The position numbers and the translations under genes were made by a program. Shown here piece by piece: positions 1-64,000 of a stretch of 64,000 nt of DNA; position 1 is the first letter of the stretch, and each line of letters opens with the position of its first letter. The DNA comes from Anaerolineae bacterium (lineage in GTDB: Bacteria; Chloroflexota; Anaerolineae; 4572-78; J111): positions 1 through 64,000 of the forward strand of contig JAFGDY010000315.1 of assembly GCA_016931895.1 (NCBI GenBank), given 5' to 3'. The notes under the pieces were generated by a model. It was not told where the DNA came from. It searched no databases and was given only the letters and a program-made list of their open reading frames with translations.

Positions 1-30
1 CGGAAAAGTCGTGAATATTTGGGGCTTTTC

Positions 31-79
31 GTTCGTCAGTCGTCATTCGTCAGGTAAAAAAGTGTCAACAGAATTGTGG
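31..79. repeat. Heptamer-type repeat (GTCRTTS), copy 1
   Basis: Intergenic DNA before the first gene holds GTC-spaced heptamer-like units (GTTCGTC, GTCGTC, ATTCGTC) followed by an A-run and GTGTCAACAGA. The same block recurs in inverted orientation at about 22267-22304 before argH, with about six differences over 38 bases, all transitions. It resembles the short tandemly repeated sequences described in filamentous cyanobacteria. No promoter was recognised in bases 1-127. Confidence 0.6.
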
Positions 80-127
80 ACCACCCTATTAATCATTCAC
101 AATTCACCATTACCCTGGGAGTAGACC

Positions 128-2719
128 ATGACCGACCTCATCGGCCAGACTCTGGGCCAATACCGCATCATCGAACAAATCGGCGAAGGTGGCATGGCTA
201 CCGTGTACAAAGCCTACCAGCCCGGTCTGGACCGTTACGTAGCCATTAAAGTGCTGCCCCCCATTCACGCCAAGCAACCCGGCTTCAGCGAGCGTTTTGA
301 GCGCGAGGCCAAAGCCATTGCCCACTTGAATCATCCTAACATCCTGCCCGTTTACGACTCCGGTCAGGAAAACCAAAATAGTTATATTGCCATGCGTTAT
401 GTGGAAGGAGCGGTTACGCTTAAAGCCATAATGGGGCCAGAATTGAGTTTGCAGCAGGCCGTCAACATTATTGGCCAAATTGCCGCCGCCCTGGATTACG
501 CCCATCAGCAAGGTATCGTTCATCGGGATGTCAAACCGGGCAACGTATTGATGGATGGCGAGTGGGCCTTGCTCACCGACTTTGGCCTGGCCAAGATGAC
601 TGAATCTTCAGTGAAATTGACCGGCACCGGCGTGGGTATCGGCACCCCGGCTTATATGTCGCCGGAGCAGGGCCGAGGGGCGGCGGTAGACCACCGCACC
701 GACATTTACGCCCTGGGCATCATTCTATTTGAGATGCTGACCGGCCAGATTCCCCACGACGCCGAAACGCCCTTTGCCATTGTGCTCAAGCGCGTCACCG
801 AGCCGCTACCCCTGCCGCGCTCCATCAACCCAAACATCCCCGTAGCCGTGGAGCGCGTTATCCTCAAGGCCCTGGCCGCTGAGCCGGACGACCGCTACCA
901 AACCGCCGGCGCACTGGCCGAGGCGCTCCACCAGGCCGTGGCCGAGTCTGGCGTTATCCCGGAGCAGGCCCTGGGCGTCACCAGAGTCAGGGTCACGCCG
1001 CCAACATCAAGCCCACTCCCAACTATCGCCGAAAAAAAACGCAAGCCCTGGCTGATACCCTTGTTGCTGGGAAGCGCGGGTCTATTGGCGCTGGTTTTGC
1101 TGACCGCCATCGGCCTGGGCACTCTTCTGCTCAACCGGTTTGGCGGCAGAACCACCCCCACCTCGCCCTTATTGATTGCCGGGATAACGACCACCCCCCA
1201 GGCCACATCAGAAGCCACCACCCCAGAAACAGCCCTGGCCCCCCCGGTGAGCACGCCCGAAACTGCCGCCACCAAACCGCTGCCAGCCGCGCCGTTGCCT
1301 GGTGCCACTCCGCCGGCCAACCGTTTTCTCTACCGGGTCAAAGAAGGCAACACCGAAAGCCTATATGCCACCACGCTCGATTTAGCAGGGCCATACCTTC
1401 TGGCCAGCGGCGCAGATAATGTATCTGGCCGCTTTTCACCCGATGGCGAGCGGATCATCGTGCAGTTGGAACGAAACGATAAAGACAGCCTCTACCTGGT
1501 GAACTTTGATGGCAGCAACCGGCAGGTCATGGTTAGTGATAAGGATTCGGCCTCCGGCTATTTCTCCAAAGAGGGAGACAAGATTCGGGTTCGCTGGAAC
1601 AACAAGGATGACTACCACCTGATGGTGATGGCTGCCGACGGCTCAAACCGGGTCACGCTGGTCAGCGGGGCGACGACTTACATTTCGGAAAGTTGGAGCC
1701 CGGATTGGCAAAAAGTGGCCCTGAGCGTCAAACGAGGCGATGAATACACCCTTTATGTGGTCAATAGTGACGGCAGCGACCACCAGACTATCACCAGTGG
1801 CTCAAACAACTCCTACTCCCCCGATCTCCTGGCCGACGGCCAACGGCTGGCCTATCGGGTTGACAACGGCGATACCGAAACGTTATACCTGGCCAATGCC
1901 GACGGCAGCCAGCCAATGACTCTGTTCAACGGGGTGGATGCGGTCTGGCCCGCCGGTGTCTCCAACTCAGGCCAGAAGTTTTTTATTCAGGTCAGAGAAA
2001 CCACTGCTGACCCCTACGATTTGTATATTGCAGACGCCTTGAGCGGGCAAAAGCAGCGGTTACTCAGCGGCAACCAGGCTTACGGCCGGTTCACTCTGGA
2101 CGACCAATGGATTCTGGCCTACACCCGTTTGGATCGGGCCGAGCAGCCCGACGAATATTACCTGTACTTGATCAGCCCTGACGGGGCGCAGCAAAAAGAA
2201 GTGTTAGGTCCCAGCGAGTATACCAGTTGGGGAGGTTCCTCGCCTGACGAGCAATGGTTGCTGGCTTACGACAAGCGCAACCAGATTTACCAGGTGTACC
2301 TGGTTGGGGCCGGGGGCACGCTACAGCAAAAAATTGTAGACACCAGCGAAGGCGCGGATTGGGATGCCACCGGCTACTTCTCCCCTGATAGCCGGCGCTT
2401 GTTGATTCGCTTGGGCTACAAAGAGCCTTGTTGCCACACCACCCTCTATGTGATGAACGCCGATGGTAGCCAGCGCGCGCTCCTGGCCGACTATGCTCCC
2501 TGGCAGGTGACCGGCTCTTTCACCGCGGACGGCCAATCTATTATTTTCGACTCCAACCGGGACGGCAAACAGGCCATCTACGTGGCCGAGGCCGACGGTA
2601 GCAATGTGCGCCAGTTAGTGACCGGCTACCATCCGCAGGTGGCCTCTGGCCAGCCCGGTTCGATGTACGTCCGGGCCACGCCAAACCCCACGGCTACGCC
2701 TACAACCGCGTCACAATAA
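128..2719 (+). CDS. Membrane Ser/Thr protein kinase with C-terminal PD40/TolB-like propeller
   Basis: 863 aa. Residues 1-270 form a PknB-type (Hanks) kinase: glycine loop GEGGMATVY (19-27), ATP-anchoring K41, catalytic HRDVKPGN (D134) and DFG at D151, then an APE-like SPEQ motif. A Pro-rich linker leads to one membrane helix at about 309-333. The outside part (about 390-840) has roughly ten PD40/TolB-like blades with recurring SPDG and N-A-D-G-S motifs, ending in a Thr/Pro tail. The family phosphorylates Ser/Thr of target proteins; the propeller is probably an extracellular sensor or binding platform, though its ligand cannot be told. ATG at 128 follows GGGAG. The gene stands alone, with nitroreductase convergent behind it. 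Confidence 0.9.
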   Translation: MTDLIGQTLGQYRIIEQIGEGGMATVYKAYQPGLDRYVAIKVLPPIHAKQPGFSERFEREAKAIAHLNHPNILPVYDSGQENQNSYIAMRYVEGAVTLKAIMGPELSLQQAVNIIGQIAAALDYAHQQGIVHRDVKPGNVLMDGEWALLTDFGLAKMTESSVKLTGTGVGIGTPAYMSPEQGRGAAVDHRTDIYALGIILFEMLTGQIPHDAETPFAIVLKRVTEPLPLPRSINPNIPVAVERVILKALAAEPDDRYQTAGALAEALHQAVAESGVIPEQALGVTRVRVTPPTSSPLPTIAEKKRKPWLIPLLLGSAGLLALVLLTAIGLGTLLLNRFGGRTTPTSPLLIAGITTTPQATSEATTPETALAPPVSTPETAATKPLPAAPLPGATPPANRFLYRVKEGNTESLYATTLDLAGPYLLASGADNVSGRFSPDGERIIVQLERNDKDSLYLVNFDGSNRQVMVSDKDSASGYFSKEGDKIRVRWNNKDDYHLMVMAADGSNRVTLVSGATTYISESWSPDWQKVALSVKRGDEYTLYVVNSDGSDHQTITSGSNNSYSPDLLADGQRLAYRVDNGDTETLYLANADGSQPMTLFNGVDAVWPAGVSNSGQKFFIQVRETTADPYDLYIADALSGQKQRLLSGNQAYGRFTLDDQWILAYTRLDRAEQPDEYYLYLISPDGAQQKEVLGPSEYTSWGGSSPDEQWLLAYDKRNQIYQVYLVGAGGTLQQKIVDTSEGADWDATGYFSPDSRRLLIRLGYKEPCCHTTLYVMNADGSQRALLADYAPWQVTGSFTADGQSIIFDSNRDGKQAIYVAEADGSNVRQLVTGYHPQVASGQPGSMYVRATPNPTATPTTASQ

Positions 2720-2805
2720 CCAGGTAGTCCAGGCCCATCTGTCTCATTTTAACCTCCCCCAAACTTAAAAACGCCAACGTTCAAGCCGAGCCAACCTCAA
2801 CCAAC

Positions 2806-3318
2806 TTAGGCCCAGCCTTCGTACCGCACCAAGTCTGCCAAGTTCTTACGCTCTTTTGCGCCAGGTTGGTCAGCCGGATAACCCAGCGGGGTAAAGGCCA
2901 CCGGCTCCACGTCATCCGGCAAACCTAACACCTCACGGGCCGCCTGAACGTCAAAGGCCGCCACCCAACACGTGCCCAAACCCAGGGCAGTAGCGGCCAA
3001 AATCAAATGGTCCATAGCAATGGCCGCATCCACGTAATGGTAATTCTGACCATCCCGGCGCGTCCAGGCCTGTCCCGGCAGGCTGCACATGCAGATAACC
3101 AACGGGGCCTGGCTGAACCAACTGCGGTGGTAGACGCGCTTCAACTCCGCCTCCCGACCGGCCGTATGGATAACAACAAGCTGAAAAGGCTGTCGGTTAT
3201 AGGCCGAGGGGGCCAATCGGGCCGCATCCAGCACTTTTTGTAACTTGTCCTCCGCTACCGGATCAGGCTGGTAAGCCCGCACGCTGTATCGTTTTTGCAT
3301 CAGGTCTAAAATGTCCAT
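2806..3318 (-). CDS. Nitroreductase-family FMN oxidoreductase
   Basis: 170 aa, at the short end for the family. The N-terminus RYSVRAYQPDPV and the following LAPSAYNRQPF match the FMN-phosphate and isoalloxazine-binding segments of NfsB/NfnB-like nitroreductases; a second conserved stretch, ALGLGTCWVAAF, lies near residue 115. Such enzymes reduce nitro, quinone or flavin substrates with NAD(P)H and act as dimers. A BluB-type role (making dimethylbenzimidazole for B12) is tempting because the B12 operon is divergent next door, but BluB is longer and its hallmark residues were not identified, so this stays a guess. ATG preceded by AAGGAG at good spacing. Confidence 0.85.
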   Translation of the reverse strand: MDILDLMQKRYSVRAYQPDPVAEDKLQKVLDAARLAPSAYNRQPFQLVVIHTAGREAELKRVYHRSWFSQAPLVICMCSLPGQAWTRRDGQNYHYVDAAIAMDHLILAATALGLGTCWVAAFDVQAAREVLGLPDDVEPVAFTPLGYPADQPGAKERKNLADLVRYEGWA

Positions 3319-3381
3319 AGGTTTGACTCCTTTGCGCTAACAAAATTCTATTTGTCCCTAATCATATCGCTCCTGACCCGT

Positions 3382-3410
3382 TTGACAAATGTGACCACCT
3401 GTGTTATTTT
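3382..3410 (+). promoter_or_regulatory. Sigma-70-type promoter of the B12 riboswitch operon
   Basis: TTGACA (3382-3387), 17-base spacer, TATTTT (3405-3410). It lies about 30 bases before the riboswitch and points into it, so transcription should begin near 3417. Confidence 0.65.
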
Positions 3411-3439
3411 CTAAGCTACAATTGAATCACAAAACGTAA

Positions 3440-3614
3440 CAGCGCCCCCACCGGGTGCGCGCTCGCGTAGAGGAAGCCGGTTCAAGGCCGGCACTGTCCC
3501 GCAACGGTAATCTTGCTCCACGGCAAGAAAGTCCGACACTCCCCTGTTGCGTTATCGTCTCGTGACCACCTACGAGGAATAGGGGGGCGAGGCCGGAACC
3601 CAGAAGTTTTCAGC
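3440..3614 (+). ncRNA. Cobalamin (B12) riboswitch aptamer
   Basis: The core shows the hallmark series of the AdoCbl riboswitch class (Rfam Cobalamin, RF00174): GGAAGCCGGT near 3472, a GGCCGGCACTGTCCCGCAAC block at 3486-3505 and AAGTCCGACAC near 3529. A distal arm with GGCCGGAACCCAGAAG follows before the terminator. In the family, adenosylcobalamin binding shuts off expression of transport and synthesis genes. The gene that follows is btuF, which fits. Confidence 0.95.
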
Positions 3615-3640
3615 CCGCCAACCGGCGGCTTTTTTGTTTT
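3615..3640 (+). terminator. Intrinsic terminator of the riboswitch expression platform
   Basis: CCGCC (3615-3619) pairs with GGCGG (3624-3628), followed directly by a T-run (3630-3635) and TTTT. It sits just after the aptamer, so control is probably by transcription termination. Bases 3641-3780 show no further gene. Confidence 0.75.
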
Positions 3641-3790
3641 GGTCTCCTCTCTCCTCTTCTTGGTTGGCCAATCTATAAAGACTCAGTAGGTCCAAATTTG
3701 GGCTGGTAGTCCGCACTTCAGTGCGTTTTTTTAGGCATTAAAATGCCCACTCCAAACAACATTTTGGATCTGCTGAGACTGAGGAGAACA

Positions 3791-4759
3791 ATGAAAATCA
3801 TCAATCGTTTCAATACAATTTTTAGCTTAACCGCCATCATCCTGCTGGCGCTGCTCAGCGGGGGTTGTACCCAAACTACCGCGCCATCATCATCGCCGCC
3901 AGAAACAACACCCGCTCCGGCGGCCGCATTTCCGCTCACCCTGACCGACGACCTGGACCGCGAAGTCACGCTTCCGGCCAGGCCAGAGCGCATCGTTTCG
4001 CTCCTGCCCAGCAATACCGAAATCCTCTTTACCGTTGGGGCCGGCGACCAGGTAGTTGGCGTAACCAGCTACTGCAACTATCCCCCAGAAGCGACCAGCC
4101 GCGAGCCGGTAGGCGGGATTACCAACAAGTCGCTCAGCGTAGAAACCATTGTGGCCCTGGAACCGGACCTGGTGCTGGCCAGCGATTCGCAGGATGAGAT
4201 CATCCCGGTGCTGGAACAAGCCAGCTTAACCGTACTGGCCCTCAACCCGGCTACTTTCGACGACATCTACGCCAATATCGAAATGGTCGGCCAGGCAACC
4301 GGCCATCTTGACCAGGCTACGGCTCTGACCGCCGAAATGCGCCGCCGGGTAGCAACCGTCAGCGCCAAAGTGGATACTATTCCGGCCGACACCCGGCCCT
4401 CTGTTTTTTATGAGGTATGGCACGACCCCCTGATGACGGCCGGTCCCAACACCTTTATCGGCCAGATGATCAACATTGCCGGGGGCAAGAACATTTTTGC
4501 CGACGTGAATGAGGACTGGCCGCAGGTTAGCGCCGAGACCATTGTCGAACGTAATCCAACTATTATCTTTGGCCCGGCTAACCACAGCGATGAACTGACG
4601 ATTGAACAAATCACCACTCGCCCCGGCTGGGCCGACATTGCCGCCGTGCAAAATGAGCAAATTTACATCTTGGATGGCGACGCAGTGAGCCGCCCCGGCC
4701 CGCGCGTAGTTGATGTTCTGGAAGAAATAGCCCGTGACCTCTACCCAGATTTATTCTAA
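3791..4759 (+). CDS. btuF: Cobalamin ABC transporter substrate-binding lipoprotein
   Basis: 322 aa from ATG 3791, which follows AGGAG; an upstream in-frame ATG at 3743 would put 16 residues before the signal peptide and lacks a ribosome site. The lipoprotein signal ends in LLSGGC. The mature protein has a Thr/Pro/Ala-rich spacer, then the TroA-like helical-backbone fold of BtuF/FhuD proteins: RPERIVSLLPSNTEILF, then VGVTSYCNYP and a C-terminal SRPGPRVVDVLEEIA. The family captures corrinoids outside the membrane and delivers them to BtuCD. First gene after the B12 riboswitch; its end overlaps btuC by 26 bases. Confidence 0.9.
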   Translation: MKIINRFNTIFSLTAIILLALLSGGCTQTTAPSSSPPETTPAPAAAFPLTLTDDLDREVTLPARPERIVSLLPSNTEILFTVGAGDQVVGVTSYCNYPPEATSREPVGGITNKSLSVETIVALEPDLVLASDSQDEIIPVLEQASLTVLALNPATFDDIYANIEMVGQATGHLDQATALTAEMRRRVATVSAKVDTIPADTRPSVFYEVWHDPLMTAGPNTFIGQMINIAGGKNIFADVNEDWPQVSAETIVERNPTIIFGPANHSDELTIEQITTRPGWADIAAVQNEQIYILDGDAVSRPGPRVVDVLEEIARDLYPDLF

Positions 4760-5777
4760 TCGGATCCGCCGGGATTACCTTTGGCCCACTCTGCTGTTAA
4801 GCCTGTTGCTGCTCCTGGCCATTTTTTTTAGCCTGGGCCTGGGCGCGGTTTCCATTACGCCGGGCCAGGTGTGGGCTGCGCTTAACCCACAAATTTCGCC
4901 GGAAGCGGTCAGCCCGGCTGTCCACACCATTGTCTGGGATTTTCGGCTGGCGCGGGTTTTGTTGGCGGCCCTGGTGGGCGCGGCGCTGGCCGGAGCGGGC
5001 GCCGCCTTCCAGGGATTGTTTCGTAATCCCCTGGCCGATCCGTTTGTGATTGGCGCGTCGGGTGGAGCGGCCCTAGGCGCAACCCTGGCCATGGCTTTTG
5101 GCTGGACGATTGCCTGGCTGGGTTTTGCGCCGGTGTCCCTGGCCGCCTTTGCCGGGGCGATGCTGGCGGTGATTCTGGCCTACACCATCAGCGAAGTCAG
5201 CGGCCAAACCAATATTTTGGCCCTGCTGTTGGCGGGGACCGCCCTGAGTTCGGCTTTTTCCGCCGGAGTATCACTGCTTTTGGTGCTCAATGACCATGAC
5301 TTTGTGAACATTTTCTTTTGGCTAATGGGCGGCTTTTCCGGGCGCAGTTGGGACGACTTATGGCTGGCTCTGCCCTACATTGCCGTGGGTCTGCTTGGCC
5401 TGGGTTTACTGGCCCGTCCATTAGATGTGTTGGCCTTTGGCGAAGAGACCGCCCAGGGTTTGGGCGTGTCCGTCCGGCCGGTGCGCTTGTTGATTGTACT
5501 TTGCGCCACCCTGGCCACGGCGGCGGCTGTGGCCAACAGCGGTATCATTGGTTTTGTCGGCCTGATTGCGCCCCATATTGCCCGCCTGCTGTGGGGTCCT
5601 GTTCACGCGCTTCTGATCCCCACCAGTATCCTGCTGGGAGCGTTATTGCTGGTTATCGCCGACACCGCCGCCCGCACCATCATGGCCCCGGTGGAATTGC
5701 CGGTGGGCATTTTGACTTCGCTGCTCGGTGCGCCTTTCTTTTTGTATTTGCTCCGCACGCGCCGGGAGATGTTCTAA
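4734..5777 (+). CDS. btuC: Cobalamin ABC transporter permease
   Basis: 347 aa, GTG start inside the end of btuF, implying translational coupling. It is a FecCD/BtuC-family permease with about ten hydrophobic helices. Typical stretches are RLARVLLAALVGAALAGAGA followed by FQGLFRNPLADP, the mid-protein GGFSGRSWDDL and the C-terminal GFVGLIAPHIARLLWG that contacts the ATPase. A final ELPVGILTSLLGAPFFLYLL is the usual family ending. Two copies of the permease with two BtuD subunits form the importer. Specificity for corrinoids follows from the riboswitch and neighbours; the fold alone would also fit heme or siderophore transport. Confidence 0.92.
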   Translation: MTSTQIYSNRIRRDYLWPTLLLSLLLLLAIFFSLGLGAVSITPGQVWAALNPQISPEAVSPAVHTIVWDFRLARVLLAALVGAALAGAGAAFQGLFRNPLADPFVIGASGGAALGATLAMAFGWTIAWLGFAPVSLAAFAGAMLAVILAYTISEVSGQTNILALLLAGTALSSAFSAGVSLLLVLNDHDFVNIFFWLMGGFSGRSWDDLWLALPYIAVGLLGLGLLARPLDVLAFGEETAQGLGVSVRPVRLLIVLCATLATAAAVANSGIIGFVGLIAPHIARLLWGPVHALLIPTSILLGALLLVIADTAARTIMAPVELPVGILTSLLGAPFFLYLLRTRREMF

Positions 5778-5848
5778 GATTCGTACGGCGTGTTGCTTAT
5801 TGCGCACAGCATTCTACCTGATACGCAGTATGAGTAGGATGATTTGAG

Positions 5849-6679
5849 ATGAAAAAACAAACTTCCCCCCCTCGTCTGGAAACACAAGCCTTATCCTGCG
5901 CCTACGCCGTAAATGGGCGCAAGACAATCTTGCATAACATTAACCTGGCCCTCTATCCCGGCGAATTGATTGGTCTGATTGGGCCTAACGGCGCAGGCAA
6001 AACCACGCTGCTGCGCGCCCTGGCCCGCCTGCTACAACCCCAAGAAGGGCAGGTGCTGCTGGACGGCCAGGATATTTGGCAATTGTCGCCCCGGCAAGTA
6101 GCCCAACACATTGGCCGGGTGCCCCAATCGGCCAACGCGGCCTGGCCTTATACTACCGAGCACGTGGTGCGCATGGGGCGTTATCCTCACCGGGGCTGGC
6201 TATCTCCTTTTAACGGCAAAGATGCGGCAGCCGTAGACAAGGCCCTGACCCTGCTGGGCCTACAGTTGCTTCGCGGTCGTTTGCTTAACACGCTCTCCGG
6301 CGGCGAACAACAGCGCGTGCTCATTGCCCGCGCCCTGGTGCAGGAGCCAACCGTTCTGCTGCTGGATGAACCCATTGCTAATTTAGACATTAACCACCAG
6401 CATCAAGTTTTGGCTATGGTGCAGAACTTGGTGCTGGGCTATAATCTGGCCGCTTTGCTGGCCATTCACGATTTGGGCCTGGCGGCTCGCTACTGCCACC
6501 GGCTGATTCTTCTCAATGAGGGTCGGGTCTGGGCCGCCGGCTCCGCCGCTGAAGTTTTGGAAACCAACCACTTACGAACCGTCTTTGGAGTCGAGTCCCA
6601 ACTTTACCGCGATCCGGCAGGGCAGTGGGCCTTGAGTGTACAGCCGCCAGGCCAGCCAAATGACAGAAAACCAAGATGA
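5849..6679 (+). CDS. btuD: Cobalamin ABC transporter ATPase
   Basis: 276 aa. Walker A GPNGAGKTTLL near residue 45, Q-loop in GRVPQSANAAWPY, ABC signature LSGGEQQRVLIARAL, Walker B LLLDEPIANLD and an H-loop histidine in AIHDLGLAARYC. The N-terminal 15 residues precede the usual ABC start, but ATG 5849 is the only clear start after btuC (71-base gap). It powers the BtuFCD importer. The gap contains no hairpin, so it should be cotranscribed with btuC. Confidence 0.92.
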   Translation: MKKQTSPPRLETQALSCAYAVNGRKTILHNINLALYPGELIGLIGPNGAGKTTLLRALARLLQPQEGQVLLDGQDIWQLSPRQVAQHIGRVPQSANAAWPYTTEHVVRMGRYPHRGWLSPFNGKDAAAVDKALTLLGLQLLRGRLLNTLSGGEQQRVLIARALVQEPTVLLLDEPIANLDINHQHQVLAMVQNLVLGYNLAALLAIHDLGLAARYCHRLILLNEGRVWAAGSAAEVLETNHLRTVFGVESQLYRDPAGQWALSVQPPGQPNDRKPR

Positions 6680-6692
6680 GGTTGTACGAGTG

Positions 6693-7400
6693 ATGAATCG
6701 ACTCTATTTGGTCCGGCATGGCGAGAATCGGGCCAATATCACCAAAGAATTCTCGCACAAACAGGTTGATTACTCGCTAACCGATAAAGGAGTTCTGCAA
6801 GCGCAGCAAACCGCTGCTTATTTTAAAACCAGGGATATTCACGAAATCTATGCCTCGCCCCTGAAACGGGCCGGGGAAACCGCCGAGATTATTGCCGCCT
6901 CCCTCAAGCTGCCCGTGACGATTATTGAGAACTTCCGCGAGGTTAACCCCGGCATCTTAGAAAGCCAGCCGCCAACGCCTGAGAATTGGGCCATCTATCA
7001 CCGGATAACGGTAGACTGGTTGAACGGCAAACCTGAGTCATCATTCCCTGGTGGGGAAAACTATTTCATGCTCTGGGATAGAGTACGGACCGGCCTTGAG
7101 CAAATTGTGGCAGGCAAACATGGCCGAAATATTCTCATTGTGGGTCACGGGGGCGTTTTTACCTACGTTTTAAAAGATCTCTGCCCAAACAGCAACGCGG
7201 CTTGGCAGGGCAATAGTCCTAATCACAATTGTTCCATTACCGAGATAATGGTTGAGGCAAAAAATGGGCATTTAGCGGGCAAGCTGATCACCTGGGCCGC
7301 TTACGACCACCTCACCGGCGCGGCAGCAAATTTGGTTTCCGGGATTCCGCAAGACGGTGAACTTGAGGATGGCCAAAAAGACCAAAAATCACCGCAATGA
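6693..7400 (+). CDS. Histidine phosphatase (possible alpha-ribazole phosphatase)
   Basis: 235 aa from ATG 6693, 13 bases after btuD; GTG at 6636 would overlap btuD and add 19 residues before the conserved start. The catalytic motif LVRHGE lies at residues 5-10, with YASPLKRAGETAEI and the second histidine in ILIVGHGGV. This is the phosphoglycerate mutase-like superfamily. Position inside a B12 operon suggests it removes the phosphate from alpha-ribazole phosphate or cobalamin phosphate (CobC/CblZ role); that is inference, since sequence alone does not separate these from sugar or nucleotide phosphatases. It overlaps the next gene by ATGA. Confidence 0.82.
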   Translation: MNRLYLVRHGENRANITKEFSHKQVDYSLTDKGVLQAQQTAAYFKTRDIHEIYASPLKRAGETAEIIAASLKLPVTIIENFREVNPGILESQPPTPENWAIYHRITVDWLNGKPESSFPGGENYFMLWDRVRTGLEQIVAGKHGRNILIVGHGGVFTYVLKDLCPNSNAAWQGNSPNHNCSITEIMVEAKNGHLAGKLITWAAYDHLTGAAANLVSGIPQDGELEDGQKDQKSPQ

Positions 7401-8215
7401 GCCTTATCGTTTCCGTCCAACAGTTGCAAACAGATTTATTGCGTTTAGGTGTCGCCAAAAACATCACCCTGGTTGTCCACATCTCTCTAAAAAATGTCGG
7501 GTGGATTGCCGAAGGCCCGCCGGGAGTCATTCAAGCCCTTAAAAGTGTTATTGGTCCGTCCGGAACATTGGTGATGCCCTCTATGACCGACGGAGATGGT
7601 TTGTACGATCCAAACTCAACCCCTACCTCAGATATGGGGATTGTGGCCGAAACCTTTTGGCGCATGCCCGGCGTTTTGCGCAGTATTCACCCCAACAGCG
7701 CCTTTGCCGCCCAAGGCCCTTTGGCCCAAAAGATCACGGCCACCCACCCGCTGGCCGACCCCGAAGGCATCAACAGCCCCATCGGTCAAGTGTACCAAAA
7801 TGACGGCTGGGTGCTGCTTTTAGGCGTAGACCACAGCGCCAATACCACCATTCATCTGGGCGAGTCGCTCAGTCACGTGCCTTATCGCAGAGTCAAGACC
7901 GTTCAGTTAGTGGAGAATGGTCAGGAGACAATTAAAGAAGTGCCCTTCATTGACCACTGCTGCCGGAACTTTGTGAAAATAGCCCCTTTTTTACAAAACA
8001 GGGGTCTGGCGACGATTGGTAAAGTGGGTTACGCCACCGCCCAACTGATGAAGTCAAGAGACGTTGTGCAAACCGCCCGCAAGCTACTGAACCAGAATCA
8101 CTTCTTTTTCTTGTGCCCCCCTGGCCGGCAATGTGAACAATGTGACGAAGCCAGGGCCTACGCCCAGCGATGCCACGATTCAACAATTCAGCCAATTCCG
8201 AAAAGCAAAAATTAA
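7397..8215 (+). CDS. AAC(3)/YokD-family acetyltransferase-like protein
   Basis: 272 aa, start overlaps the preceding stop in an ATGA. It matches the aminoglycoside N3-acetyltransferase (antibiotic_NAT) fold: an N-terminal LVVHISLKNVGWIAEGPPGV, then GPSGTLVMPSMT, a RMPGVLRSIHPNSAFAAQG segment holding the conserved SxHPxxS-like motif, and LLLGVDHSANTTIHLGE with the acetyl-CoA/catalytic His region. Cysteines cluster at the C-terminus (CPPGRQCEQCDEARAY), an unusual addition that may bind a metal. Many genomic members have no resistance role. Inside a riboswitch-controlled B12 operon it may act on a corrinoid-related or aminopropanol-type amine, but nothing in the sequence shows this. Confidence 0.8.
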   Translation: MSLIVSVQQLQTDLLRLGVAKNITLVVHISLKNVGWIAEGPPGVIQALKSVIGPSGTLVMPSMTDGDGLYDPNSTPTSDMGIVAETFWRMPGVLRSIHPNSAFAAQGPLAQKITATHPLADPEGINSPIGQVYQNDGWVLLLGVDHSANTTIHLGESLSHVPYRRVKTVQLVENGQETIKEVPFIDHCCRNFVKIAPFLQNRGLATIGKVGYATAQLMKSRDVVQTARKLLNQNHFFFLCPPGRQCEQCDEARAYAQRCHDSTIQPIPKSKN

Positions 8216-8253
8216 TCATTCATAATTCACAATTTCCCAAGGAGCCAATCCTC

Positions 8254-9303
8254 ATGCTGGAAAAAACCATCACGGTCATCAACCCCTTAGACCAAAAGGC
8301 TATGGCCGCGGCCCAAGACCGCCAGGCCCAACTGATCAAACCGGCCGGGGCGTTAGGCCGCCTGGAAACGCTCTCTATTCAAATGGCCGGGATCACCGGG
8401 CGGATTGACCCGCCGCTGGCAGAACGGGCCATCATTGTGGCCGCCGGTGATCACGGCGTCACTGCCGAGGGCGTCAGCGCTTATCCTTCAGAAGTCACCC
8501 GGCAAATGGTGCTCAACTTTCTCAACGGAGGCGCGGCCATCAATGTGCTGGCCCGGCAGGCCGGGGCGCGAGTGGTGGTGCTCGATGCCGGCGTTGCGGC
8601 TGATTTGCCTGAGCATCCCGACTTAATCAGAGCCAAGGTCGCGCCCGGCACCAACAATTTTACCCAAGGCCCGGCCATGACCCGCAACCAGGCCATCCAA
8701 TCTATTGAAACCGGTATCGCTGCGGTTGCCCGCGAGATAGAAAAAGGGCTACACCTGGTGGGCACGGGCGATATGGGCATTGGCAATACCACGCCGTCCA
8801 GCGCTATTTGCGCCGTGTTGACCGGAACAGACATCGCCACAGTGACCGGGCGGGGCACAGGCATTGACGACGACACCTTAAAAATTAAAGTGGCTGTTAT
8901 TCACCAGGCCCTGGAGAAAAACCGGCCTGACCCCCATGACCCGCTGGATATACTGGCCAAAGTGGGCGGTTTTGAAATTGGCGCGATTGCCGGGGTGATT
9001 TTAGGCGCAGCCGCTCGCCGTATTCCGGTGTTGGTGGACGGCTTTATTTCCACCGCCGGAGCCTTAATTGCCGCTGCGTTGGCTCCCCTCAGCCGGGACT
9101 ACATGATTGCGGCTCATCGTTCCGTGGAGCCGGGCCATAAAATTATGCAGCAGCATCTAAATTTGGACCCCATTTTCTACCTGGATTTACGCCTGGGTGA
9201 AGGCACGGGGTCGGCCCTGGCTATGCCGGTGGTAGCCGCGGCTACGGCCACGTTAAACCAGATGGCCACTTTTGCCGAAGCCAGCGTGAGTGGTAAACTC
9301 TAA
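8254..9303 (+). CDS. cobT: Nicotinate-nucleotide--dimethylbenzimidazole phosphoribosyltransferase
   Basis: 349 aa from ATG 8254, which follows AAGGAG; the open frame runs back to 8170 into the preceding gene. It moves phosphoribose from nicotinate mononucleotide to dimethylbenzimidazole (or another base), giving alpha-ribazole phosphate for the lower ligand of cobalamin. Visible motifs: RLETLSIQMAGITG, AAGDHGVTAEGVSAYP, GTGDMGIGNTTPSSA, DGFISTAGALIAA, and LRLGEGTGSALAMP, whose Glu corresponds to the catalytic residue of Salmonella CobT. Length is normal. The neighbouring nad genes supply its co-substrate. The spacer 8216-8253 holds an AT-rich TTCATAATTCACAATT run. Confidence 0.95.
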   Translation: MLEKTITVINPLDQKAMAAAQDRQAQLIKPAGALGRLETLSIQMAGITGRIDPPLAERAIIVAAGDHGVTAEGVSAYPSEVTRQMVLNFLNGGAAINVLARQAGARVVVLDAGVAADLPEHPDLIRAKVAPGTNNFTQGPAMTRNQAIQSIETGIAAVAREIEKGLHLVGTGDMGIGNTTPSSAICAVLTGTDIATVTGRGTGIDDDTLKIKVAVIHQALEKNRPDPHDPLDILAKVGGFEIGAIAGVILGAAARRIPVLVDGFISTAGALIAAALAPLSRDYMIAAHRSVEPGHKIMQQHLNLDPIFYLDLRLGEGTGSALAMPVVAAATATLNQMATFAEASVSGKL

Positions 9304-9337
9304 TCCTTAACCCGCAGAAAAGAAGAGGGTGGTTTTT

Positions 9338-9469
9338 ATGAACAGCGACAAAATCAAAAGAGGGTTGGAAAAGAGCGGACAATGCCCCGGCCCCAAGATA
9401 ACCACCGGCTATTTGTCAAAATATATCAAGTTGGTTTCTTCCAGTAGAGAGGGCGCAGTATGCAAATAG
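9338..9469 (+). CDS. Possible 43-aa small protein
   Basis: ATG 9338 is preceded by AGAGGGTGG and the frame runs 43 codons to TAG. The product is basic with two cysteines and a CPGPKITTG stretch; no family recognised. It fills the only sizeable gap in the operon (cobT to the VOC gene). It may be a decayed gene start or chance; coding bias cannot be judged on so short a frame. Confidence 0.3.
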   Translation: MNSDKIKRGLEKSGQCPGPKITTGYLSKYIKLVSSSREGAVCK

Positions 9470-9484
9470 GAGCGGAGATCAAAA

Positions 9485-9940
9485 ATGGCTTTTGAAACCA
9501 AGTTTGTCCACACCAACATCGTTGCCCGCAACTGGCAAAACCTGGCTAAATTTTACCGGGAAGTTTTTGGCTGCGCGCCCGTTCTGCCGGAACGAGACCT
9601 CTCCGGCCAGTGGCTGGAAGATTGCACCGGCGTGCCCGGCGCCAAAATTCAGGGAGTCCATCTCCGACTCCCCGGCTATGGCGATGAAGGCCCCACGCTG
9701 GAGATCTTTCAATACAACCAGGCCCAAGAACGGCCCAAAACCGCCATCAACCGGCCCGGTTTTGCGCACCTTGCCTTTGCCGTAGACAACGTTGAGGCAG
9801 CGCAACAGGCTGTGCTGGCTGCGGGCGGCAGCACGTATGGGCAGAGGGTCACCGTAGAGATTCCCGGCGCAGGCCAGATTACGGTGGTCTATGTCACCGA
9901 TCCCGAAGGCAATATTATAGAGTTGCAACGTTGGTCATGA
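9485..9940 (+). CDS. VOC-superfamily (glyoxalase-like) metalloenzyme
   Basis: 151 aa, ATG follows AGGAGCGGAG. Two betaalphabetabetabeta modules carry the four expected metal ligands: His in FVHTNIVARNW, Glu in TLEIFQYNQ, His in GFAHLAFAVDN and Glu in GNIIELQRW. Members include glyoxalase I, dioxygenases and methylmalonyl-CoA epimerase. An epimerase would suit a B12-linked gene, but the sequence does not single it out. The stop overlaps the next start (ATGA). Confidence 0.82.
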   Translation: MAFETKFVHTNIVARNWQNLAKFYREVFGCAPVLPERDLSGQWLEDCTGVPGAKIQGVHLRLPGYGDEGPTLEIFQYNQAQERPKTAINRPGFAHLAFAVDNVEAAQQAVLAAGGSTYGQRVTVEIPGAGQITVVYVTDPEGNIIELQRWS

Positions 9941-10620
9941 TCAAGCCGAAAATGAGCAGGAAAATGGCTAAAGGTTTTATTTTTGACATGGACGGGGTGA
10001 TCATTGATACCGAACCCCTTTACTTAGAAATCGTCAGAGGCATCCTCACCGAACTCAATATTCTCATTACCGATGAAGAACTTCACGCTTACGTTGGCAT
10101 TTCCAGCCGGGAGATGTGGCCCATCATCAAAACCAATCATCGCCTGCCCCAGGCGGTGGATTGGTTAATCAGCCAGGAAAAAGATAGCGTCACGGCAGCC
10201 TTACAAAAGGTCGCCACCCTGGGGCCGGTGACCGGAATCCCGGCACTGCTTGACTTTTTGCGGCAAAACAACTTCAAAATCGGCCTTGCTTCGGCTTCGT
10301 CGCGCCAAAACGTGAACCTTATTTTGCAAAAACTGCAACTGGCCAATTATTTTAACGCCACCGTCAGCGGCGAAGAAGTGACCAACGGCAAGCCGCATCC
10401 CGAAATATTTTTGATTTGCGCAGCCAGATTGGGCGTAAAACCGGAGAGATGTATTGTGCTTGAAGACTCGCCGCACGGCATCGCGGGAGCCAATAAAGCC
10501 GGGATGAAAACTATTGGTTTTGTCAATCCCAATTCCGGCGGGCAAAATTTGAACCATGCCGATTATCTGACCGCCAAAATAGATACCAGTTTACAAAACT
10601 ATATTAAGGCCGCCCTCTAA
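9937..10620 (+). CDS. HAD-superfamily phosphatase/phosphomutase (beta-PGM-like)
   Basis: 227 aa from ATG 9937 in the ATGA overlap; ATG 9964 (just before KGFIFDMDG) is an equally possible start with AGCAGG ahead of it. HAD motif I FDMDGVIIDTEP carries the nucleophile and acid/base aspartates; motif II is the Ser in LASASSR, motif III the Lys in GKPHPEIF, and motif IV EDSPHGI. The alpha-helical cap and the AGMKTIGF end match subfamily IA (beta-phosphoglucomutase, phosphoglycolate phosphatase). The substrate is not evident; a phosphorylated B12 intermediate is possible only from context. Confidence 0.85.
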   Translation: MIKPKMSRKMAKGFIFDMDGVIIDTEPLYLEIVRGILTELNILITDEELHAYVGISSREMWPIIKTNHRLPQAVDWLISQEKDSVTAALQKVATLGPVTGIPALLDFLRQNNFKIGLASASSRQNVNLILQKLQLANYFNATVSGEEVTNGKPHPEIFLICAARLGVKPERCIVLEDSPHGIAGANKAGMKTIGFVNPNSGGQNLNHADYLTAKIDTSLQNYIKAAL

Positions 10621-10623
10621 ACC

Positions 10624-12165
10624 ATGACCGCCAAAACATTAATGATCTTGGGCACGCACTCCAACGCCGGAAAATCCATCCTGGTCACGGCCCTCTGCCG
10701 TATCTTTGCCCAAGACGGCTATCGTGTGGCTCCCTTCAAGGCCCAGAACATGGCCCTCAATGCCGGCGTTACGCCCGAAGGTCACGAAATTGGCCGGGCC
10801 ACCATCGCCCAAGCCGAGGCCGCCGGCATCCCCGCGCACGTTGACATGAACCCCATTCTGCTCAAACCGGAAGGCAATCGCCGCAGCCAGGTGGTGCTGA
10901 ACGGTAAACCCTACACCCACATTGACGCTGGAAATTGGCACAGTTTAAAACCAACCCTGTGGCAGCACGTCACTGCCGCGTTGGACCGTTTGCGCCAACG
11001 TTACGACCTGGTAATAATGGAAGGCGCGGGCAGCCCCGCCGAAATCAACCTCAAAGAAGGCGATATTGTCAACCTTAAAGTGGCCCAATATGCCCAGGCC
11101 CCGGTGCTGCTGGTGGGCGATATTGATCGTGGCGGCGTGTTTGCCACGCTGGTGGGTACAATGGTTTTGCTGGAACCGGCGGAACGGGCGCTGGTCAAAG
11201 GTTTTGTCCTCAACAAATTCCGGGGCGACCTCAGCCTGTTGGGGAATGGGTTGCAGATGCTCCAGGAATGGGCTTTTAATACGCCCACTCTGGGCGTGAT
11301 TCCATATTTGCCCCACATTGGGATAGCGGCGGAAGACTCGGTAGCGTTGGATGAGCAGGGTAGGTTGGCAGAATGGCAGAATGCAGATGTATCCCCCCTG
11401 GATATTGCCGTTATCCGGCTGCCGCGCATTTCCAATTTTGATGACTTTGACCCGCTGGCTACCGAACCGGGCGTGCAAGTCCGTTTTGTGGAACGATTAG
11501 AGACTTTAGGCGCACCCAATGCCGTTATTTTACCGGGCAGCAAAATGACGCTGGCCGACCTGGAATGGCTGCGCCTATCCGGCCTGGCCGAACAAATTAT
11601 TAAACTGGCTCACAACGGCAGGCCGGTGGTGGGCATTTGCGGCGGCTACCAGATGTTGGGCCAATCTCTTTTAGACCCCCAGGGGGTAGAAGCTGCGCCG
11701 GGCACGCGCTCGCCGGGCCTGGGCCTGCTGCCTGTAGAAACCGTCTTTGCGGGAGACAAACATACGGTTCAAGTGCAAGCCACCTTGCAGGCCGAAGTTG
11801 GCCCTTTGGCCGCCCTGCGCGGCACCCCCCTGCAAGGCTATGAAATTCATATAGGGCGCAGCCAACCTACAGACTCGTCGCTACTACATTCATTGTGCCG
11901 GATAGGTCGAGGCAACGAAGGTCACCGTGACGGCGCCCTCAACCCGGACGGGCGTATCTGGGGCACCTACCTGCATGGCCTTTTTGACAACGACGCCCTG
12001 CGTCACGCCTGGCTGCGCAGTTTGGGCTGGCAGGGAGCGGGGCAGGTCTTTGATCGCCAGCAAGCCTACAATCGCCTGGCCGATCATGTGCGAGCGCATT
12101 TGGATATGGCGGCCGTGGAACATATTGTTTGGCAGTATCAACCAGAGCAAAATGGACCTATCTGA
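10624..12165 (+). CDS. cobQ: Cobyric acid synthase
   Basis: 513 aa, starts 3 bases after the HAD gene. It amidates the b, d, e and g side chains of adenosylcobyrinate diamide with glutamine and ATP. The N-terminal dethiobiotin-synthetase-like ATPase domain shows GTHSNAGKSILVTALCR, APFKAQNMALN, MEGAGSPAEINL and GDIDRGGVFATLVGT. The C-terminal class I glutaminase domain has the nucleophile Cys in VVGICGGYQMLG (near residue 340) and the catalytic His in WGTYLHGLFDN. Length is typical for CobQ rather than CobB/CbiA. The last 14 bases overlap the next gene. Confidence 0.95.
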   Translation: MTAKTLMILGTHSNAGKSILVTALCRIFAQDGYRVAPFKAQNMALNAGVTPEGHEIGRATIAQAEAAGIPAHVDMNPILLKPEGNRRSQVVLNGKPYTHIDAGNWHSLKPTLWQHVTAALDRLRQRYDLVIMEGAGSPAEINLKEGDIVNLKVAQYAQAPVLLVGDIDRGGVFATLVGTMVLLEPAERALVKGFVLNKFRGDLSLLGNGLQMLQEWAFNTPTLGVIPYLPHIGIAAEDSVALDEQGRLAEWQNADVSPLDIAVIRLPRISNFDDFDPLATEPGVQVRFVERLETLGAPNAVILPGSKMTLADLEWLRLSGLAEQIIKLAHNGRPVVGICGGYQMLGQSLLDPQGVEAAPGTRSPGLGLLPVETVFAGDKHTVQVQATLQAEVGPLAALRGTPLQGYEIHIGRSQPTDSSLLHSLCRIGRGNEGHRDGALNPDGRIWGTYLHGLFDNDALRHAWLRSLGWQGAGQVFDRQQAYNRLADHVRAHLDMAAVEHIVWQYQPEQNGPI

Positions 12166-12733
12166 AAAAAATAGAATCTACCTGACCGCTATGAGTCTTG
12201 TTGAAGCGTTGTCAGCCCGGTTGGGTGTAACCTCGTATATCTGGGGAGGCTTTACCCTGGACATATACCAAGGTCATTTGTTGAGAGAACACCAAGACCT
12301 TGATTACCTCACCGAAAATCTTCACACCTTAATCCCTCAATTGAGCGCGCTGTTTGTTGCCCAAGGTTGGCAACCCGAAAAACTGGCTAACGGCGACTTA
12401 CGGGTGACCAAAAGTGGGTTCAAGATTCACCTAGGCCATCTTGAACTTGCCATTGAAGCAAAGTGGTCTCATAACGGCGAAAAAGGCTATCTCTGTTTTC
12501 CCCGGGCTTGGCTTCAGCCAGAGCCGGTACAATTTTACAACGTTAAATTGCACGTGATAGCGCCTGAATTTGAATACGTACTGAAAAAACATCCGCAACT
12601 GCTTAACCCCTCGTGGGAACCAAGAGAGGTTGACATTTTTGCCGGTGAAAAACTGAGCGAGATTCTTGAGAAAAAAGGCGTTGATTTGGATGATTTGTAT
12701 ACCCAAGTAACTGCTTGGACTTTGGTAGATTAA
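12152..12733 (+). CDS. Nucleotidyltransferase-fold protein (aminoglycoside adenylyltransferase-like)
   Basis: 193 aa from ATG 12152, overlapping the end of cobQ; the open frame extends upstream to 11927 but that part is the antiframe of cobQ. The stretch YIWGGFTLDIYQGHLLREHQ plus DLDYLT looks like the GG(F/W)-x9-D-x-D active-site pattern of the MNT/AadA/LinB-like nucleotidyltransferase fold, with H-Q-D-L-D as the metal site. The rest, with RVTKSGFKIHLGHLELAIEA, matches the substrate side of DUF4269/aminoglycoside-adenylyltransferase-like proteins. Real substrate unknown. It is the last gene of the riboswitch operon and converges on the minus-strand gene with a 4-base overlap. Confidence 0.65.
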   Translation: MDLSEKNRIYLTAMSLVEALSARLGVTSYIWGGFTLDIYQGHLLREHQDLDYLTENLHTLIPQLSALFVAQGWQPEKLANGDLRVTKSGFKIHLGHLELAIEAKWSHNGEKGYLCFPRAWLQPEPVQFYNVKLHVIAPEFEYVLKKHPQLLNPSWEPREVDIFAGEKLSEILEKKGVDLDDLYTQVTAWTLVD

Positions 12734-13320
12734 ACCGGTTCAGGACGGGTCGAGTTCTTGTAGGCCGGCATCATCATACTGGCGGCGTAACGTTTGGCCG
12801 TAAGCATAATCCAATGCCAGTGTAAAACGATATGGAGAGCAGCCACAGATATCATCGCCACGCCCGTCCGATGGATGTCATTCCAGACGTGATGATCAAG
12901 TCCAAACCAGGTGACGCCATAGTAAGGATTGCGTCCCCCCTGGAAACCACCTGCCGGTAGAATCAACCAGGCCACTAGGCCAGACAGATTGACCAAAAAG
13001 AAAACTGTAAACAACAGACTATTTAGCGAAAAGTTGAGCCGGGACTGATGGGCCACTTTGGTAAAATAACGCTGGCCAACTACCTTGATCCACTTCCAGT
13101 GAATAACAATGTGCACACCCAAAATGATCAACGTGCCTAAACCAACCCAATCGTGAATATCCACCCAGGTAGATCGGGTCAGGCTAAGAAAAGTCAGGTA
13201 GTCACTACCGCGCCCGTGAGGCAAAACCAGCCATAGCAGTAGCCCGGTCAGGGCGGTGATGATAAAACCCAGCAAAGCACTGAGGTCAAGCCAGAAGTTG
13301 AAACGATTTTTGCCGTTCAT
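12730..13320 (-). CDS. DUF4405-like b-type cytochrome membrane protein
   Basis: 196 aa, four membrane helices. It consists of two similar halves: helix pairs with WVDIHDWVGLGT...LGVHIVIHWKWI and WNDIHRTGVAMIS...LHIVLHWHWI. Each half ends in H-I-x-x-H-W-x-W, so the repeated histidines can ligate heme within the bundle, as in DUF4405 and cytochrome b561-like proteins. It probably passes electrons through the membrane. It is downstream of, and probably cotranscribed with, the ferritin-like gene (84-base gap). ATG preceded by AAGGAA. Confidence 0.8.
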   Translation of the reverse strand: MNGKNRFNFWLDLSALLGFIITALTGLLLWLVLPHGRGSDYLTFLSLTRSTWVDIHDWVGLGTLIILGVHIVIHWKWIKVVGQRYFTKVAHQSRLNFSLNSLLFTVFFLVNLSGLVAWLILPAGGFQGGRNPYYGVTWFGLDHHVWNDIHRTGVAMISVAALHIVLHWHWIMLTAKRYAASMMMPAYKNSTRPEPV

Positions 13321-13404
13321 TTTTGTTTCCTTGTTGCAAATATAGGGTAGGGATGAGTTCCCCTAGAAACTTACTTCCAGGGGAACTCTCAGGAACTGAT
13401 GCTG

Positions 13405-14109
13405 TTATTGCGCACACCGCTGGAAGGCAGGCAAGTGCTTTTCCGTTGAGGCGCGTTGCAAGGCCTGATATACGGTTAAAATATCGGTGCGATCGGTGGT
13501 GGTAAAGAGTTCATTGTAAAGGGCCGCATTGGCAATTTCAGCCTCGACGCCGGCCGCGCACGCAGCCTGCACACTGTCAAAACTCTCAACATGGCCAACC
13601 CACGAATTATCCGGCACAGGCACGTCATATCGTTCAAAAAGGTTGACCAGGGCAGCAATATGTTGCGCTTCGGCCCTTTGAATATTAGTAAAGGGTTTCA
13701 CCTGACCAAAATCTGCTATCACCTGGTCGTAGACAGCCCAGGCGTGGTACTCATCGTCCAAAGCTTTGAGGAGGCCCTGAATCTCGGCTTCGGTGAGCGG
13801 TTCATCACTGGGGGCGGGGGGTAATGGGTCATTACTGCCATTTCCACGCTGGTCCAGGTTGCCTTGACCATTACGCTCGTTATCCCGACCCGCTCCCATC
13901 CGACCGGCACCTGGCTGTCCAGAACCACGTTTACCACCCTGCTGCCCGCGAGACTCGGCAAACTGGTTGGATTCGTCCTCTGCCCCACGCCAACCTTGCC
14001 CATAGGTTTGTTCATTTGCGCTGGCGCTGGCACCATGATCATAAGCAACTACCACGATGAGGCCGAGTAATAGAACCAACAAACTACCAATCAAAATTTT
14101 CTTTAACAT
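13405..14109 (-). CDS. Exported DUF2202 ferritin-like protein
   Basis: 234 aa. An N-terminal signal/anchor helix (residues 4-22) precedes a Gly/Gln/Asn/Arg-rich low-complexity region (about 33-95). The C-terminal 130 residues are the DUF2202 ferritin-like four-helix bundle, with likely di-metal ligands in LDDEYHAWAVYDQV, RAEAQHIAALV and STEKHLPAF. Family members have no settled function; metal or redox chemistry outside the membrane is inferred. GGAGG lies ahead of ATG 14109. Two cysteines (near residues 182 and 232) could form a disulfide. Confidence 0.82.
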   Translation of the reverse strand: MLKKILIGSLLVLLLGLIVVVAYDHGASASANEQTYGQGWRGAEDESNQFAESRGQQGGKRGSGQPGAGRMGAGRDNERNGQGNLDQRGNGSNDPLPPAPSDEPLTEAEIQGLLKALDDEYHAWAVYDQVIADFGQVKPFTNIQRAEAQHIAALVNLFERYDVPVPDNSWVGHVESFDSVQAACAAGVEAEIANAALYNELFTTTDRTDILTVYQALQRASTEKHLPAFQRCAQ

Positions 14110-14150
14110 GGTGATACCTCCATTAAATTAACTATTCTCCAAATACTTTT

Positions 14151-14168
14151 CTTCCCTAAAGAGGGAAG
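14151..14168. repeat. Short perfect hairpin between divergent genes
   Basis: CTTCCCT, AAAG loop, AGGGAAG. It lies in the divergent spacer (14110-14270), 42 bases from the DUF2202 start. It may be an operator or a leader hairpin; the T-run after it is too weak for a clear terminator. Confidence 0.4.
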
Positions 14169-14270
14169 CTTTTGACTTGACATTTATGATGTCCTACTGA
14201 GCTTATTCTACCCCAACAATATGAAGCACTTGTGGAAGAATTATGGAATTCCTATGGAGAAGGTTATGAC

Positions 14271-15287
14271 ATGTTTCGAGTAATTGTTATCCTCCTGGCC
14301 CTATTTTTGGACCTGGCCTTTGGCGATCCACCCAACCGCTTTCATCCTTTGATGTTGATGGGACAATGGTTAACTTTTGGCAAAAGGTTGGGGTTAAATA
14401 ATTCTCTAACTATGCGAAGTCAATTTTGGTTTGGCACTTTTTGGACTTTGGCCGGGATTGGCCTTTTTGCCCTGCCGTTCGGTCTTATTGAAAAAAAACA
14501 AATGCCTTTGCTCATTCCTAAATTAAATCTGGTAACGAACAAAATAAGGCCATTCCCCCTTCATCTGTCCACCTTTATCCTTCAGCCCTTATTTCTCAAG
14601 CCTGTTTTTGCCTACCGTGGCCTGCGGCAAGCCGTAAGCCAGGTTGCTAAAGCCTTAGCTAATGAAGATTTGGTTGAAGCACGACGCTTGTTAAGCTGTC
14701 ACCTGGTCAGCCGGGATACGGATCAACTCAGCGAGGCCGAAATCGCCGGAGCAGCCATTGAATCGCTGGCCGAGAATCTCACAGATAGCCTGGCCGCCCC
14801 CCTGCTGGCTTATGCCGGGGCGGGTTTGCCTGGGGCTTGGGCCTATCGTTTTGTCAATACGGCCGATGCTATGTGGGGGTATCGCACGCCGGAGTTTGAG
14901 CAGTTGGGCAAATTTCCGGCCCGGCTGGACGACGCGCTCAATTGGCTTCCGGCCCGGCTGGCCGGCTGGCTGCTGGTTGGGGCGGCCTGGCTGGCCCGCG
15001 AGGATGCCGGCAATGCCGTCCAAACGATGTTGAGCCAGCGCCATCAAACCGCCAGCCCCAACGCGGGTTGGACAATGAGCGCCATGGCCGGGGCGCTGCG
15101 GGTCACCTTAAACAAACGCGGGGTTTATGAATTGGCGGGAGGCCAGGCGAAACTCAACGCCGCCGCCATCGAACGCGCCCTGCGGATCGCCGATATTTGC
15201 GTGGGGTTAAGCGTAGCAATGATTTGCCTGGGTCTTATTGCCGCCAAAATCCTGGTCAGGGGCCGCTGGCCAAAATCCGGCCCCTAA
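14271..15287 (+). CDS. cbiB: Adenosylcobinamide-phosphate synthase
   Basis: 338 aa from ATG 14271, which has GGAGAAGG seven bases ahead; the GTG at 14232 lacks this. CbiB/CobD joins aminopropanol (phosphate) to adenosylcobyrate. Recognised parts: LALFLDLAFGDPPNRFHPLM at the N-terminus, LSCHLVSRDTDQLSEAEIAG, AIESLAENLTDSLAAPL, RFVNTADAMWGYRT and PNAGWTMSAMAGALRV. Several membrane helices. An AT-rich stretch at about 14500-14590 encodes a poorly conserved insert (residues 77-105, with IPKLNLVTNKIRPFP) that makes the protein slightly long. Downstream come the nad genes. Confidence 0.92.
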   Translation: MFRVIVILLALFLDLAFGDPPNRFHPLMLMGQWLTFGKRLGLNNSLTMRSQFWFGTFWTLAGIGLFALPFGLIEKKQMPLLIPKLNLVTNKIRPFPLHLSTFILQPLFLKPVFAYRGLRQAVSQVAKALANEDLVEARRLLSCHLVSRDTDQLSEAEIAGAAIESLAENLTDSLAAPLLAYAGAGLPGAWAYRFVNTADAMWGYRTPEFEQLGKFPARLDDALNWLPARLAGWLLVGAAWLAREDAGNAVQTMLSQRHQTASPNAGWTMSAMAGALRVTLNKRGVYELAGGQAKLNAAAIERALRIADICVGLSVAMICLGLIAAKILVRGRWPKSGP

Positions 15288-15289
15288 AT

Positions 15290-15317
15290 TTGACATTTGT
15301 TTTTTTCAGGCTATAGT
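15290..15317 (+). promoter_or_regulatory. Promoter of nadCAB-cobO
   Basis: TTGACA (15290-15295), 16-base spacer, TATAGT (15312-15317), beginning right after the cbiB stop. Start point would be near 15324 with a leader of about 30 bases. Confidence 0.65.
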
Positions 15318-15336
15318 TAGTGTATAATTAACACTA
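15318..15336. promoter_or_regulatory. Palindromic operator candidate over the nad start point
   Basis: TAGTGT, seven bases (ATAATTA), ACACTA: a perfect 6-7-6 inverted repeat directly after the -10 box, where a bound repressor would block transcription. NAD genes in other bacteria are controlled by NiaR, NrtR or NadQ from such sites; which protein would act here is unknown and no regulator gene is adjacent. Confidence 0.5.
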
Positions 15337-15352
15337 TTTATCATAATGATCC

Positions 15353-16192
15353 ATGACAAACAATATCCTATCACAGATTAAACCCATCATCCAAAACGCC
15401 CTGGCCGAAGATATTGGCGACGGCGATGTAACCTCCGACTGCATTATCGCTCCCGATATCTGGCTTCAGGGCCAATTGATGGCCAAAGCCGACGGGATTG
15501 TGGCCGGCCTGGCCGTGGTTCAACTTACCTTTGGCCTGCTTGACGAGCGCGTGCAGTTTACGGCTCACCTTGCCGACAGCGAGGCCGTAGAAACCGGGAC
15601 AATTATAGCCACGGTAAGCGGTCCAGGCCTGGCGCTGCTGAGTGGGGAGCGGGTGGCGTTGAATCTGCTGCAACGGATGTCGGGCATAGCCACGCTGACG
15701 CACCAATTTGTCCAGACGGTATCGGGCACAAAGGCCGTCATTCTTGACACCCGCAAAACCGCTCCCGGCCTGCGTTTGTTGGATAAGTGGGCGGTGCGGC
15801 TGGGCGGTGGCCAAAATCATCGTTTGGGATTGTACGATATGGTACTCATCAAAGATAATCATATTACCGCCGCCGGGAGCATCACCGCAGCCGTTCAACG
15901 CGTGCGGGAAAAAGACCTACAAGGCCGGGCTATTGAGGTGGAAGTAAAAACATTGGCCGAATTACAAGAAACCTTGACCCTGGGAGTGGACCGCATTTTG
16001 CTTGATAACATGAGCCTGGCCGAAATGCGTCAGGCCGTGCAAACAGCCAATGGCCGCACTCCCCTGGAAGCATCGGGGAACGTGAGCCTGGATGACGTGG
16101 CCGGCATCGCCGCAACCGGAGTGGATTACATCTCGGTGGGGGCCTTGACCCACTCGGTAAAAGCATTGGATATCAGTCTATTACTCAAATGA
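15353..16192 (+). CDS. nadC: Nicotinate-nucleotide pyrophosphorylase (quinolinate PRTase)
   Basis: 279 aa. It converts quinolinate and PRPP to nicotinate mononucleotide, CO2 and pyrophosphate. Family landmarks: LAEDIGDGDVTSD near the start, GERVALNLLQRMSGIAT, LDTRKTAPGLRLLDKWAV followed by GGGQNHRLGLYDMVLIKDNH, then EVEVKTLAE, LLDNMS and the C-terminal GVDYISVGALTHS. Its product is a substrate of CobT, encoded 7 kb upstream. First gene after the promoter and palindrome. Confidence 0.96.
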   Translation: MTNNILSQIKPIIQNALAEDIGDGDVTSDCIIAPDIWLQGQLMAKADGIVAGLAVVQLTFGLLDERVQFTAHLADSEAVETGTIIATVSGPGLALLSGERVALNLLQRMSGIATLTHQFVQTVSGTKAVILDTRKTAPGLRLLDKWAVRLGGGQNHRLGLYDMVLIKDNHITAAGSITAAVQRVREKDLQGRAIEVEVKTLAELQETLTLGVDRILLDNMSLAEMRQAVQTANGRTPLEASGNVSLDDVAGIAATGVDYISVGALTHSVKALDISLLLK

Positions 16193-16262
16193 CCATTGAC
16201 CACCGGCCGCAGAAAAAAATTATGGCAGTCGGCAGTCACACAGAGAGTGAGGTAAAATCAAA

Positions 16263-17291
16263 ATGAGCGTTGAAGCAACTTACCAACAAATGAAGGCCAA
16301 ACTGAACAAAGTGGTGCCCGATGTTGAATTGCGCTACAAGGCAGAATTGGCTTATCAAATCAACCAACTGAAAAAAGAGAAAAACGCGGTGATTCTGGGG
16401 CATAATTACATGGAACCGGCCCTCTTCCACTCCATCCCTGATTTCACCGGCGACTCCCTGGAATTGGCCCGCAAAGCGGCTACCACCGACAAAGACATCA
16501 TTGTCTTTTGCGGGGTTAAATTTATGGCCGAAACCGCCAAAATTCTCAACCCGGAAAAAACCGTGCTACTGCCTGCCGAAAAAGCGGGCTGTTCCCTGGC
16601 CGCCAGCATTACGGCGGAAGATGTGCGGCAGCTTAAAGCCCAATTTCCCGGCGTGCCGGTGGTAACGTATGTCAACACCTACGCCGACGTTAAAGCCGAG
16701 TGCGACATTTGCTGCACGTCAAGCAATGCCGCCGCTGTGGTTGAATCTCTGAACAGCGATACCGTTATCTTTTTGCCCGATGAGTATCTGGCCCGGAATG
16801 TGGCCAAGGAAACCGGCAAACACATTATCTTCCCCGGCTTCGGCAATGCCATTGATCCTACTCTGGATTATCAAATGATTGGCTGGCATGGTCGGTGTGA
16901 AGTCCACGAAAAGTTTACCGTGCAGGATATTCAAAACGTGCGGCGACAATTCCCGGATGTGGCCATTTTGGCCCACCCGGAATGTCCACCCCAGGTGGTT
17001 GAGGCATCCGATTTTTCGGCCAGCACGTCGGCCATGATCAAATTTGTGCAACAAACCGATAAACCGCAATACCTGCTGCTCACCGAGTGCGCCATGGGCG
17101 ACAATATTGCCGCCGCTAACCCCGATAAAGAAATGTTGCGGCTATGCAGCGTGCGTTGCCCTCACATGAATGAAATTACCCTGGAAGATACGCTCAATGC
17201 CCTCATATTAAACCGCTATGTGATTGAGGTGCCGGAAGATATCCGTGTCCGGGCCGCCAAATCTGTGGAGCGGATGATAGCGATTGGATAA
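16263..17291 (+). CDS. nadA: Quinolinate synthase
   Basis: 342 aa; GTGAGG precedes ATG 16263. It condenses iminoaspartate with dihydroxyacetone phosphate to quinolinate using a [4Fe-4S] cluster. Seen: LGHNYMEPALFHSIPDFTGD, FCGVKFMAETAKILNPEKTV, LPAEKAGCSLA with the first cluster-type Cys, TYVNTYADVKAECDICCTSS, LAHPECPPQV and TECAMGDNIA, which contain the remaining cysteines of the family. The 70-base gap after nadC contains no terminator. The gene ends 3 bases before nadB. Confidence 0.96.
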   Translation: MSVEATYQQMKAKLNKVVPDVELRYKAELAYQINQLKKEKNAVILGHNYMEPALFHSIPDFTGDSLELARKAATTDKDIIVFCGVKFMAETAKILNPEKTVLLPAEKAGCSLAASITAEDVRQLKAQFPGVPVVTYVNTYADVKAECDICCTSSNAAAVVESLNSDTVIFLPDEYLARNVAKETGKHIIFPGFGNAIDPTLDYQMIGWHGRCEVHEKFTVQDIQNVRRQFPDVAILAHPECPPQVVEASDFSASTSAMIKFVQQTDKPQYLLLTECAMGDNIAAANPDKEMLRLCSVRCPHMNEITLEDTLNALILNRYVIEVPEDIRVRAAKSVERMIAIG

Positions 17292-17294
17292 AAA

Positions 17295-18869
17295 ATGACT
17301 AACGACTATATTGAAACCGAAGTGCTGATCATTGGCTGCGGCATTGCCGGCGGCACCGCCGCCCTGCAATTGGCCGACGCCGGGGTCCAGGTGACGGTGG
17401 CCACCCGTACCTGGAAACCCCTGGAAACCAACACCTACTATGCCCAGGGAGGCATTATCTATCGCGGTGCCGACGATTCGCCGGAATTGCTGATTGAAGA
17501 CTTGAATCGGGCCGGGGCGGGACACTGCAACCCGGAGGCGGTTGCGATTTTGGCTCAAGAAGGGCCGGACCTGGTGCGGCAAATTTTGATTGACAAAGTG
17601 AACGTCCCCTTTGACCGCACCTCGGATGGGGAGTTGGCCATGATCCGGGAAGGCAGCCACTCCGCCGCCCGCATTTTGCACGCCACCGACGCCACCGGCC
17701 GGGCCATCGAGCTAGAATTGCTCAAAATCTTGACCAAACACCCCCGGGTTACATTTCTCACCGGCCATACTGCGGTTGACTTGCTCACACCGGCCCACCA
17801 CTCCCGGAACCGGCTGGCTATCTACGAGCCACACTCGTGTGTGGGAGCCTATGTATTGGACCAGGCAAGAGAAAAAGTAATTCGTTGTCTGGCCCAAAAA
17901 ACCATCTTGGCCACCGGTGGCCTGGGCCAAATTTTCCTACGCTCCACCAATCCCTCCGGGGCGCGGGGAGACGGCCTGGCCATGGCTTATCGAGCCGGAG
18001 CGCGAGTGATCAACTGTGAATTTGTGCAGTTTCACCCGACCACGTTTTACCGTCCGCCGGCCCCGCACTTCCTCATCTCCGAAGCCGTGCGCGGCGCAGG
18101 AGCGCGTTTAGTAGATGAAAACGGCGAGCCGTTCATGCAAAAATACGACCCGGAGTGGAAAGACCTGGCCCCCCGTGATGTGGTTTCCCGCAGCATGCAC
18201 CAGGAAATGCTAGAACGAGACGTGCATAATCTATACCTGGATCTGCGCTCTTACATCCCGGTAGATAAAATTCAAGAAAAATTTCCTAACATTTACGAAA
18301 GCTGCCTGGCGCAGGGGGTAGACATTACCCGCGATTTGGTGCCGGTGGTGCCTGCGGCGCACTATTTTGGCGGCGGCGTTTGGACGGATAAGTGGGGGCA
18401 AAGCACTATCAACAATCTTTACGCGGTAGGCGAAGTGGCTTGCACCGGCGTGCATGGAGCCAATCGCCTGGCCAGCGCCTCGCTGTTGGAAGGCGTCACC
18501 TGGGGCTACCGCGCGGCGCAGCGCATTATTGAACGCAAGCTGGGCCGGCAAGCCCCGCCTGATCTGGCCGATATCCCTCCCTGGCAGGATACCGGTCTCG
18601 ACCCACCGGACCCGGCCCTCATCAGCCAAGATATGACGGCCATCAAAAACATTATGTGGAACTACGTGGGCCTGGTACGCACCACCCCCCGCCTGAAACG
18701 AGCCATGAGCGAACTCCGCCACCTGGAAGTGGAGATTGAAAACTTCTACCGCGCCTCCCGCCTTACCGACGGGCTGGTTGGCCTGCGTAACGCTGTTCGC
18801 GCGGCCATTATTGTTACCACTGCGGCGTGGGAGAACAAAAGGAGTATGGGGTGCCACTACCGCATCTAA
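17295..18869 (+). CDS. nadB: L-aspartate oxidase
   Basis: 524 aa. It oxidises L-aspartate to iminoaspartate with FAD for NadA. Rossmann FAD site [20 protein letters not shown], substrate/flavin segments [45 protein letters not shown] with FVQFHPT, then [10 protein letters not shown] and [19 protein letters not shown] with [10 protein letters not shown]. The C-terminal helical domain is about 20 residues shorter than in E. coli. The stretch resembles fumarate reductase flavoprotein too, but the operon with nadA and nadC settles it. Its end overlaps cobO. Confidence 0.94.
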
Positions 18870-19405
18870 ACCGCCAGGCCCGCCGGGAAAAAGGGCTGGT
18901 CATCGTTAACACCGGCCAGGGCAAAGGCAAAACCACTGCCGCCCTGGGCGCCATGCTCCGCGCCTGGGGCCGGGGGATGAAAGTGGGGGTCATCCAATTT
19001 CTCAAACACGAAAAAGCCCGCTTTGGCGAAATCAAAGCCGGCGAAAAAATGGGCATTGACTGGATTTCCACCGGCGATGGATTCACCTGGGTCAGTCAAG
19101 ATATGGATCAAACCGAGGCCAGAGCGATCCACGGCTGGCAACTGGCCCAAGAACGCATCGCCCGCGGTAACTATGACCTTTTGATTTTAGATGAGTTTAC
19201 CTATCCCCTCCACTACGAATGGCTGGATACAAACGCCGTGATTGAATGGCTCAAAGCCAATAAACCTCCTATGCTGCACCTCATCATCACCGGGCGTCAC
19301 GCCCCGGCAGCCCTGATTGAGTATGCGGATTTAGTTACTGAGATGCAAGAGATTAAGCACCCCTACCAGGAAGGCCTTAAAGCCCAGCCAGGAATTGAAT
19401 TTTAG
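18851..19405 (+). CDS. cobO: Cob(I)yrinic acid a,c-diamide adenosyltransferase
   Basis: 184 aa from GTG 18851, six bases after AAGGAG and inside the end of nadB; GTG at 18827 is possible but lacks a ribosome site. It transfers the adenosyl group of ATP to cob(I)alamin or cobinamide (BtuR/CobA/CobO family). P-loop variant [14 protein letters not shown], then [29 protein letters not shown] (Walker B-like) and ITGRHAP. The final residues [15 protein letters not shown] are the typical family end. Linking it to the NAD operon ties corrinoid adenosylation to NaMN supply. Confidence 0.93.
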
Positions 19406-19477
19406 ACTCCGGCTACTTGGGAGATGATCATCAACCGCATAGAAGCAGGTTGAATTTACATTGGGTATGGTCCCATC

Positions 19478-19507
19478 AAAACCCTACCGCTTAATGGCTA
19501 GGGTTTT
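19478..19507 (+). terminator. Hairpin after cobO
   Basis: AAAACCCTA (19478-19486) pairs perfectly with TAGGGTTTT (19499-19507), loop of 12. It follows cobO by 73 bases and ends in TTTT, so it is probably the terminator of nadCAB-cobO. Confidence 0.65.
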
Positions 19508-19625
19508 GCTAGTTTTAACGGCGACTCGCTGCTTACCAGGAGAGATGTTGACGCTTCTCTTTTTAACCGTTGTGTACTATAATTTGGGGCGCAAAGTAAA
19601 TAATTTTTCGAGTTAATATTTCAAC

Positions 19626-20576
19626 TTGCCAGATTGGGTGACACATCTTGGGACAACTTATCTTGCCACGCACACTACCCTGCGCTTGAATCCGGGTTTA
19701 AGGCGATGGGTGGATGTGCGTTACCTATTATTAGGCGCACTTCTGCCGGATGCTACCCGCTTCACCATTATCTTGGTTGATGTGCTGGATTGGCCGGCGA
19801 TCTCCACCTTCACCTACTTCATCCCGTTTCACAGCCTGCTCATCGTGGCCCTCCTGGCCGGAACAATAGCCCTGCTTATGCCAGCAGCAGGAAAAAACTG
19901 TTGCCGCGCTTTTGTCCTGATTCTGGCCGGCGCAATTGCTCATTTGTTGCTGGACGATCTGGAAGGCTGGGTGGGATGCGGCAGCACCACCTTTTATCCA
20001 TTTTATTTTGGCAAGCCGCTAAACGGCTGGAATAGTGAAGGTGGTTTTGCCACATTTCTGTTGATTGTTTCGGCCCTGGCCATAGGGATTGCCTTGAGCC
20101 AACGCCAACGCCCGCCGGCGATTTCGCTGCAACTAACCCGCAAGCGAGTAGAGGGCGCTGCGGCTCTGCTCATCATGGCCCTGATCCTGCCTTTGTTTTT
20201 TCGAGAATGGATGATTGAGCGCAACGCCTACTTTTTGGGCTTTGTCCTCAATCCACCCGCTTTTGAAGGGCAGAGCGTTGAACTATGCTTTAGCGAGGTG
20301 ATTGTGGCTGAACCGTTGACCATTGAAGAATTCGACACTCCATTTGTCCTGGACACTCCCCCCACCTTTGCCAAAGGAGAATGGTTAAGCGTGCGGGGGA
20401 TTTACCAGGATGGGGTGATTCATCCCACCACCTTAATCCGGCATCAAGGTTTTTCGGATGTAATTTTGTCTTTAGCCGCTATCGTTGCTTTTGGGTTTTT
20501 GATGTTTGATTTTAGAGATTTGAAAATCCTTGGCTGGCATAACTTGTGGCCGCGGTCGGGTAAAACTCAAACTTGA
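19626..20576 (+). CDS. YdjM/DUF457-like membrane-bound hydrolase homologue
   Basis: 316 aa, TTG start (LPDWVTHL). The N-terminus DWVTHLGTTYLA, then LLLGALLPDATRF, FHSLLIVALLAG and IAHLLLDDLEGW supply the His/Asp pattern of the DUF457/YdjM (LexA-regulated, metal-dependent hydrolase-like) family, with five to six membrane helices. A less conserved C-terminal beta-rich segment (about 205-285) and a last helix are added. Biochemical function of the family is unknown. A TATAAT at 19578-19583 lies ahead, without a good -35. The next small gene follows in 14 bases. Confidence 0.65.
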   Translation: MPDWVTHLGTTYLATHTTLRLNPGLRRWVDVRYLLLGALLPDATRFTIILVDVLDWPAISTFTYFIPFHSLLIVALLAGTIALLMPAAGKNCCRAFVLILAGAIAHLLLDDLEGWVGCGSTTFYPFYFGKPLNGWNSEGGFATFLLIVSALAIGIALSQRQRPPAISLQLTRKRVEGAAALLIMALILPLFFREWMIERNAYFLGFVLNPPAFEGQSVELCFSEVIVAEPLTIEEFDTPFVLDTPPTFAKGEWLSVRGIYQDGVIHPTTLIRHQGFSDVILSLAAIVAFGFLMFDFRDLKILGWHNLWPRSGKTQT

Positions 20577-20590
20577 GGGGAGTAATTTTT

Positions 20591-20797
20591 ATGAACCTGG
20601 AAAAAAAACTTAAACGTAGTATTTTGATTGGCGCGCTCATTGGCGCGGTGCTGGGAGCCGGAACCGCTTACCTGTTGCTCACCGCCCCTTCGGATGAAAA
20701 CGTTGATGAACCCATTACGGGCAAGGAGTTGCTGGGTTTGACCAGTTTAGCCGCCCTCCTGGTGCGGCGAATGGACAACCTGCGCCGTAAGTTATAG
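20591..20797 (+). CDS. Small one-helix membrane protein
   Basis: 68 aa from ATG 20591 after GGGGAG. A basic N-terminus (LEKKLKRS) is followed by one glycine-rich helix, ILIGALIGAVLGAGTAYLLL, with G-x3-G spacing that favours helix packing, then an acidic linker and a basic tail. No family recognised. Probably cotranscribed with the DUF457-like gene. Confidence 0.6.
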   Translation: MNLEKKLKRSILIGALIGAVLGAGTAYLLLTAPSDENVDEPITGKELLGLTSLAALLVRRMDNLRRKL

Positions 20798-20818
20798 CAA
20801 AACAAAATAGAAAATAAG

Positions 20819-20866
20819 AATTAGAAATTGAAAGCGGAGTCCACAGCCTGCTTTCAATTTCTAATT
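20819..20866. repeat. 17-bp perfect inverted repeat before argG
   Basis: The arms 20819-20835 and 20850-20866 are perfect reverse complements (AATTAGAAATTGAAAGC and its complement), loop 14. A further TTCTAATTT copy follows. It fills the spacer before argG and may terminate transcription, bind a regulator, or be one of the AT-rich short repeats of this genome. Confidence 0.6.
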
Positions 20867-20892
20867 TCTAATTTGAACCCCCTGGAGAAAAA

Positions 20893-22179
20893 ATGGCTAA
20901 AAATCAAAAAGAACAAAAAATCGCCCCTCAAATAAAAAAAGTAGTGCTGGCCTATTCTGGCGGATTGGATACCAGCATTATTGTGCCCTGGCTAAAAAAC
21001 AATTACGGCTGCGAGGTCATCTGTATGTGCGCCAACCTGGGCCAGGCCGAAGAACTGGACGGCCTGGAAGAAAAAGCTCTGGCCTCCGGCGCCGGCAAGT
21101 GCTACGTGGAAGACCTGCGGGAAGAGTTCATCACCCAATACATTTTCCCCACCGTGCGAGCCGGCGCGGTGTATGAGCGCAAATATCTGCTGGGCACCAG
21201 CTTTGCTCGGCCGCTCATTGCCCGGCGGCAGGTTGAAATTGCCGCCCTCGAGGGAGCCGATGCGGTGAGCCACGGGGCCACCGGCAAGGGAAACGACCAA
21301 GTGCGCTTTGAATTGACCTATCAGGCCCTCAACCCCAAACTGCACGTCATCGCCCCCTGGCGCGAGTGGAATATTGTTTCTCGAGAGGACGCCCTGGATT
21401 ACGCCGTTGAGTACAACGTGCCGGTGGCAGCTACTGGCAAATCCATCTATAGCCGGGACCGCAACATCTGGCACATCAGCCACGAAGGCGGTATCCTGGA
21501 AGACCCCTGGCAAGAGCCGGAGCAAGAGATGTACCAACTCACCGTTGAGCCGGAAGATGCGCCTGATCAGCCAGAATACGTGGAGCTTGATTTTCAAGAA
21601 GGCGTTCTCAAAAAGATTGACGGCGTGGCCATGGGGCCAATCAGCTTGCTGGGTAAATTGAACCAACTCGGCGGGCGGCACGGTATTGGCCGGGTTGACA
21701 TTGTCGAAAATCGGCTGGTGGGGATGAAAAGCCGGGGCGTGTACGAAACCCCCGGCGGCACCATTTTGTTGGAAGCGCATCAAGCCCTGGAGCAGTTGTG
21801 CCTGGACAAAGAAACACTCCATTACAAACAACAAATTGCCCTCAAATACGCGGAGCTGGTTTACAACGGCCAATGGTATACACCCCTGCGGGAAGCGTTT
21901 GACGCTTTTGTCAACGCCACCCAGCGCAATATGACCGGCACCGTCCGCCTAAAACTGTACAAAGGAAGCGTCATCCTGGCCGGGCGCCGGTCGCCCTACA
22001 GCCTCTACCGCGAAGATTTTGCCACCTTTGGCGAAGAAGATGTTTACGACCAAAAAGATGCGGAAGGTTTCATCAAACTCTTTGGCCTGCCTATGAAAGT
22101 AGAAGCCATGCTGGACATCGAGGGGGTCAGGCGTGGCCTGTATGAGGAGCCGGATTACAGCAAGTTCAAACGAGATTAA
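20893..22179 (+). CDS. argG: Argininosuccinate synthase
   Basis: 428 aa. It joins citrulline and aspartate with ATP to argininosuccinate. N-type ATP pyrophosphatase loop [18 protein letters not shown] (residues 17-34), then [52 protein letters not shown] and [15 protein letters not shown]. About 12 polar residues precede the usual start; ATG 20893 has GGAG ahead. The C-terminus ([18 protein letters not shown]) is somewhat longer than the family norm of about 400. argH follows after a 262-base repeat-bearing spacer. Confidence 0.96.
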
Positions 22180-22293
22180 CCTTTTGCGCCTCTCAAATAC
22201 AAATACAAAACCGCCATGACGCAGGAGTAAACATGCGCGGTATAGCTTTGAAATTTTGGGATGATTCATAACTCTGTTGACGCTTTTTCACCT

Positions 22294-22375
22294 GACGAAC
22301 GACAAACGACCATTGACGAACAAAAATAGCCGGATGTCCGCCATTTTCTTGTCGTTGGTCATTGGTCGTTCGTCG
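22294..22375. repeat. Inverted heptamer arrays before argH
   Basis: The left arm (about 22294-22321) is built of GACGAAC, GACAAAC, GACCATT and GACGAAC units; the right arm (22351-22375) is GTCGTTG, GTCATTG, GTCGTTC, GTCG. They are near reverse complements and can fold into a long imperfect hairpin around a 29-base loop. Bases 22267-22304 repeat in reverse the block at 37-74. Confidence 0.7.
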
Positions 22376-22441
22376 AAAGTGTAAAATTAATTCTTGTGTT
22401 TTATGAACCATTCCGAATTTTTTACTGGATTTGAGACTCAA

Positions 22442-23836
22442 ATGACCCAACTCTGGGGAGGCCGCTTTAGCGGCGTTACCAACGCGCTCATGCGCCAATT
22501 TCAAGACAGTATCTATTTTGACCTTCGCCTTTGGGAAGCCGACCTAGACGGCAGCGTGGCCTATGCCAGAGCATTGGCCCGCGCCGGAGTTATTACCCAG
22601 GCCGAAGCCGACGCACTACAAAATGGATTGGCGCAAATTCGAGCCGAATTTTCCCAGGATCGTTTTGTGTTAAAAGACGGCGACGAGGACATCCACACCG
22701 CGGTAGAACGCCGCCTTAAAGAGTTGGTTGGCGAGGCGGCGGGTAAGCTGCACACGGGGCGATCGCGCAACGACCAGGTGGCTACCGATACCCGGCTGTG
22801 GTTGAAACGGCAAATCGTCGCGCTCCGAACCCATCTGACCAATCTACAACAGGCTATTCTGGCCAAAGCCGATGAACACATTGATGTGATTATGCCCGGT
22901 TACACCCATTTACAGCAGGCTCAACCGGTGCGCCTGTCTCACTGGCTGCTCAGCTACGCCTGGATGCTGCAACGCGATAAAGAACGGCTGGACGACCTGA
23001 CCTGCCGGGTGGACGTGCTGCCCCTGGGCAGCGCCGCCCTGGCCGGCAATCCCTTTGCCCTTGACCGCCAATTTCTGGCCGCTGAGCTGGGCTTTGCCGC
23101 CATCTCGGCTAATAGCATGGACGCCGTGGGCGACCGGGATTACCTGGTGGAATTCCTCAGTTGGGCCGGCCTGCTGCAAATCCATCTTAGCCGATTGGCC
23201 GAGGATTTGATCATCTACAGCAGCCAGGAATTTGGCTTTGTGGAGATTGACGATGCCTACGCCACCGGCTCCAGCATTATGCCCCAGAAAAAGAATCCCG
23301 ACTCGCTGGAACTAATCCGGGGCAAAACTGGGCGGGTGGTTGGCGCGTTGACCGGCCTGCTGACCATGCTCAAAGGCATGCCCTCAACCTACAACAAAGA
23401 TCTACAGGAAGACAAAGAACTTCTCTTTGATACAGTGGATACGCTCAACATGACTCTGCCCATTGCCACGGGCGTCATTGCCACCCTCAAAGTCAATGAG
23501 GCCCGCATCTACGAAGCGATGGACAGCACCATGCTGGCCACGGAACTGGCCGATTACCTGGCCGGCAAAGGGATGTCCTTCCGCGAGGCGCATCACCTGG
23601 TAGGCCAAATTGTACAGCAGGCCCTCGCCCTGGAACAATCGCTTGACTCATTTCCCTTGACCGCCTATCAACAATTCAGCCAACTTTTTGACCATGAGGT
23701 CTACGAGTGGCTCACGTTCAAACATGCCGCCGACCGACGCGCGATTCCCGGCGGCACGGGTGAGGCTGCCGTACGCGAGCAGCTTACTTCACTGCGGGAG
23801 CTAGTAGAAACAAAAACAAAAGTGAAGGCGACATGA
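22442..23836 (+). CDS. argH: Argininosuccinate lyase
   Basis: 464 aa from ATG 22442, the start that matches the family beginning (TQLWGGRFSG); a frame-open ATG at 22394 adds 16 residues. It splits argininosuccinate to arginine and fumarate. Seen: DEDIHTAVERRLKELVG with KLHTGRSRNDQVATD, YTHLQQAQPVRLSHWLL, and the signature loop GSSIMPQKKNPDSLELIRG with the catalytic Ser. Length is normal; no strong ribosome site is visible. Its stop overlaps the next gene (ATGA). Confidence 0.95.
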   Translation: MTQLWGGRFSGVTNALMRQFQDSIYFDLRLWEADLDGSVAYARALARAGVITQAEADALQNGLAQIRAEFSQDRFVLKDGDEDIHTAVERRLKELVGEAAGKLHTGRSRNDQVATDTRLWLKRQIVALRTHLTNLQQAILAKADEHIDVIMPGYTHLQQAQPVRLSHWLLSYAWMLQRDKERLDDLTCRVDVLPLGSAALAGNPFALDRQFLAAELGFAAISANSMDAVGDRDYLVEFLSWAGLLQIHLSRLAEDLIIYSSQEFGFVEIDDAYATGSSIMPQKKNPDSLELIRGKTGRVVGALTGLLTMLKGMPSTYNKDLQEDKELLFDTVDTLNMTLPIATGVIATLKVNEARIYEAMDSTMLATELADYLAGKGMSFREAHHLVGQIVQQALALEQSLDSFPLTAYQQFSQLFDHEVYEWLTFKHAADRRAIPGGTGEAAVREQLTSLRELVETKTKVKAT

Positions 23837-24702
23837 ACAGACATAGACCAAACAGAGCCCGTTTTATGAGACAACATCACAGACCAGACTGGCATCGTTT
23901 TTTAAAAAAATACCGCGGCCAAATTAACGTCGTTATTATGCTAGCGGCCATCAACCTGTTTACAGGAATCATGTCGGGTGAGTTTTGGCCCTGGTTTTTG
24001 ATCCCTGCCTTCTTCATTATGGGCTTGCCCATGATCCAAGATGCGGCCAACCTCCTGCTGGGCGAAGAAGAAGATGAGGAAGAAGAAGCTGGGGAAGAAG
24101 AGGCCAGGCAAGAATCCAGGGAGCAACCGGCCGCGGTAGAACCGGCCCGCACCCAAAAACATCAAGTTAGCCCGGCCATTCAGGCTCATCTGGACAAAGC
24201 CCGCATTTACAAAGAACAAATCGAAGCCTATATCCAGGCCACTGCCGACCCGCACAGCCAGGCCCGGCTGCAAGATTTATCAAACCAGATTCAGGAGTGG
24301 ACCCAAGCTATCGAGGAGATGGCTACCCGGATTGACCGCTTTCAACAAAACCGCGTCATTCGCCAGGATTTGGAAACGGTTCCCGACTCCATTGAAAAAC
24401 TGGAGGCTCAACTGGCGGGTGAAACAGACGAAACCCTTCGCGCCGAACTGGCCCGCACCCTGGCCAACCGTAAAAACCAACTCGTCACCCTGCAACGGCT
24501 GCAAAACACCATGCGGCAGGCTGAGATAAAAATCGAGAGCACCCTTGCCTCCCTGGGCACTATCTATTCGCAGCTACTCACCAGCCAATCTACCGACCAT
24601 GTGGCCGATTATAGTCGCCTGTCGGCTGAAGTGAATGAAGAAGTACGTACCCTACAAGACCATCTGGAAGCCCTGGAAGAGGTCAAACTGGGGCGATCAT
24701 AA
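23833..24702 (+). CDS. 2TM plus coiled-coil protein of unknown function
   Basis: 289 aa, start overlaps the argH stop. Basic N-terminus with HRPNRARFMRQHH, a 2TM-like unit (residues 33-75), an acidic run (EEEDEEEEAGEEEARQ, about 76-95), then a long alpha-helical region (about 115-285) with heptad-like spacing and many Gln, Glu and Leu. It looks like the 2TM-domain proteins (PF13239-like) with a cytoplasmic coiled coil. No catalytic motif is seen. Coupling to argH may be only positional. Confidence 0.65.
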   Translation: MNRHRPNRARFMRQHHRPDWHRFLKKYRGQINVVIMLAAINLFTGIMSGEFWPWFLIPAFFIMGLPMIQDAANLLLGEEEDEEEEAGEEEARQESREQPAAVEPARTQKHQVSPAIQAHLDKARIYKEQIEAYIQATADPHSQARLQDLSNQIQEWTQAIEEMATRIDRFQQNRVIRQDLETVPDSIEKLEAQLAGETDETLRAELARTLANRKNQLVTLQRLQNTMRQAEIKIESTLASLGTIYSQLLTSQSTDHVADYSRLSAEVNEEVRTLQDHLEALEEVKLGRS

Positions 24703-24747
24703 CCATAAATTTCTCAGCCGCCAAGTTTTATATTTTTCACTCTCTGG

Positions 24748-24799
24748 TATAATACCAATGGTTACGAAAGGGGAAAAATGAAAATATCTCCCCTTTTTT
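24748..24799 (+). promoter_or_regulatory. Extended -10 promoter followed at once by a hairpin and T-run
   Basis: TGGTATAAT (extended -10 box, TATAAT at 24748-24753) is followed by AAAGGGG (24767-24773), a 16-base loop and CCCCTTT with six T (24790-24799). The hairpin would form within the first 40 bases of the transcript. It is either the terminator of the upstream gene or an attenuator of the peptidase gene. Confidence 0.45.
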
Positions 24800-24835
24800 A
24801 TTGTTTGACCCTTACGGTCACATCGAGAAGGAAGA

Positions 24836-26317
24836 ATGACCTTGTTCAAGAAGTTTTTACCTCTGTTATGCCTGGCCGCGCTCGGGCTGTGGTTGACCGG
24901 CCCGGCCTACGCCCAAGACCCACCAGAAGGTCCGCTGCCCACGCTTGACTGGCAAGAACTACCCACCGAAAAATTCATCATTGTTTACGCCCAGGGCGTC
25001 ACACTAGAAGGACAGCCGGTGGATTGCCCCGCCTGCGGCCTTGCTCCCGCCGAATACTACGCTACCCTTGTTGATGAAATCTACACCGACTTGGCTGCTG
25101 TTTTCAACATTGAATTGCAAACACCCCTTAACCTGCGCCTCTTCCCCACCGAAGAGAGCTACTTTCAGGTCAATCCCCTGGCCAGGGAGTCGGGCGGGGT
25201 GGTGGCCCACTCCATGAACGATACAGAAGAAATAGCCCTGGCCTTGCCCCGCACCGAGGGTTGGGCCGAGGAAGACCTGACCAACAACATCCGCCACGAA
25301 ATCACCCATCTTTTTGCTTCCGCGCTATCAAACGGCAAACTCAACACCGGCTTTCAGGAAGGTATTGCCCAGTATCTGGAAAAGCCAAACGAAAAAACCG
25401 AAAAAAAACAAGATTTACTGCGCCAGGCTTATGAGCAGCAACGCCTCTTAACCTGGGCCGAATTGGACGACGCGCAAAAATTTTATGGCGACCCCCAGGT
25501 AGCTTATCCCCAGGCGTTCTCTATGGTTTCCTTTTTGATTGACCGCTACGGCCTGGCCAATTTTATAACCTTCATCAAAACAACGGCCAACGAGCCTGGT
25601 TATCGCAGCGCCCTGGAGTCTGCCTACAACATCCCGGCTGATGAATTGGAAGCCGAATGGCTGGATTATCTGCCCCAATATTTTGATGGACGCTGGCAGA
25701 TCAACGCAATTTACGCTTACGACTTGAGCCGGGTCATCGAATTGGTCAATAAAGGCGCCTATACCGATGCCGAAACTGAACTAAGCGCCATCATCACTTT
25801 ACTCCAAACAACGGAGCAAACCGACACGCTGGCCGCAGCCGAGTCCCTCCTGACCCGTATTCATCAAGGCCACAGCGCCGCCGCCTTTGCCGACCAGTCT
25901 CGGGCGGCCATCCAGGCCGGTAATTACGTCCAGGCTATTGAACTGGGCCACGCCGCCATTGCTGCTTACCAACAACTAGGGTACCTAGAGCGTATCCCCG
26001 AAATTCAAAATCACATCCACCGGGCCAACATTGGCCTGGAGGCGCTCGACCAATTGAGCCAGGGTGAGGCAATGCTGAACACGTTGCGCTTTTTTGAAGC
26101 AGAACGTGAAATCTACCAGGCCACCGTTTTGCTGCAATCCCTAGGTAATCAAACCGCCGCCCAACATGGCATTGAACTGTTGCAACAATCGGCTCAACGC
26201 CAGCGGATGCTGGCTTACGCCTTGGTGACCGTAGGCATTGCCATTTTACTGTTCAACGGCCTGCGCCGGCTCTTCAATCGCCTGAGTGCCACTCCCCTTG
26301 AGGTAGAATTGACATGA
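24836..26317 (+). CDS. Exported membrane-anchored gluzincin peptidase (peptidase MA-like)
   Basis: 493 aa. Signal peptide (1-26, cut after AYA). The zinc site is HEITH (H154, E155, H158) with the third ligand Glu at E175 in GFQEGIAQYLE, the HExxH-plus-E arrangement of peptidase_MA-like gluzincins. The spacing and the four cysteines or so near residue 63 (DCPACG) are visible. Residues about 300-460 form TPR-like helices, and a final helix (461-480) anchors the protein. It probably acts outside the membrane on proteins. Ends in an ATGA overlap with the next gene. Confidence 0.8.
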   Translation: MTLFKKFLPLLCLAALGLWLTGPAYAQDPPEGPLPTLDWQELPTEKFIIVYAQGVTLEGQPVDCPACGLAPAEYYATLVDEIYTDLAAVFNIELQTPLNLRLFPTEESYFQVNPLARESGGVVAHSMNDTEEIALALPRTEGWAEEDLTNNIRHEITHLFASALSNGKLNTGFQEGIAQYLEKPNEKTEKKQDLLRQAYEQQRLLTWAELDDAQKFYGDPQVAYPQAFSMVSFLIDRYGLANFITFIKTTANEPGYRSALESAYNIPADELEAEWLDYLPQYFDGRWQINAIYAYDLSRVIELVNKGAYTDAETELSAIITLLQTTEQTDTLAAAESLLTRIHQGHSAAAFADQSRAAIQAGNYVQAIELGHAAIAAYQQLGYLERIPEIQNHIHRANIGLEALDQLSQGEAMLNTLRFFEAEREIYQATVLLQSLGNQTAAQHGIELLQQSAQRQRMLAYALVTVGIAILLFNGLRRLFNRLSATPLEVELT

Positions 26318-27663
26318 CCGCCGAAACCCAACCTCTCTTCTTAAAATCCTTGCAACAACTTCAAACCGCCTTTTGGTTACGCCGGGCCGCCCACTGGGTG
26401 ATCCGCGCCGCCTGGTTAGCCCTGCTCGTCCCCACCATTTTTATGGCCGGTTACCTGTGGCTAAACTGGGAAGTGCGCTGGTATTATTGGACGCTGCCCA
26501 TGCTCCTCATTGTCTTACTTTCTTTGCTCTGGTCTAGCCGCCCCATTAGCCGCAAACGCATTGCGTGCCGTTTGGATGATCGCCTGGAACTGCAAACCCG
26601 TTTAACCACGGCCCTTGAAATAAGTGATACGCCCCAAACCCACAATCCGGTGGAGCAGCATCTTTTACAGGAAACCGAAGAAATCACTGCCACCCTGCGC
26701 CGGGGGGTGCCTCTTGTCAACCGGACCCTGTGGGTGGAAATACAAGCCCTTATTGCCGTTGCCGCGATACTGGGCGCCCTACTGATGATTGACTCCCTGG
26801 CGCCACGGATTCCGCAGGTCAATCCAACCGACCTGCCCGCCACCTGGAAAGAACCAAGCGCCAGCGAGGTGCTGCCTTCGGAAAATCCGCCGCTGGCTCA
26901 ATCCATTGCCCCGGAAGACGTGCAAACAGACCCGATGCACGAAGAGGATTTTCAAACCGCCCTGCGAATTTTGGCCGACGTATTGCGCGACCATGCCGTC
27001 ACCCATTCCATTGCCGAAGCCATTGACGATAATGACCTGGAGCGGGCCGCTCAAAATTTGCGCCGCCTGGCCGATCAATTGGATAACCTCTCACCAGAAG
27101 CGCGGGCCGAGTTGAGCAATCTATTACAGGAAGCGGCCGACAAAATTGGCAACATTGCTCCCAGCATCACCGATCCCCTGCAAGCCGGCAGCGCCGCCCT
27201 GGACAATGACGACCTGCTGCAAGCCGGCCAGTCTCTGGAAGAGCTAGCCCGGGTTTTGGAGGAAATTGAAGATTCGCCGGCTGAAGTGGCCGAGTACAAA
27301 GAAGTGGCCGAGGAAAATATTCCCGCGCCCGATCCCCTACAAACCGAACAAAGCCCCGCTTCTCCGCAAGACGACACAATGGATGACAACCCCATTGAGA
27401 GTGAAACAGAGCAAGACGAACAGCCCACCGAAGAAGAACGCCTGGCTATGGAAGGCGACCCTTTGGAGTTGGAAAGCGAGGCCGAATCCGAAGAAAGCGT
27501 GGTGCAAGAGGCCGATCCTGACGCCGAAGCCGGTGATGCCGAAGCCGAAGATGCTCCCTTCACCCGCCAGCCCCTCGACGCGCCGGCCCAACAACTGGGC
27601 CGCGATCCCTTGATCTATCCCTGGGAAAAACGGGAAGTCATTAGGCGGTACTTTACGCCGTGA
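26314..27663 (+). CDS. Acidic membrane protein of unknown function
   Basis: 449 aa, coupled to the peptidase gene by ATGA. Two membrane helices near residues 28-75, a third near 148-165, then a long soluble part: helical repeats rich in Leu/Ala/Asp (210-330) with ALDNDDLLQAGQSLEELARV, an extremely acidic low-complexity region (about 340-420) and a conserved-looking end YPWEKREVIRRYFTP. Similar tails occur in proteins next to MoxR/DUF58 genes, but those are absent here. Function unknown. Confidence 0.65.
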   Translation: MTAETQPLFLKSLQQLQTAFWLRRAAHWVIRAAWLALLVPTIFMAGYLWLNWEVRWYYWTLPMLLIVLLSLLWSSRPISRKRIACRLDDRLELQTRLTTALEISDTPQTHNPVEQHLLQETEEITATLRRGVPLVNRTLWVEIQALIAVAAILGALLMIDSLAPRIPQVNPTDLPATWKEPSASEVLPSENPPLAQSIAPEDVQTDPMHEEDFQTALRILADVLRDHAVTHSIAEAIDDNDLERAAQNLRRLADQLDNLSPEARAELSNLLQEAADKIGNIAPSITDPLQAGSAALDNDDLLQAGQSLEELARVLEEIEDSPAEVAEYKEVAEENIPAPDPLQTEQSPASPQDDTMDDNPIESETEQDEQPTEEERLAMEGDPLELESEAESEESVVQEADPDAEAGDAEAEDAPFTRQPLDAPAQQLGRDPLIYPWEKREVIRRYFTP

Positions 27664-27711
27664 TGCTAAAATGCTAACCGGAAAAGTGTTTGATTGCTCG
27701 ATAAAGAGGAT

Positions 27712-27936
27712 ATGGCAAGCGTAGGGAAAATCATCGTTGCCATAGGCGTGTTGCTGGTGGTTCTTGGCCTGGGGCTATGGTTTTTTGCCGATAAATTCAG
27801 TTGGTTTGGCTATCTCCCCGGTGACATCCGGGGCGAGCGGCCAGGATTTCGCTTCTATGCTCCCCTCACCAGTATGCTCATCATTAGCCTTGTGCTTAGT
27901 ATTATCCTCTCTGTTTTGGCCAGGCTCTTTAAATAG
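27712..27936 (+). CDS. DUF2905 small membrane protein
   Basis: 74 aa from ATG 27712 (GAGG close ahead; TTG 27694 would add six residues). Two helices flank the signature FSWFGYLPGDIRGERPGFRF, the defining core of DUF2905. Function unknown. Its stop lies in the first of two tandem direct repeats. Confidence 0.85.
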   Translation: MASVGKIIVAIGVLLVVLGLGLWFFADKFSWFGYLPGDIRGERPGFRFYAPLTSMLIISLVLSIILSVLARLFK

Positions 27937-27970
27937 TTGACCGTTCAAAGTTAGTTGACCGTTCAAAGTT
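27935..27970. repeat. Two exact adjacent 18-bp direct repeats
   Basis: AGTTGACCGTTCAAAGTT occurs at 27935-27952 and again at 27953-27970 with no base between, beginning inside the DUF2905 stop. A replication-slippage duplication or a short tandem repeat of the same style as the GTC heptamers. Confidence 0.8.
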
Positions 27971-27975
27971 GCCAA

Positions 27976-28014
27976 CACAAGAACCCCCACTATCGTTTAA
28001 TGGGGGTTCTTGTG
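27976..28014. terminator. Bidirectional hairpin between convergent genes
   Basis: Perfect 14-bp stem: 27976-27989 (CACAAGAACCCCCA) with 28001-28014, loop 11. It separates DUF2905 from a convergent minus-strand gene. T-runs are weak on both sides, so efficiency is uncertain. Confidence 0.65.
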
Positions 28015-28035
28015 ATTCTTGCGGCAGCCTGCCTT

Positions 28036-29967
28036 TTACGGCCCGCCTTGTATTTCAAGCTCGTATTCAAGGGGTCCAATATCGTGATTGTATATTTTAA
28101 CGTAATAAGTGTGTTCTTCCATCAATTGGCCCCGCCACAATACCTGTAGACTTTTTACATCTTTGGTCTCGTTGGGAGAGGTAGCGCTGGTACCTAATGG
28201 TTCAAGTTCGTCTGTTGTGCCGCGTGTCCAAATTTGCAGTTGGTCGGCGGGATATATGGCAAAATCGGCGTGGCGGGCGCGGATGTCGTCCAAAGGGGTG
28301 TTGGTCAGGTAAAAGATGAAATCATGTTGGGGTGTGGTGTCGTTGTAGGAATCTCGATAGTAAAATTCGTACCAAATTTCCTCACCGGCGTCCAACGTGC
28401 CTTTGGTGGTGCCAATTTTGAGCGGGATAGATTCGGGAGGGGATTCACCGGGGACCGGCGGCTGCATCGGGCGGGTGGGCGGCGAAGCTTCCGGTTGGGA
28501 CACGCGCCCGGCAGTATCGTCGGCCTGGTGAAGGGTAGGATTGCCCAATTCGGCATTTTCCACATCATCCGGGAACAAGTAATAGTCTATTACATCCACA
28601 GTGCCGTTGGTGACTTTAATGAGATAACGATCGCCATCAACCAACGAACCGGACCAAAGGCGCTCGCCGGTATTGGGATCCTCATCTCTGGAAACCCACG
28701 CGCCATCGCCAAAGTGGGCCATATAGTCGGCATCGCCCCGCTCCCACACATGATATTGGCTGGCCGGGAATAATTCAAAATTAACGTAGTGACTCGTGTA
28801 GCCGGTGCGGGGAGTAAAGAACATGGTCAACGCCATATCCTCAATCAAATCTTCATCCAAATCATCTCGCCGCAGCGAATACCAGTGTTCGCCATGAGGA
28901 GCCAGCCGGCCGCTGTTTACATTGTTCAGGTCAAGTTCCAGAGGATTATTGGGATAGATATTCACCGGCGTATAATCTACCTCGGGTTGGATCGGTTCGG
29001 CAAGGGTTGTGGTTGAGCCGTCATCCTCGTCATCCCCAGTATTGTCATCATCGGTGCGCAACTCAGGATTTTTAACCGTTTGCGGCGGAATAGCCAGCCA
29101 GCCCAACGAGTCGGCTTGAATGAGCCATTGGGCCGCCGATTGAGCTTCCTGGCCTTCGATAGCTTGCGCAATCAACGTCCATAACATTTGAGGATCGGCT
29201 TCGTGGGGATCGGGGATGGCTTCCGGCAGCGTATCTGCCGTAACAATCCAGCCCACGGCCTGGGCTTCTTGCATCCAAATAGAGGCCTGGTCGGCCGTCA
29301 TATTGTCTACGGCCATGGCGGTCAGGGTCCAGGCCAGTTGGCGCGTATTGAGGGCCTCGGCATTGCCAATGGTTGTCTTAAAGCTGGCCGGCACGGCCCG
29401 AGACAAAGCCGGTTGTTCCGCTTTAGCTTCCAGGGCATAATCCAGAGCAAAGGGGGAATCATTAAAAACACGCACATAGTAGCGCTCTTGTTCGGCCACA
29501 CTGCCTGTCCAAAAAGACTCGGCCAGGCTTTGATTGGTAGTTTTTAAAGGAGAACGTAACCCTAACCCCACTACTTCTTGCGGATCGGCCGGGTTTTGAA
29601 ACCAAGAGCCGGCAGGTTTTTGGGCCAACACCTCAAAGTTGACCTGGGTGGGACTGATGAGCGCCTCGCTCTCGTAGCGTAAAGCCAGAGAAATCCAAGG
29701 GATCTCAGCATCGGCAAAGTTGTTTCGCGTATAGGTATACCAATCCTCTTCGCCGGGGTTGAGATGATCTACATTGACTCCTTGGCCGAGGGAACGAGCG
29801 TCTTGAGCAGAGTTGCCGCTTGGAGCGCTGAAAGAGAAATCCAGCAGGTTGGGGCCGGGATTGGTGGTGGCAAACACCGGCACGGCAACAATAAGCAGCG
29901 CAATGATCACCAGGCTGTAACCAAACAGCGTTTTGTAAGTTAACTTTGATAAAAAGGTCCGTTTCAT
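28036..29967 (-). CDS. Secreted three-repeat beta-domain protein
   Basis: 643 aa from ATG 29967, six bases after GGAGG; earlier in-frame starts sit on or before the ribosome site. Signal peptide ends in PVFA. Three related domains of about 130 residues (roughly 30-165, 285-420, 475-640) share a pattern: acidic N-part, G-E-x-W-Y, (V/A)NF-E/A-x-(F/Y)PA, W-x-G and a Y-V-K-(I/V)-x-N end, like bacterial pre-peptidase C-terminal domains. Between the first two lie two 45-residue helical repeats (QLAWTLTAMAVDN and QMLWTLIAQAIEG). A binding or surface role is inferred; no catalytic site was seen. Confidence 0.7.
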   Translation of the reverse strand: MKRTFLSKLTYKTLFGYSLVIIALLIVAVPVFATTNPGPNLLDFSFSAPSGNSAQDARSLGQGVNVDHLNPGEEDWYTYTRNNFADAEIPWISLALRYESEALISPTQVNFEVLAQKPAGSWFQNPADPQEVVGLGLRSPLKTTNQSLAESFWTGSVAEQERYYVRVFNDSPFALDYALEAKAEQPALSRAVPASFKTTIGNAEALNTRQLAWTLTAMAVDNMTADQASIWMQEAQAVGWIVTADTLPEAIPDPHEADPQMLWTLIAQAIEGQEAQSAAQWLIQADSLGWLAIPPQTVKNPELRTDDDNTGDDEDDGSTTTLAEPIQPEVDYTPVNIYPNNPLELDLNNVNSGRLAPHGEHWYSLRRDDLDEDLIEDMALTMFFTPRTGYTSHYVNFELFPASQYHVWERGDADYMAHFGDGAWVSRDEDPNTGERLWSGSLVDGDRYLIKVTNGTVDVIDYYLFPDDVENAELGNPTLHQADDTAGRVSQPEASPPTRPMQPPVPGESPPESIPLKIGTTKGTLDAGEEIWYEFYYRDSYNDTTPQHDFIFYLTNTPLDDIRARHADFAIYPADQLQIWTRGTTDELEPLGTSATSPNETKDVKSLQVLWRGQLMEEHTYYVKIYNHDIGPLEYELEIQGGP

Positions 29968-30048
29968 TTTCATCCTCCGTTCTACACAACAAAACACAAC
30001 AGGCCAAGTGGAGGAAGTTGGTGGGGTTAAGCACAATTTCCTACAAAC

Positions 30049-30077
30049 AGCTTACCATAAAATCAAGCCTTAGTCAA
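30049..30077 (-). promoter_or_regulatory. Promoter of the three-repeat secreted protein
   Basis: Read on the minus strand: TTGACT (30077-30072), 17 bases, TAAGCT (30054-30049). It lies about 80 bases before the start codon. Confidence 0.5.
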
Positions 30078-30099
30078 TTATGTCAAGTTCCCAAAATAA

Positions 30100-30134
30100 C
30101 AAAACCTCCCGGCTTTTACAGCGAGGAGGTTTTG
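30100..30134 (-). terminator. Intrinsic terminator after the cohesin-dockerin gene
   Basis: CAAAACCTCC (30100-30109) and GGAGGTTTTG (30125-30134) form a perfect 10-bp stem; on the minus strand it is followed by TTATTTT. It ends the minus-strand unit starting at 33036. Confidence 0.7.
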
Positions 30135-30143
30135 CCAAAATGA

Positions 30144-30192
30144 AGACCCTAAAGGTTTTTGGCGAACCGGAGCCTGGATACCTTTAGGGTCT
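30144..30192. repeat. 13-bp inverted repeat with CCTAAAGG core
   Basis: AGACCCTAAAGGT (30144-30156) and its exact complement (30180-30192) around a 23-base loop. The same ACCCTAAA/TTTAGGGT core recurs at 41100-41119 and a relative at 19478-19507. The remaining spacer (30193-30276) has GC-rich GTCGC/GCGAC segments and no gene. Confidence 0.6.
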
Positions 30193-30276
30193 GGGTTAAC
30201 CTGGCAGAATCTTGGCGACGTTTTCCGCGGCGATCTGGTGGTCACTTTCGTCGCGGTAAACCTGACCGCGGCGACT

Positions 30277-33036
30277 TTAGTCGCTTAGACAATTCCAGGT
30301 TTGAACACCTTCACCAAAGTTGATGCTCACCAGGATGATGTCGAGAACGTCCACAATCTCATCCCGGTTGATGTCGGTGGGCAGGCCGGGGCCGGTATTG
30401 CCCAGACTGAGGCCAACGGCGGTCGCGTCGGTGATGTCTACAATGTTATCACCATTAACATCGCCACTCTTCAGAGCAACCGTAACCAGGATTGTCTCCG
30501 GCGCCGTTATGGTGGGCGCAGTACAAACGGACGGCAGGTAGCCCGGCGCATCGGCGGTGATGGAGGTATGCAGTCCCGGGGTCACATCCACAATGCTGAA
30601 CTGACCCGTTGCCCCGGTGGTATAACTTTGCCCACTATCATCAACCGACACAACGGCATCCGACCAATTGTTGTTAGCTCGACCCGACAGGCTGACTTGT
30701 CCTGTAAGCGTAGCCATTCCCGGTTCGGTGGTCGGCGTCGGCGAAGTGGTCGGCTCACTCGTCGGTTCGGTGGTTGGCGTCGGTGAAGTGGTCGGCTCAG
30801 TTGTCGGTTCGGTGGTTGGCGTTGGTGAAATGGTCGGCTCAGTTGTCGGTTCGGTGGTTGGCGTTGGTGAAGTGGTCGGCTCAGTTGTCGGTTCGGTGGT
30901 CGGCGTTGGCGAAGTGGTCGGCTCAGGGCCAATCGTGACAGTATAACTCTGCGGGATTACGTCAAAAGCAGTGGCTTCGGGATTACCCAGTTTCTCATTT
31001 TCAAAGGTAAACGTCACCTCACCTGAAGCGTCGGTGGCCACAGTAACTTCAAACGTCAGCAGCACAACATCACCGGTCAAGCCGGATACATCACCCTGGC
31101 GGCTGGCCACCATTGTGATTTTACCGGCCACATTGTCTACATTATTGAGTACAACAAAAGGTAAATTGGCGTTGACCTGGGAGTTACTGACTGTAACTTT
31201 ACTGGAGTCGTAGTTGACGTCCAACTGCGCTCCGTAAATGCCGTCGCCCCCTACCCCTTGCGCTTCAACAGCCACCGTGAAAGACTCGCCCGGATTGGCA
31301 GAACTGGGGCCATCAAAGGCCAGGATAACCGGACTGGGAGTTGGCTCGGCAGTGGGTGAAGTGGTAGGTGAGGTGGTGGGGTTAGTGGTAGGTGAAGTGG
31401 TGGGGTTAGTAGTGGGTGTAGGTGTAGGCGTAGACGGCTCGCCTGTTCCCTCGTCGGCAAAAATCAAAACTGCTCCGCCACCTGACTGGCCGCCATCTGG
31501 AAATTCATTCCAGCAGCGGTCGGTAACGTACACTTTGCCGTTGTTGGGATTGATGGCAATTTCAAAGGGATTTTTCCATTGCAGGCTATCGCTCACCAGC
31601 GGCGGATTACCAACAACCGTGTGGGGGAGTTTCCATACACCGGGCGCGTCACCGGCCAATACTCCGCCATCAAAATTGATGGCATAGGTCCCGCCCCGCG
31701 CTTCGCTGTTGCAGACGGCCTCGTCGCCATAGGCATCCACGTAGGGGAAGCCAGCATAGGTGCCCAGCATGTGCTGCGTGGCCGGGTTGTAAACCAAACC
31801 AACTTCGGCATAATCACCAACCTTGATATCGGAATTGCGCAGCAACACATTCTTGGGGTCTATCGTCGAAAAGCTATAGACCAACAATTTGTTGGGGTTG
31901 ATAAAATCGGGCTGGACCGGGTCAGCGCGAGTATCACGGGCATAGGTCATGAACAGCCGCGGCTCAATCATCCCTTCCTCTTGCCAGAGACCAATGGCAT
32001 AGGGTGAACCACTGGGGCGTTTAGCGTCTCCATAGGGCAGGATAATATTCTGTTCCGTGTACCCAAAAGGTTCGGCGCTATTAAGCCCCCGGAACTGGAA
32101 GGGGCCAGGATTGTTGTAATCTCCGGTAATGGCGTCACGCATGGTCACATAATTGTAGCCTTGTAAACTCTTAGCCACTACCAGCTCAAAGGGACTGAAA
32201 CCATATTGGTTGGCGATAGGTGGCTCGGCCACAATCTCGGTGCCATTGATAATTACCACCCGCCCGTCCTTATAATCCGGAAAGTGAACCCAACCCGTAA
32301 GCGGGTTAACGTCTGGCGCAGTAGGCCCAAAAGTATCGCGTTCCGGTTTAACATTGGCTATAACGTTATCGGTGTTGGCGTCAATCACGGAAACCAACCC
32401 GTCTTCAAAAGCGCCCACGTAAACGTTATCGCCGGACACAGCCACGCCCCAGGGGCCACGTCCAATACCGTCCGGCCCGCCGGGAATGGTGCGGAGCACT
32501 TCATCAGTGTCACCATCAATCACGGCTACAAAGGGATACGGCTTGGTTACAACCGTTTCAGTTACCGCGCTTGTTGAAACTTCTGATAGGATGACCGGCC
32601 CCTGAAAAGCAACGTAAACCTTATTTAACCCGGCATGTATCGCCACTCCCTTGGGATGCACCGGATAAACGGCGCCTAGAGTCACTTCAGCCTGCTCTCC
32701 TTCAGCCAAGTCAATAGGAGTACGAGGGGTGGTAGGGTAGTAGCCCTGGCTGGTTCCGCTGAAACGCAGAAAGGGGGTATAGCTTCCGGGAGCCAGATCG
32801 GTAAACGTAGCCGGAATAGGCAAACAATTGGTTTCGTCGTTCAAACAAGCCTCTACACCGGCAGGAACAACGCCGTCAACAGCATCGTCGCAATCACCAT
32901 CCGCGTTTTGATCGGTACAGGCGTTGACCATAATCGTCCCATCACCTTGGGCATAAACCACGCCAAATGGTAAAGCGATAAGCAGTAACAGCCCCAACAC
33001 GATAAACCACCGTTTAGTAAAAATTATATTTCTCAT
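30277..33036 (-). CDS. Secreted beta-propeller protein with cohesin and dockerin domains
   Basis: 919 aa, AGGAG before ATG 33036. Signal peptide (1-29, ends VYA). Residues 30-125: a Cys-containing beta domain (DQNADGDCDDAVDG); 125-525: NHL/YVTN-like propeller with PWGVAVSGDNVYVG and NPNNGKVYVTDR; 530-570: Thr/Pro linker; about 572-700: cohesin-like domain (SANPGESFTVAVEAQG, GAQLDVNYDSSKV, LLTFEVTV); 702-772: five 14-residue PTTSPTPTTEP repeats; 774-855: carboxypeptidase-regulatory-like beta-sandwich; 862-919: type I dockerin with two calcium loops, DVNGDNIVDITD and DINRDEIVDVLD. Cohesins bind dockerins in cellulosomes; here no cellulase accompanies it. Likely surface or adhesive; the exact partner is unknown. 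Confidence 0.85.
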   Translation of the reverse strand: MRNIIFTKRWFIVLGLLLLIALPFGVVYAQGDGTIMVNACTDQNADGDCDDAVDGVVPAGVEACLNDETNCLPIPATFTDLAPGSYTPFLRFSGTSQGYYPTTPRTPIDLAEGEQAEVTLGAVYPVHPKGVAIHAGLNKVYVAFQGPVILSEVSTSAVTETVVTKPYPFVAVIDGDTDEVLRTIPGGPDGIGRGPWGVAVSGDNVYVGAFEDGLVSVIDANTDNVIANVKPERDTFGPTAPDVNPLTGWVHFPDYKDGRVVIINGTEIVAEPPIANQYGFSPFELVVAKSLQGYNYVTMRDAITGDYNNPGPFQFRGLNSAEPFGYTEQNIILPYGDAKRPSGSPYAIGLWQEEGMIEPRLFMTYARDTRADPVQPDFINPNKLLVYSFSTIDPKNVLLRNSDIKVGDYAEVGLVYNPATQHMLGTYAGFPYVDAYGDEAVCNSEARGGTYAINFDGGVLAGDAPGVWKLPHTVVGNPPLVSDSLQWKNPFEIAINPNNGKVYVTDRCWNEFPDGGQSGGGAVLIFADEGTGEPSTPTPTPTTNPTTSPTTNPTTSPTTSPTAEPTPSPVILAFDGPSSANPGESFTVAVEAQGVGGDGIYGAQLDVNYDSSKVTVSNSQVNANLPFVVLNNVDNVAGKITMVASRQGDVSGLTGDVVLLTFEVTVATDASGEVTFTFENEKLGNPEATAFDVIPQSYTVTIGPEPTTSPTPTTEPTTEPTTSPTPTTEPTTEPTISPTPTTEPTTEPTTSPTPTTEPTSEPTTSPTPTTEPGMATLTGQVSLSGRANNNWSDAVVSVDDSGQSYTTGATGQFSIVDVTPGLHTSITADAPGYLPSVCTAPTITAPETILVTVALKSGDVNGDNIVDITDATAVGLSLGNTGPGLPTDINRDEIVDVLDIILVSINFGEGVQTWNCLSD
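30718..30927. repeat. 42-bp tandem repeat inside the cohesin-dockerin gene
   Basis: Five nearly identical 42-base units encoding the 14-residue linker repeat (E-P-T-T-S-P-T-P-T-T-E-P-T-T). The number of units probably varies between strains and changes linker length. Confidence 0.85.
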
Positions 33037-33138
33037 TTTTGCGTCTCCTAACTATTATCTGGATTCAGGCGTATAGCCCGAATTCAGGCTAACAAACCTC
33101 TAACGAGGAAAAGCGTAACTGCCTATCGCAGTTTAGCG

Positions 33139-33243
33139 CTATAAACGGGCGTTAAATCTTATTGCCCAACCGAATCCCTCCCAGGTATTACCCCTAGCCT
33201 GGCGGGCTTCTTCCACTGAATGTTTGCGCCTCCATTTTGCCAT
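33139..33243 (-). CDS. Possible 34-aa leader peptide
   Basis: ATG 33243 stands two bases after AGGAGG and the frame runs 34 codons to TAG. The product is basic (MAKWRRKHSVEEARQA at its start) and matches no family known to me. It lies between a terminator (33269-33328) and the cohesin-dockerin gene, about 100 bases before its start. It may be a leader peptide or a chance frame. Confidence 0.35.
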   Translation of the reverse strand: MAKWRRKHSVEEARQARGNTWEGFGWAIRFNARL

Positions 33244-33268
33244 TACCTCCTACTCTTTTCTTAAGCAA

Positions 33269-33490
33269 CAAAAACGCCCCCTGCGCGCTTTGAGTCTTTT
33301 ACAGATAGACCCAAAGACAGGGGGCGTTGAAAGGCAAGCACATACTTTAAACAGGACGAAACTTGGCTAATTCAAATCTCGTCCTGATGGTCTGGCGTGT
33401 TGCCGGATAGCCCTGAACGCAGGTGTAAATTTGTTAAAGAACAACCCCCAACTGGTGGGGTTGATTAGGTTACACTTAAGGTAACACTAC
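33269..33490 (-). ncRNA. Structured RNA from promoter to terminator (leader riboregulator or sRNA)
   Basis: The minus-strand transcript starting near 33490 would fold into GTGTAA/TTACAC (33475-33470 with 33428-33423) enclosing CAACCCC/GGGGTTG, then CAGGACGA/TCGTCCTG (33386-33379 with 33359-33352), then a long terminator hairpin (33328-33273) with T-run. No known riboswitch class was recognised. It precedes the cohesin-dockerin gene by about 230 bases. The rest of the spacer, 33525-33656, shows no gene. Confidence 0.55.
33273..33328 (-). terminator. Strong intrinsic terminator upstream of the cohesin-dockerin gene
   Basis: AACGCCCCCTG (33273-33283) pairs with CAGGGGGCGTT (33318-33328); the inner CTTTG-GTC segments add pairs. 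On the minus strand the stem is followed by GTTTTTGTT. Confidence 0.8.
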
Positions 33491-33496
33491 TTAACA

Positions 33497-33524
33497 ATTG
33501 TAACATATTTTAAGGCAATGACAA
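33497..33524 (-). promoter_or_regulatory. Promoter of the structured RNA
   Basis: Minus strand: TTGTCA (33524-33519), 16 bases, TACAAT (33502-33497). Confidence 0.6.
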
Positions 33525-33656
33525 CAGGGTAATAAGTCCTAATCAGGATTTGCTGGGGATTCAGCCCTGGCACAAACAATGCCAACAAAGATTACATTAT
33601 TGGGGACAATTATAATCTGGCGGAAAGGAAATTGTTGATAACAGACAGTGAGGCAA

Positions 33657-34523
33657 TTACTTTTCGTGATACACTAATGTGGATACACCTACTAATATAA
33701 TATCGCCATCTTCCAGGTAACGGGAGCCTTCAATGCGCTCATCATTAACAAAGGTGCCGTTCAGACTATTTTGATCTTCGATGATAAAATGGCCAGATTC
33801 ACAAATGATTCTGCTGTGCTTACGAGAGATTTCTTTGTCATTGGACAAAGAAACAATATTATCACCGGCGCGTCCTATGGTGGTGATACCGCCGACCAAT
33901 TTGAATACCTCTCCGGCGTGGGGACCAGTAATACAATCCAAATAGGCTGTTATTTCACCAGCCTTTTCCGCCGGAAGCACAAAGGTGGCTTCGTCATCTT
34001 CAACTCCAACCTGTTCTTCTTCAAACACCAGGGTAGGATCCTCGTCATCATCAAAGTCCAGGCTAACTTCTGGCAATGGTTCTGCCAATTCGCCAACTGC
34101 GGCAGGCATTGCCGTTCCTTCAGCCGCTTCGGCTTCGGCAAGGGCCATTGTCATTCCCTCAACCGCCTCATCTTCGTCGGGCAGTTCAAGGGTGGCATCG
34201 GTATCTTCTAAAGCGGCAATGTCCATAGGGGGCGCGTCTATCTCTTTTGCGTCCAGCCCAGACGCGCCCACACCCGTTTGTAACAATACAGGCCGAGAGT
34301 CGTCTTGCTCCACCGACTGACCGGGCCTGCCCCTGAGACATCTTATCTGGCTACGGGGAATCATTATCGGCTCGTCGCCAACTTGGATAAAAACATTCAA
34401 TTCATCTTGAGTTAAAAATTCGCCGTCAAGCGTGTCACCATCCAAAAATTGAACAGTGACCCACCCCTTCAGAGTCAATAAAAATAAATCTTTCGCCTTA
34501 AGTGGATTATCTTTAGCCGGCAT
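33657..34523 (-). CDS. FHA-domain protein with N-terminal small beta domain
   Basis: 288 aa, GGGAGGAA before ATG 34523. Residues 10-65: a beta-barrel-like domain (GWVTVQFLDGDTLDGEF, MIPRSQIRCLRG) of the kind often fused to FHA in this phylum. Residues 75-185: acidic, low-complexity linker. Residues 195-288: FHA domain, with GRAGDNIVSL, SRKHSRI (phosphothreonine-binding Arg/Ser/His) and NSLNGTFVN. FHA domains bind phosphothreonine, so it is a candidate partner of the kinases at 128 or 41147. No enzymatic domain. Confidence 0.85.
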   Translation of the reverse strand: MPAKDNPLKAKDLFLLTLKGWVTVQFLDGDTLDGEFLTQDELNVFIQVGDEPIMIPRSQIRCLRGRPGQSVEQDDSRPVLLQTGVGASGLDAKEIDAPPMDIAALEDTDATLELPDEDEAVEGMTMALAEAEAAEGTAMPAAVGELAEPLPEVSLDFDDDEDPTLVFEEEQVGVEDDEATFVLPAEKAGEITAYLDCITGPHAGEVFKLVGGITTIGRAGDNIVSLSNDKEISRKHSRIICESGHFIIEDQNSLNGTFVNDERIEGSRYLEDGDIILVGVSTLVYHEK

Positions 34524-34727
34524 TGATCTATTCCTCCCAGAATCAATTAGAATTGAGGAGGAAACAAAATATACTCCAACCTCTACTAACTATTTTATTT
34601 CAGGTTACTATCAAGGTCAAGCAAGTAACGAGTTTTTACAGGTTTATCTTACAAAAGTTGGGGAGATTGGGATGATTTAACTACAAATTAGGATTTAGTG
34701 GAGAGATTTCAGTTGAGGTTTAGATAC

Positions 34728-34756
34728 TTGACTGACCGGCCCAAATTAGCTAAACT
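34728..34756 (+). promoter_or_regulatory. Promoter before the small membrane protein
   Basis: TTGACT (34728-34733), 17 bases, TAAACT (34751-34756). The same boxes and spacing occur at 55496-55524. Confidence 0.55.
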
Positions 34757-34780
34757 TTAACCACAAATCTATTCAAGATT

Positions 34781-35053
34781 TTGGGGGAGACAATTTGGCC
34801 AAAACTAAAAAACCAAATCCAAACGGGGAGTAAGGTTGGGGCGATTATTTCGCCGGCAGCGATTGTGATTGCCGCATTACGGCTGATAACTGCCAAACTG
34901 ATTATTGTTGATTGGTTCTACCGGCTGATGATTTTGTTGACCATCGCCGGGTTGGGCGTTTCAGCCTATTTGCTGTGGGCCTACACAATCCTGGCTCTAT
35001 TTGACGTTTCTCTGATAGGTGTGTTATATTCGGCATATCTCACTTATTTGTAA
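34781..35053 (+). CDS. Small membrane protein
   Basis: Up to 90 aa; TTG 34781 is the first start, but GGGGGAG directly after it suggests translation from a rare ATT at 34793. Three hydrophobic segments. The stretch RLMILLTIAGLGVSAYLLWA resembles the first helices of vitamin K epoxide reductase-type proteins, yet no redox cysteine exists, so it may be a fragment or unrelated. Preceded by a good promoter; base composition is richer in A+T than its neighbours. Confidence 0.4.
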   Translation: MGETIWPKLKNQIQTGSKVGAIISPAAIVIAALRLITAKLIIVDWFYRLMILLTIAGLGVSAYLLWAYTILALFDVSLIGVLYSAYLTYL

Positions 35054-35148
35054 TTGAAGCAATATGCCGGCGGTGCATCGCTTCAGCCGTAATCATAAAC
35101 GGCTATCTTTATTCTATCTACGCTAAACTTATATAGTGAAAGGGAACG

Positions 35149-35409
35149 ATGGCTACTAGAATTATTTGTCGAGCGCTTGACTGCATCTTCAACGAAAGTA
35201 AAGCGTGTATCTCTGAAGAGATCGTATACGATCCAGAAGAGGGTTGCTTGACCTACGAGGTCTTAGATGATCTGGTTGAATTGGAGGAAGACGAAGAAGA
35301 GTGGGAAGATGACGAGTTGTTTGATGAAGATGAGGAGGAGGAGGAACTGGATTGGGACGATGATGAAGACCTCTTTCTGGATGACGACGATCTTGATGAA
35401 GACCTTTAG
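35149..35409 (+). CDS. DUF1540-like Cys protein with acidic tail
   Basis: 86 aa, AAGGGA before ATG. The first 35 residues hold four cysteines (C8, C12, C20, C33: CRALDC...C...EEGC), like a small metal-binding DUF1540-type domain. The remaining 50 residues are almost entirely Asp/Glu with a few Trp/Leu/Phe. Function unknown; the acidic tail suggests cation binding or a DNA-mimic-like surface, which is inference. Confidence 0.65.
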   Translation: MATRIICRALDCIFNESKACISEEIVYDPEEGCLTYEVLDDLVELEEDEEEWEDDELFDEDEEEEELDWDDDEDLFLDDDDLDEDL

Positions 35410-35558
35410 GGATTCAGATGCCCTCTACCTGGACAGGGTTCAGAGTTAAGGCCTTTTTGGACCCTGCTAACAAATTTTGTTACGTTGGAGTCCCCATGGA
35501 TTTTAAGGTGGGGCGCTTTAATATTTTCATAACTTCAAATCAAAACATTAAAATCCTT

Positions 35559-35594
35559 AAACGAGCCAGCGGCCGGTATTGCCCTGGCTCGTTT
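35559..35594. terminator. 11-bp perfect hairpin
   Basis: AAACGAGCCAG (35559-35569) and CTGGCTCGTTT (35584-35594). Located between the acidic small protein and the amidohydrolase, 48 bases before the latter; ends in TTT. Bases 35410-35558 contain further short GC hairpins and no convincing gene. Confidence 0.6.
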
Positions 35595-35641
35595 CATAAA
35601 TTCTGGGCTTTTGCCAGACCGTAGAAAGTGCAGGAAAACAA

Positions 35642-39068
<3,427 letters not shown>

Positions 39069-39155
39069 GCTAAAACGTCAGAAGCTTTACCTATTTCTCA
39101 AACTGTGATACACTATGTAAAGTTCAAGTTAGCCTAGTGTTTTAAGGGAGGTCCT

Positions 39156-40334
39156 ATGGTAAGGCTCGTCTGGTGTTACCTGCTGATTATTTTTGGCGGA
39201 TTATTACTGACCGGCTGCGATTTATCCCGCCCGCAAGATGCAGCCGGCGATATTGAAGCGTTTGTGCCCCCGGCCGTGGCCCAAACCAACACGGTTATTG
39301 GGCTGCAACCGTCTACCCAGCAGCTCAACATGGGCGAGAGGGGAAACGTTGACCTTACCGTTGCAAACATAACCAACCTGTTTGGTTTTGAAATTGGTTT
39401 GCAATTTGATCCCAACCTCATCCAGATTCAAGATATGGATCCCACCAAGGAAGGCGTCCAGATTCAGCCGGGCGATTTTCTGTCGCCTGATCTGGTGCAA
39501 AGCAACATAGCCGACAATACCACCGGCAATATTCTGTACGTGGTCACCCAGGTTGCTCCTTCCCCGCCCGCCAGCGGCAGTGGGGTGCTGGCCACCATTA
39601 CGTTTCAGGCTGTAGCGGAAGGCGTCAGCAACCTGACCCTGCCTACTGTTAAATTGGGGGATCCAAACGGCCAGCCCATTACCGCCGACGTCCAACCGGG
39701 CCAGGTGATTGTTGGTGAGGGCGCAGGTCAACCAACGCCTACTTTTACGGTTACGTTTACGCCTATTCCCGGTGAACCCACGCCTACACCCACTATCCCT
39801 GCAATAGACACACCCACCCCTACCTCTATCCCCCTTATCCCAACCGCCACGCCAACTATATCCCCCTCGCCCGCCCCTACCATCACCCCTATCCCCCCCA
39901 TCACCAATATTCCGCCGGGCGCAACCGTAGGCTTCTGCTATCGAGTTCAGGAGGGAGAGACGCTCTACGGCATTGCCCAAAAATTTGGCGTAAATGCCCA
40001 TTTTCTCAACCTGGTCAACGACCTGTACCCACCGGGTTATGTCTTTACCCATCAAGCCCTTTTTATACCAGAACAATGTGGGGGTGGCCCTAATGTGTAC
40101 GTGGTTAAAGCAGGGGATACCCTGATCCGCATTGCCGACCAGTGTCATTTGCCGGTCTCTTTTCTGGCCTGGACCAACGGCCTGCCCGAAACCGCTGTTT
40201 TGCCGGAAGGCCACGTGCTGGAGATCCCCCTTCCGCCCTTCTCCCCGCCTTCCCGGTATCCTTATCCTCCCCCGGGACCGCCGCCTGTTGCGCCGCCGCC
40301 TGGAGGTTGCGCCGCCTGTAGCTCAAACTGGTAA
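39156..40334 (+). CDS. Cohesin-domain lipoprotein with two LysM domains
   Basis: 392 aa, GGGAGG before ATG. Lipobox LLTGC puts lipid on C21. Residues about 45-190 are cohesin-like (NMGERGNVDLTVANI, FGFEIGLQFDPN, GVLATITFQAVAEG). A Thr/Pro linker (195-255) leads to two LysM modules: CYRVQEGETLYGIAQKFG (about 260) and VYVVKAGDTLIRIADQ (about 314). The tail is Pro-rich with CAACSSNW. LysM binds peptidoglycan; a cohesin held at the wall could present a docking site for a dockerin protein. The SleB-like gene follows 2 bases later, so one operon. Confidence 0.88.
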   Translation: MVRLVWCYLLIIFGGLLLTGCDLSRPQDAAGDIEAFVPPAVAQTNTVIGLQPSTQQLNMGERGNVDLTVANITNLFGFEIGLQFDPNLIQIQDMDPTKEGVQIQPGDFLSPDLVQSNIADNTTGNILYVVTQVAPSPPASGSGVLATITFQAVAEGVSNLTLPTVKLGDPNGQPITADVQPGQVIVGEGAGQPTPTFTVTFTPIPGEPTPTPTIPAIDTPTPTSIPLIPTATPTISPSPAPTITPIPPITNIPPGATVGFCYRVQEGETLYGIAQKFGVNAHFLNLVNDLYPPGYVFTHQALFIPEQCGGGPNVYVVKAGDTLIRIADQCHLPVSFLAWTNGLPETAVLPEGHVLEIPLPPFSPPSRYPYPPPGPPPVAPPPGGCAACSSNW

Positions 40335-40336
40335 CG

Positions 40337-41008
40337 ATGCCCAAACAATTCAAGGCAGAACAGATTTTTCTATTTGCCGGCCTGTTTTCTTTTTTTGTTT
40401 TTTTGTGGTTGGTTGCTTTTTTGCTTTGGATCATTGCTTCAGGCCGGCCTATCTCCATGGCGCTGCCTGCGCCCCTGGTTGAAATTGCGGCCACCCAGGG
40501 TTTTGTGCTGCCGCCCACCTGGACTCCTACAGCCGAACAACGACTTGGACCTACGCCCCTGGCTACCCGGGTTTGGGATGGGCAGCAGCCCACCCGTATT
40601 TACACACCGCACCCTACCTCGCTGCCGGGCCTGCCGATCCCCTTCTACCCCGCCCAGTTATCGGTGGTAGACCTGGCCCGGATTATGCAAGGCGAGTCGC
40701 CCGGCGATAAAGAAGCAGCTTATATGGTTGGTTGGATTGCCAAAAACCGCCTGCTGCACGCCGGTTATGGCGACACCTACGCTGTGGTTTCGCACGGCTT
40801 TTTTGGCTATCGGGCAGATATAGAACCCAATAAAGAGTTCCTGACTCTGGCCCGGCGAGTCATCAGGTCAAAAGAAGACCCCACCAACGGTTGTCTTTAT
40901 GCCCTCTCCCGCACCGATATCACCAATTTGGGCATCCCCCCTGGCCAGGCCGATGTGGCCTATGGCGAATGGTTCTTCTTCAAAACCTGGCCTCTAAGCT
41001 CCCGCTAA
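40337..41008 (+). CDS. Membrane-anchored SleB-like cell-wall hydrolase
   Basis: 223 aa. One N-terminal helix (10-35), a Pro/Thr-rich stretch, then a domain like Hydrolase_2 (SleB): LARIMQGESPGDKEAAYMVG with the candidate catalytic Glu, WIAKNRLL, SHGFFGYR and DPTNGCLYALSRTD. It probably cuts peptidoglycan. The domain is divergent, so activity is not certain. Coupled to the cohesin-LysM lipoprotein gene. Confidence 0.7.
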   Translation: MPKQFKAEQIFLFAGLFSFFVFLWLVAFLLWIIASGRPISMALPAPLVEIAATQGFVLPPTWTPTAEQRLGPTPLATRVWDGQQPTRIYTPHPTSLPGLPIPFYPAQLSVVDLARIMQGESPGDKEAAYMVGWIAKNRLLHAGYGDTYAVVSHGFFGYRADIEPNKEFLTLARRVIRSKEDPTNGCLYALSRTDITNLGIPPGQADVAYGEWFFFKTWPLSSR

Positions 41009-41034
41009 TATGCCAAAGGAAAACCCAATTGCTC

Positions 41035-41063
41035 TTGCTCCTGGTTCATGCTCGTGTTATAAT
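41035..41063 (+). promoter_or_regulatory. Promoter of the kinase-FHA gene
   Basis: TTGCTC (41035-41040), 17 bases, TATAAT (41058-41063). The leader carries the CCCTAAA hairpin at 41100-41119. Confidence 0.6.
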
Positions 41064-41099
41064 TTTAGTGCTTCTGCGCGTCCCTTTTTAATATCCCAA

Positions 41100-41119
41100 A
41101 CCCTAAAGATATTTAGGGT
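41100..41119. repeat. CCTAAAG-type hairpin in the kinase leader
   Basis: ACCCTAAA, GATA loop, TTTAGGGT. The same core forms the arms at 30144-30192. Confidence 0.6.
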
Positions 41120-41146
41120 CTTCATTGTTCTCTGGTAGGTGGTAGC

Positions 41147-42373
41147 ATGGACATTCCTGGCGGAAAATTTATAGACGATTTAACCGGCCAACATTTTGGC
41201 GGCTACGAGTTAAAAGAGTTAGTGGCCACCGGCGGGATGGCCAGCATTTACAAAGGGTTTGATGAAGCCTTATCGCGTTGGGTAGCGATCAAAGTAGTGC
41301 CTATCCAGGCCACGGGAGTCGCCGAGGAGACAATGCTGGCTCGTTTTCGTCTGGAAGCCCAGGCTATCGCGGCCTTGCGTCACCGAAATATTTTGACCAT
41401 TTACGGTTATGGCGAGGAAAAAGGGTGGGCCTATATTGTAATGGAGTACGTGCCGGGCGGCTCTTTAAAAGACCGCATCAAACTCGACCAGCCCTTTACC
41501 TGGCAGCAGGCCCTCACAATTATTATTCCCGTTTCCGAGGCCCTGGCTTTTGCGCATGATCGCCACATTATCCACCGAGATATTAAACCGGCCAACATTT
41601 TAATGCCCGCCGAAGATTGGCCCCTTTTGGCCGATTTTGGCCTGGCCAAAATGGAACACTCTACCAGGCCCAACCTGACCATGCCCGGCCAGGTATTAGG
41701 CACTATGGCTTACGCCGCCCCCGAGCAAATTCAAGAGGGTGAGATTGATACCCGCGTAGATATTTATTCCCTGGGCATTGTTTTGTACGAGCTTTTAACC
41801 GGCAAGCTTCCCTTTGCCGGTGAAACCACCTTTGATTTTCTGATGGCCCGCCTGACTGATCCGCCGGCCCCTCTTTTAAAAATCAACCCCGATGCGCCCC
41901 CCCTCTTTGTGCCTATTTTAGATAAAGCCCTGGCCCAGGAACCGGAAGACCGCTATCAAACAATGATAGAATTTTCTGGAGCCTTGAAAGAAGCCCAACG
42001 CGAACTCACCAGCCTGATGACGACGACAGAAAGTGTCAAGGCCAAACGGCGAGAGCCAAAAGTCCGCCTGACGGTTAGCCCCGGCGGCCAAGAAATTTTG
42101 ATCTCAGGCCAACCGGAGCTGATTATTGGCCGGGCTTCTAAAGATAAAGTGCCCGGCATTGATTTAGCCCCTTACGGCGGCAGCAAAGCCGGCGTCTCCC
42201 GCCAACATAGCCGCCTGGTAAACCAAGATAATGAGTGGTTTATTGAAGACTTGAGCAGCACCAATGGCACTTTTGTCAATGGCATCAAGCTGACGCCTCG
42301 CCAGATGGTCACTCTCAAAAATAACGACCTGATCCGCTGTGGGCAAATTGAGTTGCATTTTTTAATAGGTTAA
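41147..42373 (+). CDS. Ser/Thr protein kinase with C-terminal FHA domain
   Basis: 408 aa. Kinase domain 20-285: glycine loop ATGGMASIYKG (Ala replacing the first Gly), K49, catalytic HRDIKPANI (H143, D145), DFGLAK, APEQ and a final RYQTMIEF typical of PknB-like kinases. Residues about 285-315 are a charged linker, then FHA from 318: IIGRASKDKVPGIDL, SRQHSRL and SSTNGTFVNGIKL. No membrane helix, so it is cytoplasmic. The FHA may bind the kinase's own phosphothreonines or those of other proteins. AGGTGG precedes ATG. Convergent with the histidine kinase; the genes abut. Confidence 0.92.
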   Translation: MDIPGGKFIDDLTGQHFGGYELKELVATGGMASIYKGFDEALSRWVAIKVVPIQATGVAEETMLARFRLEAQAIAALRHRNILTIYGYGEEKGWAYIVMEYVPGGSLKDRIKLDQPFTWQQALTIIIPVSEALAFAHDRHIIHRDIKPANILMPAEDWPLLADFGLAKMEHSTRPNLTMPGQVLGTMAYAAPEQIQEGEIDTRVDIYSLGIVLYELLTGKLPFAGETTFDFLMARLTDPPAPLLKINPDAPPLFVPILDKALAQEPEDRYQTMIEFSGALKEAQRELTSLMTTTESVKAKRREPKVRLTVSPGGQEILISGQPELIIGRASKDKVPGIDLAPYGGSKAGVSRQHSRLVNQDNEWFIEDLSSTNGTFVNGIKLTPRQMVTLKNNDLIRCGQIELHFLIG

Positions 42374-43882
42374 TTAACGGCGAGATGAAATGAGGGTGCG
42401 GGCGTCGGCTTCGCTGACCGGCAGGACCACTGTAATTGTTGTGCCTTCCCCCGCTTTACTCTGCGCGTTGACGTAACCCCCATGCGCGTCAACAATCTCT
42501 TTAACAATGGCCAAACCTAATCCGGTGCCGCGACTCCGTTTGCGACTTTTATCTACTTGATAAAAACGCTCAAAGATGCGAGCCAGATCGTCGGCTGGAA
42601 TCTCCGGCCCGGTGTTGGTAATGCCGATCTCAACAAAATCGCCTCGCTCCGAAAGCGCCGTTGTCACATCAGCCTGCACTAAACCGGGCTTGACTCGCCG
42701 GGGACGAGGCAAATGTTTGTCAATACGGCTGCTAATGATCACCCGTCCCTCAACCGGGGTATGATGTACGGCATTATCCAGGAGATTAGTAAAAACCTGG
42801 GCCAACCGGTCGCCATCCCCCACCACGCGAGGCAAATCACCCCACTGCTGCACCACCTCAATTTGTTTTTGGGCTGCCTGGGGCAACAAATGCTCCAGCG
42901 TATTGGCTAAAATATGGGATAAATCCACCGGGGTTTTGTTCATCACCACCTGCCCCGCATCAATACGCGCCAGGTCCAATAAATCTTCCACCAGCCGGGC
43001 CATCCGGCTTGCTTCTTGATGAATAATCTTGGCGGCGCGGCGCTGCGCCAGCTCATCTTGGGTAGCGCCCTCCATAATGGCTTGCGAAAATCCCTGGATA
43101 GATGTGAGCGGCGTTTTCAATTCGTGCGACACATTGGACACAAAATCGCGCACGGCTCGCTGGCTGTTTTCAACCCGGCCAATCATCACATTAAAACTGG
43201 CCGCCACCCGTTTGAGCTCCGGCGGCCCGCTCTCGGCCATACGATGTTCGTAATCGCCGGCGGCAACGGCGCTGGCGGCCCTGGTGATGTGTTGCAAGGG
43301 GCGCGTCACCGACCGAGTGATCAATAGTCCCAAAAAAAGAGAGAGCGCCAGGGCTATTGTCCCGGCCATTAAAAAACCCTGGCCCAATTCAGTCAGCAAA
43401 TCAAGTGGGGTTGGGGCATAGGGCGCCACTTCCGCCAAATAGCCAAGCGGTTGACCGGCCGGGCCAACGGGCACGGCCGCGTAAATAAACGTGCCGCCGC
43501 CGGGCGGGTCAAACGTTCCGCTTTGAGCAGGCGAACGAGACGGCGGCGGCCTGGTTTCCCCCAGGCCAATAGCGGGCCGTTGCCCTACCCATATATCTTG
43601 ACTGTCAAACACAACCACACCCGTTGGGTCAAGAAAAACCAGGCGGGTTTGATTTTGCGCCGCCCAGGAATCCAGGCGGGGCAAAATCTTCTCTATGGGC
43701 ACGCCCTGGCGCAGAAGGTTGTCAATTTGAGCGCCTACCCGCTGGGTTTGCGCCGCCAGCCGCAAACGGATCAGGCGGCTCTGCACCGGACGGGCAATCA
43801 AGATGAGGGTCAAAAAGGCCAGGGTTAAACTGACCGCAATTATGAGAATGTATGAGATGATCAGGCGCCACCGCAGGCTCAT
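42374..43882 (-). CDS. Sensor histidine kinase, PhoR/BaeS-like
   Basis: 502 aa from ATG 43882 (GAAGGG ahead); an upstream GTG-type extension to 43945 would overlap the response regulator. Two helices (about 7-30 and 170-190) bracket an extracellular domain of roughly 135 residues, then HAMP, HisKA with the phospho-acceptor His in SHELKTPLTSIQGF (near 254), and HATPase_c with NLLDNAVHHTP, and GTGLGLAIVKEIVDAHGG. The signal is unknown. It lies 26 bases behind the OmpR-type regulator and is cotranscribed. Confidence 0.92.
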   Translation of the reverse strand: MSLRWRLIISYILIIAVSLTLAFLTLILIARPVQSRLIRLRLAAQTQRVGAQIDNLLRQGVPIEKILPRLDSWAAQNQTRLVFLDPTGVVVFDSQDIWVGQRPAIGLGETRPPPSRSPAQSGTFDPPGGGTFIYAAVPVGPAGQPLGYLAEVAPYAPTPLDLLTELGQGFLMAGTIALALSLFLGLLITRSVTRPLQHITRAASAVAAGDYEHRMAESGPPELKRVAASFNVMIGRVENSQRAVRDFVSNVSHELKTPLTSIQGFSQAIMEGATQDELAQRRAAKIIHQEASRMARLVEDLLDLARIDAGQVVMNKTPVDLSHILANTLEHLLPQAAQKQIEVVQQWGDLPRVVGDGDRLAQVFTNLLDNAVHHTPVEGRVIISSRIDKHLPRPRRVKPGLVQADVTTALSERGDFVEIGITNTGPEIPADDLARIFERFYQVDKSRKRSRGTGLGLAIVKEIVDAHGGYVNAQSKAGEGTTITVVLPVSEADARTLISSRR

Positions 43883-43908
43883 AACCAAACACCCTTCTTG
43901 CTCATCGC

Positions 43909-44631
43909 CTACTCCCGGCAAACAAATTTGTAGCCCACGCCCCACACCGTTTCAATGCCAACCCGTTCGTCGGGGCTAAGTTTATCGCGGAGATGGGCCA
44001 CATGCACGTCAACCGTTCGGGTTTCGCCATAAAAGTCATATCCCCAGGCCAGTTCCAGCAGCTTTTCCCGGCTCAGGGCCAGACCTTTGTTCTCCACAAA
44101 GGTTTGCAGCAAATCAAACTCTTTGGTCCGCAAGTCCAGCAATTTACCATCCAGGTGAGCTTCACGGCGAGCCGGGGCGATAATGAGCGGGCCTGCTCGC
44201 AAAATTGGCGTTTCAACGTGGGCCGGGCTATCCGCAGGGGGCACAGGAGGTTGGCCTGTCTGCATCCTCCCCCGCCGCAAAACGGCCTTTACCCGCGCCA
44301 CCAATTCCCGAGGGTTGTAGGGTTTGGTCATATAGTCGTCCGCGCCCAATTCCAGCCCTACAATTTTGTCAATGTCGTCGGTGCGGGCGGTAAGCATAAT
44401 GATGGGCACGTCGCTGGTCGCCCTGATTTTTTTGCACACTTCCCAGCCATTCAGTTCCGGCAACATCAAGTCCAATACAATCAGCGTGGGTTGGCGGCGC
44501 TCAAATTTCTTGAGGGCCTCTATGCCGTCATACGCGGCCTCCACTTGATAGCCCTCGTTTTCCAGGTAAAGCCGGCCCAACTCAATGATGTTTTCTTCAT
44601 CGTCCACAATAAGAATGAGATCGTTGGCCAT
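43909..44631 (-). CDS. OmpR/PhoB-family response regulator
   Basis: 240 aa from ATG 44631; ATG 44655 (eight residues more) is also possible and neither has a clean ribosome site. Receiver domain: acidic pocket LIVDDEEN, phospho-acceptor Asp in LIVLDLMLPELNGW, Thr in IMLTART, Lys in MTKPYNPREL. A Pro-rich linker (130-145) leads to a winged helix with RTKEFDLLQTFVENKG and RTVDVHVAHLRDKL ending VWGVGYKF. It controls transcription in response to the kinase encoded behind it. Confidence 0.94.
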   Translation of the reverse strand: MANDLILIVDDEENIIELGRLYLENEGYQVEAAYDGIEALKKFERRQPTLIVLDLMLPELNGWEVCKKIRATSDVPIIMLTARTDDIDKIVGLELGADDYMTKPYNPRELVARVKAVLRRGRMQTGQPPVPPADSPAHVETPILRAGPLIIAPARREAHLDGKLLDLRTKEFDLLQTFVENKGLALSREKLLELAWGYDFYGETRTVDVHVAHLRDKLSPDERVGIETVWGVGYKFVCRE

Positions 44632-44673
44632 AATGGAACGTTGGATTATCTCCATTCCTGAAATGTGCTTTTT

Positions 44674-44703
44674 ATTGTATCACATCTCCTTTTGCCTTGA
44701 CAA
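44674..44703 (-). promoter_or_regulatory. Promoter of the two-component operon
   Basis: Minus strand: TTGTCA (44703-44698), 18 bases, TACAAT (44679-44674). Start near 44667, leaving a short leader. Confidence 0.65.
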
Positions 44704-44754
44704 CCAAGCTCCGCCCGCCTGTGTCAAGTATGGCTGAAAAATTCAAGCATCTGA

Positions 44755-44783
44755 TTGTCAGCTTTAATCATTTATGGTATCTT
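44755..44783 (+). promoter_or_regulatory. Promoter of the DUF456 gene
   Basis: TTGTCA (44755-44760), 17 bases, TATCTT (44778-44783); divergent from the two-component promoter. Confidence 0.5.
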
Positions 44784-44888
44784 CTTATTAAGCAGACACG
44801 CCACGGAGAACCCCATCGTACCCCTGGGCATGCGAGGCTTGACACGTGATCCCCGTTATGGAACCTTATTTCAGGAGGTGATTGATCC

Positions 44889-45413
44889 ATGACCGAATTC
44901 TGGCAAGGGGTGATAATTTTTATCACGCTGTTTACAATGATGGTTGGCCTTATTTTTACGGCAGTTCCCCCTATCCCCGGCACTGTGGTCATCTGGGCGG
45001 CAGCTATTTTTTACGGCCTGGTTTTGGGTTGGGAAAATCTGGGCTGGCTTACATTTGGCGTACTGACTATTTTGATGATTGTGGGCCTGGTAGTGGATGT
45101 TGTCGCCGGACACTTTGGGGCCAAATTGGGTGGCGCTTCCTGCCTGGCCATTTTTGTGGGGGCAGTGCTAGGACTGATTGTGGGCATCATCCTCAGTTTG
45201 ATCGGTACGCCGGTGTTGGGTTGTTTTGCCGGGCTAATCGGGATGGTGGCCGGGGTATTGTGGATAGAGTGGAAACGTCGGGGCGATTGGGAGAGGGCGG
45301 TCAGGGCCACCAAAGGCTACATCGCCGGGTCCGTAGCAGGCATTATGGCCAGGGTAACTTCCGGGGTGTTGATGTTTAGCATCTTTCTGGTTAGGGCTTA
45401 TTGGGGAGGGTGA
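44889..45413 (+). CDS. DUF456 membrane protein
   Basis: 174 aa; ATG 44889 follows AGGAGGTGAT, a near-perfect ribosome site. Four to five helices with the family's small-residue pattern: PPIPGTVVIWAAAIFYGLVL, DVVAGHFGAKLGGAS, IVGIILSLIGTPVLGCFAG and the cytoplasmic DWERAVRATKGYIAGS. DUF456 proteins have no established role. Convergent with the following DUF123 gene, 15 bases apart. Confidence 0.88.
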   Translation: MTEFWQGVIIFITLFTMMVGLIFTAVPPIPGTVVIWAAAIFYGLVLGWENLGWLTFGVLTILMIVGLVVDVVAGHFGAKLGGASCLAIFVGAVLGLIVGIILSLIGTPVLGCFAGLIGMVAGVLWIEWKRRGDWERAVRATKGYIAGSVAGIMARVTSGVLMFSIFLVRAYWGG

Positions 45414-45428
45414 AAATTTATCCGGCTC

Positions 45429-45899
45429 CTAAAGTTTTCCGGAACCTTTAAGGTCTTCATAAGCCCGCAGCACCTGCGCGCCCGGGAAACGCGCTCGCAC
45501 GCCCACTGCAAAATCCTCCAACAAAGGTCGCACGTCAAAATAAATCAGATGACTCTCGCGGTCCGAGTCGGACGCGCCAAAACCTTCCACCACTACCATT
45601 GCGCCGGGGATGGCCAGCATTAGGTCAACCCATTCCCGCTCACGACGTTCACTGCCGGGCGAGAGCCAGATTTCCTGCAAACGGGCGGCCTGGCGCAAGT
45701 AATCAATATGCCAATGCGGTTTCTCTACCGGCTTCAAATGGTATTTGAGCCGTCCTACCAACCCGCCAGACCCAAACGCACTGCCCACGTAGGCATACCA
45801 GCCTGCCGGAAAATCGAATGTTCCCAGTTTGCCAATGGTCAGCTGTTCATCAATAGGTAGGTGAAGCAGTAAAACATAATTTCCTGTTTCATCAGCCAT
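45429..45899 (-). CDS. DUF123 GIY-YIG-like nuclease-fold protein
   Basis: 156 aa. GNYVLLLHLP, then GTFDFPAGWYAYVGSAFGSG and LVGRLKYHLKPVEKPHWHID are the DUF123 core, in which WYAYVGSA takes the place of the GIY-YIG motif and R-H-x-H the catalytic Arg. C-terminal GFGASDSD plus SHLIYF is also family-typical. Members are sometimes fused to endonuclease III or UvrC-like proteins. A DNA-related nuclease role is inferred only. Confidence 0.82.
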   Translation of the reverse strand: MADETGNYVLLLHLPIDEQLTIGKLGTFDFPAGWYAYVGSAFGSGGLVGRLKYHLKPVEKPHWHIDYLRQAARLQEIWLSPGSERREREWVDLMLAIPGAMVVVEGFGASDSDRESHLIYFDVRPLLEDFAVGVRARFPGAQVLRAYEDLKGSGKL

Positions 45900-45961
45900 T
45901 AGCGTATTGCCTATTGTATGTTGCCTGTGGCATAATAAATAACCATCTGCTCATTGCCGGA

Positions 45962-46034
45962 CCTAAAGATTGCGACAACGGTTATGGGGTAATTTAGTTA
46001 ATTCACAACCTTAACGGTTGCGGCAATCCTTTAA
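45962..46034. repeat. Long imperfect inverted repeat between divergent genes
   Basis: Left arm 45962-45987 and right arm 46009-46034 pair at about 20 of 25 positions (TAAAG, ATTGC, CAAC, GTTA blocks). It sits just before the TTG start of the membrane protein and may control it, or belong to the CCTAAAG repeat family. Confidence 0.5.
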
Positions 46035-46062
46035 GATCGGTTCGCCATTTCAGGAGACCAAC

Positions 46063-46941
46063 TTGCAACGTCCTTTGGGACACACCTTATATCTGACGCT
46101 CTCCCTGGCCCAACCCTGGCTACGTTTGGGGCCAGGCTGGGCTGCTTTGGCCGGCGCGCTATCAACGGGCCAGGCTACCTTCAACCTGTCCACCTTGTTG
46201 TCCCTGCTAGGCCTGTGGCTGCTGGTTGATCCTATTTTGGGCGGCCTATGGGATTTGTCGGTGCAACAGGGGTTGTGGCGCAGAATTGCCACAGCCCAAT
46301 TAGAGCCGCCGCCGGCGTATGGGTTTTCCCTGCCTTATACCCAGCCAGGCTCAATGGCGGGACGTTTGGCGTTGCAATTGCGTCGTTACCAGGTTTGGTG
46401 GCAAAAAAGTTACTGGCCTGCATACGGCCGCAAATTCATAGCGTTTTGGTTAGCCACTATCCTGGCCCTGCTGCTTGGTCTCTTTTTGGCCCCGGCCATT
46501 TTTTGGCTGACCCTGCTAGCCGTCTGTCTGACCATCCTGGCCGGGCAAATTTCCACCGACTTAACCACCGCCCAAAGAGGATGCCTGCCGGCCCTGGTTG
46601 AATTGTTGTTACCCTGGTCTATGGGCCTGGCCCTGTGGTCGGCGCTCTCGCCCTTTGGCTTGATCCCTGCCTTCTGTTTTTGGGCTACTTACCTGGGCGG
46701 GCTAAGAATGTTGGGCCAGCACCATCGCGCCCAAATGCTTTTCTTCTTAGGCCAGGTAGCCGCAGTTTTCTGGCTGCTGGGTTGGCAATTATTGTCCGGC
46801 GCAGCTATTTTAAGCGTGCTCCTGACAGCGCAATTCATCATTAAAACCAAGTTTAATCATCCTGCCGACTTTCTGCAAAAAGTGCAGCCCCTTCTGGTGA
46901 TGGGTGTTATGGCGGTGGGGCTTTCGTTGGCCAGTCTGTAA
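46063..46941 (+). CDS. Polytopic membrane protein of unknown function
   Basis: 292 aa from TTG 46063, six bases after AGGAG; an open frame to 46018 lacks a ribosome site. Seven to eight helices. The N-terminal HTLYLTLSLAQPWLRLGPGW and LLVDPILGGLWDLSV are faintly like UbiA prenyltransferases, but their Asp-rich motifs are missing. A basic loop (RRYQVWWQKSYWPAYGRK) lies near residue 115. Followed after 41 bases by a methyltransferase, maybe one operon. Confidence 0.6.
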   Translation: MQRPLGHTLYLTLSLAQPWLRLGPGWAALAGALSTGQATFNLSTLLSLLGLWLLVDPILGGLWDLSVQQGLWRRIATAQLEPPPAYGFSLPYTQPGSMAGRLALQLRRYQVWWQKSYWPAYGRKFIAFWLATILALLLGLFLAPAIFWLTLLAVCLTILAGQISTDLTTAQRGCLPALVELLLPWSMGLALWSALSPFGLIPAFCFWATYLGGLRMLGQHHRAQMLFFLGQVAAVFWLLGWQLLSGAAILSVLLTAQFIIKTKFNHPADFLQKVQPLLVMGVMAVGLSLASL

Positions 46942-46982
46942 CGTATCAGGTTTCAGGTATCACCTTTGCGCTTAACCAATAA

Positions 46983-47693
46983 ATGATAATCTGGTTCACT
47001 ATTGCCTTAGTTACTATTTTAATCATTGGTTTAATTCTTTACTGGCAGCTTATTCTGGCTGAAGGGGCTTACCTGGGTGCGCCGCTGGTGGCCCTGCTAT
47101 ATGATTGGACGGCAGAACGTTACAACAAGATCAAAGATTTTAATAGGGAAATGGAAGCCTTTTGCCTGGGTCGGCCGCTGGCCAACCGGCTCTGCCACCA
47201 ACCCGAAGCAATGGTTTTAGATGTAGCCACCGGCACGGGGCGCGTCCCGCTGGCCCTGTTCGATCAACCTTTGTACCAGGGCAAGGTGATTGGTTTAGAC
47301 CGCGCTTCTAAAATGCTGAACGTGGCCCGGCGCGACACAGCCACTGACCGATCCAGGATAACCCTCATCCAGGCCGATGCAATGGCCTTGCCCTTTGCCG
47401 ATAACAGTTTCCCCCTGGTCACCTGCCTGGAGGCGCTGGAATTTTTACCCAACCCCCAAAAAGGCCTGGCCGAGTTGATTCGCGTTTTGCAGCCGGCCTC
47501 AAAAATAAATCCCGCTCAAGGCTGGCTACTGGTCACTCACCGCATTGGCTGGGAGGTCCGCCTGATGCCGGGTAAAACATGGCGCGCCAAAACGCTCGTC
47601 ACCATTTTAAAAAGCTTCCCCTTGCAACATCTTGACATCCGGCCCTGGGAAGATATTTACAACCTGGTTTGGGCGCAAAAGGTTGAACATTGA
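46983..47693 (+). CDS. Membrane-anchored class I SAM methyltransferase
   Basis: 236 aa. One N-terminal helix (3-24), then the methyltransferase fold: motif I VLDVATGTGRVPLAL, motif II GLDRASKML, IQADAMALPFADNSF and LEALEFLPNPQKGLAEL. It is UbiE/COQ5-like in order, pointing to a small hydrophobic or lipid substrate, which the membrane anchor also supports. The substrate is unknown. Confidence 0.8.
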   Translation: MIIWFTIALVTILIIGLILYWQLILAEGAYLGAPLVALLYDWTAERYNKIKDFNREMEAFCLGRPLANRLCHQPEAMVLDVATGTGRVPLALFDQPLYQGKVIGLDRASKMLNVARRDTATDRSRITLIQADAMALPFADNSFPLVTCLEALEFLPNPQKGLAELIRVLQPASKINPAQGWLLVTHRIGWEVRLMPGKTWRAKTLVTILKSFPLQHLDIRPWEDIYNLVWAQKVEH

Positions 47694-47779
47694 ACTTGCA
47701 GCCAAAGTGTTATTGTCGGCCGTTGGCGGGTAAAATAACCGGCAAAACAAACAGTTAGCGCAAAAAAGGAGATAGCTGT

Positions 47780-49483
47780 ATGGAACTGGCCCAACTGATC
47801 AGAATCGCGCGCGGCGACGAGCCGGCCGACCTGATTTTAAAAAACTGTAAAGTCATAAATCTTTTTACCGGGGAAATCATTGACACCCACATTGCCATTG
47901 CCCACTCCCGCATAGTGGGGCTGGGCGATTACGAGGCTCAACAAACGGTTGACCTGGGGGGACGCTATGTAGCCCCTGGGCTGATTGATAGTCACGTGCA
48001 TATTGAGAGCGCCATGGTTCCGCCTCCCGAATTTGCCCGAGCCGTAGTGCCCCGGGGCACCACTACCGTCGTTACCGATCCTCACGAAATTGCCAATGTG
48101 CTGGGACTGGAAGGCATTCGCTTTATGTTAGAAATGGCCAAACACAACCCCCTCAGCGTGTACGTCAATGCCCCCAGTTGCGTGCCCAGCACCCACATGG
48201 AAACTACCGGCGCGTCGCTGGAGTGGTACGATCTGGAGCCATTGCAACGCGAACCTTATGTTATTGGCCTGGCCGAAGTGATGAACTTTCCCGGCGTGGT
48301 AGCTGGCGAAGAAAGCGTACTCAATAAAATTCGCTCGTTCAAAGGGGTGGTTAAAGATGGCCACTGTCCCGGTTTGAGCGGTAAAGGCCTCATGGCTTAT
48401 GTGAACGCCAGCATCGGCAGTGACCACGAATGTACCACGGGTGAAGAAGTGTTGGAGAAACTGCGTTTGGGCATGTATATTTTTTTCCGCGAGGCCACCA
48501 ATGCCCGTAATCTCAAATCGCTTCTGCCTTATGTAACGCCTGAAAACGCCCATCGCATTTGCTTTTGCACCGACGACCGCCAACCGGCCGACCTGCTGGA
48601 AGAAGGTCACATAGACTTTATGCTGCGCACGGCCATTGCCGAAGGCATTCCTCCCCTGACCGCTTTCCGCATGGCCACGCTCAACCCCTCCGAATATTTC
48701 CACCTGCACGACCGGGGGGCTATTGCGCCCGGTCGCCGGGCCGATTTGATGATATTTTCCAACTTGCAAGCCCCAACGGCAGAGTTGGTTTATCGCGGCG
48801 GCAAACTGGTGGCCAAAGACGGCCAAATGCTACCCTGGGAACGCGAAGTGCGGCACAGTATTCTACGCAGCTCAATGAACGTAGATTGGAGCAAGGTTAA
48901 TTTCAACATTCCGGCCAACGGCAGCCAAGTGCGCATCATTGGCGCCATCCCCAACCAAATACTCACCAACCACATTATTGAAGAAGCGCCTCAAACAAAC
49001 GGCAAAATTATCACCGATACTAACCGCGACATCCTCAAAATGGCCGTTATTGAGCGTCACTTGGCCACCGGCAACGTGGGCAAAGGCTTGGTGCGCGGCA
49101 TCGGCCTCAAACGTGGCGCCATTGCCAGCACGGTAGCTCATGATCACCATAATATCGTGGTTATCGGCGCCGACGACCAAAGCATGCTTACGGCTGCCCA
49201 CGCTGTAGCCAATACCCGGGGCGGCATGGCTGCCGTTGAGGGCGATACCGTTTTGTGTCAACTCCCTTTACCCATCGCCGGGCTGATGAGCGATCAACCC
49301 ATTGAGCGAGTGCGTGACCGGATGGGCCAGTTGCTCAGGGCCGCCCACCAACTCGGCTCGCCGTTGCACGATCCCTTCATGGCCATGAGTTTCCTGGCCT
49401 TGCCGGTCATTCCCTCCCTCAAACTAACCGATCACGGTTTGGTGGATGTTGACCGATTTCAACTGGTTTCGCTCTTTGTCTGA
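47780..49483 (+). CDS. ade: Adenine deaminase
   Basis: 567 aa; AAAGGAGATAG precedes ATG. It deaminates adenine to hypoxanthine with a binuclear metal site. LILKNCKVINLFTGEI, GLIDSHVHIESAMVPP with the HxH pair, GTTTVVTDPHEIANVLG, CVPSTHMETTGA, CFCTDDRQPADLLEEGHID and the C-terminal VAHDHHNIVVIGADD are all characteristic of the ~570 residue Ade family. It lies before a nucleoside importer, so together they form a likely purine salvage group. Confidence 0.95.
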   Translation: MELAQLIRIARGDEPADLILKNCKVINLFTGEIIDTHIAIAHSRIVGLGDYEAQQTVDLGGRYVAPGLIDSHVHIESAMVPPPEFARAVVPRGTTTVVTDPHEIANVLGLEGIRFMLEMAKHNPLSVYVNAPSCVPSTHMETTGASLEWYDLEPLQREPYVIGLAEVMNFPGVVAGEESVLNKIRSFKGVVKDGHCPGLSGKGLMAYVNASIGSDHECTTGEEVLEKLRLGMYIFFREATNARNLKSLLPYVTPENAHRICFCTDDRQPADLLEEGHIDFMLRTAIAEGIPPLTAFRMATLNPSEYFHLHDRGAIAPGRRADLMIFSNLQAPTAELVYRGGKLVAKDGQMLPWEREVRHSILRSSMNVDWSKVNFNIPANGSQVRIIGAIPNQILTNHIIEEAPQTNGKIITDTNRDILKMAVIERHLATGNVGKGLVRGIGLKRGAIASTVAHDHHNIVVIGADDQSMLTAAHAVANTRGGMAAVEGDTVLCQLPLPIAGLMSDQPIERVRDRMGQLLRAAHQLGSPLHDPFMAMSFLALPVIPSLKLTDHGLVDVDRFQLVSLFV

Positions 49484-49501
49484 AACCCAGGATTTACCTT
49501 T

Positions 49502-49529
49502 TTGACAAGTCGGCGCGTTATGGTAGCAT
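49502..49529 (+). promoter_or_regulatory. Promoter of the nucleoside importer operon
   Basis: TTGACA (49502-49507), 16 bases, TAGCAT (49524-49529), just after ade. The leader is about 235 bases long. Confidence 0.55.
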
Positions 49530-49633
49530 GGGGTTGTGTCAGAGTAACAGCAAGCGTTAAGATATCCCCCCCAAACACTTTGACACCTTTTTTATTCTTA
49601 CTTCAAGATTAACTGTCTCAAGGAGGACATTAT

Positions 49634-49645
49634 ATGACCCCATAG
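49634..49645 (+). CDS. Minimal three-codon ORF with a full ribosome site
   Basis: AAGGAGGACATTAT is followed by ATG ACC CCA TAG. The Shine-Dalgarno is as strong as that of any gene here, yet translation would stop after three residues. The leader also holds an imperfect TTGTT/AACAA hairpin near 49676-49710. It may be a start-stop regulatory element or the residue of a lost gene. Confidence 0.35.
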   Translation: MTP

Positions 49646-49771
49646 TCTATAAAAGATCTCTTCACAAATGGTAGTTGTTTGACAACCGGCAACTTGGGTT
49701 GTTAACAAGGCGATGGTTATCTATTCAAAATAAGTTATTACCCATCTCTTAGTTTTAGGAGGAGATTCGTT

Positions 49772-51043
49772 ATGAAACGCTTTGTTTGGCTGGGATTGTT
49801 AATTGTAGTTCTGGTTTTAATAGCAGCGTGTGCCGCTACGCCGGCGCCTGAACAGCCGGCGGCGGAAGAACCGGCGGCGGAAGAAGCAGCCCCCCAAGAA
49901 GGCGCCGAAGAGGCCGTCACCGAAGCCGAAGGTGGAAAATATCAGATACCTTCGATTGAAGAAGGCAAATATAACGTCGCCTTTGTTTACGTTGGCCCTC
50001 ACGACGACGGCGGCTGGAGTCAAGCCCACGACGTTGGCCGGATGTATGTTGAAGAAAACCTTGACAACGTCCACACCGCTTACGTTGAAAACGTAGCTGA
50101 AGGGGCCGACTCTGAGCAGGTTACTCGCTCGCTGGCCAGAAAAGGCTTTGACGTGATCTTCACCACTTCCTTTGGTTTTATGGACGCCTCGGAGATTGTG
50201 GCCGAAGAGTTCCCGGATGTGGATATCATTCACATTAGTGGCTTCAAGTCTAACGAAGCCAACTTTGGGAACCTGATGGGCGCGATGGAAGATATGAAAT
50301 ACCTGGCCGGCATGCTGGCCGGTTCACGGGCCAAAGTTGACGGCAACCCCAAATTGGGTTACATTGCTACATTCCCCATTCCTGAAGAGCTGCGCCTGGG
50401 CAACGCCTTTGCCCTGGGTGTACAAAAAACCTGTCCCGAATGTACAATTGATGTTCGCTGGATTTACACCTGGCACGATCCCATTCTGGAAAAAGAAGCC
50501 GCAGCTTCGCTCTTTGATGGCGGGGCCCAAATAGTGATGACCGGTGCCGACACCCCTGCGCCTGCCGAAGCCGCTCCCGAGGGTAAATGGGGCATCACCT
50601 ACGACTACTACGGAAACTGCACCGTTGATGCCTGCCTCACTTCTATGTATTGGAACTGGGGCCCAATTTACGCCGACATCGTTGAAAAGTCTCGCGCAGG
50701 CACCTGGAAAGGTGGCTGGGAATATTTTGACGCCGACAGCGGCGGTCTGGGTCTGTATGGCTTTATGGAAGGCGAAACACCCCAGCCGGGCGTAGAGGGT
50801 TTGCCAGAAGAAGACCTGGCTCTCATTCGCGAAACCCTGGACAAAATGCTCAAGGGCGAATTTAATCGCTTTGACGTTTTCTCCGGCCCCATCAAAGACA
50901 ATCAGGGCAATGTGGTTCTGGCCGAAGGCGAAAAGCTTGAGCAATTAGACCTGGATGGCTTTTCCCAATTTGGCAGCGAATGTAAAACCTGCATGTACTG
51001 GTGGAATGAAAACATTACCGCCGAACTGCCTGAGTTAGAGTAA
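49772..51043 (+). CDS. BMP-family nucleoside-binding lipoprotein
   Basis: 423 aa, AGGAGGAG before ATG. Lipobox IAAC, an Ala/Glu/Pro-rich linker (25-60), then the basic membrane protein/PnrA fold: YNVAFVYVGPHDDGGWSQAH, the characteristic FTTSFGFMDASEIVAEEFP, FPIPEELRLGNAFALGVQ and WHDPILEKEAAASLFDGGAQ. Four cysteines (TCPEC and CKTC among them) are unusual. It captures purine nucleosides or related compounds for the following ABC importer. ade lies upstream. Confidence 0.92.
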   Translation: MKRFVWLGLLIVVLVLIAACAATPAPEQPAAEEPAAEEAAPQEGAEEAVTEAEGGKYQIPSIEEGKYNVAFVYVGPHDDGGWSQAHDVGRMYVEENLDNVHTAYVENVAEGADSEQVTRSLARKGFDVIFTTSFGFMDASEIVAEEFPDVDIIHISGFKSNEANFGNLMGAMEDMKYLAGMLAGSRAKVDGNPKLGYIATFPIPEELRLGNAFALGVQKTCPECTIDVRWIYTWHDPILEKEAAASLFDGGAQIVMTGADTPAPAEAAPEGKWGITYDYYGNCTVDACLTSMYWNWGPIYADIVEKSRAGTWKGGWEYFDADSGGLGLYGFMEGETPQPGVEGLPEEDLALIRETLDKMLKGEFNRFDVFSGPIKDNQGNVVLAEGEKLEQLDLDGFSQFGSECKTCMYWWNENITAELPELE

Positions 51044-51063
51044 ACAACCCTGGCTTAATTTTC

Positions 51064-51098
51064 AAGCCGAGGCGGTTTTAAAAACCGCCTCGGCTTTA
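51064..51098 (+). terminator. Strong hairpin between BMP and the ATPase gene
   Basis: AAGCCGAGGCGGTTTT and its complement form a near-perfect stem of 16 bp ending in TTTA. Inside an operon, such a partial terminator would keep the binding protein more abundant than the ATPase. Confidence 0.8.
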
Positions 51099-51215
51099 GT
51101 TGCCGGACCGGAATTAACAAAAGATAAAGTTTCTATTTCCGCCGTTTGTTAATTCTGCTCTCAGATAGCCCTCGCCTATTTTGATAAAGCACTCTCAAGA
51201 ATCAAGGTGACGTTT

Positions 51216-52748
51216 ATGACCAAAACAAGCTATGCCGTTGAGATGAACGACATTGTGGTCCGCTTCCCTGGCGTGTTGGCCAACGACCACGTAAACTTCA
51301 CTCTAAAGCAAGGAGAAATCCACGCCTTGCTGGGCGAAAATGGGGCGGGGAAAAGCACGCTGATGAACGTGTTGGCCGGTCTTTATAAACCCGCCTCCGG
51401 CGCAATAAAAATCTACGGCGAACCGGTCAACTTCAACTCCCCCAAAGCGGCCATAGCCCAGGGAATTGGCATGATTCACCAGCACTTTATGCTGGTGCCC
51501 ACCCAAACCGTCACCGAAAACATTCTCCTGGGATTAGATGACCCTAAATTTTTCATGAACTTAAAAGTGTACGATCAGAAGATTTTAGAGTTGCAAAAGC
51601 AATTTGGCCTGCGCGTTGACCCCACGGCCAAAATCTGGCATCTTTCTGTAGGGGAGCAGCAGCGCGTTGAGATTTTGAAAGTGCTCTACCGGGGGGCAAA
51701 TATTTTGATTATGGACGAGCCGACAGCCGTATTGGCTCCGCAAGAAATAGACGAGTTAATGAACACTATGCGCTCAATGGTGAAACAGGGTAAATCCATT
51801 GTTTTCATCAGCCATAAACTCCATGAAGTCACCGCTGTGGCCGACCGGATCACCGTGTTGCGCAAAGGCAGAGTTACCGCCGAGGGTCGGAATATGGAAG
51901 GAGTCACCAGAGAAGAGCTGGCTCAATTGATGGTGGGGCGTAATGTAGTGTTTGTGGTACACAAAAAACCCCAAGAACCGGGCGAGGTGGTGCTGGCAGT
52001 AAACAACGTTCAGGCTAATAATAACAAGGGCGTGCCCGCCCTCCGGGGATTGTCCCTGGAAGTTCGCAGCGGTGAGATTTTGGGCATTGCCGGAGTGGCC
52101 GGCAATGGGCAAACAGAATTGGCCGAAGTGATTACCGGCTTGCGGCCATGTTCCGGCAGCATTAAAATTAATGAGCAGGAAGTCAGCAACCAACCCCCGC
52201 TTACTTCTATTGAGCGTAAAGTATCTTACGTACCGGCGGACCGCACCGGCGTTGGCAGCGCCCCTAATTTAAGCATTACCGATAATACGATTATGAAGAA
52301 TTATCGCCGCGAACCTATTGGCAATGGTTGGAGCATAAACTTTACCAATGCCCGGACCCAGGCCCGGGAATTAAAAAATAAATACAACATTTTGGCGCCC
52401 AGTGTCCAAACAGTGGCCCGTAATCTCTCAGGCGGCAATTTGCAAAAGGTCATTCTGGCCCGGGAAATTTCGGCCCAACCTCAATTAATGGTGGCCGTGC
52501 AGCCAACCCGTGGTTTAGACGTTGGCGCAATTGAAGCAATTCAAAATTTATTATTAGAGCAACGTGAGGCCGGTACCGCCATTTTACTTATCTCGGAAGA
52601 ATTGGAAGAGCTACTGGCTTTAAGCGACCGCATTGCGGTTATTTTTGACGGCAAAATCATGGGCACAATGCCCGCCGATGAAGCTGACATCAAGGAAATT
52701 GGCTTGATGATGACCGGCACCGAGGTAGTGAAGGCAGGTGAAAATTGA
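51216..52748 (+). CDS. Nucleoside ABC transporter duplicated ATPase
   Basis: 510 aa from ATG 51216 (AAGGTGA ahead). Two ABC domains: the first with Walker A GENGAGKSTLMNVL, signature LSVGEQQRVEILK and Walker B ILIMDEPTAVL; the second with a degenerate Walker A (GVAGNGQTELAE), signature NLSGGNLQKVILARE and Walker B variant VAVQPTRGLDVG. This asymmetric layout is typical of NupO/RbsA/YufO sugar and nucleoside importers. The stop overlaps the next start. Confidence 0.94.
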   Translation: MTKTSYAVEMNDIVVRFPGVLANDHVNFTLKQGEIHALLGENGAGKSTLMNVLAGLYKPASGAIKIYGEPVNFNSPKAAIAQGIGMIHQHFMLVPTQTVTENILLGLDDPKFFMNLKVYDQKILELQKQFGLRVDPTAKIWHLSVGEQQRVEILKVLYRGANILIMDEPTAVLAPQEIDELMNTMRSMVKQGKSIVFISHKLHEVTAVADRITVLRKGRVTAEGRNMEGVTREELAQLMVGRNVVFVVHKKPQEPGEVVLAVNNVQANNNKGVPALRGLSLEVRSGEILGIAGVAGNGQTELAEVITGLRPCSGSIKINEQEVSNQPPLTSIERKVSYVPADRTGVGSAPNLSITDNTIMKNYRREPIGNGWSINFTNARTQARELKNKYNILAPSVQTVARNLSGGNLQKVILAREISAQPQLMVAVQPTRGLDVGAIEAIQNLLLEQREAGTAILLISEELEELLALSDRIAVIFDGKIMGTMPADEADIKEIGLMMTGTEVVKAGEN

Positions 52749-53848
52749 TGACGCCATTTACCCTTACTTTTGAAAAACGAGTCGAAGATATCCCCAAATG
52801 GTTGCCGGCAGCCACCTCTCTTGGTTCAGTGGTGATAGCCTTTATTATTAGCGGCATTATTCTCAAAATAATTGGCGGCCAACCGCTCCTGGCGGGCAGG
52901 TTCTTTTTTAATGCCACCTTTGGCAGTTGGGCGGTTTTTTCTGACACCCTGGTAAAGGCGACGCCCCTTATTTTGGTAGGGTTAGCCTGCGCTGTTGCCT
53001 TCAAAATGAAATTGTGGAACATTGGCGCTGAAGGGCAGTTTTACGCCGGCGCCTTTGGGGCCAGTTTGGTGGTGCTGGTGCCTATGGTGCCTTTAGACAG
53101 CCCAAAGGTGGTGGTGCTGGGGTTGATGATGATCATGGGCATGCTGGGTGGAGCCTTATGGGGCTTTATCCCCGGCTATCTCAAAGGTCGGTTCCAGGTT
53201 AATGAGATCATCACCACCCTTATGCTCAACTACGTGGCCATCTTATGGAATAATTTCTGGATTTTTGATAAATGGAGCGACGCCGGGTTTCAGATGACGC
53301 CTACTTTTGAAAAGTCAGCTTGGTTGCCCCGGCTGGCCGACTATGCCCGCCAATACAGAGCTTTCTCCGGCGTCACCCTGCATTTAGGCTTTGTCATTGC
53401 CCTGGTGGCCGTAGTAATTGTATGGTGGATATTGGCCCGCAGCCGGTGGGGGTACGAAATTAGACTCACGGGTGATAACCCAGAGGCGGCCCGTTATGCA
53501 GGCATTAATATTGTCAAAAATATCGTGCTGGTCATGATGCTGTCCGGGGCTTTGGCCGGTTTGGCCGGAATGTCAGAAATAAGTGGAGTAGTCCACCGCT
53601 TGCAAGAACGCATCTCGCCGGGCTATGGATTTACGGGGATTATTGTAGCCTGGTTGGCCAAACTGAACCCTTTTGCCGTGGTTATTGTTTCTATTCTCTT
53701 TGGTGCGCTGATTGTAGCCGGGCGAGAAATTCAGCCATCGGGGCTGGCCTTTCTCTTACAAGGCATTATTCTCTTTATGGTCATTAGCAGTGATGTGCTG
53801 CTGCGTTATAAAATCCGCCTGTTAAGGACAAGCAGAGAGGTAACATGA
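52748..53848 (+). CDS. Nucleoside ABC transporter permease 1
   Basis: 366 aa from ATG 52748, overlapping the ATPase stop. About nine helices; GLACAVAFKMKLWNIGAEGQ followed by FYAGAFGA and GFIPGYLKGRFQVNEIITTL mark the BPD_transp_2 permeases of NupP/YufP type. Near the end, SPGYGFTGIIVAWLAKLNP is also typical. ATGA overlap with the second permease. Confidence 0.92.
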   Translation: MTPFTLTFEKRVEDIPKWLPAATSLGSVVIAFIISGIILKIIGGQPLLAGRFFFNATFGSWAVFSDTLVKATPLILVGLACAVAFKMKLWNIGAEGQFYAGAFGASLVVLVPMVPLDSPKVVVLGLMMIMGMLGGALWGFIPGYLKGRFQVNEIITTLMLNYVAILWNNFWIFDKWSDAGFQMTPTFEKSAWLPRLADYARQYRAFSGVTLHLGFVIALVAVVIVWWILARSRWGYEIRLTGDNPEAARYAGINIVKNIVLVMMLSGALAGLAGMSEISGVVHRLQERISPGYGFTGIIVAWLAKLNPFAVVIVSILFGALIVAGREIQPSGLAFLLQGIILFMVISSDVLLRYKIRLLRTSREVT

Positions 53849-54810
53849 ACCTGATCATTATTTTACATGCCGGCATAGCTACAGGCACTATCTTGCTTTT
53901 TGCAGGCATTGGCGAAATTTTTGCCGAGCGGTCCGGCGTGCTTAACTTGGGCGTTGAAGGCATGATGTTATTGGGCGCAATGGCAGGTTTCAGCACTTCC
54001 CTGGCTACAGGTAATCCCTGGTTGGGCTTGATGGTAGCCACTATTGCCGGCGGCCTATTGAGCTTAGCCCATGCGCTGGTGACTATTCACTTTCAAGCAG
54101 ATCAGGTGGTGAGCGGCCTGTCGCTTACTTTTTTGGGCACAGGTTTGGCCCTGGTGCTGGGCGAAGGGTTGACCGGCCAGAATCCTCCCCTGATACCTTC
54201 ATTTGACCTTCCTGGTCTGCTTGCCATTCCCTTTATTGGGCCTGTGTTTTTTGAAAACCATAGCCTGCTGGTTTACATAGGTTATATTTTTGCCCCCCTG
54301 GCCTGGTATTACATCTACAAAACTAGGCCCGGCATGCATTTGCGGGCCGTGGGTGAAAAACCGGAAGCGGCCGATACAATGGGTATAAACGTTTACGGAC
54401 TGCGTTATTTTTACGTGTTTGTGGGGGGGTGTTTGGCGGGTTTGGCCGGGGTTACCATCAGCCTGTCTGTCTCGCCGGGCTGGTACAGCTCTCAAACTAC
54501 TTCTGGGCAGGGCTGGATTGCTATTGCCTTGGTTATATTTGCTCAGTGGGACCCGCTTCGGGCGGCTTTGGGAGCTTATCTCTTTGGCGCACTGCGCCGG
54601 GGCATTCTAGATTTGCAAGGACCCGCCACCCTGTTTGGTTTTACCAATCCCCTCTACATCAATTCTAACTGGGGCTTCTTCCTCCAGATGACGCCTTACC
54701 TTCTGACCATCATTGCCCTGGTTTTGGGTTCACGAGCTGCGGCCAGAAAACGCCTTGGCGCACCCGCAGCATTGGGTCTTCCTTACATTCGTGGCGAGCG
54801 GGGACTATAA
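53845..54810 (+). CDS. Nucleoside ABC transporter permease 2
   Basis: 321 aa, ATGA overlap with permease 1. BPD_transp_2 of NupQ/YufQ type: LLFAGIGEIFAERSGVLNLG then VEGMMLLGAMAGF, and AVGEKPEAADTMGINVYGLR, GWIAIALVIFAQWDPLRA. It pairs with permease 1 to form the channel. Last gene of the importer operon; followed by a convergent regulator. Confidence 0.92.
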   Translation: MNLIIILHAGIATGTILLFAGIGEIFAERSGVLNLGVEGMMLLGAMAGFSTSLATGNPWLGLMVATIAGGLLSLAHALVTIHFQADQVVSGLSLTFLGTGLALVLGEGLTGQNPPLIPSFDLPGLLAIPFIGPVFFENHSLLVYIGYIFAPLAWYYIYKTRPGMHLRAVGEKPEAADTMGINVYGLRYFYVFVGGCLAGLAGVTISLSVSPGWYSSQTTSGQGWIAIALVIFAQWDPLRAALGAYLFGALRRGILDLQGPATLFGFTNPLYINSNWGFFLQMTPYLLTIIALVLGSRAAARKRLGAPAALGLPYIRGERGL

Positions 54811-54831
54811 CAAAATTATGGCCAGGTTTGA

Positions 54832-55446
54832 TTAGAGATTAAACAGCTTGGCCGCTGCCAATATAGTCTCCAAACGACGTTGTGTCCCCAATTTTTGGCG
54901 GGCCTGTTTCAGATAATTGACAACCGTCCGCTCCGTAACCCCCATTGCTGCCGCAATCTGCCTATTTGTATGGCCTTCCACTAAACGCCGCAGTACTTCA
55001 ACCTCTCGTTCCGTCAACGATGCTTTTAGCCTCAGGCGCTCCTGCCGGCTGATGGCCCCCATCAACAAAAGCCCCTGATTTGTTTGAATGTAGGCCTGAA
55101 CAAGATAATTATAAAAATCTGCGGTTGCTTCCAGCCCGGCAATCAACAATTCGCCTGATAAACAAGAGAAACAAAATTCTCGCATTGTCTTGTTGATACC
55201 GGCCAGGAACATAGGTGTGGCTTTGATTTGATTCAGTTCCTCACCCAGTTGAGCCGGGATATTGCCTCCCAAATTGTGTAGAAACACAAAAAAAGCCTCT
55301 GTTAAGCTATAAACCAAGTGGTGCAATAGAGACGCGTTGGCCTCAAGGTTATAATAAGCATCTACAATATCCAATAACCCCCGGATGAGTTCTTTTTGAT
55401 GAGATTCCAGGGCCTTACCGACCGTAAAATACTTCTCTTGGTACAA
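54832..55446 (-). CDS. LuxR-type transcription regulator
   Basis: 204 aa, TTG start six bases after GGGAG. The N-terminal 140 residues are helical with a few cysteines (FCFSCLSGE) and match no sensor domain I know. The C-terminal HTH (about 145-200) reads LTEREVEVLRRLVEGHTNRQ then IAAAMGVTERTVVNYLKQAR, standard LuxR/NarL. It sits convergent to the nucleoside importer and upstream of a small-RNA candidate; regulated targets are unknown. Confidence 0.88.
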   Translation of the reverse strand: MYQEKYFTVGKALESHQKELIRGLLDIVDAYYNLEANASLLHHLVYSLTEAFFVFLHNLGGNIPAQLGEELNQIKATPMFLAGINKTMREFCFSCLSGELLIAGLEATADFYNYLVQAYIQTNQGLLLMGAISRQERLRLKASLTEREVEVLRRLVEGHTNRQIAAAMGVTERTVVNYLKQARQKLGTQRRLETILAAAKLFNL

Positions 55447-55495
55447 AAACAGCTCCCAACATTAAAAAGGAAAAATATCTTTCTCTAATTTCCTA

Positions 55496-55524
55496 TTGAC
55501 TAGCCCCCCTCAAAATGATAAACT
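55496..55524 (+). promoter_or_regulatory. Promoter of the small-RNA candidate
   Basis: TTGACT (55496-55501), 17 bases, TAAACT (55519-55524), identical boxes to 34728-34756. Confidence 0.65.
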
Positions 55525-55530
55525 AGCCAC

Positions 55531-55625
55531 AATAAATTTCCTGCGAGAAAAGGAGGGAGGGAAAATTCTGCAGGAACTGTAAGGCGCAAAGATTAGGGGT
55601 AAACATAATCTTTGCGTCTTCTTTT
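55531..55625 (+). ncRNA. Stand-alone small RNA candidate with purine-rich loop
   Basis: From the promoter at 55496-55524, a transcript of about 95 bases ends at the hairpin GCAAAGATTA/TAATCTTTGC (55586-55595 with 55606-55615) and the T-rich GTCTTCTTTTT. Its 5' half folds as TTCCTGC/GCAGGAA around a purine-rich loop with AGGAGGGAGGG. No open frame of note and no plus-strand gene follows for 5 kb. The loop looks able to pair with pyrimidine-rich mRNA. Confidence 0.6.
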
Positions 55626-55742
55626 TCCGCGTTGACACTCTTTCTTTCACTACCTCAATGATTATTTTCCCTAATCCATTTACAATATTGTAACAGCTTC
55701 CACCTGCGTAAGAAACAGTACGTTTTTACCAGACACTTTGAT

Positions 55743-55868
55743 TTATGGATTATTTTGGAAACACCGAGCCATCCAGCCACCGTCAACAGTGAGGATGGTC
55801 CCCTCCACATAATTAGACATTTCCAAAGCCAGAAAAACGATGATTCCTTTGAAATTCTCCCGTCCAAT
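55743..55868 (-). pseudogene. Decayed C-terminus of a short-chain dehydrogenase
   Basis: The minus-strand frame from 55868 reads [20 protein letters not shown] then [14 protein letters not shown] and stops at 55743-55745. This is the classical SDR end (FLASD-x-S-x-YV-x-G-x3-VDGG). Directly upstream in frame is a TAA (55869-55871) and no Rossmann N-terminus exists. The remnant lies next to a zinc alcohol dehydrogenase, so a former two-dehydrogenase pair is likely. Confidence 0.8.
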
Positions 55869-55895
55869 TTAATCTCAGCAGATCCAAATTTATCA

Positions 55896-55962
55896 GGTGA
55901 CAGTCACTTAAAATGGCAAAAAAGACGATTTTTTGAAAAATAGCCTTGAAGTGACTGTCACC
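55896..55962. repeat. 14-bp terminal inverted repeat, MITE/REP-like
   Basis: GGTGACAGTCACTT (55896-55909) and AAGTGACTGTCACC (55949-55962) are exact complements around 39 bases of A/T-rich DNA. It directly borders the SDR remnant. Bases 55963-56030 show nothing else. Confidence 0.75.
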
Positions 55963-56030
55963 CTTCCCTCTATCTAAAAATTGGATTTACTGAGTCTTGT
56001 CTGCCCCCTATAACAGACTTTGTAAGCTTT

Positions 56031-57056
56031 TCAGTTCTCCGAACAACTAATCAGTATTTTCATAATCTCCCCCCCCTTTTCCATTTGTTGGAGACCATCT
56101 TGCAATTTGGTCAGAGGATAAGTTGCAGAAATAAGGCCATCGAGCGGGATGCTGCCGGAGTCAGCCAGTTGAATGGCCTGCTCAAAATCAACTTTTTCAT
56201 AAACACGCGCGCCGCGTAATTTCAATTCGCGCCAGAAAAAACGGAAAAGGTCAACCTGGGGCGATTTACTGAAAATGCCGACAATCACAATGCGGCCGCG
56301 CGTGCGAGGCAGCTTGGTCATCATTTCCGCTCCGGCAGGATGAGCGGTGACTTCAAACACCACGTCGGCTCCGGCTTGGTCGGTACGCTCTTCTACCAAT
56401 TTTACTAAATCGGTTTTTTGTGGGTTTATGGTTTCAAGACCCAGCCGGCCAAGCAAATCAACCCGGAAGGGGTTTATTTCTGAAACAACAACCCGCGCTC
56501 CTTTGTTTTGGGCCACAAAACCAATCAAAGCCCCAATTGGGCCGCCGCCCAACACCACCACAAACTCATCACGTTCTACCTCTCCCAAACGAACATCGTG
56601 GCAAGCAACGGCTAAAGGTTCAATCATTGCGCCATAGGTCAAAGAGAGATGCGCGGGTAAGGGCAAAATTGTATGAGCCGGCACAGTCCAGTAGCTTTGA
56701 AAACCGCCTGGGGTATCAATACCCAAAAATTTTAAATTGTGGCAGATATGACTATGCCCGGCCAAACAAGCTGGACATTCGCCGCACGGGTCAAGGGGCA
56801 TCACTGTCACCCTGTCGCCAAGAGAAAAGCCAGTCACCCCTGCCCCAACCGCCGAAATTGTACCAGAGATTTCATGGCCCATAATTTGAGATTCGGCAAC
56901 GCGCCAATCCATGGCACCGTGATAAATGTGTAAATCTGTGCCGCAAATACCGCCGTAAGCCACCTGCACCTGCACTTCCCCAGACGTAGGCGGCACAGGT
57001 ACACATTCTCCCACACGGATCGTTTTGTTTCTTTCGTAGAAGGCAGCTTGCTGCAT
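56031..57056 (-). CDS. Zinc-dependent alcohol/polyol dehydrogenase
   Basis: 341 aa, AAGGAG before ATG. Medium-chain dehydrogenase: catalytic zinc ligands C38 (GGICGTDLHIYHG), H61-E62 (GHEISG), structural zinc C91, C94, C97, C105 (CGECPACLAGHSHIC), E146, and NAD-binding VVVLGGGPIGALIGF. Closest to sorbitol/threonine 3-dehydrogenase and galactitol-type enzymes. Substrate not fixed by sequence; the SDR remnant beside it fits a sugar or polyol pathway. Confidence 0.9.
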   Translation of the reverse strand: MQQAAFYERNKTIRVGECVPVPPTSGEVQVQVAYGGICGTDLHIYHGAMDWRVAESQIMGHEISGTISAVGAGVTGFSLGDRVTVMPLDPCGECPACLAGHSHICHNLKFLGIDTPGGFQSYWTVPAHTILPLPAHLSLTYGAMIEPLAVACHDVRLGEVERDEFVVVLGGGPIGALIGFVAQNKGARVVVSEINPFRVDLLGRLGLETINPQKTDLVKLVEERTDQAGADVVFEVTAHPAGAEMMTKLPRTRGRIVIVGIFSKSPQVDLFRFFWRELKLRGARVYEKVDFEQAIQLADSGSIPLDGLISATYPLTKLQDGLQQMEKGGEIMKILISCSEN

Positions 57057-57150
57057 TGTTTTTTCTCCTTACTTTTTAGAAATGCCTTGAACCATTTGTT
57101 TGTTCAGGTTAGACGTAATGAAGTCTGCCCAACCTGGAGAATTATAAACT

Positions 57151-57882
57151 TCAAGGAGTGATTCTGGCAACCGGCCTATCCCGGATTTTTTCCCAACCGG
57201 GCGGTGTATCTGACGCCGAATTTAAAATATCCAGAACGTATCGGCGTTGCTTCTCCGGTATTTGCTCCCACTCTCCTCCACTTTCAAGCAATTGGCCTAG
57301 ATTGTGCGGCCCCCAATTATAAGCCACCAGCATCCAACGTTCTTCGGGATACCCCATTTTGGCAAAATATTCTCTCAAATAAGCCAGGTAAGCGGCGGCC
57401 ACCAACACGTTGCTATAAGGGTCGTAAGGGTCGGCCACGCCTAGCTTTGGGGCCCACTCGTTCCAGGTAGAAGGGATAATTTGCATCAAACCTGCTTCAT
57501 TAGCCTTGCCCACGGCCAAAGGGTCGAAGCGACTTTCTCGATGGGCCTGGCGGGCCAACAACTTCCAATCCAAGCCATATTGGGGCGCAATCTCCTGGAA
57601 CATTTTCTCGTAAGTTATTTCAACGTCTACTGTTATTTCTGGCGCCAGATCGGCAACCACACTTTTTTGCCCGGCAATTCTGGTTGGGGTAAAAGAATCA
57701 ACTCCAGACACGATAACCAAAACACTTAAAGCAAGCAGACAGGCAACCGTCAACATCCATTTGTTTTGCGCCGATAGTTTCCGCCGCCACCGATATTTTT
57801 GCCCGGGCTTGACCAAAGCCCGGTTACAGGAATCACAGAGCGCTAGGTTGCCGACCGCATCTTGAGGTTGATCATCCGCCAT
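57151..57882 (-). CDS. Membrane-anchored lytic transglycosylase (SLT domain)
   Basis: 243 aa. A short N-terminal Cys motif (CDSC, residues 16-19) like a half zinc ribbon, one helix (42-60), then an SLT domain: ARQAHRESRFDPLAVGKANE with catalytic E116, AGLMQIIPSTW, DPYDPYSNVLVAAAYLAYL and VAYNWGP. It cleaves glycan strands of peptidoglycan, giving 1,6-anhydro ends. Its role in wall remodelling fits the other envelope genes. ATG 57882 lacks a strong ribosome site. Confidence 0.88.
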   Translation of the reverse strand: MADDQPQDAVGNLALCDSCNRALVKPGQKYRWRRKLSAQNKWMLTVACLLALSVLVIVSGVDSFTPTRIAGQKSVVADLAPEITVDVEITYEKMFQEIAPQYGLDWKLLARQAHRESRFDPLAVGKANEAGLMQIIPSTWNEWAPKLGVADPYDPYSNVLVAAAYLAYLREYFAKMGYPEERWMLVAYNWGPHNLGQLLESGGEWEQIPEKQRRYVLDILNSASDTPPGWEKIRDRPVARITP

Positions 57883-57988
57883 TTTTTGGCCTACCGGGAT
57901 TCAAATATCTGGCACTATAACATAGTCAATGAAAATATTTTAGACCCAAATCTGACGAGCAAACGACGCTTCACCAATGCTTATGATT

Positions 57989-60493
57989 TCATTTCCCGTT
58001 TTCCACGGAAACTGTTAACAAGGTAAACGCATCCCCTCCGTTTTCAAGAGGTAGGCGAGAAAAATTGTCCAGGTTATACCAACCGATGATCAATTTATAA
58101 TCACCGGCAGGCAAATCAGCGGGCAAGGCTAACGGGCGAGAGTCGATAATGGTATAGCCGGGCTGCCAAAACACCGTGGGGAAAGGGGGAGGGCCATCGA
58201 ATCCGGCCACTTGCGCACCGAAGGCGTCAACCAAGTGAATGAAAAGATTCAAGTTTTGGCCGGGCCAGCTCAAGGTTTCCCAATAAAGCGTAAGCGATGC
58301 GACATCGTCCGGTTTGAGCGCTGCGTTGGCAGACCAATCATAGCCCACTAACTTGATTTGTCCGGCAAAATTGACTTCCTTTAGTCGAGACGGCGTAAGT
58401 TGAGGCCATTGACGAGGCAGCAAGGGAATGGCCCCCACAATGGGTTCAACCACTTCCCCGCCGGAATTAACGGCCAACTTAGCGGCTCGCCGGGAATCTT
58501 CAAACTCAAAAATACCCAACGCCAATCGAAGAACCGCCGGGGCTTCGGCTTCTGCCGATACTGGCACATAGTACGTATCTCTAAGAACCTGGTTTGGGAT
58601 CAAAAGCGAGGTCGGCCAGTTGCCGTGGTCAGGATAGGTATTGACCTGACCGACAACCTTGTTATCGCGCCCCAACACATGCACAAAAACGCTGTAGTTT
58701 TTGTCGAGGGGATGAATGGCCTGCCAATAAAGCGTGACCGGCAGCCACTCGCCGGGATGAACTGATGTTTTTTCGACATTGTAGCCGATCAAACGGATCG
58801 CATTGTCGTAAATCAAGTCAAGACGATCTATCTCTGGAGGTACTTCAACTTCGGAAATCAATGGCGTTTTAGCGTAAGTCGCCCGGATGTAACGGAAAGG
58901 ACTAACAACGGACAGAGCGAACAACCCCACAATCAAGCCAAACGGCAAAAGAAAAAACAAAGTATTTCCAATGGCCATCCAATGGCTACGGTTTTGCGTA
59001 CCCCATAACAAAACCAGCAGGCCGTACTGGGTTAAGCCCCAGATGGCCAACACTCCCACCGCCGGCAAAGCCGGATAGAGTAAACGTCCCCACGAAGCCG
59101 GCGTAATCTGCATCCAACGTAACAGGGCCAGAAAAATAATTAAACACCACAGCATTAGGAGAGCCAGAATCATTAATTGCTTACCGGAAACGAGACCATA
59201 ACGGTTGGCCGATACGCCGCCTCCAGATGGGCCTGGTTTGGCGTGACCCACAAGCCGAGAGACACCTGGCATCTGATACTTAACATTTGCCATTTGGCCC
59301 TTAACAGCCAGACAAAACCCAATCACTACCCCGCCCAAAACAAGATACTTGATCCATCCTAGAATCCGGTAAAGCCACGGCTCAAGCAAAATTTGTCCCG
59401 CCCCAAAGGCAGCCCAAAAAGATATCTCTAAACCGGCCATTTCGGTTTGCCAGATTTGAGCCAGGGGAGGACGAGGGTCAAGCGCCCCACCCCGATATAA
59501 CAAATGCGGCTTAAGGGCGGTTACGTCTTCATAAAGCTGCCAGTTGCGCCAGTACCACCAACCCGCTAAAAGCAATACCAATCCGCCAATTATCAAACCT
59601 TGCCCCCAAAATCGCCGCCAGGAACGATGGCGGAACAGGTCGCCCAACAAAACCAAGCCGGCCAAGGGCAGCAGATACAGCAAGCTTAACTTGCTGATGG
59701 CCCCCAGGCCCAACACCAGCCCCAGATAGCCGGCATACCGCGTTGAACCGCCGTTGGTCAAGATCAAGGCCATAAGCGTCAAGGCAGCAGCAGCCAGGGT
59801 GACACTCAAGCTGTCGTTAGTAATGGCGGAACTAACGTGCAGAAATTGAGGGATAAAGGCTATTGAAGCGGCAGCCAGTAAAGGTCGCCAATCCCGCCTG
59901 GTTAATTGCTGATTTTCCGATTCACCAATTTGCCCGGGAGAAAGTGTATTTGCGCCATTTTCAAAAATAATCCGGGCCAAAAAATAGGTAAGGCCTATTG
60001 TTCCCAGTCCGGCCAGCAGCGATAGCCAACGGGCCAGACGGGCGGCCACAAAAATAGGCGACAGGCTCCATGCTTCGCCTGCGTTGTGTAAATAAAGATT
60101 GTTATTGCCTTGCTCAAACCAAACAAAAGAGCGCTCATCAACATAATGAGGATTGCGGGGCGGTTCCTGAAAAGCGCTCAAATCTAGCCAGGAAACTCCA
60201 ACAGCGGCCAAAATGTGGTATAAGGGAGGCTGAGTTCCTTCCTGGTCCCAGGGCCGATAAACACCTTCTCTCACAATCGGCAAGGTCCCCTGAGACTGGA
60301 TAAATTGAATCACGGCAAAATGTTTCAGTTCATCCGGTTTCTCAAAAAAGGGTACGGTAAAATCATTCAATAAAACCAGAAACGTGAAAACAATAAAAAT
60401 GAGAACAAGACCATACTTGTAAATAAAATAAGTGGTGATCGGCCTTCGTCGGCCATGGCTTACTTTTGTTCTGCCAGACTCAAAGTAGTTCAT
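57989..60493 (-). CDS. GT-C-type membrane glycosyltransferase-like protein
   Basis: 834 aa. About ten helices in the first 540 residues, with an acidic loop after helix 1 (FFEKPDELKHFAVIQFIQ), as in ArnT/PMT-like polyprenyl-phosphate-sugar transferases. The remaining 290 residues are two beta-domains (LIGYNVEKTSVHPGEWLPVT and KLVGYDWSANAALKPDDVA), a common C-terminal addition in this phylum. Residues about 394-441 (MANVKYQMPGVSRLVGHAKP) are an extra polar insert. Probably transfers a sugar to a protein or glycan outside the membrane; donor and acceptor unknown. Confidence 0.78.
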   Translation of the reverse strand: MNYFESGRTKVSHGRRRPITTYFIYKYGLVLIFIVFTFLVLLNDFTVPFFEKPDELKHFAVIQFIQSQGTLPIVREGVYRPWDQEGTQPPLYHILAAVGVSWLDLSAFQEPPRNPHYVDERSFVWFEQGNNNLYLHNAGEAWSLSPIFVAARLARWLSLLAGLGTIGLTYFLARIIFENGANTLSPGQIGESENQQLTRRDWRPLLAAASIAFIPQFLHVSSAITNDSLSVTLAAAALTLMALILTNGGSTRYAGYLGLVLGLGAISKLSLLYLLPLAGLVLLGDLFRHRSWRRFWGQGLIIGGLVLLLAGWWYWRNWQLYEDVTALKPHLLYRGGALDPRPPLAQIWQTEMAGLEISFWAAFGAGQILLEPWLYRILGWIKYLVLGGVVIGFCLAVKGQMANVKYQMPGVSRLVGHAKPGPSGGGVSANRYGLVSGKQLMILALLMLWCLIIFLALLRWMQITPASWGRLLYPALPAVGVLAIWGLTQYGLLVLLWGTQNRSHWMAIGNTLFFLLPFGLIVGLFALSVVSPFRYIRATYAKTPLISEVEVPPEIDRLDLIYDNAIRLIGYNVEKTSVHPGEWLPVTLYWQAIHPLDKNYSVFVHVLGRDNKVVGQVNTYPDHGNWPTSLLIPNQVLRDTYYVPVSAEAEAPAVLRLALGIFEFEDSRRAAKLAVNSGGEVVEPIVGAIPLLPRQWPQLTPSRLKEVNFAGQIKLVGYDWSANAALKPDDVASLTLYWETLSWPGQNLNLFIHLVDAFGAQVAGFDGPPPFPTVFWQPGYTIIDSRPLALPADLPAGDYKLIIGWYNLDNFSRLPLENGGDAFTLLTVSVENGK

Positions 60494-60523
60494 GGTAACG
60501 CATTATAGCACAACTTGGTCACT

Positions 60524-60551
60524 TTGACGCTTTGGGCAAGGCGCATATAAT
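60524..60551 (+). promoter_or_regulatory. Promoter of the SH3b lipoprotein
   Basis: TTGACG (60524-60529), 16 bases, TATAAT (60546-60551). Confidence 0.65.
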
Positions 60552-60597
60552 TTTCAAATGGGTAGAGTTGGACATCGAGCAACAGGAGAGAAACCAA

Positions 60598-61641
60598 ATG
60601 GCCCTATCTCAAAAGTTAATTCTCTTTGGCTTAATCATACTAAATCTGACAGCCTGCGACGCGGAAACATCGGCAGGAGTCTCGCTGTCACCAACAACGG
60701 AAACGGCCACCGCTGCCCCTACGCAACGGCCAAGCCCGGAACCGGCTACCCCAACGCCGGGGCCAACTTTTACGCCTACGCCGTCGCCGGAACCAACCGC
60801 AACCAACACCCGTGTGCCAACCATCACCGCCACACCTAGCGTTACTTCAACTCCCCTCCCGGTAGTGACGGTAAACGAATCCTTAAAAACAGCCGTCAAT
60901 GTGCGCAGCGGGCCTGGCACCGACTACCCGGTGGTTGGCCAGTGCGAGCCAGGCCAAAGTGTTGCGGTGACGGGACGCAATGACGATACCAGTTGGTGGC
61001 AGATCGGTCTGGAGACGGGAACAGATACAGCAGGTTGGATATACGGTGAGCTGGTGGCATTTGCCGGGAACAGGGAAGCCATTCCCCTAGTGGAAGCACC
61101 TCTCCCGCCGGTTCCAACCCCCAACTCAAATACCGAGGCCCAAAACGAAGGCGGCGATGAAAATGACGAATCTTTGACCGCTGAAGAACTGGCGGAGCAA
61201 TTGCGCTGCGGCAAAGATTTTTGCGTCACCTATCAGGCGATGGTGCCTATTTGGGAGAATGGCGGCTGCGTGGGCAATCATAGCATTTATATTACCGTGC
61301 TGGAAGGGCTGCCCCCGGGCAAACCGATGGATGGAGTAGTGGTTGGGGACACTTATAACAATGTTGAGGTTGGTTCCGGTAGCCATGGTCCGGGCCAAAC
61401 GGAGATTACGCTGTGGATGAACAGCATGACTCTCATTGTCAAACGCAATATGGACGGCACGCCCTACACCAGCGAAGAGAGTTTTAATTTTACGGCCCAC
61501 GACGAATTAATTCCCGCCGAAGTGCTGGCCGCCAACGGCTATTGCGGCGGTAATGTGGAGCAGTGTAGATTGGACCAACAACATAACGGCATTTGTCGGG
61601 GCCACTACTCCTGGCGAGTGACGTTTCATAAGTTTGACTAA
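60598..61641 (+). CDS. SH3b-domain lipoprotein with Cys-rich C-terminal domain
   Basis: 347 aa from ATG 60598 (AGGAGAG ahead); frame-open upstream codons to 60532 are in the promoter. Lipobox LTAC. Thr/Pro linker (30-85), SH3b domain (about 95-165, NVRSGPGTDYPVVG, WWQIGLE, GWIYGELV), an acidic linker, then a C-terminal domain (about 215-347) with six cysteines (CGKDFC, GGC, YCGG, QC, GIC) and no known family. It is likely a surface protein binding wall peptides or glycans. The C-terminal domain is the part worth a search. Confidence 0.82.
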   Translation: MALSQKLILFGLIILNLTACDAETSAGVSLSPTTETATAAPTQRPSPEPATPTPGPTFTPTPSPEPTATNTRVPTITATPSVTSTPLPVVTVNESLKTAVNVRSGPGTDYPVVGQCEPGQSVAVTGRNDDTSWWQIGLETGTDTAGWIYGELVAFAGNREAIPLVEAPLPPVPTPNSNTEAQNEGGDENDESLTAEELAEQLRCGKDFCVTYQAMVPIWENGGCVGNHSIYITVLEGLPPGKPMDGVVVGDTYNNVEVGSGSHGPGQTEITLWMNSMTLIVKRNMDGTPYTSEESFNFTAHDELIPAEVLAANGYCGGNVEQCRLDQQHNGICRGHYSWRVTFHKFD

Positions 61642-61763
61642 AGAGAATTGGCAATTTAGGGAATACAACCTTAAAATATGGCCCATTTTGCGGCAAATCA
61701 GGGTATAGAACAATAAAAACGAATTCTTTACCGGATATTGCCCCACATTACCACAAAAGATGA

Positions 61764-62567
61764 TTATTCAAGCAACCGGAGCACATTTTCTCGCGTTAAT
61801 AGACGAATATCGCTTTCGGCTTCTAAAAAGGAGCGGACATCGGCGACAATATAGTCCCAGGGCAGAGTTTGCACTTGCTGCCGTACTACCTGTCGCCAGT
61901 TTTTGGGGGTAAGTTTGTTCCCGGTCCAGCCTGTCTGTTGCAAAGCGTGGTTGAGCAAAATCAGGTTAGGGTCAGGCCAGGTGGGATCGCTGAGGTACCA
62001 CAACAGATCGTAAATATCGCGCCCTTTGGTGTAAGAGCGCTGGAGGACAGCGTGCAATTTACCGGCCAGCAACGAAGCCGGATCGTGATGCTGCAATTGC
62101 AGGGTAACATGGCGACGAATGACGCTGGTGGCTAAAATAGCCCCGGCCGGGGGATTGGTGTCCACCTCAAGTTTGATAGAAAGCACTTCATCCCGGTGAG
62201 GCGAAAGGCCCAACTCGTACAACAACCCCTTAAAGCGAACAAAGGCGCTATGCACAACCTTCTGATCGTTAACTTTTAGATCCACCGGATAACTTTCTGC
62301 CGACAGTTCGGCTCGAATAGCTTGCAAGTAAGCCCGAAAGTTATATGACGCTCCAGCGTGTTCAAGCGTAAAATCGAGATCTTCCGAATAACGCGGGGTA
62401 GCATACAGAAAACGTAAGGCAGTACCTCCGTGAAAGGCCAGGGGAACCATCGCCCCGATTCTCTGGAGGCAGCCAAGAATACGGGCCTGCAAATATTCGC
62501 GGGTCACGTTACGCCCGTGAACGGGGCTGGGGAGAGCGCGCAAACGGTCAATCAGGTAATCTTTCAT
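61764..62567 (-). CDS. abiEii: AbiEii-type nucleotidyltransferase toxin
   Basis: 267 aa from ATG 62567 (TTG 62576 would add three residues). The DNA polymerase beta-like nucleotidyltransferase site is clear: GGTALRFLY (47-55) and YSEDLDF (60-66) with both metal-binding aspartates. LSIKLEVDTNP and the helical KLHAVLQRSYTKGRDIYDLL follow, as in AbiEii/MenT toxins. AbiEii toxins halt growth; related MenT enzymes add nucleotides to tRNA. It is downstream of the AbiEi gene with a 12-base gap. Confidence 0.88.
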   Translation of the reverse strand: MKDYLIDRLRALPSPVHGRNVTREYLQARILGCLQRIGAMVPLAFHGGTALRFLYATPRYSEDLDFTLEHAGASYNFRAYLQAIRAELSAESYPVDLKVNDQKVVHSAFVRFKGLLYELGLSPHRDEVLSIKLEVDTNPPAGAILATSVIRRHVTLQLQHHDPASLLAGKLHAVLQRSYTKGRDIYDLLWYLSDPTWPDPNLILLNHALQQTGWTGNKLTPKNWRQVVRQQVQTLPWDYIVADVRSFLEAESDIRLLTRENVLRLLE

Positions 62568-62579
62568 CGCAAACAACGG

Positions 62580-63221
62580 TTAAAGCGTTTCATACTCCTG
62601 CATCTCGGTCCGGGCCAAATCGGCCAGGGTTGTTGCTGCCCGGCGCAATTTGGCGCTGTTGGCCAACCGGGCCTGACGCCGCAATTCTTCCAGGTTTAAC
62701 TGGTCCAGGTGTTGGAGACGCAACTCGCGCAGGTAATGCCGTGAGTCGCCGCCTGGCTGGAAATAGACCAAATCCAGGATAGCTTTTTCTGGGGTTGCGA
62801 CAAAAGCTTGTTGACCTTCACCTACTTCTAATGCCCGGTAACTATATAACAAATCAGTTTTTATATGTCGAAACTCGAAACTCCCCAGGGGCGTGTCCCA
62901 ACGCATGGGCCGCCTTGTGGTTACACTGATTACTACCGGCACGTATTCGGGGATAAGGTTGTAATGCGCCAGGGCCGTTTGTAAACTAACATAAGACCCC
63001 CGCACCATTCGATTGGCGACAAGGTATGGATGGGGTTTGATTTTTTGAAAGGGGGGAGCCAGGGCGTATAAACCCCGTCGCAACTGGTAGATGCGCCCGG
63101 CCTTGGTCCAACGCGATAACTGCCGGCGAATATGCGTTGGATTCACCTCACCAGCCAGCAACAAGCCGGTTTCAAAAACAGGTTCATTGCCAACTATTTG
63201 CAACAGCCTTTCAAATTCCAT
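62580..63221 (-). CDS. abiEi: AbiEi-type antitoxin/repressor
   Basis: 213 aa. N-terminal winged-helix part (1-60: GLLLAGEVNPTHIRRQLSRW, GRIYQLRRGLYAL), then the AbiEi C-terminal region with GSYVSLQTALAHYNLIPE, TTRRPMRWDTPLG and ATPEKAILDLVYF. In the type IV systems AbiEi represses its own promoter and counters the toxin without binding it. First gene of the pair. Confidence 0.9.
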   Translation of the reverse strand: MEFERLLQIVGNEPVFETGLLLAGEVNPTHIRRQLSRWTKAGRIYQLRRGLYALAPPFQKIKPHPYLVANRMVRGSYVSLQTALAHYNLIPEYVPVVISVTTRRPMRWDTPLGSFEFRHIKTDLLYSYRALEVGEGQQAFVATPEKAILDLVYFQPGGDSRHYLRELRLQHLDQLNLEELRRQARLANSAKLRRAATTLADLARTEMQEYETL

Positions 63222-63253
63222 ACTGGTAAAATACCACAGATGGCATATTATTG

Positions 63254-63273
63254 CAACAAAAAGCGATTTGTTG
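63254..63273. promoter_or_regulatory. AbiE operator candidate
   Basis: CAACAAA (63254-63260) and TTTGTTG (63267-63273), six-base gap, 33 bases before the abiEi start; on the minus strand it lies between a weak TTCACA and an AATAAT box. AbiEi proteins bind inverted repeats at such positions. Confidence 0.5.
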
Positions 63274-63302
63274 TGAATCTTGAGCAGGAATCGTTAAAAT
63301 TT

Positions 63303-63406
63303 TTTGGGTGTGACCAAAGTGAGTTGGAGGAGAAGGAAATTGGGGGAACTGCCCCCCAAGCCCCCCGGCCTGCGGCGCTTTTCTACTCATTTTAGTCACA
63401 CCCAAA
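63303..63406. mobile_element. MITE-like element with 12-bp terminal inverted repeats
   Basis: TTTGGGTGTGAC (63303-63314) and GTCACACCCAAA (63395-63406) bound 80 bases with GGGGAACTGCCCCCC-type GC-rich internal palindrome. No transposase. It lies between the AbiE operator and the next gene. Confidence 0.55.
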
Positions 63407-63437
63407 TTTTTTAGGCCGCCTTGTCTCAATTTTAAAG

Positions 63438-63454
63438 ATGTTATAAAATAACAT
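63438..63454. promoter_or_regulatory. 17-bp palindrome before the glycosidase-like gene
   Basis: ATGTTAT, AAA, ATAACAT: perfect 7-3-7 symmetry, 35 bases before the start codon in A/T-rich DNA. An operator candidate. Confidence 0.5.
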
Positions 63455-63489
63455 TACATAATCATGTCTGTTATATTAAGAGAGGGCTT

Positions 63490-64000
63490 ATGCTGGTTGG
63501 CATCAATGGACGCAACGATTTTTGGAATGGTCAATTTACCGAAAATGATTACCAGGTAATCCGGGAAGCAAAAATAGAAATGGTGAAATTGATGGAGTAT
63601 ACCAAGTTGAACGTGCTCCATCGTCTCCGCTCTGAACGGCCTTCCATCCAATTCATCATAAGGCTTTACGAGCAGGGACAAAAACCCGGCCTACCGGACG
63701 AGTTTGTCAAAAAGCATGCTAATTCCATCGAGTCGTTCCGTCTCTACACAAACATTTTTGAAGTGCTCAACGAACCCAACCATCCCCAAGAAGGGTGGGG
63801 ACCGACGCCAGATCATGCCAAAGAATTCAATAACTGGTTTCTGGAAACTCTCTCTCTGCTTAAAGCCCGACATCCCTGGGCCAAGTTTGGGTTTCCGGCC
63901 CTCTCGCCAACTATGCTCCCCGACGATCCTTACCTTGATTTTGACTGGCTGGAAGCCTGCCGCCCGGCCATTGAGGCAGCCGATTGGTTGGGAGTTCATT
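63490..64000 (+). CDS. TIM-barrel glycosidase-like protein, cut by window end
   Basis: ATG 63490 opens a frame through the end of the window (170 codons seen). The start MLVGINGRNDFWNG, then SIQFIIRLYEQG and a strand FEVLNEPNHPQEGW with the N-E-P triad resemble clan GH-A glycoside hydrolases, where that Glu is the acid/base. The second catalytic Glu would be past the edge. No signal peptide. A carbohydrate substrate cannot be named. Confidence 0.65.
   Translation, partial: MLVGINGRNDFWNGQFTENDYQVIREAKIEMVKLMEYTKLNVLHRLRSERPSIQFIIRLYEQGQKPGLPDEFVKKHANSIESFRLYTNIFEVLNEPNHPQEGWGPTPDHAKEFNNWFLETLSLLKARHPWAKFGFPALSPTMLPDDPYLDFDWLEACRPAIEAADWLGVH

Follow-up and report, generated by a model that had tools for sequence, protein, structure and literature searches.

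The window analysed here (the whole stretch of DNA, 64,000 nucleotides) carries on its minus strand a gene for a secreted protein, preceded by a promoter, a structured leader and an intrinsic terminator. The features of this locus are listed below in 5' to 3' order along the minus strand.

33657..34523, minus strand: FHA-domain gene upstream, a separate unit; synteny kept in the same-genus genome G006
33527..33539, minus strand: box GGACTTATTACCC, 5' of the -35 element, common to the promoters of the regulon
33497..33524, minus strand: sigma70-type promoter TTGTCA-N16-TACAAT, kept in the G006 ortholog
33442..33463, minus strand: 5' hairpin CAACCCC-ACCAGTTG-GGGGTTG, adjoining the 5' side of boxA in a boxB-like position
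33432..33442, minus strand: boxA GTTCTTTAACA, a predicted NusB-S10 site
33417..33423, minus strand: capture segment CCTGCGT, complementary to part of the terminator 3' arm
33333..33404, minus strand: central hairpins, variable, conserved in neither sequence nor length
33275..33326, minus strand: intrinsic terminator hairpin, with a CGC bulge in its 3' arm that is part of the contact with the capture segment
33280..33286, minus strand: GCGCAGG, 3' partner of the capture segment, from pairing and covariation
33270..33274, minus strand: terminator U-tract, read from the sequence
33139..33243, minus strand: 34-codon open reading frame with AGGAGG, 3' of the terminator
30277..33036, minus strand: regulated gene, secreted, with NHL repeats, a cohesin domain and a sub-threshold dockerin (Pfam)

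The original prediction described the downstream gene (33036..30277) as a cohesin-dockerin gene; the cohesin domain is confirmed by Pfam (E = 2.6e-11), and the dockerin, at 10.9 bits, stays below the cut-off of 22.9. The 34-codon frame that was also pointed out does exist (33243..33139) and is not conserved: it is absent at the orthologous locus of G006 (L009), relative to which the window carries ~160 extra bases at this place, and a Pfam search of it gave no match. A leader-peptide attenuator was ruled out because this frame follows the terminator and lacks conservation. Elsewhere in the window, a cobalamin riboswitch (RF00174, 41.9 bits) lies at 3435-3561 on the plus strand.

The RNA from 33495 to 33269 has a folding energy of -88.6 kcal/mol, compared with -57.6 +/- 4.7 kcal/mol for its dinucleotide shuffles (z = -6.56), and 0 of 200 such shuffles were as stable. 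The promoter, structured leader and terminator expected at this site are all present. The 5' hairpin before boxA is itself more stable than expected in the window (z = -2.85), reaches z < -1 in 10 of 17 leaders, and is absent in the others. The remark that known riboswitch classes were not recognised has likewise held: an Rfam scan of the leader returned no family at the gathering score and nothing credible at E<=10, and eight loci carrying copies elsewhere were equally without matches, so that a known class was rejected for window and copies alike.

Copies of the unit were located by DNA, covariance and promoter searches. The promoter (GGACTTWTTNCYC, then TTG and a -10 element) and the leader recur before ~20 genes in one Anaerolineae family, and these genes encode secreted cohesin proteins, a sortase, FHA proteins, sensor kinases, a response regulator and a MalT-like ATPase; apart from the window genes, names of genes were read off translations rather than assigned from databases. 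The promoter pattern GGACTNWTTNCYCNNTTGN{18,21}TANANT gave 17 matches across 396 genomes of the class, every one in the family of the window, and the reversed pattern, used as control, gave none. Covariance model R1 together with the promoter pattern found no member outside this family in the same 396 genomes. A second model, R2, run on 25 genomes of the order, gave only weak matches outside the family, one of which (L154, G013:C110) reads as a T-box-like leader (GGGTGGCACCGCG) before a trpE-like gene, and a protein-based scan of named genomes returned three loci, all known members. A chance match to the promoter pattern fell in a CRISPR-like array (L086, G008:C127) whose repeat contains TTTTTTCCCCATTCGATCCGCAGTGGATACTGAAAC.

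Within the genus, G006 keeps the order FHA gene, promoter, leader, terminator and cohesin gene, with the terminator ~70 nt from the ATG (L009). Other leader copies precede the ortholog of the cohesin gene in G009 (L010), a cohesin-type cluster (L011), an FHA-winged-helix gene (L012), a coiled/TPR-like gene (L002, G000_TPR), two secreted proteins (L103, L073), a small protein (L110) with a homolog in the genome of the window (L166), and a PAS/GAF-type protein (L120); further copies are L048 and L050. The promoter box is also found before genes for MalT-like ATPases (L062, L089), the sortase (L067), a pentapeptide-repeat protein (L069), sensor kinases (L064, L127), GAF proteins (L125, L129) and the response regulator (L121). 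The target had been called an adhesion-type protein; adhesion describes just a part of the regulated set, which consists mainly of signalling and cell-surface genes. Three of these loci show peculiarities of their own. At L066 and L075 the box GGACTTWTTNCYC precedes a gene for a cyclic-nucleotide-binding histidine kinase and the leader terminator is absent, and in L121 (G009:C726) the loop of the terminator seems to hold an inverted-repeat insertion (CAGCACTTACGCAGTT ... AACTGCGTAAGTACTGG).

The arrangement of these copies argues strongly that the leader is a cis-acting transcription attenuator of the gene downstream, a conclusion well supported by sequence comparison and in line with the attenuator role first proposed. 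Promoter, leader terminator and gene lie on one strand, the same unit precedes many same-strand genes, and no second minus-strand promoter-like site was found in the window between terminator and start codon. In G001_sec (L103), ~17 nt, among them the Shine-Dalgarno sequence, separate the end of the U-tract from the ATG, which leaves no room for a second promoter, so that expression would need read-through. The leader also contains a covarying alternative structure that excludes the terminator.

This alternative structure is a contact between CCTGCGT (33423..33417) and GCGCAGG (33286..33280), which includes the CGC bulge of the terminator. The contact covaries in related leaders, being CCTGCA/TGCAGG in L010 and TCTGCG/CGCAGA in L012. 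In L002 it is retained as GCTGCG/CGCAGC, and the same base forms a C.C mismatch within the terminator. It extends to a 10-bp duplex in L048 and reads TCCCTGCA/TGCAGGGA in L050. Over nine sequences, 95% of cells are paired, with five double-sided changes (0 of 500 shuffles). A comparative covariance check had been suggested for this RNA, and in the 17 leaders compared it found that the capture segment and the terminator arm covary: 12 have a duplex specific to their own sequence (own-versus-foreign permutation p = 5e-5). The contact is absent from the remaining five (G007_srt, G009_pent, G004_HK, G002_TPR, G009_RR) despite a boxA-like motif and a terminator; the terminator of the sortase leader lacks the bulge as well. 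Two MalT leaders have a terminator and neither boxA nor contact, and in two copies that turned up later the contacts visible by eye do not surpass those of shuffles (p = 0.07 and 0.26). Contacts start 12-18 nt after the start of boxA, while the loop between the pairing segments ranges from 43 to 164 nt. In the L010 leader (58-200), this variable middle contains a tandem GGATTTT repeat, with boxA, contact and terminator retained.

In the full-length leader the terminator is ~11 kcal/mol more stable than the contact. We considered timing through equilibrium folding of growing transcripts, a calculation that ignores polymerase and kinetics. For the window, the contact is predicted to dominate once the 3' arm has emerged up to CGCAGG(G), after which the terminator wins. 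A transient contact phase is predicted in 9 of 12 copies, lasting into the U-tract in L048 and L050, and in the other three copies the contact fails to form.

The conserved unpaired segment just upstream of the contact is likely a boxA, i.e. a predicted NusB-S10 site. In the window and in L010 (GCTCTTTAAAA) it matches GYTCTTTAANA exactly, a consensus derived for Gammaproteobacteria (PMC5725501), the host here being a member of the Chloroflexota. In rrn leaders of the family, the position expected for boxA is occupied by ACYTTAACAA, and the boxA of L009 (TACATTAACAA) is identical to that of two rrn leaders; a 16S gene was not found in the genome of the window, and this comparison therefore uses rrn leaders of relatives. 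A matrix built from the family rrn sites only was scored over the 25 nt that precede the contact in 12 leaders. It scores high in most of them (combined p = 8e-14 against AT-matched windows) and more weakly against whole-leader shuffles (combined p = 7e-5; not significant in several leaders), both combined values overstating independence because the leaders are related. It is important to note that boxA is a short, AT-rich motif; 0 of 2000 column-shuffled matrices did as well as the rrn-derived one. NusB is present in the genome of the window.

Combining these elements, we propose, with confidence about evenly balanced, that the leader is an attenuator relieved by Nus-factor antitermination of the rrn type, in which boxA tethered by NusB and S10 presents the capture segment and delays terminator closure. 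Polymerase starting at the GGACTT-box promoter would make the 5' hairpin and boxA and then reach the intrinsic terminator, an order given by sequence and comparison. NusB-S10 bound to boxA would, by analogy with the known rrn complex, tether the leader at the RNA exit of the polymerase, and the tether would hold the segment 3' of boxA where the terminator 3' arm emerges. The capture segment, whose pairing is supported by covariation and whose timing is predicted, could then pair with this arm over a region made up of the bulge and the upper part of the outer stem. That stem would be slow to close as polymerase passes over the U-tract, and we infer that the outcome is read-through into the gene; with boxA unoccupied, most transcripts would end at the terminator. 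We speculate that the trigger may be the availability of free NusB-S10, and hence growth state.

Other mechanisms could account for parts of this evidence. A plain RNA attenuator, in which the segment after boxA competes with the terminator without Nus factors, either alone or through a ligand or protein binding the AU-rich motif, seems to us somewhat unlikely, yet it accommodates the contact, the best supported element, and treats the likeness to boxA as that of an AU-rich single-stranded linker. Such a linker could mimic boxA, and boxA matches are weak in several leaders; against this, the enrichment of the rrn-derived matrix is position-specific relative to AT-matched windows and column-shuffled matrices, two leaders match the consensus exactly, and hairpin and boxA, where both are present, follow each other as in rrn leaders. 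A Nus complex assembled on boxA might also have the reverse or some other effect, reducing translation or favouring termination, with the contact aiding or regulating the loop. The precedent is suhB, which Nus factors repress via boxA in E. coli (PMC5725501); that repression is translational and then Rho-dependent, whereas here boxA precedes an intrinsic terminator and the contact falls on its arm, and we consider this sense of action improbable.

Two further explanations fit the copies poorly. The promoter-to-terminator unit of ~220 nt with its strong fold would suit an independent trans-acting small RNA with its own terminator, which we nevertheless judge very unlikely, as copies stand before same-strand genes, once ~17 nt from the ATG, the downstream genes differ, and boxA and the contact are the only conserved segments that are exposed. 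Fainter still are the prospects of an undescribed class of metabolite riboswitch, the unknown riboswitch of the original prediction. A terminator in the leader and the missing Rfam match would agree with it, but no aptamer-like core is conserved: the middle varies freely in sequence as well as in length (43-164 nt), also among orthologs of the same genus, conservation is confined to boxA and the terminator-pairing segment, and the regulated genes have no common metabolite theme. LoaP-type antitermination was also rejected; the genome of the window has one NusG-domain gene, which makes a LoaP-like paralog unlikely, and each of the genomes covered (G000, G006, G001, G002, G003, G010 and G011) gave a count of one.

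A point against the proposed mechanism is that Rho, rather than intrinsic terminators, is what the E. coli rrn complex is mainly known to resist. The proposed NusB/S10-tethered attenuator shares with the rrn leader signal (boxB-boxA-boxC; rrnTAC with NusA/B/E/G, SuhB and S4) the order of boxA and, within a limited distance, a segment that pairs with much later RNA, and in the window and ~10 of 17 leaders also a hairpin before boxA. In the published model of the rrn complex, NusB-tethered boxA keeps boxC near the RNA exit for pairing with the emerging trailer (PMC10250234), whereas here the capture segment pairs with a terminator arm; the present leader heads protein-coding genes, and the intrinsic terminator 3' of boxA is itself the pairing partner. 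The suhB gene and other gammaproteobacterial mRNAs likewise have boxA in a 5' UTR outside rRNA (PMC5725501), suhB being repressed through translation and Rho, in contrast to the intrinsic terminator, covarying contact, gene set and phylum found here. T-box, trp and pyr attenuators also rely on pairing that is mutually exclusive with part of a terminator; the competitor described here differs in adjoining boxA and in its partner, which is the last-emerging 3' arm and not the 5' arm. LoaP and lambda N/Q similarly act by antitermination of leader or operon terminators, and nut sites too have boxA, LoaP being set apart by the single NusG-domain gene of the present genome. As boxA on mRNAs and attenuators are each already known, the novelty would lie in their union with covarying capture of the 3' arm, and a literature search of incomplete coverage found no report of boxA, intrinsic terminator and 3'-arm capture combined as a regulon.

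The promoter box and leader would supply a regulon for a poorly studied family of uncultured Chloroflexota. A boxA-like signal, a kind best known elsewhere from rRNA operons, together with a stop hairpin to which the RNA after boxA can pair, suggests that signalling and surface genes borrow the read-through machinery of rRNA to escape an early stop. We tentatively go further, on balance doubting more than believing it, to a lineage-specific mRNA attenuator regulon run by the rRNA antitermination complex, in which boxA-tethered RNA would act as a chaperone that captures the terminator 3' arm and would couple expression of signalling and surface genes to the ribosome-building state. If right, Nus-factor antitermination would switch individual genes at the intrinsic terminators of ordinary mRNAs, and these leaders would offer a compact natural test of whether boxA tethering enables a leader to pair with much later RNA.

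The rrn leaders of the family show a further structured RNA. In six of them (L092, L093, L096, L097, L098, L099), a second structured RNA with an intrinsic terminator lies between promoter and boxA, laid out as GAACTCG hairpin AAGTTC ... GGAGAC ... GTCTCC ... CCGGCATCC..GGRTGTCGGTTTTT. An Rfam scan of the L098 copy gave no credible match. This RNA is possibly an attenuator of rRNA synthesis, and in L093 the promoter, RNA and terminator occur as two tandem copies.
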